Positions 1 to 20,824 of a stretch of DNA of 20,824 nucleotides are shown here, one piece after another; position 1 is the first letter of the stretch; each line of letters opens with the position of its first letter. Source of the DNA: a virus. The stretch lies in IMG/VR virus record IMGVR_UViG_3300034284_001345, positions 1-20,824 of that record. The stretch is one strand, 5' to 3'. The notes beneath the pieces are model-generated. The model did no database searches. It was not told the DNA's origin and worked only from the letters and a program-made list of their open reading frames with translations. The position numbers and the translations under genes were made by a program.

Positions 1-240
1 ACCATTGTAATAAACGTTGACTCGAGATGTTAACGTATCAAACCATAGTTGTCCATTTGTTGGAGAAACGGGGGCAGTTGATGATGCTGGCATTGCGCCA
101 GTTACTGAATCAACATATGCTTTAGTGGTTGCATGGGTGCTTTCAGTTGGAGTTCCAACTACTACAGCATTTCCAAAACTACCGCCAGCAGTAACAATAA
201 GGCCATTTTTGATCTTAAAGTCTTTTTCTACTGTTGCCAT
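1..240 (-). CDS. Tail-fibre-like protein, N-terminal part (runs off the window)
   Basis: Eighty codons are open from an ATG at 240 to the window edge, so the C-terminus is missing. The start is supported by a strong ribosome site (GGGGGAG) 5-10 nt upstream. The first residues, MATVEKDFKIKNGLIV, closely match the start of the next gene upstream (MATVTKDFKVKYGLIV), which points to a shared anchor module of two paralogous fibres. Further on are TESTHATTKAYVDS, a motif common in phage fibre proteins, and NGQLWFDTLTSRVNVYYNG, a short beta unit also typical of fibres. The role is inferred to be structural, in the distal tail. It is the last visible gene of the minus-strand fibre operon, 29 nt after the stop of its neighbour. 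Confidence 0.75.
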   Translation of the reverse strand, partial: MATVEKDFKIKNGLIVTAGGSFGNAVVVGTPTESTHATTKAYVDSVTGAMPASSTAPVSPTNGQLWFDTLTSRVNVYYNG

Positions 241-269
241 TTATCTCCCCCGTTTTTAGTTATTTTTTA

Positions 270-1745
270 TTACGCTACTAGTGTTCCGACAACTGTTACT
301 GTTGAACTGTTATTAGCAGTTGTTACATTGAGTCGGACATCTGCTCCTGAAATACTTGCTGAAATTGTTGATGCTGAACCATTGGTTCCAACAATTGCGT
401 ATTCAGTGATTGCAATGTTATCTGAAGTATCAAGTGTCAAAAGGACCTTTGAAATTTCAGTGTGTGCTCCGTAAGCAACCTTTACAAGGTATTCTGCTGA
501 ACGATATTCAGCCTTTGCAAAAGAATGTGCTACTTGAATTCCTGCTGTTGGTGCTGATAGTTGTGCTGCAACCTGCTTAGCAACTGAGGATAACTCAACT
601 GCTACAAAGTTTGGAACAACTGCTTCAAGAGCAGATACTGCACGAGCATTTGAGAAGTAAAGGTTTGAAGTTCCTTCTACTAAATCATCAGTATCAGAAT
701 CTCCTACACCGTTTTCAGCGGTAATAGTAAGTCCTGCGCCTGAGCCTGTTATTGTAATGTTTGAAAGTGTTGCACCAGTTAAAAGATCTGCTGCTGCTGA
801 CTTTGAACGAGCATTTGAGAAATAAAGGTTACTTGCTCCTTCTTCAATATCGTCTGTGTCAAGTGCTGCGATTGCATTTGCTGCGGTTCCTGCTGCGTCA
901 TATGATGCTGCAGTTGCTGCTTGTGCACGAGCATTTGAGAAGTAAAGATTAGAAGCACCTTCTGAAACATCATCTGTGTCAAGGCTAGTTACAGAAATTG
1001 TATTTCCTGTAATATCAATGTTTGACCCTGCAGTTAAAATGTTTTGCTTTAATGCAACTGAGTTAGCAAGTGTTACAGCAAAGTTTGCGTCATCACCAAT
1101 TGCGTTTGCTAATTCATTAAGAGTATTAAGCAAATCTGGTGCTGAATCAACAATTGCTGCTACAGCGTTGGCTGCTGCTTCATCTGCATAATCTTGTGCA
1201 TCTGATAATGCATTTGCTGCTGCGCCTGCAAGATCGTATGATCCAGCAAGTGCTGCTTGGGCACGTGCATTTGTAAAGTAAAGGTTTGTTGTACCTTCTG
1301 TTAGGTCGTCAGTATCAGAATCTGCTACACCGTTTTCTGCAGAGATAGTAAGTCCTGAACCTGATCCTGTAATTGTAATGTTTGTTAGAGTTGCACCAGT
1401 TAAAAGATCTGCTGTTGCAGACTTTGAACGTGCATTTGTAAAGTAAAGGTTTGAAGTTCCTTCTGATAAATCATCAGTATCAAAGTTTGAAATGTCTGAT
1501 ACTTGACCAGTTACATCTCCAACAAGATCTGCTGTAATTACGTTTGCAGCAAAGTTTTTGTTGCCATCACGAAGTACAATAGCATTTGCTACTGATGCTG
1601 AGTTTGCTACTCCACCAATAAGTCCCTGTATGTAAGTTGTGTCTCCTGCTGATTTTGTAAGAACGTCATTTCCGTTAACGGTTGCTGTCGCACCTTCAAC
1701 GATTAGACCATATTTAACTTTAAAATCTTTTGTTACTGTTGCCAT
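270..1745 (-). CDS. Repeat-rich tail-fibre protein with LYFTNAR repeats
   Basis: The protein has 491 residues and starts after a good ribosome site (TAGGAGA). It contains five copies of a DTDDxxEGxxNLYF(T/S)NAR motif, near residues 90, 145, 256, 297 and 351. This repeat is well known from phage fibre and structural proteins of aquatic phages. A longer block of about 60 residues containing NITITGSG and AENGV occurs twice (about 90-150 and 297-352), so the gene grew by internal duplication. Residues 1-16 match the neighbour downstream, and residues 405-491 match the C-terminus of the neighbour upstream. Composition is rich in Ala, Ser, Thr and Asp with no cysteine. Likely an elongated trimeric fibre; the receptor cannot be inferred. 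Confidence 0.8.
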   Translation of the reverse strand: MATVTKDFKVKYGLIVEGATATVNGNDVLTKSAGDTTYIQGLIGGVANSASVANAIVLRDGNKNFAANVITADLVGDVTGQVSDISNFDTDDLSEGTSNLYFTNARSKSATADLLTGATLTNITITGSGSGLTISAENGVADSDTDDLTEGTTNLYFTNARAQAALAGSYDLAGAAANALSDAQDYADEAAANAVAAIVDSAPDLLNTLNELANAIGDDANFAVTLANSVALKQNILTAGSNIDITGNTISVTSLDTDDVSEGASNLYFSNARAQAATAASYDAAGTAANAIAALDTDDIEEGASNLYFSNARSKSAAADLLTGATLSNITITGSGAGLTITAENGVGDSDTDDLVEGTSNLYFSNARAVSALEAVVPNFVAVELSSVAKQVAAQLSAPTAGIQVAHSFAKAEYRSAEYLVKVAYGAHTEISKVLLTLDTSDNIAITEYAIVGTNGSASTISASISGADVRLNVTTANNSSTVTVVGTLVA

Positions 1746-1760
1746 TTTGTATCTCCTAGG

Positions 1761-2207
1761 TTATGCCTTAAGTCCCATACGTGCGTAACGTACGGTGATC
1801 GGGCGGATTGATATGTCTGGGTCTACTGTTAAATAAACAGTGTTTCCACTTCTAGAGACGCTTATGGTGCCAATATTCCCATCATTGTCTATCGTGCCGT
1901 ACTCGCTTACGGAAATGTCGCTTCCATCTACAAGTATTGTCATCTCTGTGGCATAAAATTTATTATCGCCAGCAGAAGTCTTTGAAATTGCTATCAGATA
2001 TTTAACCATTCGCCATTCAGTTGCACTGAAACTGTCTATTGTGGTTAAATTTTCAATACCATTAATAGTATTATCATTGTTACCCGCAGACCCTAAACTT
2101 GTTGCTTGGGATGCAGTAGTATCAATAAGATTTATGTAATCGGCCTGTGTAGGGCGGTCACCTGTTTGGAACAAATTCTTTACATTTGGGATTGATATGA
2201 TTGCCAT
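1761..2207 (-). CDS. Small fibre/tip protein sharing a C-terminal domain with its neighbour
   Basis: The protein has 148 residues. Its C-terminal part, from about residue 62 (EWRMVKYLI...ISKTS), aligns with residues 413-491 of the downstream fibre (EYRSAEYLVKV...EISK). Both then continue through a TILVDGSDISVSEYG-like strand pattern and a short variable end. The N-terminus (IPNVKNLFQTGDRPTQADYINLID) resembles a peptide often seen at the start of phage fibre proteins. The ATG lies exactly 6 nt after an extended -10 box with no Shine-Dalgarno, so the mRNA may be leaderless. Probably a structural protein of the tail tip, but no database match was possible. Confidence 0.65.
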   Translation of the reverse strand: MAIISIPNVKNLFQTGDRPTQADYINLIDTTASQATSLGSAGNNDNTINGIENLTTIDSFSATEWRMVKYLIAISKTSAGDNKFYATEMTILVDGSDISVSEYGTIDNDGNIGTISVSRSGNTVYLTVDPDISIRPITVRYARMGLKA

Positions 2208-2213
2208 GGCATT

Positions 2214-2222
2214 ATTATAACA
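2214..2222 (-). promoter_or_regulatory. Leaderless late promoter TGTTATAAT
   Basis: Extended -10 ends 6 nt before the ATG at 2207; no Shine-Dalgarno is present. Confidence 0.62.
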
Positions 2223-2230
2223 TTATTTTA

Positions 2231-2794
2231 TTACAGTTTTTCAATCCAAACTTGATACCCTTTTTGTAAAATTTTAATTCTAAGTTCGTTGTTTTTTAAA
2301 AACCTATCAATACCATTTAAAGGTTTTAAGTCAACATTTCGACTTGGGTGCTCCCATCCGTAATCATCAAACGCAAGGATTCCTCCTGATTTTAAAAGCG
2401 GGAATGCTAAAATTGCATCATTGTAAACACCTTCTGCTGAATGATCTCCATCTATATATATAAAGTCAAACTCTGCATCAGAAGAAGATAGGTATTCTTT
2501 GCTATCTTTTTTGATCTTTATAGAATTCGGGAACTGGCTCATTTTTTCATCATACATTGACTCAATTTCATCCCAGTCAAATTCTGTGTGAATTTTTTCT
2601 TTTGAGCCTTTCCAAGTATCTATGTCTGTAAGGCTTGATGTTTTGTCTGTTAATATATTTTTTAACAGCCATTCAGAGCCATGACCAAGGTATACGCCAA
2701 TTTGTAAAAAATTAACATTTGGAAGGTCTTTATACTTGTTTAAAAATTTTTCAAATATTTGAATGTTGCTAGAAAACCAGTTTGGGTATTTCAT
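2231..2794 (-). CDS. Class I SAM-dependent methyltransferase
   Basis: I chose the ATG at 2794 rather than an in-frame start at 2899. It has a GGAGAAACC ribosome site, and the longer form would overlap the upstream gene by 131 nt instead of 26. The 187-residue protein shows a SAM-binding motif I (FLQIGVYLGHGSEW, 29-42), an acidic strand end (TDIDTWKG, 56-63), and FDFIYIDGDHSAEGVYND (109-126) followed by LLKSGGILAFDDYGW (133-147). This is the hallmark of the Methyltransf_24 type, often found near glycosyltransferases. It is the third gene of an overlapping cassette with two glycosyltransferases. Likely it methylates a sugar or surface component, inferred from context only. Confidence 0.8.
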   Translation of the reverse strand: MKYPNWFSSNIQIFEKFLNKYKDLPNVNFLQIGVYLGHGSEWLLKNILTDKTSSLTDIDTWKGSKEKIHTEFDWDEIESMYDEKMSQFPNSIKIKKDSKEYLSSSDAEFDFIYIDGDHSAEGVYNDAILAFPLLKSGGILAFDDYGWEHPSRNVDLKPLNGIDRFLKNNELRIKILQKGYQVWIEKL

Positions 2795-3518
2795 GGTTTC
2801 TCCAATAGTCCAAGGTTTGTTCTTTTGATGTTGTGTGAATAGAGAACTTGCCAGTTTCTTCTGCGGTCTTATCAAACTCCAAATTAATTGAAGAGCCATA
2901 ATCCATTGTGTAAGTAAAAAGTGGAATAGATAAGGTTTTGCAACCTTCGTATATCAAAATATCTGCTAATGCTGCTCGTGAACTTGGCAAAACATATTTT
3001 CCATCAATAAAATATTTCTTTAATAAGGCTTCTGCCCTATTTCTTTTAATTAAATAGCATGCTGCAGACCAGTCTCTTTTTTCTTTCATATGTAAGGATG
3101 GATTGACCCTATAGTTATGAATAATGCAAAGTTGTAACATGTCGTATGGTTTTTTTATTGATTCTACAAAATTAGAAAATTCAAAATTCCAAAAATCTAC
3201 AGTCTCTAAACTTAAATCGTCTTCAGTAATAATTGCATATTCAGAATCTGAAGTCTCTAGCCAATGTTTGATTGTTTCAAGATGCGAGATAGTTGCCCCT
3301 AATTCATTTTTTGCCAACTGAAGTTTATCTTTTTCAAAAACAATTTTATCAAAATCAAAAGTGTCACCATCATAGGCTGTAATAATTTTATAATCTTTTA
3401 TTTCATACTTTTCAAAATGATTTTTTATATAGTCTAGCCTGTCTGTCTTAGACTCAAGATTAATCACATATATTGGGGAGAACCCCTTTAATTTATTTAA
3501 ACCAGTATGTTCCAGCAT
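2769..3518 (-). CDS. Glycosyltransferase family 25-like protein
   Basis: The 249 residues begin with PIYVINLESKTDRLDYI (15-31), the signature start of GT25 (LPS glycosyltransferase) proteins. GATISHLETIKHWLE (74-88) and AIITEDDLSLE (95-105) follow, with the acidic EDD near 99-101 as the likely metal/sugar-nucleotide site. The ATG at 3518 overlaps the upstream glycosyltransferase by 26 nt, and GAGG lies 7 nt upstream. Its own end overlaps the methyltransferase. Such enzymes add galactose or related sugars to lipopolysaccharide or protein. Here, amid fibre genes, it may decorate virion proteins or alter host surface glycans. The acceptor is unknown. Confidence 0.78.
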   Translation of the reverse strand: MLEHTGLNKLKGFSPIYVINLESKTDRLDYIKNHFEKYEIKDYKIITAYDGDTFDFDKIVFEKDKLQLAKNELGATISHLETIKHWLETSDSEYAIITEDDLSLETVDFWNFEFSNFVESIKKPYDMLQLCIIHNYRVNPSLHMKEKRDWSAACYLIKRNRAEALLKKYFIDGKYVLPSSRAALADILIYEGCKTLSIPLFTYTMDYGSSINLEFDKTAEETGKFSIHTTSKEQTLDYWRNHEIPKLVF

Positions 3519-4206
3519 GGGACACCCTCACGTATGGCGCAAGATAAATTTTTCCACCACTTTCTTTCCATAGTTTACAAAATTGATAATCTTCAGATAG
3601 CAGTCTTTCGCTTTCGTCATCAATTGTTGTTTGCCAAAAATCATATATTGGGTCTCCAAAAACAATGCTACCAATCTGTGGTTGATCGCACCTATATTGT
3701 TTAATGTCTTTTTTAATTGTTTCAAAAACATTCCTGGATATTAGCATTAAGCCAGTGCCCATGTAATCAACCTCTGCTATGGTATTTGGATTTTCTTTTA
3801 ACATTTTTCTTTGTTCTTTGTTCATATTTACATTAAATATTGCAGTGTGCTCATCTAAGTTTTCTTTACCATCTAGAACGGCCTTTTTAACTCTTGCCCA
3901 ATTAATGGCCTTCATTGGTACTGCTGCGCCAATAAGGTCTACATTTTCATCTATCATTCTTACGACAGCCTGTGCGTCAAACCCTTGATCCGCATCTATA
4001 AATAAAAGATAATCGCTCATACTTCTTAAAAACATTTCTGTCAAAGTATTTCTTGCTCTAGTAATTAAAGATTCATTAGAAAGATCAATAAAATTAAGTT
4101 GGTGCCCTGAATTAGAAACTGCCTGAGCCAATTGTAAAACACTTTTCATAAAAGCACCACTACAGACACCACCATACATTGGTGTGGCTAACGTAATATG
4201 AGCCAT
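3493..4206 (-). CDS. GT-A fold glycosyltransferase-like protein
   Basis: The 237-residue protein has an N-terminal ITLATPMYGG strand/loop, NESLITRARN (residues 44-53) and a DxD-type metal site in YLLFIDADQGF (66-76, D71 and D73). DYMGTGLMLISR then matches the acceptor-side loop of family 2-like phage glycosyltransferases. The end, EDYQFCKLWKESGGKIYL, is also typical (ED...FC...W...G). AGGAGA lies just before the ATG. It is the first gene of the overlapping glycosyltransferase / glycosyltransferase / methyltransferase cassette. Proteins of this form are common in aquatic phage genomes, but donor and acceptor are not known. Confidence 0.7.
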   Translation of the reverse strand: MAHITLATPMYGGVCSGAFMKSVLQLAQAVSNSGHQLNFIDLSNESLITRARNTLTEMFLRSMSDYLLFIDADQGFDAQAVVRMIDENVDLIGAAVPMKAINWARVKKAVLDGKENLDEHTAIFNVNMNKEQRKMLKENPNTIAEVDYMGTGLMLISRNVFETIKKDIKQYRCDQPQIGSIVFGDPIYDFWQTTIDDESERLLSEDYQFCKLWKESGGKIYLAPYVRVSHAGTYWFK

Positions 4207-4217
4207 AATTCTCCTAT

Positions 4218-4442
4218 CTATAAAATGTAGTTACTGTATCCAATTACTTGCAGTGGAATTGGAGGGGGGTTAGTAGAACTATACCCCTCAATCCCAATGT
4301 TAATAAACTTTATGCGAAACGGTAAAACATCATTAATTTTTACAACTCTTGTTTCTGGAACAATCTTTGTAATTGAATAATTTTCTAAAGTTATACTTTT
4401 TGTTTTATTGGCGCCCTTGTTGGACAGGACTGCTTTTGCCAT
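4218..4442 (-). CDS. Small uncharacterised protein coupled to an RGDT-domain protein
   Basis: The 74-residue product is basic at the N-terminus and beta-rich after that (ITLENYSITKIVPETRVVKINDVLPFRIKFINIGIEGY). Its ATG overlaps the stop of the upstream gene as TAATG, so translation is probably coupled. The pairing repeats at 11212, where another RGDT-domain gene is followed by a TAATG-coupled small gene. A structural or chaperone role in the tail is possible; I do not recognise the family. Confidence 0.6.
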   Translation of the reverse strand: MAKAVLSNKGANKTKSITLENYSITKIVPETRVVKINDVLPFRIKFINIGIEGYSSTNPPPIPLQVIGYSNYIL

Positions 4443-4852
4443 TAATCTGTTACGTCTTCTAGGATAACCATACTACCCTGGGCAACTGTCCAGACCTGAA
4501 GATTACCAGCAGAAGAAAGTTGTATGTCGAAGATGTCTCCTGTTTGAAGAGATACTGATTCTGATGCCTCTAGAGAAACTGTAAATTCGCCATCGCCATC
4601 ATCTGCATCATGAATTGGTGTTAATGCCATAATTGTAGTTGCATCATCTGTAATGACACCTTTATTTTGTGCAAGAGTTGGACGTTTAATTTTCATTGTA
4701 ATTGTCCAATCTGGAATATTTAATGGCTCTTTGGCGTCATCGGTTACGTAAACACGAAACGCAGATGTGTCTCCACGAACTACTGTCCAAGTTACTGTTG
4801 GAGGTTTGTTCCCAACTTCATATTGACCGCTACTGCTTCTTGTTGTTGCCAT
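4442..4852 (-). CDS. RGDT beta-sandwich tail protein (baseplate BppU-N-like), copy 1
   Basis: The 136-residue protein has TVTWTVVRGDTSAFRVYVTD near residues 19-38, followed by predicted beta strands (WTITMKIKRP, GEFTVSLEA, IFDIQLSS, WTVAQGSMVILEDVT). The pattern 'W-x-x-x-RGDT-x-x-x-x-V' recurs in two other genes of this window, at 9905 and 11212. It resembles the N-terminal domain of phage baseplate upper proteins and related Ig-like tail modules; that assignment is by pattern only. The ATG lies 6 nt after TGTTATAAT, so the mRNA may be leaderless. It is followed by a TAATG-coupled small gene. Confidence 0.65.
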   Translation of the reverse strand: MATTRSSSGQYEVGNKPPTVTWTVVRGDTSAFRVYVTDDAKEPLNIPDWTITMKIKRPTLAQNKGVITDDATTIMALTPIHDADDGDGEFTVSLEASESVSLQTGDIFDIQLSSAGNLQVWTVAQGSMVILEDVTD

Positions 4853-4858
4853 GATTTA

Positions 4859-4867
4859 ATTATAACA
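4859..4867 (-). promoter_or_regulatory. Leaderless late promoter TGTTATAAT
   Basis: Extended -10 ends 6 nt before the ATG at 4852. It lies just after the stop codon of the upstream gene. Confidence 0.62.
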
Positions 4868-4868
4868 C

Positions 4869-5399
4869 TTAAAGTCCGTTTTTAACAGCACCCCAGGTGG
4901 CATTTCCTCCCTTAATTGGCGAAACTAATATTTTTCCACTTGTTGCATGTGAATATGAAACAACACCAATAACACCAGAGCCATTTGTTGGTCGGGCATT
5001 GACTAGCCCACCAGAAGCCCCTATATATAACTTATCTCCATTAGAATATGTAGAAGTATTAATGTCATCTAAAACTCCAACCGTTACTACAACACCTTCT
5101 TGTCCATCTAATATTTGAGCCTTGACCAAACCAACACATGGGAATGTATTAATATCATCAGACTCACATTTATCGATAGTTGCTCTGCCACTAGAGTATC
5201 CAGTTATGTATACAGGAGTTCCTTTTATTAATGTTGCCCCGCTTATATTTTTTACATCAAGAGATAAATAAGGGACTTGTAGGGCAGTTAATATATCATT
5301 TACCTTTTCTGCCATTTCTTGCATGTCAGAATGAACGTTTACAGGATCATCTGCTAACGGATATGGTATTAATTGCGGATTTGTTGAACCTGATGCCAT
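4869..5399 (-). CDS. Tail-fibre/virion protein with a capsid-decoration-like beta domain
   Basis: The 176 residues start with an N-terminal helix region common in phage fibres (NPQLIPYPLADDPVNVHSDMQEMAEKVNDIL). The rest is a domain reading VKNISGATLIKGTPVYITG...VGLVKAQILDGQEGVVVTVGVLDDINTSTYSNGDKLYIG...GVIGVVS. That strand order (KGTPVYV..., VGL, G...V...G, GD.LY, G..G.V) is common in phage decoration and fibre proteins. It is transcribed from an extended -10 just upstream, divergent from the lysin gene. Structural role inferred; host receptor unknown. Confidence 0.68.
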   Translation of the reverse strand: MASGSTNPQLIPYPLADDPVNVHSDMQEMAEKVNDILTALQVPYLSLDVKNISGATLIKGTPVYITGYSSGRATIDKCESDDINTFPCVGLVKAQILDGQEGVVVTVGVLDDINTSTYSNGDKLYIGASGGLVNARPTNGSGVIGVVSYSHATSGKILVSPIKGGNATWGAVKNGL

Positions 5400-5408
5400 A
5401 ATTTTATT

Positions 5409-5417
5409 ATTATACCA
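5409..5417 (-). promoter_or_regulatory. Late promoter TGGTATAAT, near-leaderless
   Basis: Extended -10 ends 9 nt before the ATG at 5399. Divergent from the lysin promoter at 5434. Confidence 0.6.
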
Positions 5418-5433
5418 CTAAAAGCATTGGTAG

Positions 5434-5463
5434 TTGACAAAATTGATTTGGGGTTGATATAAT
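5434..5463 (+). promoter_or_regulatory. Lysin promoter TTGACA-N18-TATAAT
   Basis: Both hexamers match the sigma-70 consensus exactly, 18 bp apart, with TG before the -10. Predicted start near 5470. The leader includes a possible small stem (ACACCGAAAGGTGT) and GGAGG before the ATG at 5510. Confidence 0.8.
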
Positions 5464-5509
5464 TAAGGTATTGACACCGAAAGGTGTTATTTTACTTATA
5501 GGAGGATCT

Positions 5510-6040
5510 ATGAATAAAGAAGATTTTATTACTGGAATTGCCGGAAGTTTTATTGCTGCCGTAGTTGGTTTAACTGGGGCTAACGCAAATCTAGAAGAAA
5601 TTGTACCTATAGAAACTGCAAATGAAAAAGTTGAGTCGGGGACTCCGTCCGCAATAAAAGCAAAATATTCTAACGTTACAACCCTGTCAGATAAAGAGTT
5701 AAAGGTTTTATTGAAAGCGGTTGGCTTTGACGGACAAGGTTTAAAAATGGCATGGGCAGTTGCTAAAAAAGAAAGCAATGGCAGGCCTCTGGCCTTTAAC
5801 GGCAACAAGGACACTGGCGACCACTCGTTTGGAATATTTCAGATTAATATGAATGGAAGATTAATGGAGGATAGACTAGAAAAATTTAATCTTAACTCGG
5901 TCTCTGATCTTTTTAATCCAGTAACCAATGCAGAGATTGCTTTCTACATGACAAAAGGCGGAAAAGATTGGTCATCTTGGACTTATCTTGAGGGACAAAG
6001 AATTAAAGAATTTTTAACTAAATATCCGACAATTAATTAA
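5510..6040 (+). CDS. Lysin with lysozyme/transglycosylase-like domain
   Basis: The chosen ATG (5510) follows a clear GGAGG site; an in-frame TTG at 5471 would lie at the promoter's start point and is rejected. Of the 176 residues, 7-23 form a hydrophobic segment (ITGIAGSFIAAVVGLTG) that looks like a signal or membrane anchor. The catalytic region reads MAWAVAKKESNGRPLAFNG (80-98) and GDHSFGIFQINM (103-114). The proposed catalytic acid is Glu88, in the 'A-x-x-ESx' context usual for SLT and goose-type lysozymes. No separate wall-binding domain is visible. It is the only plus-strand gene inside the tail block and has its own near-consensus promoter. Its stop overlaps the convergent oxygenase gene by 4 nt. 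Role: peptidoglycan cleavage at lysis or entry. Confidence 0.78.
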   Translation: MNKEDFITGIAGSFIAAVVGLTGANANLEEIVPIETANEKVESGTPSAIKAKYSNVTTLSDKELKVLLKAVGFDGQGLKMAWAVAKKESNGRPLAFNGNKDTGDHSFGIFQINMNGRLMEDRLEKFNLNSVSDLFNPVTNAEIAFYMTKGGKDWSSWTYLEGQRIKEFLTKYPTIN

Positions 6041-6660
6041 AAATAGGCAATAGCCGTATATTTTGTTCCAGAAGTAACTCTAAGTTCTCTGTGTCTATAG
6101 TTTTTGTTTGCTGGATATATCAAAACATCTCCTGCAGATAAACTTATAATTTCGTTGCCAACTCTATTTTCAAATTGAAATTCACCACCAGCATAGTTGT
6201 CGTTTAATGCTATAACAATTGTATAAAAATGTTTTTGTCCATCTCTATCTAAATCATCGTGAAAATCAGAACTTTCAATTTGTTCGTAAATTGTAAAATT
6301 TTTTATTTTTTTTATTGACAGTTCGTATTCTTTTATATAATCATACAGAAAGGGAAAGGCATAGTCAATTAATTCAGATTTTAAATTACTTTTTTTAATA
6401 GATTGCCCTAAATTGTTTGCCACTAAGTTAATTTCTGAAATTACTAAATTAGGAACCAATAAAAAATTATCTTCGCTTGGCAAGTTAATAACTTTTTGAT
6501 TGACAATATGATCAGTATCTCTAATATTTTTTAAAGAAGAAATGCTCCATACATTTTTTGTTGATGGCTCATTGTTTACTGTCTGTAACAATTCTATAAA
6601 ATTTTTATTTTTATTCTCAGAATAAAGGATAACAAAGTTATCTAAAAAAGTTTTATTCAT
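6037..6660 (-). CDS. 2-oxoglutarate/Fe(II) oxygenase, prolyl-4-hydroxylase-like
   Basis: Of the 207 residues, the last 78 carry the double-stranded beta-helix signature. H134-D-D136 (FHDDLDRDG) would be the HxD iron motif. It is followed by FYTIVIALNDNYAGGEFQF, AGDVLIYP, then H190 (YRHREL) as the second iron histidine and K200 (SGTKYTAIAYF) as the probable 2-oxoglutarate contact. The N-terminal half is less conserved. It starts 2 nt after the stop of the degenerate Hint gene. Homologues are common in phages of aquatic bacteria. The substrate is unknown; proline-rich tail repeats encoded nearby are one candidate. Confidence 0.8.
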   Translation of the reverse strand: MNKTFLDNFVILYSENKNKNFIELLQTVNNEPSTKNVWSISSLKNIRDTDHIVNQKVINLPSEDNFLLVPNLVISEINLVANNLGQSIKKSNLKSELIDYAFPFLYDYIKEYELSIKKIKNFTIYEQIESSDFHDDLDRDGQKHFYTIVIALNDNYAGGEFQFENRVGNEIISLSAGDVLIYPANKNYRHRELRVTSGTKYTAIAYF

Positions 6661-6662
6661 AA

Positions 6663-7274
6663 TTAATTTTCTTCCATTATTAAATGACTAAGACATATAA
6701 AGTTTTCGGTTAAAAAAAAGTAATTATCTAAAAGTACTAAAGAAACTGAAATTTGGTTAGAAATTTTTGATTCAAAATCTTCAATTTTTGTTTTTAAAAA
6801 TGGTTGATCTGGGTTAACAAAAATATTGTCATCTAAAGTTTCTACATTTAGATTAAAAGGCTTAGAATCTAAAGATTGAATAAAATAGTTTTCTTCATTT
6901 TCACTAGATATCATTTTACCAATAATACTATCTGCATTTTTTAAATACATGTGATCTACCTCTAAATCTTTCTGTATTAATATTGGATCTATTCCTGACA
7001 ATATATTGTTGTTTAAACTTTTAAAATTTCCAAAATTTTTATGAACAAAAACAGAATATACTGTTGCAGAACACAAAACAGTATCTCCTGTTTGAATAAA
7101 AAATCCTTCTCTTTTGTTATTTAATTTTATGTATCGATGATAAAATTCTGAATGAGTTAAAATTTCTGAATCTTTTGTTTTAATAGATAAAATTTTATCA
7201 CCAAACTGTAAATCTTCAATGTTTTTTAAAGTTTTATCCTCAAGATATACTTTTGTTCCAATTGGGAATCCCAT
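6663..7274 (-). CDS. Degenerate Hint-like (hedgehog/intein fold) protein
   Basis: The 203-residue protein begins GFPIGTKVYLEDKTLKNIEDLQFGDKILS. This matches the usual Hint opening 'CFxxGTKVxxxDGxxKxIEDLxxGDxVLS' but has Gly where the nucleophilic Cys should be. SGIDPILIQKD (93-103) aligns with the block-B 'HP' loop, with Asp in place of His. The end NYFFLTENFICLSH resembles block F/G 'NYFxxNGxLVHN' but lacks the terminal HN. It begins 5 nt after the stop of a complete Hint gene. By inspection it has the fold but probably not the self-cleavage chemistry. The assignment needs a profile search. Confidence 0.6.
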   Translation of the reverse strand: MGFPIGTKVYLEDKTLKNIEDLQFGDKILSIKTKDSEILTHSEFYHRYIKLNNKREGFFIQTGDTVLCSATVYSVFVHKNFGNFKSLNNNILSGIDPILIQKDLEVDHMYLKNADSIIGKMISSENEENYFIQSLDSKPFNLNVETLDDNIFVNPDQPFLKTKIEDFESKISNQISVSLVLLDNYFFLTENFICLSHLIMEEN

Positions 7275-7279
7275 AAGGC

Positions 7280-8224
7280 CTACTTATTATGCACTAAATA
7301 ATTACCCGCAATAAACCAATCTGCTGGCTCACAACTAAATTGATAAACAGTTGTGTCTTTTATTAATGGAGTTATAGTTTCAATTAAAACTTCTGTAAAA
7401 CTTCCATCTTCATTTACTTGTATCAAATAATCTCCGACCTGTAGAGCCCCTGTTGGAACTACTTGATAAAAGTCATTTGATTTTGTAAACATTGGCTGAC
7501 TAATTGAAAATAATTTTTCTAAATCATCATTAAAATATATTACTTCGTTTTTTGCAAAAGGCTCTATAGCAACAATGCGTGTGGTTGTTTTGTTTAATGG
7601 TGTAAGAGTTTTTGAAATCATTCCTACATAATCAAAATCATATTGCCCTGTAATATCGCTTTGTGGAATTTCTAATAAATTAACGCTGTCAATTTCATCA
7701 TCAACTTTTAGGTCTTTGGCTGCAATTGGGCCATTAGGTGTGCTAATTAAAGTGTTTTCATCTATGCAGTTTGGTGGCGTAAAACTAAAAGGCCCAGGAT
7801 TTGGTGCAAAAGAAAAAACTGGAGTAAAGCCAAATGGGGTAAAACCAAATGGGGTAAAACCAAAAGAAACAACTGGGGTGAAACCAAAAGGAGTAAAACC
7901 AAAAGAAACAACTGGGGTAAAACCAAAAGCAACAACTGGGGTGAAACCAAAAGGAGTAAAACCAAATGCTCCGAATGGAGTAAAACTAAAAGTATAATTT
8001 ACTAAATTTACATTAGTACCAACAGCCTGAACTTCTCCTGCCACAATGCTTTGAGATTTAATTGTGTTATTTAGCCCAGCATCTCCTGTGTTTTCGTTTG
8101 TTGTGTTATAAACAAAGCCAGCGTTAGTTAAATTTGTTTCTGCAGTAGTTTTTGCAACTCCAACTACGTTTGGTATTGAGTTTTTTCGTGATCCTTTATT
8201 TCCACGTCCGATATTTTTTGCCAT
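7280..8224 (-). CDS. PASTA-like / FGFTP-repeat / Hint tail protein
   Basis: The start at 8224 (MAKNIGRG) overlaps the upstream stop as TAATG; an earlier start at 8254 would run into that gene. Of 314 residues, 16-80 look like a PASTA domain (IPNVVGVAKTTAETNLTNAGF...VNLVNY). Residues 79-150 are aromatic/proline repeats (FGFTP, FTPVV). Residues 153-314 are a Hint domain opening CIDENTLISTPNGPIAAKDLKVDDEI. It ends VYQFSCEPADWFIAGNYLVHNK, with Cys153 and terminal His-Asn followed by a single Lys. Block B has Gln instead of His (SISQPMFT). PASTA modules bind peptidoglycan in Gram-positive hosts, so an adsorption role is plausible. Auto-cleavage at either end of the Hint is possible but unproven. 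Confidence 0.72.
   Translation of the reverse strand: MAKNIGRGNKGSRKNSIPNVVGVAKTTAETNLTNAGFVYNTTNENTGDAGLNNTIKSQSIVAGEVQAVGTNVNLVNYTFSFTPFGAFGFTPFGFTPVVAFGFTPVVSFGFTPFGFTPVVSFGFTPFGFTPFGFTPVFSFAPNPGPFSFTPPNCIDENTLISTPNGPIAAKDLKVDDEIDSVNLLEIPQSDITGQYDFDYVGMISKTLTPLNKTTTRIVAIEPFAKNEVIYFNDDLEKLFSISQPMFTKSNDFYQVVPTGALQVGDYLIQVNEDGSFTEVLIETITPLIKDTTVYQFSCEPADWFIAGNYLVHNK
7775..7990 (-). repeat. In-frame tandem repeats coding FGFTP / FTPVV
   Basis: About 72 codons consist of imperfect 15- and 24-nt units based on GGTGTAAAACCAAA-like sequence on the plus strand. They code for FGFTP, FGFTPVV and AFGFTPVVS units. They link the PASTA-like and Hint domains of the same protein. Such tandem DNA can expand or contract by slippage, so the linker length may vary between isolates. 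Confidence 0.8.
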
Positions 8225-8844
8225 TATGCAACCAAATCTCCCATAGCAACCCAAGTATTTGCTGCACGTTTTACTAGAGTTACGCTAGACCACTGTGCTC
8301 TAATTTTTAGACCTGGGGTAGCATTTACTGTAACTCCCGATGCTCCTGCAAGTGTAACTTGAGAAGAAGAAGTTTGTAAAATATCAATAGCAGTTCCAAT
8401 TGGAAAGTCAACACTAGAGTCAAGTGGGACCGTTAATGTTCCTCCAGCAGACATTTCTATCATTTTAAAAGAATCTGAAATAACAAGAGTGTAAGAAGAT
8501 GATTGTTGATTAAATGTGTATAAAGGATCTACGATTGATAACCAATTTGTTCCATCATAAACCTGTAAATCATTTATAACACTTCCGCCAGCATTTTGTT
8601 TTAAAAATATAATAGTTCCGTAAATTGGTGTTGGAATTGCTGCTAATGCTGCTGCTGGGTTTAAGAATATATTAACATTTTTTGCAATTACGGTAGAGTT
8701 TAAAGATACAGTTGAATCAAATGTTTGCCCTGCAGTCCAAGTGTATGCTGCTGCAGTGTTTACTTTACCTGCAAGTTCATACCACTGGTCGGTGGCTTCA
8801 TCATAAACATATCCTGGCCTTGGTGTTGAATTAAATGTTGCCAT
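8224..8844 (-). CDS. Tail-fibre-like structural protein
   Basis: The 206-residue protein opens with TPRPGYVYDEATDQWYELAG, a short repeat of the PGYVYD-W type found in phage fibre tips. Then come beta-rich stretches (TFDSTVSLNSTV, GGSVINDLQVYDGTNWLSI). The C-terminal part (DSFKMIEMSAGGTLTVPLDSSVDFPIGTAIDILQ...VTLAGASGVTVNATPGLKIRAQWSSVTLVK...WVAMGDL) matches a domain frequent at the end of phage fibres. ATG overlaps the upstream stop (TAATG), with AGGTGA as ribosome site. Structural; inferred adsorption role. Confidence 0.72.
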   Translation of the reverse strand: MATFNSTPRPGYVYDEATDQWYELAGKVNTAAAYTWTAGQTFDSTVSLNSTVIAKNVNIFLNPAAALAAIPTPIYGTIIFLKQNAGGSVINDLQVYDGTNWLSIVDPLYTFNQQSSSYTLVISDSFKMIEMSAGGTLTVPLDSSVDFPIGTAIDILQTSSSQVTLAGASGVTVNATPGLKIRAQWSSVTLVKRAANTWVAMGDLVA

Positions 8845-9287
8845 TAGATCACCTGAATAAAAGCGGTAGTGTTAGAATCATAAACATACATCTCTAACGG
8901 GGATGTTCCTTTTTTTACCCACAATAAACCATCAACAAGTCCGGATGCTGGGGTTGTGTTTTGATAAACTGATGTTGCTGATAAAGGACTTCCTGTTACA
9001 GAGGTTGCAGTGTTTACCCACAAAAATCCATCTACTGGAGAGGTTGGCTCTGTGTTTTGGACTTCTGCAGCAGCAGCGGGATTGTTTAAATTATCTGCAA
9101 TTTGTTCTTGTAAGTCATTAATTGTATATGCTAATGATGGATTTAATAGTTGAGCAGTATCTGTATTGTTAACATCGTAAGTTGTTGATCCGTAATGATA
9201 TAGTCTTAGTGCTGCTTGTATGTCAGCAGCATCGTCATACCCAGGAATTTTGCTTGGGTACAAATTTCCAATATTTTCAGAAGCCAT
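8844..9287 (-). CDS. Minor tail/fibre protein with two DGxLWV units
   Basis: The 147-residue protein starts NIGNLYPSKIPGYDDAADIQAALRLYHYG, a motif that recurs at the start of actinophage fibre proteins. It then has two similar beta units: PTSPVDGFLWVNTATSV and ASGLVDGLLWVKKGTSP, the second ending MYVYDSNTTAFIQVI. It has its own extended -10 promoter 18 nt upstream and a Shine-Dalgarno (AAGGCGGTG). It is the first gene of a TAATG-coupled run through to the Hint protein. Confidence 0.7.
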   Translation of the reverse strand: MASENIGNLYPSKIPGYDDAADIQAALRLYHYGSTTYDVNNTDTAQLLNPSLAYTINDLQEQIADNLNNPAAAAEVQNTEPTSPVDGFLWVNTATSVTGSPLSATSVYQNTTPASGLVDGLLWVKKGTSPLEMYVYDSNTTAFIQVI

Positions 9288-9305
9288 AGTTCACCGCCTT
9301 CATTT

Positions 9306-9314
9306 ATTATATCA
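9306..9314 (-). promoter_or_regulatory. Late promoter TGATATAAT
   Basis: Extended -10 overlapping the stop codon (TGA) of the upstream gene. Leader of about 12 nt with AAGGCGG before the ATG at 9287. Confidence 0.6.
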
Positions 9315-9905
9315 CGATTCCTCTGAAATTGGCTCTAAAATAACTGTAATTAAAGTGTGTACCGTAACTGGGGCTGATAGGTTTTGCCAAGTTCCAGAAG
9401 TTAGTTCGGCTGCTTTAAGAGTTATTACTAAGTTTTCATTGCTAGAGCCAGTTATCGCAACAGAAGATATTGAGGCTGCAACAGGGTTAGAGTGTCCTAC
9501 TGAAAACTTAATTGAAAAATTTTCTTCTGTTAATGGAGTTCCAGTTATTTGAACAATATTTGCAATTGGAATTGTTATGTTTGCGCTGCCGGATGTCCAG
9601 TTAGAGACAAGATGATTTGCTGAATAAATAGTTGGGTTAACTTTTAAAATTGGGACCCAAGTATTAGTTCCAAGACTAGAGATGTATTGATATAGATATG
9701 AGTATTCGTTTCCTGGAGCATTATTAATATATAAATCGTTTAAAATTGGAGTTTGGCCTATTGTAATTGCATTTGGATTCCCAGTTCCTACAAACACCTG
9801 ACTGCCACGATTTCCAGTGGCGCCAATGTCTAATTGAACTTTAACTTCTGCTGGAGGTCCTAAAACTGTAATGTCGTCAGTATTAACTAAAACTTCTACT
9901 GACAT
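9312..9905 (-). CDS. Tail structural protein, uncharacterised
   Basis: The 197-residue product has an N-terminus of MSVEVLVNTDDITVLGPPAEVKVQLDIG followed by GATGNRGSQVFVGTG, a collagen-like turn common in phage fibres. The rest is beta-rich (NITIPIANIVQITGTPL, ENFSIKFSVGHSNPVAASISSVAIT, NLVITLKAAELTSGTWQNL). The start is coupled to the upstream RGDT-domain gene by TAATG. Inferred to be part of the tail tip; family not recognised. Confidence 0.65.
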   Translation of the reverse strand: MSVEVLVNTDDITVLGPPAEVKVQLDIGATGNRGSQVFVGTGNPNAITIGQTPILNDLYINNAPGNEYSYLYQYISSLGTNTWVPILKVNPTIYSANHLVSNWTSGSANITIPIANIVQITGTPLTEENFSIKFSVGHSNPVAASISSVAITGSSNENLVITLKAAELTSGTWQNLSAPVTVHTLITVILEPISEES

Positions 9906-10267
9906 TAAATTGCTCCAGTAACGTCATCGGTTATTGTAATGTTTCCAGTAAGCAATGTAATGATATTCGTAGAACTAGAATTTATCTGGATATCATACAC
10001 GTAGGTTCCTGCAGCAAGAGTTCTTCCAACTGCTGGCAAGATAGTGCAAACAACAGTATCGTTAGTTGTATTAATTACCGCCTGTGCAGAGGTTTTTGTT
10101 CCTGCAACTCCTCGAGCCGTAGCAATTGTATAAATTGCACTGTTTACTCCTGCTGGAGCATAACTATCTAATGCAAAAACTGTTCCATCAGAATTTTTTG
10201 GAGAAAGAACAAATTGGTGTGTGTCTCCACGGTAGTAGTTAAAGTTATATGTTCCTGGAAATGCCAT
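9905..10267 (-). CDS. RGDT beta-sandwich tail protein, copy 2
   Basis: The 120-residue protein contains YNFNYYRGDTHQFVLSPKN near the N-terminus, the same 'RGDT then strand' pattern as the genes at 4442 and 11212. Four or five further strands follow (SAIYTIATARG, TVVCTILPAVGRTLAAGTYVYDIQI, ITLLTGNITITDDVTG). The ending 'G-x-I-T-I-T-D-D-V-T' parallels 'GSMVILEDVTD' in copy 1. It lies immediately downstream of the tRNA gene and is probably co-transcribed with it. GGAGAC just before the ATG acts as ribosome site. Confidence 0.65.
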   Translation of the reverse strand: MAFPGTYNFNYYRGDTHQFVLSPKNSDGTVFALDSYAPAGVNSAIYTIATARGVAGTKTSAQAVINTTNDTVVCTILPAVGRTLAAGTYVYDIQINSSSTNIITLLTGNITITDDVTGAI

Positions 10268-10290
10268 TTTTTGTCTCCTTGTGCTTTAAT

Positions 10291-10361
10291 CTTTGAGTGA
10301 AGGAATCGGACCTTCATTGTCAGGTTCGGAACCTGGGGTCCGACCATTAGACGAACTCAAA
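10291..10361 (-). tRNA. tRNA-Arg (anticodon CCG)
   Basis: Read on the minus strand, 71 nt fold as a tRNA. The acceptor TTTGAGT pairs with ACTCAAA (7 bp), discriminator G. The D arm is GTCT/GGAC with the loop GG. The anticodon arm has loop TTCCGAA, giving CCG at 10327-10329; its first pair is a C-A mismatch. The T arm GAAGG/CCTTC has loop TCCGATT, where C replaces the usual second T. No CCA is encoded. It lies between an extended -10 promoter and a tail gene. The anticodon would read CGG (Arg). It could be slightly degenerate. Confidence 0.82.
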
Positions 10362-10377
10362 TTTTTAAAGCGTTATC

Positions 10378-10386
10378 ATTATACCA
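10378..10386 (-). promoter_or_regulatory. Late promoter TGGTATAAT for tRNA and tail gene
   Basis: Extended -10 ends 16 nt before the tRNA 5' end, so the predicted start is about 10 nt upstream of the tRNA. Confidence 0.62.
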
Positions 10387-11109
10387 TTAACAGATAGAAA
10401 TAGTCATGCTTTTTAAAATCATATCTGAGGGGAAGTCAGTCCTTATTTGTGGCTTTGCTATGCCTTTAAAAGATGCATCTTCTATATACAAGGTTTGATC
10501 TATAACAAAATCATAAGTATTTTGATATTTTAAAGATCCCACAAAATTTACATGCTCTGTGTTATTTTTTGTAAAAAGCGTTCTTACCCAAACGTCAGTG
10601 TTTGCAGAGTAAGTTGATAATTGAATACTGTAAGAAATCTGTATTTTTGTTCCTACCTTAAGGCCTAAGAAATTAAACCCTTGTGCTTCGTCAATCCATA
10701 GCCGTTCGTTGTCTTTGGGCAAAAACTCTTCATTACTTAACTTTCTTTTAAAATTAAGAGTTACCCAACCTTTATCTCCTTCGGTTATTCCTAAATTTAT
10801 TTTTTGTGTTTGCGAATTATAATATTTTGCCCAACCTGGTTGTTGTCCAGATAAAGATATTCCGTCTTTACCAGGCTTTCCTTCTTTTCCTTTTGCACCT
10901 GGAGGCCCTGTAAGTCCAGGGTCGCCTTTAGGGCCTTGTGCGCCTTCTAGTCCTGGTAAACCTTGGGGTCCTTGTGGACCTTGAATTGGAACATATGTTT
11001 GAGGTGTGGGAAAAGTTTCTGGGGTTATGTTTTGTTGCGCTTCTATAACTTTTTCAATATATGCATCTTTTGTTGCAAATGGCGTTGGCACGTTTTTACT
11101 TATTGCCAT
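10387..11109 (-). CDS. Collagen-like tail-fibre protein
   Basis: The 240-residue protein has 13 uninterrupted Gly-X-Y triplets at residues 44-82 ([13 protein letters not shown]... through GKD), a collagen-like stalk typical of phage fibres. The N-terminal 40 residues form an attachment region ([24 protein letters not shown]). The C-terminal ~155 residues are a beta-rich head ([53 protein letters not shown]). Proline in X and Y positions is frequent, and the window encodes two 2OG oxygenases. It starts 4 nt after the stop of a tiny gene. Likely a trimeric receptor-binding fibre. Confidence 0.82.
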
Positions 11110-11113
11110 AAGG

Positions 11114-11212
11114 TTACTTCTTTATTTTTATTGTTTTGCTAACTCCAGATGCAGTTATACGAATAACATCTGGCAAATTACTCTTAACATTACTAACTTT
11201 AACGATAGCCAT
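11114..11212 (-). CDS. Tiny tail-operon protein (32 aa)
   Basis: ATG at 11212 overlaps the stop of the upstream RGDT gene as TAATG. The product is MAIVKVSNVKSNLPDVIRIT followed by ASGVSKTIKIKK: basic, beta-prone and too short for a globular enzyme. Its position mirrors the small gene at 4218 behind another RGDT gene. The coupling and codon flow suggest it is translated. Function unknown. Confidence 0.55.
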   Translation of the reverse strand: MAIVKVSNVKSNLPDVIRITASGVSKTIKIKK

Positions 11213-11598
11213 TATAAACTTCCAGACACATTGCCAATTACAGATATAGTTCCAAGAACAGGAGTCCAAATAGTTTTATTTACATCATTTAGTGCAACCT
11301 GTAGGTCAAAAGTTAACTCTGCTACAATTCCATTATAGGTGCTTCCCCAAAATGATGTAATTTCGGCAGGGGCAGTAATAATAACATATCCGTCATATGA
11401 TACAACCTCTAATTCATCTATAACATCTGTCTTTTTATCATAAGCACTGGCCGTGTATGACCAATCATCGGTATCAATATATGTAACTTCGTCATTGTTT
11501 AAAAAATCAACTCTTAGGGTGCAAGTATCACCACGGACAATGGTCCATTTAATATTTGCTGGATCTGACCCAAAAATCTCATTTTCGCAAGAAGACAT
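11212..11598 (-). CDS. RGDT beta-sandwich tail protein, copy 3
   Basis: The 128-residue protein has ANIKWTIVRGDTCTLRVDFLN near residues 14-34, almost identical in pattern to copy 1 (TVTWTVVRGDTSAFRVYVTD). DDWSYTASAYDKKTD, VAELTFDLQVALND and IWTPVLGTISVIGNVSG follow. The last element again ends with 'W-x-x-x-x-G-x-(I/M)-x-V'. The ATG is 6 nt downstream of TGGTATAAT without a Shine-Dalgarno, so it is probably leaderless. Structural baseplate or tail role inferred. Confidence 0.66.
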   Translation of the reverse strand: MSSCENEIFGSDPANIKWTIVRGDTCTLRVDFLNNDEVTYIDTDDWSYTASAYDKKTDVIDELEVVSYDGYVIITAPAEITSFWGSTYNGIVAELTFDLQVALNDVNKTIWTPVLGTISVIGNVSGSL

Positions 11599-11792
11599 AA
11601 TAGGATTATACCACTAAATATCAAAAAAAATATATGAAGGTTTTATAACAATTTGGTAACTTTTAAAAAACTGTCTCACTCTTTAAGATTTGGCCCCAGG
11701 ATACAAAATCTATAGTGTATACTTAAAATATATAAAGAAAAAAGAATACCTTTAAACCTTAGATATCTTTATATATTATATATAGTAAAAAA
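11599..11792. other. AT-rich intergenic stretch
   Basis: This 194-nt gap lies between the leaderless RGDT gene and the holin-like gene. It holds the -10 box of the former at its left end and many A/T runs, including TATATTATATATAG. I see no ORF with a ribosome site and no clear terminator hairpin. Promoters could hide in the AT-rich part. Confidence 0.5.
11605..11613 (-). promoter_or_regulatory. Leaderless late promoter TGGTATAAT
   Basis: Extended -10 ends 6 nt before the ATG at 11598; no Shine-Dalgarno or -35 is seen. Confidence 0.62.
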
Positions 11793-12059
11793 TTATTTTT
11801 CAGTTTTTGATATATGGGATAATAGAGCATCAAACATTTTATCTATTTTAGCGTCCATCTCTTTTCTCATCTCATTTGCTTCTGTCATCCGAACCTCTAA
11901 CCTTGTGACCTGGTCCTTTAAACTTGATCCAGAATTGGGGCGAATTTCAGATAGTATTTCGTCAAAATAGTGTTTTGTTAACCACTTGATACTTCCAATG
12001 ACAAATGCTACAATAGTAAAGATAGATACAATTAGGGCTGCGGTATCAGTTGTTGACAT
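11793..12059 (-). CDS. Holin-like membrane protein with coiled coil
   Basis: Of 88 residues, an N-terminal hydrophobic segment spans about 8-26 (ALIVSIFTIVAFVIGSIKW). Next comes IRPNSGSSLKDQVTRLEVRMTEANEMRKEMDAKIDKM, a heptad-type helix, and a lysine-rich end. 'RPNSGSSL(K/R)D' followed by a coiled coil is typical of small actinophage membrane proteins encoded near lysins and called holin-like. Its start follows TGTTATAAT by 9 nt. Alternatives are an i-spanin or another membrane adaptor. Confidence 0.6.
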   Translation of the reverse strand: MSTTDTAALIVSIFTIVAFVIGSIKWLTKHYFDEILSEIRPNSGSSLKDQVTRLEVRMTEANEMRKEMDAKIDKMFDALLSHISKTEK

Positions 12060-12068
12060 AATAAAGTA

Positions 12069-12077
12069 ATTATAACA
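12069..12077 (-). promoter_or_regulatory. Late promoter TGTTATAAT for the holin-like gene
   Basis: Extended -10 ends 9 nt before the ATG at 12059. The region between this gene and the plus-strand gene at 12101 is only 41 nt, so the rightward promoter must overlap it; I cannot fix its position. Confidence 0.58.
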
Positions 12078-12100
12078 TTATTATTTAGGAGAAATTAAAA

Positions 12101-12859
12101 ATGAAAGACGCTATATTGGAAACGCTAAGTAAGTTTCAAAAAATTATAATCTCTCCAGATATTGATGGTTTTATGTCGGCGGAGTTGTTAAGTCGAAAAT
12201 TTGATTCGGTTGTTGTTGGTACGTACGATAAAAATTTGTTATGTCTTGCTGACGATGTTAAGCCTGAAGAGTGTCTTTTTTTGGATTGCGATATGAATAC
12301 AAAAGATTTTGTTTCGGTCGGAAATCATATGAGAATTGAAAATGACAATATGGCTGATTCGTCGTTTAATCCAAATCGTTTTTGGAATACGAAAATGTAT
12401 ACCTCTAAGTTTCCTTACGCAACCTGTTTTTTAATTTCGTCGGCAATAGAGGTTGATTTAGACCTGTATGACCTTAAACGCATGGCTCACGCTGATTCAA
12501 CACTAACTAATATGGACAATTACAGCGCTAACATGCTTAGATGGTCTAGTAGGCTTAGAGAAGTGGATATCAAACCAATTATTGAAAAAACCTTAGATAT
12601 ATCAGATATCCGAGCAAAGTATCCAACACAATCTTTTGTATCAAGAAGGTTTGGACTAGATAGGTATCTAGTTACGTTAAATGCTGCTCTAATTTCCGAG
12701 GGGATAAAACATCTACCAATAACTACGGGTAAGCGCTATATGGCTGATAAGGTTGGTATAAACACCCTTATGCGTTATATGAACGATATAATATCTTATG
12801 CAGAAATATACTCAGGCGAGTATAGTGTGACGTATAACCAGGAGATGGAATGGAGATAA
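12101..12859 (+). CDS. DHH phosphoesterase-like protein with altered motifs
   Basis: The 252-residue protein has IIISPDIDGFMSAELL (15-30), like DHH motif I '(H)xDxDGxxSA'. ECLFLDCDM (57-65) resembles the second Asp motif, and SVGNHMRIEND (72-82) sits where 'DHH' is expected but reads NHM. MAHADSTLTNMDN may be motif IV. DHH proteins act on phosphodiesters or oligonucleotides using metal ions. The changed third motif means activity is uncertain. ATG at 12101 follows TAGGAG. It is the first gene of a plus-strand group with two small proteins and an oxygenase. The assignment is by motif only. Confidence 0.5.
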   Translation: MKDAILETLSKFQKIIISPDIDGFMSAELLSRKFDSVVVGTYDKNLLCLADDVKPEECLFLDCDMNTKDFVSVGNHMRIENDNMADSSFNPNRFWNTKMYTSKFPYATCFLISSAIEVDLDLYDLKRMAHADSTLTNMDNYSANMLRWSSRLREVDIKPIIEKTLDISDIRAKYPTQSFVSRRFGLDRYLVTLNAALISEGIKHLPITTGKRYMADKVGINTLMRYMNDIISYAEIYSGEYSVTYNQEMEWR

Positions 12860-12924
12860 TGGCAATAGGTTTGATTATGTTTACTATTGGGCTTATGGCT
12901 GTTATTAAGAAATATGTCCGATGA
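12859..12924 (+). CDS. Tiny membrane peptide (21 aa)
   Basis: ATG at 12859 overlaps the upstream stop (TAATG), with GGAGAT 3 nt before it. The product MAIGLIMFTIGLMAVIKKYVR is a single hydrophobic segment with a positive tail, a form seen in many phage micro-proteins. Its end overlaps the DUF6171-like gene by 11 nt. Could be a translation-coupling peptide rather than a functional protein. Confidence 0.45.
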   Translation: MAIGLIMFTIGLMAVIKKYVR

Positions 12925-13114
12925 CGTTAAGCCTTGGGATTTGTTTAATCCTAATCAGCCAAGAAGCCAAGAGGATCTTGTTAATTCCCGCTTAAAAATA
13001 TGTAGAGCATGTGAATATTTTAGACCTAAGACTGAAACCTGTCGTAAGTGTGGATGCTTTATGAAATTAAAGACTACGCTAGAAAATGCTAAATGTCCAA
13101 TTGATAAGTGGTAA
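12914..13114 (+). CDS. DUF6171-like zinc-ribbon protein
   Basis: Start chosen at 12914 (MSDDVKPWDLF). The 66-residue product has PWDLFNPNQPRSQEDLVNSR followed by LKICRACEYFRPKTETCRKCGCFMKLKT and AKCPIDKW. The C-x2-C...C-x2-C-x-C layout, with CGCFM-K-KT and a final CP-x-x-KW, is the signature I associate with DUF6171, a family common in phages. It probably binds zinc. Function unknown. It overlaps the tiny peptide and precedes a leaderless oxygenase gene. Confidence 0.72.
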   Translation: MSDDVKPWDLFNPNQPRSQEDLVNSRLKICRACEYFRPKTETCRKCGCFMKLKTTLENAKCPIDKW

Positions 13115-13128
13115 AAGCGTGTTATAAT
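13101..13128 (+). promoter_or_regulatory. Leaderless promoter TTGATA-N16-TATAAT
   Basis: Extended -10 (TGTTATAAT) ends 6 nt before the ATG at 13135. The -35 lies inside the end of the upstream gene. Confidence 0.68.
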
Positions 13129-13134
13129 GATTAC

Positions 13135-13878
13135 ATGAGTGTTAAAAGAATAGAACCAATTGAAATAGATAAATTTTTTACAGAAAAAGAAATGGACCTT
13201 GTCTATGGCGTTATTGATGCAAAAATAGAAAAGGGTCTTACAGAAAAAAATGATCCATATGCAGAAATGTTTAAGTTTTCAAATAATGGTTTTATTACAA
13301 GTAATAGAGACTGGCCGAAAGAACTGATTGATGTTATTAAAAATAAAGCAGAAGAACTAGGCCAAGGTAATGTTTCATATGAGAATATAGTTTTAATTTT
13401 TTGCCGATACACGCATGATAGTGGTGGGGCTCCAAACTTAGTTCCCCACGCAGATGTTGTTGTAAATAAAACTATGTACACCGCTACAGTGAGACTTAAA
13501 AGCAGTAAGCAATGGGATTTTTATGTAGAAGATAAAAAATTTGATATGGGAGAGTATGGTTCTGCTGTATGGTTTACTGGAAATCAAGATGTTCATTGGA
13601 GACCAGATATGAAATTTGAACCACATGAATATTATGATATTTTGTTGTGTCAGGCCTGGACAGATACTAATAATGACCTATATCCAGAAAATCATTTTGA
13701 CATCATGCTCGAAAAACAACGTGCTTTGCAAGAAAAATACAAAGACATGTTAACAATTGCAGGCACTGAAGACAAAAACACCAATACAGATTGTACAGGC
13801 ATGTCTGATGGTCAAACTATTGAAGAGGCTGTTGCAATTGCAAAAGAGTTTGGCAGTAGAGCAACAAGAACAAACTAA
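13135..13878 (+). CDS. 2OG-Fe(II) oxygenase-like protein
   Basis: I place the start at 13135 (MSVKRIEPIE), 6 nt after TGTTATAAT and preceded by TTGATA at 16 bp. A TTG start at 13108 lies upstream of the promoter's start point. Of the 247 residues, H105-A-D107 (VPHADVVV) forms the iron HxD and H154 (DVHWRP) the distal histidine. VLIFCRYTHDSGGAPN precedes and YYDILLCQAW closes the core. The C-terminal ~70 residues are a charged tail. It is distinct from the P4H-like gene at 6037. Substrate unknown. Confidence 0.65.
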   Translation: MSVKRIEPIEIDKFFTEKEMDLVYGVIDAKIEKGLTEKNDPYAEMFKFSNNGFITSNRDWPKELIDVIKNKAEELGQGNVSYENIVLIFCRYTHDSGGAPNLVPHADVVVNKTMYTATVRLKSSKQWDFYVEDKKFDMGEYGSAVWFTGNQDVHWRPDMKFEPHEYYDILLCQAWTDTNNDLYPENHFDIMLEKQRALQEKYKDMLTIAGTEDKNTNTDCTGMSDGQTIEEAVAIAKEFGSRATRTN

Positions 13879-14153
13879 TCTAGAGAGTGATCTACCTCAG
13901 ATTTACAAGTACAGCCATCGCAACAAAATTCTTGAAAAACCTTTAACGCCAAACCATCATTTATAACAGGTTCGTTATCTTGTAATCTTGCTATGTTAAG
14001 GGGTGTTTCATATCCTTTAGGAGTTTGTCTACTCCAAGAATCTGGATACTCGCTCATTGACCAAATACCCCGAAAAATATTACTGCCAAACCAATTATAA
14101 TTATTGATGCAATAACTTGTAATGCAATTACTCTCATTAAGAATCTTTTCATG
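13875..14153 (-). CDS. Small protein with N-terminal hydrophobic segment and Cys-rich end
   Basis: The open frame runs uninterrupted from an ATG at 14153 to a TAG at 13875, 92 residues. Residues 1-20 (MKRFLMRVIALQVIASIIYN) are hydrophobic with a basic start, suggesting a membrane segment. The C-terminal part ends FQEFCCDGCTCKSEVDHSLD, with four closely spaced cysteines. An AT-rich box (TATATA/TATAAA) lies about 5 nt before this ATG. An internal ATG at 14057 would give a soluble 60-residue form and is the main alternative. It overlaps the convergent oxygenase by 4 nt. Function unknown. Confidence 0.5.
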   Translation of the reverse strand, partial: HEKILNESNCITSYCINNYNWFGSNIFRGIWSMSEYPDSWSRQTPKGYETPLNIARLQDNEPVINDGLALKVFQEFCCDGCTCKSEVDHSLD

Positions 14154-14167
14154 AATTTATTATACTA

Positions 14168-14326
14168 CTATATAGTCCACCAGGTGTTGTTATTGAAGAA
14201 GAATCCGACTTTTTCTCTGTATGCTGCATACCCCGCATTAATTGTATTCCAATCAGGATCGTGCGTTGTCAAACCACAGTATCGGCATAAGCCATGTCCT
14301 ACATAGGTATAAGCGTGTTGACACAT
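14168..14326 (-). CDS. Small Cys/His protein (52 aa)
   Basis: The ATG at 14326 sits exactly 6 nt after TATAAT, so it is probably leaderless. The product begins MCQHAYTYVGHGLCRYCGLT (C-x-H...C-x2-C, a plausible zinc knuckle) and continues HDPDWNTINAGYAAYREKVG, ending FFFNNNTWWTI. I do not recognise the family. C-x-H / C-x2-C small proteins are frequent in phage early regions; another is at 15737. Confidence 0.6.
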   Translation of the reverse strand: MCQHAYTYVGHGLCRYCGLTTHDPDWNTINAGYAAYREKVGFFFNNNTWWTI

Positions 14327-14332
14327 ATCTTT

Positions 14333-14338
14333 ATTATA
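14333..14338 (-). promoter_or_regulatory. Leaderless promoter (TATAAT)
   Basis: TATAAT ends 6 nt before the ATG at 14326. The TG extension is absent here (TAGTATAAT). Confidence 0.55.
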
Positions 14339-14444
14339 CTACCTGGAAAATCTGAAAAAATTTTTATTTTGACAAAATCTGAATATTTTGTTTAGATGTA
14401 CGATGCAGCATTTAGAAAATAAAAACCACAAAATATAGTGAGCA
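14339..14444. other. AT-rich gap between minus-strand operons
   Basis: About 100 nt with no gene. It contains two copies of AAAATCTGAA (near 14347 and 14384) and a TTGACA on the plus strand without a convincing -10. Probably spacer and upstream promoter DNA of the 14326 gene. Confidence 0.4.
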
Positions 14445-14468
14445 CATAAAGGGGGGAAGCCCTCTATG
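14445..14468 (-). terminator. Possible terminator hairpin of the minus-strand operon
   Basis: CATAGAGGG pairs with CCCTTTATG (9 bp with one G-U) around a 6-nt loop. The stop codon of the 14464 gene is in the first arm. T-rich sequence follows about 20 nt later rather than directly, so termination is not certain. Confidence 0.4.
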
Positions 14469-14565
14469 CTTGCTCTGGGTAGTGTGTCCTATCGTAGTCA
14501 GCAAGTGTCCCACCATTGTCTAGATGGGCCTTGCGTCTTAACTGTTCAGCAGAATACTCAGACAC
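14464..14565 (-). CDS. Small hydrophilic protein (33 aa, GTG start)
   Basis: GTG at 14565 has AAGGA about 7 nt upstream, and the start overlaps the end of the preceding gene by 8 nt. The product is V/MSEYSAEQLRRKAHLDNG then GTLADYDRTHYPEQA: helical, then charged. The stop lies in the arm of a hairpin, which may end the operon. Function unknown. Confidence 0.55.
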   Translation of the reverse strand: MSEYSAEQLRRKAHLDNGGTLADYDRTHYPEQA

Positions 14566-14743
14566 TCTTGCGTCCTTGTATCCAACCCGAATGAATACCA
14601 ATTAGCGGTGCGTTAATGTTAACCGCTGTTCCTAATGGTAATGCGTCAGCATATCTCTCGATAAACTCTAACACCCTGTCCTTGTTTTCAAACGGCATCT
14701 CTTTTACTGTACCGCTTACTGATGTTAGTTCTACTGTTATCAT
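14558..14743 (-). CDS. Small protein, paralogue of the 16745 gene
   Basis: The 61-residue product (MITVELTSVSGTVKEMPFEN then KDRVLEFIERYADALPLGTA, ending GIHSGWIQGRKSV) aligns along its full length with the plus-strand product at 16745. Shared features are G(T/A)VK, (V)(L/A)EFI, LP(L/V)G(T/V), the GI near the end and the final G-R/K-K. AGGAGAG lies just upstream, and its ATG overlaps the previous stop as ATGA. The two copies sit on opposite sides of the divergent control region. Function unknown. Confidence 0.68.
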   Translation of the reverse strand: MITVELTSVSGTVKEMPFENKDRVLEFIERYADALPLGTAVNINAPLIGIHSGWIQGRKSV

Positions 14744-14877
14744 CTATCTCTCCTAATTAACTTAATTGAATAGATGAAAGCAATAGTGCCAACTAATAAC
14801 CATGATGGTATGTCTAGTGCTAGACCAATGCTGTCAATGTATAGACTAAAGTAGTCTAGATCAAAATATAATTCCAT
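14740..14877 (-). CDS. Small membrane protein (45 aa)
   Basis: The product begins MELYFDLDYFSLYIDSIG and has a hydrophobic stretch LDIPSWLLVGTIAFIYSIKL followed by IRRDR, giving one membrane span with a positive end. Its stop TGA overlaps the next ATG (ATGA), and its start lies directly after the stop of the gene at 14878. GAGGACGAAG upstream can serve as ribosome site. Function unknown. Confidence 0.6.
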   Translation of the reverse strand: MELYFDLDYFSLYIDSIGLALDIPSWLLVGTIAFIYSIKLIRRDR

Positions 14878-14970
14878 TTATTCTTCGTCCTCTCCGAACA
14901 TCTCTACTAACGCTTTGTTAGCATTTTGTAAAGCCTCTATGGCTTCGTTAATCTTATCAGCGTTAGTCAT
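14878..14970 (-). CDS. Small acidic helical protein (30 aa)
   Basis: The product MTNADKINEAIEALQNANKA then LVEMFGEDEE is a single predicted amphipathic helix with an acidic tail. The ATG overlaps the previous stop (ATGA) and the stop abuts the next ATG, so it is an integral part of the operon. Function unknown. Confidence 0.55.
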   Translation of the reverse strand: MTNADKINEAIEALQNANKALVEMFGEDEE

Positions 14971-15167
14971 AGCGAGAATCCTAATCTATTAGAAGTGATA
15001 GCCTCTACCTGTGCTAATTGCTCAGGAGTAGCGTTGCGATAAGCGTTAATGCTCTCAGCAATCCATGGAAAACTTTCCATAGCAAGCGCATGCTCTTTAG
15101 CATAGCGAGCCTGTTGGGCTTTTCTAATATCCGCAATAATGTTATTGTTAGGGTTATTGTTTATCAT
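14967..15167 (-). CDS. Small helical protein, first gene of the minus-strand early operon
   Basis: The 66-residue product starts with an Asn-rich stretch (MINNNPNNNII), then ADIRKAQQARYAKEHALAME and PEQLAQVEAITSNRLGFSL, mostly helical. It follows a promoter at 15207-15235 and a leader with GAAAGGATAAC. It heads five overlapping genes (to 14464). I do not recognise a family. Confidence 0.62.
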   Translation of the reverse strand: MINNNPNNNIIADIRKAQQARYAKEHALAMESFPWIAESINAYRNATPEQLAQVEAITSNRLGFSL

Positions 15168-15206
15168 TTATAGTTATCCTTTCAAGATACTTTCTTTATA
15201 CCCCCT

Positions 15207-15235
15207 AGTCTAGCAGGGGGGACTGACATTTTGGG
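15207..15235 (-). promoter_or_regulatory. Leftward early promoter (TGCTAGACT)
   Basis: Extended -10 TGC-TAGACT with a weak -35 (CCCAAA) at 17 bp. The -10 lies in the loop of a CCCCCT/AGGGGG hairpin (15201-15220). Leader TATAAAGAAAG follows. It drives the operon starting at 15167. Confidence 0.6.
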
Positions 15236-15256
15236 GACTTTCCCCTAGTGTCGTGG

Positions 15257-15272
15257 TGTGAGATACCTCACT
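15257..15272. promoter_or_regulatory. GlxR/CRP-like site TGTGAGATACCTCACT
   Basis: Fits TGTGANNTANNTCACA at all but the last base. Centre is 64.5 bp upstream of the predicted start of the leftward promoter at 15207-15235. Confidence 0.6.
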
Positions 15273-15275
15273 TAA

Positions 15276-15391
15276 TTGCTACGCTCATCCTATTGCTAGG
15301 CTTATTTGGTAGGCTCATTGAGGCTATCTAATCTCTAACTCACTTACTTGCTAGGCTCATCCTCTTATCGAGGGTTATTTGCTAGGCTCAT
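15276..15391. repeat. Five iteron-like direct repeats TTGCTAGGCTCAT
   Basis: Copies start at 15276, 15293, 15306, 15348 and 15379. The last two are identical and the others differ by one base each. Spacing is irregular (17, 13, 42 and 31 nt). Read on the minus strand each unit begins ATGAGCCTAGCAA, which would start very short ORFs such as MSLANNPR and MSLASK. They could be initiator-binding iterons, a leader with micro-ORFs, or both. Confidence 0.75.
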
Positions 15392-15424
15392 TGAGTCTGC
15401 TTCTTTATTTTTTTGTATAATGGA

Positions 15425-15453
15425 ATTATAGCAGAGATAACCCCAAAAGTCAA
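15425..15453 (-). promoter_or_regulatory. Leftward near-consensus promoter TTGACT-N17-TATAAT
   Basis: TTGACT (15453-15448) and TATAAT (15430-15425) are 17 bp apart, with TG one base before the -10. Transcription would run through the iteron-like repeats toward the leftward operon. An inverted GGCGTGTCG lies just upstream. Confidence 0.75.
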
Positions 15454-15485
15454 GACGACACGCCGTAAATAACACGCATGTAATT

Positions 15486-15501
15486 AGTGATATACACCAC
15501 A
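15486..15501. promoter_or_regulatory. Degenerate GlxR/CRP-like site AGTGATATACACCACA
   Basis: Two mismatches to TGTGANNTANNTCACA, central TA kept. Centre is about 75.5 bp upstream of the predicted start of the leftward promoter at 15425-15453. Weak on its own; supported by spacing. Confidence 0.4.
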
Positions 15502-15510
15502 CGACAATTC

Positions 15511-15524
15511 GGACATATTGGACA
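15511..15524 (-). promoter_or_regulatory. TGTCC-N4-TGTCC direct repeat (minus orientation)
   Basis: Plus-strand GGACATATTGGACA, i.e. TGTCC-AATA-TGTCC on the minus strand. It lies upstream of the leftward promoter at 15425-15453. Confidence 0.5.
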
Positions 15525-15558
15525 TGTAGCCCGGCGCTATCGGGTGTGTCTGAGAGAG

Positions 15559-15567
15559 TTATCCACA
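15559..15567 (+). promoter_or_regulatory. DnaA box TTATCCACA
   Basis: Perfect match to the bacterial DnaA box consensus. It runs directly into a GlxR/CRP-like site (CATGATATAGATCACA), sharing its CA. The same fused arrangement recurs 42 nt downstream. Confidence 0.65.
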
Positions 15568-15581
15568 TGATATAGATCACA
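15566..15581. promoter_or_regulatory. GlxR/CRP-like site CATGATATAGATCACA
   Basis: Right arm perfect, left arm CATGA instead of TGTGA, central TA kept. It shares two bases with a DnaA box and lies about 118.5 bp upstream of the rightward start near 15692. Confidence 0.45.
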
Positions 15582-15600
15582 TACCCATTTCACGCTTAAG

Positions 15601-15609
15601 TTATCCACA
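15601..15609 (+). promoter_or_regulatory. DnaA box TTATCCACA
   Basis: Second perfect box in the same orientation, 42 nt (about four helical turns) from the first. It is also fused to a palindrome (CATGACCTACATCACA). Confidence 0.65.
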
Positions 15610-15623
15610 TGACCTACATCACA
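15608..15623. promoter_or_regulatory. GlxR/CRP-like site CATGACCTACATCACA
   Basis: Same form as the site at 15566, 42 bp further on. Centre is about 76.5 bp upstream of the predicted rightward start near 15692. Confidence 0.5.
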
Positions 15624-15631
15624 CGACACAA

Positions 15632-15645
15632 TGTCCGATTTGTCC
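15632..15645 (+). promoter_or_regulatory. TGTCC-N4-TGTCC direct repeat
   Basis: TGTCCGATTTGTCC, just before the rightward promoter at 15657-15685. Half-sites are 9 bp apart. A further ATGTC occurs inside that promoter's spacer. Confidence 0.5.
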
Positions 15646-15656
15646 TACCTACTAGT

Positions 15657-15685
15657 CAGTAAATGTCAGTGGTAGGTGTTATACT
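15657..15685 (+). promoter_or_regulatory. Rightward early promoter (TGTTATACT)
   Basis: Extended -10 TGT-TATACT; -35 position is weak (CAGTAA) at 17 bp. The spacer begins ATGTC, as at 16255, 16682 and 15207. Leader TATAAAGAAAG follows. Confidence 0.62.
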
Positions 15686-15736
15686 TCTAGTATAAAGAAA
15701 GTTGAGAAAGGTTCTCAAACTTAGAAAGGAATTCAA

Positions 15737-15910
15737 ATGAATTCAGTTATAAATAAAGTGTGTAAGCATACACCTAATAAAAATGCTATCTCTATCGTTA
15801 ATGACGAAAGATTTACCTTCTGCGAGAATTGTGAGCAGAATATAACTTCTCACTATCGTGAGGATAATGACTTCATGTCTTATTGGACTTCTTGGAAAGT
15901 TGGTAAGTAA
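15737..15910 (+). CDS. Small Cys/His protein (57 aa)
   Basis: The product has VCKHTPNKNAISIVNDERF followed by TFCENCEQNITSHYRE. The C-x-H...C-x2-C spacing could bind zinc. The end is FMSYWTSWKVGK. AGAAAGGAA lies 8 nt before the ATG. It is the first gene after the rightward promoter at 15657 and is followed directly (no gap) by the next ATG. Similar Cys/His layout to the 14168 gene, but no clear homology along the length. Confidence 0.65.
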   Translation: MNSVINKVCKHTPNKNAISIVNDERFTFCENCEQNITSHYREDNDFMSYWTSWKVGK

Positions 15911-16012
15911 ATGATAGATTTATTTTGTAAAGTTTGCGATGGCTTTGTGCTATCGCTTCCTGCTGATGAAGCAGAAGACTTAACTGTTAAATGTTCTAGT
16001 TGTTGGGAATAA
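15911..16012 (+). CDS. Mini zinc-ribbon protein (33 aa)
   Basis: The product MIDLFCKVCDGFVLSLPADE then AEDLTVKCSSCWE has two C-x2-C pairs 22 residues apart, the minimum for a zinc ribbon. Its ATG starts at the base after the upstream stop. Probably a DNA- or protein-binding accessory; function unknown. Confidence 0.58.
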   Translation: MIDLFCKVCDGFVLSLPADEAEDLTVKCSSCWE

Positions 16013-16016
16013 TAAA

Positions 16017-16142
16017 ATGTTAAAAGAAATAAAAAACAAAATTATTCGTATTCAAGAATTGCGTCGTAGTAATGCTGCGACTCCAATTCCAAATAAAAAA
16101 AAGTATTCAAGAAAAACAAAACATAAAAATAAATTGCAATAA
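16017..16142 (+). CDS. Small, very basic protein (41 aa)
   Basis: The product is dominated by Lys and Arg (MLKEIKNKIIRIQELRRSNA, then NKKKYSRKTKHKNKLQ), consistent with nucleic-acid binding. ATG lies 4 nt after the upstream stop and a GGGAATAA stretch precedes it. No family recognised. Confidence 0.55.
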   Translation: MLKEIKNKIIRIQELRRSNAATPIPNKKKYSRKTKHKNKLQ

Positions 16143-16147
16143 AAAAA

Positions 16148-16168
16148 CCCGGCGCACCTGGCGTGTCG
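16148..16168 (+). repeat. CCCGGCGC-N4-GGCGTGTCG element
   Basis: The GC-rich element occurs 6 nt after the stop of the 16017 gene. A near-identical copy is at 17439-17459 and a diverged one at 15530-15550. A short GCGC/GCGT stem is possible. In all three the next element is a CRP-like palindrome 36-50 nt further on. Confidence 0.6.
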
Positions 16169-16177
16169 TACACAGGC

Positions 16178-16186
16178 TGTGGATAA
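16178..16186 (-). promoter_or_regulatory. DnaA box (inverted, TGTGGATAA)
   Basis: Perfect box in the opposite orientation, 11 nt before another palindrome (16198-16213), in the next intergenic cassette. It suggests that DnaA boxes belong to the cassette and are not limited to one origin. Confidence 0.6.
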
Positions 16187-16197
16187 CTTACGTACGA

Positions 16198-16213
16198 TGT
16201 GATTTTTCTCACA
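16198..16213. promoter_or_regulatory. CRP-type palindrome TGTGATTTTTCTCACA
   Basis: Both arms match TGTGA-N6-TCACA perfectly; the centre lacks the GlxR-type TA. It lies about 84.5 bp upstream of the predicted start near 16290. Confidence 0.6.
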
Positions 16214-16254
16214 AGACTTGAGCGTCTCATTATTTGGAATTACTGGCTAGTAGG

Positions 16255-16283
16255 TTGTAAATGTCTGCTAATTCTGATAGACT
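16255..16283 (+). promoter_or_regulatory. Early promoter TTGTAA-N17-TAGACT
   Basis: Extended -10 (TGATAGACT), spacer begins ATGTC, leader AATAAAGAAAGG follows. Drives genes at 16321 and 16527. Confidence 0.65.
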
Positions 16284-16320
16284 TACGGAGTAAGAAAATA
16301 AAGAAAGGAAGTGGCTAACA

Positions 16321-16524
16321 ATGGCTAACTTATACACAATAGAAAATCTCCTAGTGGGAAAAACTTATAACTCAAAAACTTTGTCTGGAGAAATTGTCTC
16401 AGCAGAGAAATCTAATCAACCAATTTGGTATGGAGAAAATACGGAAGCGTATTTGGTAGAAATTTTTTCTCCTCATACTTTGCGTAATAAATACCGCACA
16501 ATTGCGGTGAAGGTTGGTGAATAA
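16321..16524 (+). CDS. Small beta-barrel-like protein (67 aa)
   Basis: ATG follows AAAGGAAG after the promoter at 16255. The sequence YTIENLLVGKTYNSKTLSGEIVSAE, then TEAYLVEIFSP and RTIAVKVGE alternates strands and loops. It is vaguely like the 19588 and 20347 products ('VGxTYxSxxxxGxI'). The likeness is weak. Function unknown. Confidence 0.6.
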   Translation: MANLYTIENLLVGKTYNSKTLSGEIVSAEKSNQPIWYGENTEAYLVEIFSPHTLRNKYRTIAVKVGE

Positions 16525-16526
16525 TA

Positions 16527-16649
16527 ATGGGATATATTGAGATATTTCGCCTTGATGAACAAGGTGCTGGGTGGGTTGACCTTTCTGAGGCTACCCCCGC
16601 AGAATTGCTTGACCTAGAAATTGGCTTATTCCAAGAAGGGGCTTTGTGA
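16527..16649 (+). CDS. Small acidic protein (40 aa)
   Basis: The product MGYIEIFRLDEQGAGWVDLS then EATPAELLDLEIGLFQEGAL is acidic, with a strand-loop start and a helical end. ATG lies 2 nt after the upstream stop. Its stop codon overlaps a perfect CRP-type palindrome, showing how tightly the region is packed. Function unknown. Confidence 0.55.
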   Translation: MGYIEIFRLDEQGAGWVDLSEATPAELLDLEIGLFQEGAL

Positions 16650-16660
16650 GATAAATCACA
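16645..16660. promoter_or_regulatory. GlxR/CRP-like site TGTGAGATAAATCACA
   Basis: Perfect TGTGANNTANNTCACA. Centre is 64.5 bp upstream of the predicted start near 16717, the same distance as at 15257. Its left arm contains the stop codon of the upstream gene (TGA, 16647-16649). Confidence 0.7.
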
Positions 16661-16681
16661 AGGCAACACACCCCCCGCAGG

Positions 16682-16710
16682 TTGAAAATGTCGGTGGGAT
16701 TTGATAGGAT
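16682..16710 (+). promoter_or_regulatory. Early promoter TTGAAA-N17-TAGGAT
   Basis: Extended -10 (TGATAGGAT), spacer begins ATGTCGG, leader AATAAAGAAAGG follows. Drives the run starting at 16745. Confidence 0.68.
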
Positions 16711-16744
16711 AGTCTTATCAAACAATAAAGAAAGGTGGTCAGAA

Positions 16745-16927
16745 ATGACTTACACTATAAAACTAGAAACCTATAATGGCGCAGTAAAAAATATTTACTT
16801 AACCACTAAAGGACAAGTGGCTGAGTTTATTAACACTTATCCAAACCAATTACCTGTTGGCGTATCTGTTAAATTAGATTGCGATATGCTAGGGATTAGA
16901 GGAACGCTAAGAGGTAAAAAACAATGA
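16745..16927 (+). CDS. Small protein, paralogue of the 14558 gene
   Basis: Start at 16745 (MTYTIKLETYNG) follows AAAGGTGG; an earlier in-frame start lies inside the promoter. The 60 residues (NGAVKNIYLTTKGQVAEFIN, then LPVGVSVKLDCDMLGIRGTL) match the 14558 product throughout. It is the first gene of four from the promoter at 16682. The presence of a copy in each divergent operon suggests a repeated early function. Confidence 0.68.
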   Translation: MTYTIKLETYNGAVKNIYLTTKGQVAEFINTYPNQLPVGVSVKLDCDMLGIRGTLRGKKQ

Positions 16928-17073
16928 TTAACTCTGTTATGCGTTTTGATTGTAATGATTGCAATGGGCAAGGTCTTATCTTTTGGGGTAATGACCTTGA
17001 CTACAATGTGGAAAAATGCGAGTGTAATGATTTCGCACTAGGAACTTTATTTACTACGAAAGAGGCTGACTAA
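16924..17073 (+). CDS. Small DnaJ-type zinc-finger-like protein, copy 1
   Basis: The ATG overlaps the upstream stop (ATGA). Of 49 residues, FDCNDCNGQGLIFWGNDLDY then NVEKCECN gives C-x2-C-x-G-x-G...C-x-C, like half of a DnaJ cysteine-rich repeat. It is clearly paralogous to the 17577 product. Probably zinc-binding and protein-interacting. Confidence 0.62.
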   Translation: MINSVMRFDCNDCNGQGLIFWGNDLDYNVEKCECNDFALGTLFTTKEAD

Positions 17074-17265
17074 ATGACTAGAAAAGACTATATCAAAACC
17101 GCAAACATATTGGCTGGATTTGTAGATGAAGTTCCACAAAACACTTATGAAGATTTAGTTCAAGAGTTTGCTGAGTGGTTCAAATCAGATAACGAAAACT
17201 TTGACTTTGCAAGATTTGAAAAGGCTTGCGGAATTGATGAGATTGGATTAATAAATGTTAACTAA
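17074..17265 (+). CDS. Small acidic helical protein (63 aa)
   Basis: ATG starts directly after the upstream TAA. The product MTRKDYIKTANILAGFVDEV then TYEDLVQEFAEWFKSDNENF, DFARFEKACG is helical and acidic. The opening 'TRKDYIxxAxIL' with 'F...FxxDNxxFDxxxFxxA' is a pattern seen in several small phage proteins of unknown role. It overlaps the next gene by 11 nt. Confidence 0.62.
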   Translation: MTRKDYIKTANILAGFVDEVPQNTYEDLVQEFAEWFKSDNENFDFARFEKACGIDEIGLINVN

Positions 17266-17407
17266 TTTAGATGTGATTGCAATAATAATTGCGCTACTTG
17301 GTTGCTTAACTGTTATGGGTTTATTTTGGAAACAAAATATTGCACAACAAAAAGAAATTCGCAGATTGCAAATTGCGTTGCGAACTGAGCGACTTAAAAA
17401 CAAATAA
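17255..17407 (+). CDS. Small membrane protein with basic tail (50 aa)
   Basis: The product MLTNLDVIAIIIALLGCLTV, MGLFWKQN has one hydrophobic segment. A helical basic tail follows (IAQQKEIRRLQIALRTERLK). It overlaps the upstream gene by 11 nt and ends the operon. It resembles small phage membrane proteins of the Rz/holin size class, but its early-operon setting argues against a lysis role. Confidence 0.58.
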   Translation: MLTNLDVIAIIIALLGCLTVMGLFWKQNIAQQKEIRRLQIALRTERLKNK

Positions 17408-17438
17408 ACAAAAGGCCCTAGAACATACGTTCGAAAGG

Positions 17439-17459
17439 CCCGGCGCTGACGGCGTGTCG
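17439..17459 (+). repeat. CCCGGCGC-N4-GGCGTGTCG element
   Basis: Second near-identical copy; the four central bases differ (TGAC against ACCT). Upstream, GGCCC...GAAC-ATAC-GTTC...GGCCC (17414-17440) can form a small stem. Possibly a terminator/insulator remnant of a duplicated intergenic cassette. Confidence 0.6.
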
Positions 17460-17477
17460 CAATCAATAGTCTTTACG

Positions 17478-17493
17478 TGTGGTTAAGATCACA
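17478..17493. promoter_or_regulatory. GlxR/CRP-like site TGTGGTTAAGATCACA
   Basis: Right arm perfect, one mismatch in the left arm and a changed centre. It lies about 73.5 bp upstream of the predicted start near 17559. Confidence 0.5.
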
Positions 17494-17523
17494 CCCCAGA
17501 TTCTCCAGATTATGGTGTCTAAT

Positions 17524-17552
17524 TAGATTTTGTCGGTTGTATCTGATAGGAT
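17524..17552 (+). promoter_or_regulatory. Early promoter (TGATAGGAT)
   Basis: Same extended -10 as at 16682, spacer begins TTGTCGG; the -35 position (TAGATT) is weak. Leader TATAAAGAAAG follows. Drives the run from 17577. Confidence 0.62.
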
Positions 17553-17576
17553 AAAGATATAAAGAAAGAAGGCAAA

Positions 17577-17741
17577 ATGGGTAAAGTAAAAGCAAGCGTA
17601 ATGGATATATTGGAGTGCGATAGTTGTTATGGCTATGGTTGGCAATTCGTAGGAAATGCTATAGACTATGATGTATGGGCGTGCGAGTGTAATCCTTACA
17701 ATATCCCTGCCGACAACCTACTAGATTGGAAACTAAACTAA
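17577..17741 (+). CDS. Small DnaJ-type zinc-finger-like protein, copy 2
   Basis: The 54-residue product has LECDSCYGYGWQFVGNAIDY, DVWACECNPYN. It aligns with copy 1 at every Cys, at G-x-G, GN, DY and CECN. AAAGAAGG lies before the ATG at 17577. First gene of a run of five from the promoter at 17524; its stop overlaps the next ATG (TAATG). Confidence 0.62.
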   Translation: MGKVKASVMDILECDSCYGYGWQFVGNAIDYDVWACECNPYNIPADNLLDWKLN

Positions 17742-17950
17742 TGGAATATACTTATTCACTTACTACTTCGTATGACGGAGAGTTAATTCATACCCTGCGA
17801 GTTAGCGATTTGTTTGACGCCGTTCATGCTTGGGATAAATGCGTGGACTATGGCTTTGCTAAAGAATACGCAACCTATAACTTGTCTGACCCAACAGGTA
17901 AGATGTATACTAAAACCTTCTACACCAACGGAAAGGTATCAATTAAATAA
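17741..17950 (+). CDS. Small uncharacterised protein (69 aa)
   Basis: The start at 17741 (MEYTYSLTTSYDGEL) is coupled by TAATG; an earlier TTG would overlap the previous gene. HTLRVSDLFDAVHAWDKCVD and YATYNLSDPTGKMYTKTFYT suggest a mixed alpha/beta fold. Both ends are TAATG-coupled. Function unknown. Confidence 0.6.
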   Translation: MEYTYSLTTSYDGELIHTLRVSDLFDAVHAWDKCVDYGFAKEYATYNLSDPTGKMYTKTFYTNGKVSIK

Positions 17951-18234
17951 TGGGATCAATAACAGCAATAGGTTTAGCAGATACAACGCTAGACCTAGAA
18001 ACACAATTAAAGTATCACTTGCAAGGTAATCATTATCCACCAATACCAACAGTAATGGTGCAGCCTTGCATCGAGGCTATTGACGCTTACTATGATGAGG
18101 ACTACTCTCGTAAAATAGAGTTGCCAATTGTTGATGGATTCCAGATTAGTTGGAAGGGTAATACTTGGACTACCGCTAGTGCATTGGTATCACACGCACA
18201 CCTAGAGTGGTTTATCGAGCCAGTAGATGAGTAA
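17950..18234 (+). CDS. Small uncharacterised protein (94 aa)
   Basis: TAATG-coupled to the previous gene. The sequence includes LETQLKYHLQGNHYPPIPTV, IEAIDAYYDEDYSRKIELPI and ASALVSHAHLEWFIEPVDE. Charged and aromatic residues mix as in small actinophage proteins of unknown role. No catalytic motif is evident. Confidence 0.6.
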   Translation: MGSITAIGLADTTLDLETQLKYHLQGNHYPPIPTVMVQPCIEAIDAYYDEDYSRKIELPIVDGFQISWKGNTWTTASALVSHAHLEWFIEPVDE

Positions 18235-18319
18235 AGACTTGCAAGATAAACTAGATGCAGTTGCGCTAATCTTAGAGCCTATTCTATGGGAAACACTAGC
18301 AGAAATTGAGGAACAATGA
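18227..18319 (+). CDS. Tiny acidic helical protein (30 aa)
   Basis: The product MSKDLQDKLDAVALILEPIL, WETLAEIEEQ is one predicted amphipathic helix. ATG overlaps the previous gene's end by 8 nt, and the TGA overlaps the next ATG (ATGA). Function unknown; similar in style to the 14878 product. Confidence 0.5.
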   Translation: MSKDLQDKLDAVALILEPILWETLAEIEEQ

Positions 18320-18555
18320 AAACATTAGAAAACGATGATATTATTCTAATTATGGATTACTATAAAGTTGATATGTTAACTGCAGGACAGTTAATGGTTG
18401 ACGATAACATTCTTGTTGATGGCGAGGTTGTTTGTATTACTGAAATAATTTCATTAGCCGATGGATACACTTTAGAAATTATAAATGATTTTGGTGAAAG
18501 AGATACTATTGAAGTTTCTGAGTATCAGCAATTTGATTTAATGATGTTGAAATAA
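18316..18555 (+). CDS. Small beta-rich protein (79 aa)
   Basis: The product begins MKTLENDDIILIMDYYKVDM and continues LVDGEVVCITEIISLADGYT, LEIINDFGERDTIEVSEYQQF. The strand pattern (V-x-G-E-V-V-x-I-x-E, Y-T-L-E-I-I) is compatible with a small SH3-like barrel. ATGA overlap with the upstream gene. Last gene of the run. Confidence 0.6.
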   Translation: MKTLENDDIILIMDYYKVDMLTAGQLMVDDNILVDGEVVCITEIISLADGYTLEIINDFGERDTIEVSEYQQFDLMMLK

Positions 18556-18570
18556 GAGGCGCCCGGCCAA

Positions 18571-18584
18571 TGTCCGTTTTGTCC
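18571..18584 (+). promoter_or_regulatory. TGTCC-N4-TGTCC direct repeat
   Basis: TGTCCGTTTTGTCC, about 22 bp before the -35 box of the GP88-like gene. No CRP-type palindrome is seen at this promoter. Confidence 0.5.
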
Positions 18585-18605
18585 CATTTTGTTAATTACG
18601 TATAC

Positions 18606-18634
18606 TTGTATTTTTCCCCTAAAAATGTTATACT
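18606..18634 (+). promoter_or_regulatory. Promoter TTGTAT-N17-TATACT before the GP88-like gene
   Basis: Extended -10 TGT-TATACT ends 5 nt before the ATG at 18640, so the mRNA would be leaderless or nearly so. The -35 and first spacer bases are shared with the promoter at 19525. Confidence 0.68.
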
Positions 18635-18639
18635 TAATT

Positions 18640-19362
18640 ATGACCCAATTAAAGAGATCGCATGATAGAAAGGTCGCTAACCTTGTTACAAAAAATGGAA
18701 AGCAAGCCGCAATTGCAAACACGTTCGGATTACCCGCAGGAAAAAACTTTTCATGTCCTGGTGCTACGTCTATCTGCGAGACTGTTTGCTACGCTGGGAA
18801 ACTTGAAAAACTATTCAAAGGAGTAAAGGCTAACCTCCTTCACAATTGGGAGTTATTAAAAGACGCAGACGAATCAACTATGATAAGTCTATTAGATAAT
18901 ATGATTAATGATTTTAAAAAAGATTGTGAAAAGAAAAAAGCCCCACTACTATTTCGCATTCATTGGGACGGTGATTTCTTTAATGACACGTACACCAAAG
19001 CATGGAAGCAGATCATCCTTAACAATGCAGATATAAAATTTTGGGTATATACACGAGTAGAAGCAGCAGCCTTAATGCTTAAGGGTATTGATAATCTATC
19101 TTTATACTATTCAACAGATAGCGAGAATAAGCAAATAGGTGTTAGTTTAAAGAAAGATCATGGAGTGCGCCTTGCATACCTTGCACAGAATTTTGCTATA
19201 GGTCAAGCAGATATGAAAAAATTGTTTGATAAACCTGGCGCTAAGTGTCCTGAGAACCTAAAAGCCATTCCCCTAATCTCAAATGCTGGAAGTGCTTGCG
19301 TATCATGCGGATTGTGTGTATACTCTAAAAGCGATATTGTTTTCTCATCATCTAAAAAATAA
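18640..19362 (+). CDS. GP88-like protein (gene product 88 family)
   Basis: Start chosen at 18640 (MTQLKRSHDRK), 5 nt after an extended -10; the longer form to 18589 overlaps the promoter. The 240-residue protein has NTFGLPAGKNFSCPGATSIC (C39, C46, then C50 in ETVCYAG). RIHWDGDFFND and FWVYTR follow. The C-terminal cysteines are C203, C220, C223 and C226 (ACVSCGLCVYS). 'FGLPAG...SCPGAT...C...CYA' and the late cysteine cluster are the features I associate with the GP88 family of actinobacteriophages. The seven cysteines may bind metal or an Fe-S cluster. Molecular function unknown. Confidence 0.72.
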   Translation: MTQLKRSHDRKVANLVTKNGKQAAIANTFGLPAGKNFSCPGATSICETVCYAGKLEKLFKGVKANLLHNWELLKDADESTMISLLDNMINDFKKDCEKKKAPLLFRIHWDGDFFNDTYTKAWKQIILNNADIKFWVYTRVEAAALMLKGIDNLSLYYSTDSENKQIGVSLKKDHGVRLAYLAQNFAIGQADMKKLFDKPGAKCPENLKAIPLISNAGSACVSCGLCVYSKSDIVFSSSKK

Positions 19363-19372
19363 GGAGTGGTGC

Positions 19373-19438
19373 TTGGAACTCTTAATAGGACTATCAATTA
19401 TATTCGTCTATTTATTGTTTGCTGGTCTAGGACACTAA
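19373..19438 (+). CDS. Tiny membrane peptide (21 aa, TTG start)
   Basis: TTG at 19373 follows AAGGAG at 6 nt. The product (L/M)ELLIGLSIIFVYLLFAGLGH is one hydrophobic segment. The strong ribosome site and placement 10 nt after the GP88-like gene argue that it is translated. Function unknown. Confidence 0.5.
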   Translation: MELLIGLSIIFVYLLFAGLGH

Positions 19439-19439
19439 A

Positions 19440-19453
19440 TGTCCGTTTTGTCC
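19440..19453 (+). promoter_or_regulatory. TGTCC-N4-TGTCC direct repeat
   Basis: Identical to the copy at 18571 (TGTCCGTTTTGTCC). It starts 2 nt after a tiny gene's stop and precedes a CRP-type palindrome. Confidence 0.5.
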
Positions 19454-19468
19454 GTTTCTATACGCTGG

Positions 19469-19484
19469 TGTGAGATACATCACA
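19469..19484. promoter_or_regulatory. GlxR/CRP-like site TGTGAGATACATCACA
   Basis: Perfect TGTGANNTANNTCACA, about 83.5 bp upstream of the predicted start near 19560. A TGTCC repeat lies 16 bp before it. Confidence 0.7.
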
Positions 19485-19524
19485 GATATCACATCTCAAA
19501 ATATGAGATTATTAGAAATATAAC

Positions 19525-19553
19525 TTGTATTTTTGACCAAATAATGTTATTCT
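19525..19553 (+). promoter_or_regulatory. Early promoter TTGTAT-N17-TATTCT
   Basis: Extended -10 TGT-TATTCT. Closely similar to the promoter at 18606 (TTGTATTTTT...AATGTTAT). A 35-nt leader with AAGGAG precedes the 19588 gene. Confidence 0.65.
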
Positions 19554-19587
19554 TAGGTAGTAAGCCAAACCAACAAGAAGGAGAACC

Positions 19588-19752
19588 ATGTCCGTATCAA
19601 CCGCAACATACAAAGTAGGCGACACCTACACATCACAAAAATCAAAGGTAGTAGGAACTATTACCGAAATTGTGCCAACTAACAAGAACACAGTTAGAGT
19701 TAAGTTAGATGTTAATGGCTCAACTCGCTGGACTACTTGGACAGCAAAGTAA
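19588..19752 (+). CDS. Small SH3-like barrel protein, copy 1
   Basis: Of 54 residues, TYKVGDTYTSQKSKVVGTIT and EIVPTNKNTVRVKLDVNGST dominate, ending RWTTWTAK. It aligns with the 20347 product: Y-x-(V/L)-G-D-x-(Y/F)-T-(S/T)-x-K, then G-x-I, and N-x-(N/K)-T-x-R-V-x-L. AAGGAGA precedes the ATG. A conserved hairpin pair follows its stop. Function unknown; the form suggests a small nucleic-acid or protein-binding barrel. Confidence 0.65.
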   Translation: MSVSTATYKVGDTYTSQKSKVVGTITEIVPTNKNTVRVKLDVNGSTRWTTWTAK

Positions 19753-19754
19753 TC

Positions 19755-19798
19755 TTAGCCTAGTGGCTAAAGTCCTGAGCATGACCAAAAACTGCTCA
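19755..19798 (+). promoter_or_regulatory. 3' hairpin pair ending TGAGCA...TGCTCA, copy 1
   Basis: TTAGCC-TAGT-GGCTAA forms one hairpin directly after the stop. TGAGCA (19776) pairs with TGCTCA (19793) around an 11-nt loop starting TGA. The second hairpin and its flanks recur after the paralogous gene at 20347. Not followed by a T run, so an RNA element or processing signal is as likely as a terminator. Confidence 0.6.
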
Positions 19799-19837
19799 AC
19801 TTAAAAGCCCCACTAACAGAAACGGAAACCCATCACA

Positions 19838-20260
19838 ATGGCAAGAAGCAAACCCATCAGCGTAAAAATCGCTACTGCTAAGGTTATTACAGCCTTAGAA
19901 AACAGATTAGCCGAACTAGAGGCTAACTATAAAACACAAGACGAGAACGAGGCAAAGTTCCAAACCCAAATAGACGCTTGGAAAAAAGAACTATTTGCTT
20001 TTGCTATCGCTAATGTTTCTAAGGCAGAAAACCTTAGAACTAACTATCGCCAATGGAACAACAACCTTAATGTTGATTTTGATTTAACAGTTAAAGAAGG
20101 CGAGTTCCCTGCTGAACCTGAGCGTAAGTTTGAGCAAATCCATGTTCATACTTATCGTGAGCAGAAAGAGGAAATGGAAAACGCTATCCGTATCCTTAAA
20201 ATGACCGACGAGGAAACAGTTAGCACTAGCACATATAACGCTATCGCTAGATACCTTTAA
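19838..20260 (+). CDS. Coiled-coil-like early protein (140 aa)
   Basis: The protein has SVKIATAKVITALENRLAEL and NEAKFQTQIDAWKKELFAFA as N-terminal helices with heptad character. A central charged region and EQIHVHTYREQKEEMENAIR follow, then DEETVSTSTYNAIARYL. The Shine-Dalgarno is weak (GGAAACCC at a distance), so expression may depend on the upstream gene. A TTTGGGGG/CCCCCAAA hairpin follows 3 nt after the stop. No family recognised. Confidence 0.62.
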   Translation: MARSKPISVKIATAKVITALENRLAELEANYKTQDENEAKFQTQIDAWKKELFAFAIANVSKAENLRTNYRQWNNNLNVDFDLTVKEGEFPAEPERKFEQIHVHTYREQKEEMENAIRILKMTDEETVSTSTYNAIARYL

Positions 20261-20263
20261 TAG

Positions 20264-20291
20264 TTTGGGGGTATTTGACTATGCCCCCAAA
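20264..20291 (+). terminator. GC hairpin after the 19838 gene, overlapping a promoter
   Basis: TTTGGGGG pairs with CCCCCAAA (8 bp) around a 12-nt loop that contains the -35 box TTGACT of the next promoter. There is no U run after it. It may stop upstream transcription, mask the promoter in single-stranded form, or both. Confidence 0.5.
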
Positions 20292-20303
20292 ATATGTTAG
20301 ACT
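20275..20303 (+). promoter_or_regulatory. Early promoter TTGACT-N17-TAGACT
   Basis: Extended -10 TGT-TAGACT. The -35 lies in the loop of a TTTGGGGG/CCCCCAAA hairpin (20264-20291). Drives the 20347 gene. Confidence 0.68.
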
Positions 20304-20346
20304 AGATAAGTAATGACCCAAACCCAAACAGAAAGGCAAGACCCAA

Positions 20347-20517
20347 ATGACACTAGGCGGATACACATACCAACTAGGTGATTTATTCACCACAAGCAAA
20401 ACAGGTATTACAGGTAGAATTGTAAAGTTCTCACCTATTAACTCTAAGACCACTAGAGTATCCTTACAATTAGCAAATGGCGCAAGACGCCTTGCTATGG
20501 TAAGCACAACTAAATAA
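20347..20517 (+). CDS. Small SH3-like barrel protein, copy 2
   Basis: Of 56 residues, YTYQLGDLFTTSKTGITGRI and VKFSPINSKTTRVSLQLANG align with the 19588 product. The end is ARRLAMVSTTK. AAAGGCAAG precedes the ATG after the promoter at 20275. Like copy 1 it is followed by the conserved TGAGCA...TGCTCA hairpin, so gene and 3' element were duplicated together. Confidence 0.65.
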   Translation: MTLGGYTYQLGDLFTTSKTGITGRIVKFSPINSKTTRVSLQLANGARRLAMVSTTK

Positions 20518-20518
20518 T

Positions 20519-20597
20519 TTATCTCTGATAAGCACTTGGCTCATCTGCTAAGTTATTCCTGAGATAAGACTCCTGAGCATGAGTTCTAAACTGCTCA
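20519..20597 (+). promoter_or_regulatory. 3' hairpin pair ending TGAGCA...TGCTCA, copy 2
   Basis: TTATCTC (20519) pairs with GAGATAA (20561) over a long loop. TGAGCA (20574) then pairs with TGCTCA (20592) around a 12-nt loop starting TGA. The CCTGAGCATGA...AACTGCTCA core is shared with copy 1 at 19774. Confidence 0.6.
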
Positions 20598-20629
20598 CCT
20601 TTTAATTGCCCCGCAAAAACCCGGGCACA

Positions 20630-20645
20630 TGTGATGTAGATCACG
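20630..20645. promoter_or_regulatory. GlxR/CRP-like site TGTGATGTAGATCACG
   Basis: Fits the consensus at all but the last base. It lies about 75.5 bp upstream of the predicted start near 20713, ahead of the last gene. Confidence 0.6.
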
Positions 20646-20677
20646 TCCCACTATGTGAGACTAATTAAGAACTGAAC

Positions 20678-20706
20678 TTGCATTTCACAGGCCATGGTGA
20701 TATTAT
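20678..20706 (+). promoter_or_regulatory. Early promoter TTGCAT-N17-TATTAT
   Basis: Extended -10 TGA-TATTAT, followed by an AAAAGGA ribosome site before the ATG at 20732. Confidence 0.62.
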
Positions 20707-20731
20707 TGTATTAACAGAAAAGGAACCCCTA

Positions 20732-20824
20732 ATGAGCGAAGTAATGTTACAAGATCAGTTAACTGTTTCTTATAATCCCAACCTACTTGTGACCTACAAG
20801 TATATACCTGAACTGACACCTTCA
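20732..20824 (+). CDS. N-terminus of an unidentified early protein (runs off the window)
   Basis: ATG at 20732 follows AAAAGGA after the promoter at 20678. The 31 visible residues, MSEVMLQDQLTVSYNPNLLV then TYKYIPELTPS, contain no recognisable motif. The frame is open to the window end. Confidence 0.6.
   Translation, partial: MSEVMLQDQLTVSYNPNLLVTYKYIPELTPS

Follow-up and report, generated by a model that had tools for sequence, protein, structure and literature searches.

CRP/GlxR-type operators in helical register with predicted promoters across a phage lineage

Described regulators of the CRP type include CRP of Mycobacterium and GlxR of Corynebacterium, the latter of which we take to be the protein of PDB entry 4byy. 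At class I promoters of the E. coli lac type, a TGTGA-N6-TCACA site lies upstream of the -35 element and is moved in one-turn steps, as in the phage described here; the positions given for E. coli in PMC11894529 are -61.5, -71.5, -82.5 and -92.5. In a second system, cAMP-CRP of the host is reported to repress the pir, dam and recE promoters of coliphage T1 (PMC6737242). Among the papers listed for phage with GlxR or CRP and for DnaA boxes we met no description of phage promoter arrays that run on host CRP, which does not prove that there is none.

Here, we describe a computational analysis of the window, a stretch of 20,824 nucleotides that comprises positions 1 to 20,824 of IMG/VR virus record IMGVR_UViG_3300034284_001345. 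A preliminary description had proposed that host CRP/GlxR-type operators precede most early promoters of this phage at helical-turn spacing and couple early transcription to the cAMP state of the host. Operators in activator geometry, most likely for host CRP, are supported by very strong phasing across relatives, by a search that found no CRP-type helix-turn-helix in 25 phage records, and by a matching recognition helix in the candidate host order, whereas the coupling to cAMP is unsupported.

Operators and predicted promoters in the window

The features of the block are as follows, with starts predicted throughout:

15257..15272, no strand assigned: CRP-type site TGTGAGATACCTCACT, 64.5 bp from a predicted leftward start
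15212-15207, minus strand: -10 element TAGACT of the predicted leftward promoter served by site 15257, with a weak -35
15425..15453, minus strand: leftward promoter TTGACT-17-TATAAT with a TGC extension
15486..15501, no strand assigned: CRP-type site AGTGATATACACCACA, two mismatches, 75.5 bp from a predicted leftward start
15559..15567, plus strand: DnaA box TTATCCACA, overlapping CRP-type site 15566 by two bases
15566..15581, no strand assigned: CRP-type site CATGATATAGATCACA, two mismatches, 42 bp upstream of site 15608
15601..15609, plus strand: DnaA box TTATCCACA, overlapping CRP-type site 15608 by two bases
15608..15623, no strand assigned: CRP-type site CATGACCTACATCACA, two mismatches, 76.5 bp from its predicted start
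15680-15685: -10 element TATACT of the predicted promoter of site 15608, with a weak -35
16178..16186, minus strand: DnaA box TTATCCACA
16198..16213, no strand assigned: CRP-type site TGTGATTTTTCTCACA, 84.5 bp from its predicted start (-10 TAGACT, 16278-16283)
16645..16660, no strand assigned: CRP-type site TGTGAGATAAATCACA, no mismatch, 64.5 bp from its predicted start (-10 TAGGAT, 16705-16710)
17478..17493, no strand assigned: CRP-type site TGTGGTTAAGATCACA, 73.5 bp from its predicted start (-10 TAGGAT, 17547-17552)
18571..18584, plus strand: direct repeat TGTCCGTTTTGTCC, centred 63.5 bp before the predicted start of the GP88-gene promoter
18629: -10 element TATACT of the GP88-gene promoter, without a CRP site
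18652..19362, plus strand: GP88-family gene (PF17338), the lineage marker
19469..19484, no strand assigned: CRP-type site TGTGAGATACATCACA, no mismatch, 83.5 bp from its predicted start (-10 TATTCT, 19548-19553)
20630..20645, no strand assigned: CRP-type site TGTGATGTAGATCACG, 75.5 bp from its predicted start (-10 TATTAT, 20701-20706)

All nine CRP-type sites of the preliminary description are present, two of them perfect, three with one mismatch and four with two. Between positions 15000 and 20824, TGTGANNTANNTCACA occurs five times with at most one mismatch and nine times with at most two, against means of 0.015 (maximum 1) and 0.3 (maximum 3) in 200 dinucleotide shuffles; the remaining window holds zero and two such sites, where 60 shuffles give 0.1 and 1.1. 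At three mismatches the whole window contains 17 matches, which is not above chance (reached in 22 of 100 shuffles). The suggested comparison with shuffled intergenic DNA (1641 bp) gave 1, 4 and 8 sites at 0, 1 and 2 mismatches, versus means of 0, 0.001 and 0.081 in 1000 single-base shuffles; site 16645 was left out of this count because the gene list used puts it across a gene end. Chance or base composition as the source of the sites is ruled out by these shuffles, together with the reversed-motif and spacer controls in related phages.

Ten promoters were accepted in the window, and eight of them have a CRP/GlxR-type operator; those at 18629 and 20298 have none. The promoters of the block are of an extended -10 sigma70 type, about TTGAAT-17-TGnTAkaaT, and the CRP consensus site lies upstream of the -35 element and in helical phase with the promoter, as is characteristic of class I. 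With the predicted start taken as lying 12 nt beyond the first nucleotide of the -10 hexamer and distances read by hand, the eight distances claimed earlier (64.5, 64.5, 73.5, 75.5, 75.5, 76.5, 83.5 and 84.5 bp) were all found again, and recomputation of six of the eight gave identical values. Their grouping into classes about 10 bp apart is borne out by a phase concentration R of 0.83 (chance 0.008 against a uniform spread over 60-89 bp). Site 15566 lies 118.5 bp from the predicted start that it shares with site 15608. Further, weaker promoter-like places without a CRP site occur in the block at 15915, 20549 and 18298 (minus strand).

Conservation and phasing in related phages

The array of CRP sites recurs across a phage lineage, beyond this record. 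Among 89 partly redundant loci, perfect TGTGAN6TCACA was found 341 times and TCACAN6TGTGA not once; with at most one mismatch the motif occurred 689 times, versus 40 with a spacer of 5 and 19 with a spacer of 7. The sites are mostly concentrated in one block of 7-10 kb in three long records. Site 15486 is identical in two related loci (L009 and L030), and site 16645 keeps its half-sites in these and in L011 while its centre varies. Scans of the collection gave counts of at least 120 for in-phase spacing in each of two scans and of 84 for an off-phase spacing, the off-phase matches stemming largely from phages of this type (at least three sites in 71 of 80 loci).

For a histogram of distances to the predicted promoter, 642 sites were thinned to 389. 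Extended -10 elements peak at 64.5 (84), 74.5 (47) and 83.5-85.5 bp (59), and counts are 0-1 at 67.5, 68.5 and 77.5-82.5 bp; an off-phase peak of 13 stands at 69.5, with small ones at 27.5 (10) and 29.5 (8). Related promoters were clustered greedily rather than by single linkage, which, owing to a core and a leader common to the promoters, lumped 446 of 467 together. The usual distance to the predicted start is in phase in 51 of the 59 clusters, as are 406 of the 467 sites within them, where in phase denotes 54, 64.5, 74.5 or 84.5 bp, +/-1.5 bp, four targets chosen after the histogram had been inspected. Over the 59 clusters the best period is 10.4 bp (R 0.76; null maximum 0.34). Distances inside clusters jump by approximately whole turns (64.5/74.5, 74.5/83.5 and 65.5/84.5/106.5); the 41-member cluster of site 19469 has 83.5 bp in 28 and 74.5 bp in 11, and that of site 20630 has 75.5 bp in 24 of 24 members. 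A+T steps at -42/-40 and -52/-50, and also at -62 to -58 in the two longer distance classes, could be places where alpha C-terminal domains dock. DnaA boxes resembling host-like origin boxes are about 17-fold over-represented, and 78 of 132 have a CRP site no more than 150 bp away.

A candidate host and its avoidance of the motif

WhiB was found in 22 of 30 phage records, which suggests that the host is an actinobacterium. The most probable host group is an order with genomes of 0.6-2.2 Mb, which we infer to be Ca. Nanopelagicales, and the phage lineage probably infects freshwater actinobacteria. A phage secreted protein has a match in 8 of 61 genomes of this order versus 0 of 296 in a draw from the phylum, a contrast inflated because candidates were scored unequally (at most four per genome in one set, up to 22 in the other) and the matches are mostly partial, covering only the last 33-120 residues in six of the eight genomes. 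The two best GP88 matches of the genome collection, at 70% and 71%, come from one bin labelled cyanobacterium and another labelled Phycisphaerae; we take both for misplaced phage contigs. The match in the candidate order is 48% only. Neither Corynebacterium nor Mycobacterium is indicated as the host, and two cultured GP88 phages are without the array in the stretches read.

CRP is present in 18 of 25 genomes examined of the candidate order. The protein, a putative CRP/GlxR orthologue, possesses a cNMP-binding domain and a Crp helix-turn-helix, is closest to Mycobacterium CRP (E 2e-77) and contains the same recognition helix, VGASRETVNKALADFA.

Genomes of the candidate order contain 757 TGTGA-N6-TCACA versus 1862 with N7, the N6 form being the rarer in 53 of 54 genomes, and the avoidance is also seen in two host-like genomes read at length. 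It extends to the seven genomes without a full-length CRP hit and is thus not confined to those in which CRP was found, and in one host-like genome (G046) 2 of 30 permuted half-sites are depleted slightly more than TGTGA under a second-order model. No positive CRP regulon was seen at the motif: the perfect 12-base site occurs in 0 of 296 candidate host genomes (backwards control, 3), and intergenic sites with two mismatches (14 in G046, 17 in G047) are not above other spacers. A weak conserved 'CRP' site before a trpG/pabA-like gene, as we name it from its sequence, in both host-like genomes was not counted because it lies among DnaA boxes. The host-side scoring proposed in the preliminary description gave a best place of 11.8 in G046 against a phage median of about 20, with a matrix built from the phage sites themselves.

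Proposed mechanism and known systems

We consider it likely that host CRP serves the phage as a class-I-type activator, recruited to operators that outscore every place in G046. Small genes in a compact block, judged from the layout to be probably early, would be driven from the extended -10 sigma70-type promoters; the operators share one helical register, at about -64.5, -74.5 or -84.5 and sometimes -54 in relatives; and host CRP would bind them and contact the alpha C-terminal domain of host RNA polymerase. Since phage sites in general score higher than any position in the host-like genome tested, which would favour occupancy at low ligand, the phage would capture CRP in any host state instead of sensing cAMP. 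More tentatively, CRP one or more turns behind RNA polymerase and adjacent DnaA, at boxes resembling those of the host origin, might jointly run the block, so that the phage reads the replication state of the host rather than cAMP, in a host that has rid its genome of strong CRP sites.

Cluster A mycobacteriophages carry arrays of repressor sites (stoperators). The palindromes could similarly be operators of a phage-encoded repressor or activator that shares the CRP motif by chance, and the array is indeed mostly confined to one block and its marker gene common in mycobacteriophages (270 of 375 records with GP88 matches are named Mycobacterium). We regard this as unlikely: a search limited to the CRP-type family (HTH_Crp_2) found none in 25 phage records, some possibly fragments, the sites lie upstream of -35 and leave the core promoter uncovered, they keep a helical phase, and the candidate order avoids exactly the N6 spacing. 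It is less probable still that the many strong sites serve as a sponge that draws host CRP off host promoters, with phasing secondary; their strength relative to G046, as scored with the phage-derived matrix, would suit a sponge, but a fixed register and jumps by turns are not needed for one. That the phage learns of host cAMP through the sites, as first proposed, is equally improbable: although host-type CRP has a cNMP-binding domain and aligns lengthwise with Mycobacterium CRP, including stretches that are presumably the cAMP pocket, the sites are near consensus, and searches limited to the class III adenylate cyclase (PF00211) of a cAMP-signalling circuit found it in none of 18 host-like genomes and none of 30 phage records.

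If recruitment of host CRP is correct, this phage lineage would run a gene block via a single regulator of the host, its promoter geometry could be read directly from sequence without other data, and its likely hosts probably rank with the most abundant freshwater bacteria. It would also provide a testable function for CRP in streamlined hosts where no class III cyclase was found, offer several hundred natural variants of activator helical register, and suggest a marker by which uncultured phages could be matched to their hosts.

In Streptomyces phage Angela and Mycobacterium phage TipsytheTRex, the GP88 gene likewise lies within a block of small genes, but the 16.9 and 8.4 kb read hold no CRP array (no site and one site, respectively, at one mismatch or fewer). 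With Mycobacterium CRP (PDB 3d0s) and Corynebacterium GlxR as reference, the recognition helix of the former is common to the candidate host CRP, whereas the perfect 12-base site (0/296) and class III cyclase (0/18) were not found in the candidate host genomes. The likeness to class I CRP promoters drawn earlier holds for the type of site and the steps of about 10 bp; the positions, about -64.5/-74.5/-84.5 when counted from predicted starts, differ by 2-3 bp from those given for E. coli (PMC11894529). The phage promoters also differ in their extended -10 and in standing several to one block. Coliphage T1 resembles the present proposal in that more than one of its promoters is a target of host CRP; in contrast to the repression of three named promoters there (PMC6737242), the present system is a phased array in activator geometry, found in many phages.

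CRP-type sites and promoters in the window

The window, a virus record of 20,824 bases with a G+C content of 36%, carries at 15257-20645 a block of small genes, chiefly on the + strand, that holds all nine CRP-type sites listed in the preliminary description (starting at 15257, 15486, 15566, 15608, 16198, 16645, 17478, 19469 and 20630). These sites exceed expectation in their block (five versus 0.015 with at most one mismatch, nine versus 0.3 with at most two), and the same comparison revealed no excess in the window's remaining 15 kb. The helical-turn spacing claimed for eight of them was also borne out, each having an extended -10 promoter whose predicted +1 lies 64.5, 64.5, 73.5, 75.5, 75.5, 76.5, 83.5 or 84.5 bp from the site centre (eight distances read off the sequence, six of them recomputed). 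Two of the sites serve leftward promoters, with -10 elements at 15212 and 15430. Ten promoters were accepted in the block, and those at 18629 and 20298 have no CRP site. Listing promoters mechanically, with a cut-off on the -35, gives 11 entries there: six of the eight site-bearing promoters, 18629, 20298, and three others (15915, 20549 and, on the - strand, 18298) that we take as chance matches; the site-bearing promoters outside this list, 15680 and 15212, have weak -35 elements. Other features of the window are:

15511-15524 (-), 15632-15645, 18571-18584 and 19440-19453: exact direct repeats TGTCC-N4-TGTCC
15530-15552, 16147-16170 and 17438-17460: word CGACACGCC/GGCGTGTCG, 3' of a CCCGGCGC stretch and 5' of CRP sites
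19765-19812 and 20566-20612: inverted repeats TGAGCA-spacer-TGCTCA, 3' of small genes
6663-7274 (-): weak match to the Hint module in a leftward-block gene, scoring under the family cut-off
10291-10361 (-): tRNA-Arg(CCG)

Besides its four exact copies, the direct repeat reaches six with at most one mismatch (0.5 expected). One copy is centred 63.5 bp upstream of the predicted +1 of the promoter of the lineage marker gene GP88, a promoter with no CRP site, so the register may be shared by a second activator. The word CGACACGCC/GGCGTGTCG occurs 157 times in 54 loci (0.7 expected), and RNA folding of its three window copies gave nothing notable. The inverted repeats are possible terminators; the one at 19765-19812 folds well (z -3.65) and that at 20566-20612 does not (z -0.77).

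Helical register across the phage lineage

The pattern of CRP sites is a property of a phage lineage. A search of IMG/VR for the GP88 gene (PF17338), from which the best 80 of 442 were taken, and nine further loci from another search, six of them on contigs already included, gave 89 partly redundant loci. Perfect TGTGAN6TCACA sites number 341 in these loci and 0 for a swapped control; when one mismatch is allowed, the count rises to 689, versus 27 for the swapped control, 40 for a spacer of 5 and 19 for a spacer of 7. Three long records, of 115, 111 and 80 kb, have most or all of their sites in a single block, with 11/14, 6/6 and 7/7 lying within 7-10 kb. Among aligned relatives some sites are absent from some members, and half-sites may stay while the centre varies, as at 16645.

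The 80 GP88 loci, together with the window, provided 642 sites with sufficient flank, 389 once near copies were removed, and extended -10 elements were sought in both directions from each. Over the 389 sites these elements peak at 64.5 (84), 74.5 (47) and 83.5-85.5 bp (24, 13 and 22), and fall to 0-1 at 67.5, 68.5 and 77.5-82.5; contrary to this phase, 13 lie at 69.5, 10 at 27.5 and 8 at 29.5. A candidate promoter was found for 551 of the 642 sites, 467 of them scoring 2 or more at the -35, and these 467 pairs form 59 clusters, including 17 singletons. The modal distance is in phase in 51 of the 59 clusters, as are 406 of the 467 sites, in phase meaning within 1.5 bp of 54, 64.5, 74.5 or 84.5, targets chosen after the -10 distance histogram was known. 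Phase was not selected for in the cluster-distance count, because the allowed range was 30-145 bp; the 107 distinct pairs of cluster and distance between 45 and 100 bp give a phase statistic of 0.76 at 10.4 bp, whereas none of 2000 uniform draws exceeded 0.34. Shifts within clusters approximate whole turns: a cluster of 60 has 35 members at 64.5 and 15 at 74.5, one of 41 has 11 at 74.5 and 28 at 83.5, and one of 43 has 10 at 65.5, 28 at 83.5-85.5 and 5 at 106.5. Some clusters are looser, a 16-member one being scattered across 74.5-137.5.

In 271 pairs picked for phase and extended -10, the site consensus is TGTGATnTAnATCACA and the promoter consensus approximately TTGAAT-17-TGnTAkaaT, with a conserved TTGTCAG immediately after the -35. 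In these pairs, fixed A+T-rich steps lie at -42/-40 and -52/-50, with a further one at -62 to -58 in the two longer distance classes. These steps could be docking places for alpha C-terminal domains, going by the positions of those domains in E. coli.

Two virus stretches of differing composition, L349 (50% G+C) and L381 (68% G+C), also carry repeated CRP-type palindromes; 7/10 and 4/4, respectively, of their sites with at most one mismatch are perfect, and an extended -10 stands 63.5 bp away from two of the L381 sites. Comparable arrays may exist in phages of other hosts.

Candidate host and avoidance of the motif

No HTH_Crp_2 match was found in the 25 phage records searched. WhiB, present in 22 of 30 phage records, points to an actinobacterial host. 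A GP88-alignment search of a genome collection yielded 13 loci, of which the closest two (70% and 71%), in bins labelled cyanobacterium and Phycisphaerae, are taken for misplaced phage contigs because they carry CRP-type sites. Another (48%, one perfect site) lies in G001, a 1.3-Mb Actinomycetota bin, and most of the remainder in Geodermatophilus-type or other actinobacterial genomes. The candidate host order is taken for Ca. Nanopelagicales, judging by its genome size, its G+C content (45-48% in the genomes read) and its habitat (PMC10202952; PMC6802176).

Full-length CRP was found in 18 of 25 small genomes drawn from G001 and 40 relatives, each with a single CRP above cut-off among the matches listed. 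All four host-type CRPs translated (L129, L130, L136, L138) contain the helix VGASRETVNKALADFA, as in Mycolicibacterium CRP, and their genes adjoin one read as endonuclease-III-like; the one searched matches Mycobacterium CRP (E 2e-77). No class III cyclase was found in 18 host-like genomes, with C. glutamicum positive as control, or in 30 phage records.

Of 61 genomes in G001's order, 8 match a secreted protein of 562 aa from phage record G016 (L233:17520-19208, -), six of them over the last 33-120 residues only; an even phylum draw gave matches in 0 of 296 genomes, in a weaker search because at most four candidates per genome were scored among the matches listed. The C-terminal tail of this protein matches several candidate-order genomes with 40-74% identity. 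The contig of record G018, which shares its GP88 with the window at 100% identity (L036), has a peroxidase-family gene (PF00141; L238:82-1056) at its start, read as a cut katG and possibly a host-like metabolic gene.

The surprise of this analysis was on the host side, where the motif is avoided. Perfect TGTGANNTANNTCACA occurs in 0 of 296 genomes of the candidate order (backwards control, 3). In the host-like genome G046 the best place scores 11.8, versus a phage-site median near 20, and one place reaches 10 versus 36 expected under a first-order model. With at most one mismatch, gap 6 is the lowest of gaps 0-12 in G046 (16 versus 29-64) and of gaps 2-12 in a second such genome, G047 (8 versus 18-40); exact GTGA-N6-TCAC is found four times in G046 and twice in G047, versus 12-36 times at spacers 3-5 and 7-14. 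Among 30 permuted half-sites, TGTGA ranks first in depletion under a fourth-order model and third under a second-order one. The pooled count from 54 genomes is 757 for gap 6 and 1862 for gap 7 (backwards controls, 801 and 863), with gap 6 the lower in all but one (53/54; exception G113). The deficit would fit genomes that avoid being bound by a functional CRP, a cause we only infer because seven of the 54 genomes gave no full-length CRP match, perhaps from incompleteness.

DnaA boxes and relation to known systems

A second host element in the phage loci appears to be the DnaA box TTATCCACA, found 216 times in 54 non-redundant loci (12.6 expected; control word, 10 versus 10.3). G046 has two copies of the identical box upstream of dnaA and two more in the dnaA-dnaN interval. 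A CRP site lies within 150 bp of 78 of 132 distinct boxes, and two of the window's three boxes overlap sites 15566 and 15608 by two bases. Among 438 promoter-like places, of which many are chance matches, a CRP site stands 50-110 bp upstream in 137, including 37 that also have a DnaA box no more than 200 bp away; another 17 have only the box. The boxes may act in transcription or mark a replication origin.

As judged from sequence, the array would represent class I-like activation by host CRP, arranged as a grammar for the promoters of a phage gene block. The literature searched on phages with CRP/GlxR or with DnaA boxes yielded no phage array of phased CRP sites. In coliphage T1, some promoters are repressed by CRP (PMC6737242). 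The array is absent from the portions read of two cultured phages carrying GP88.
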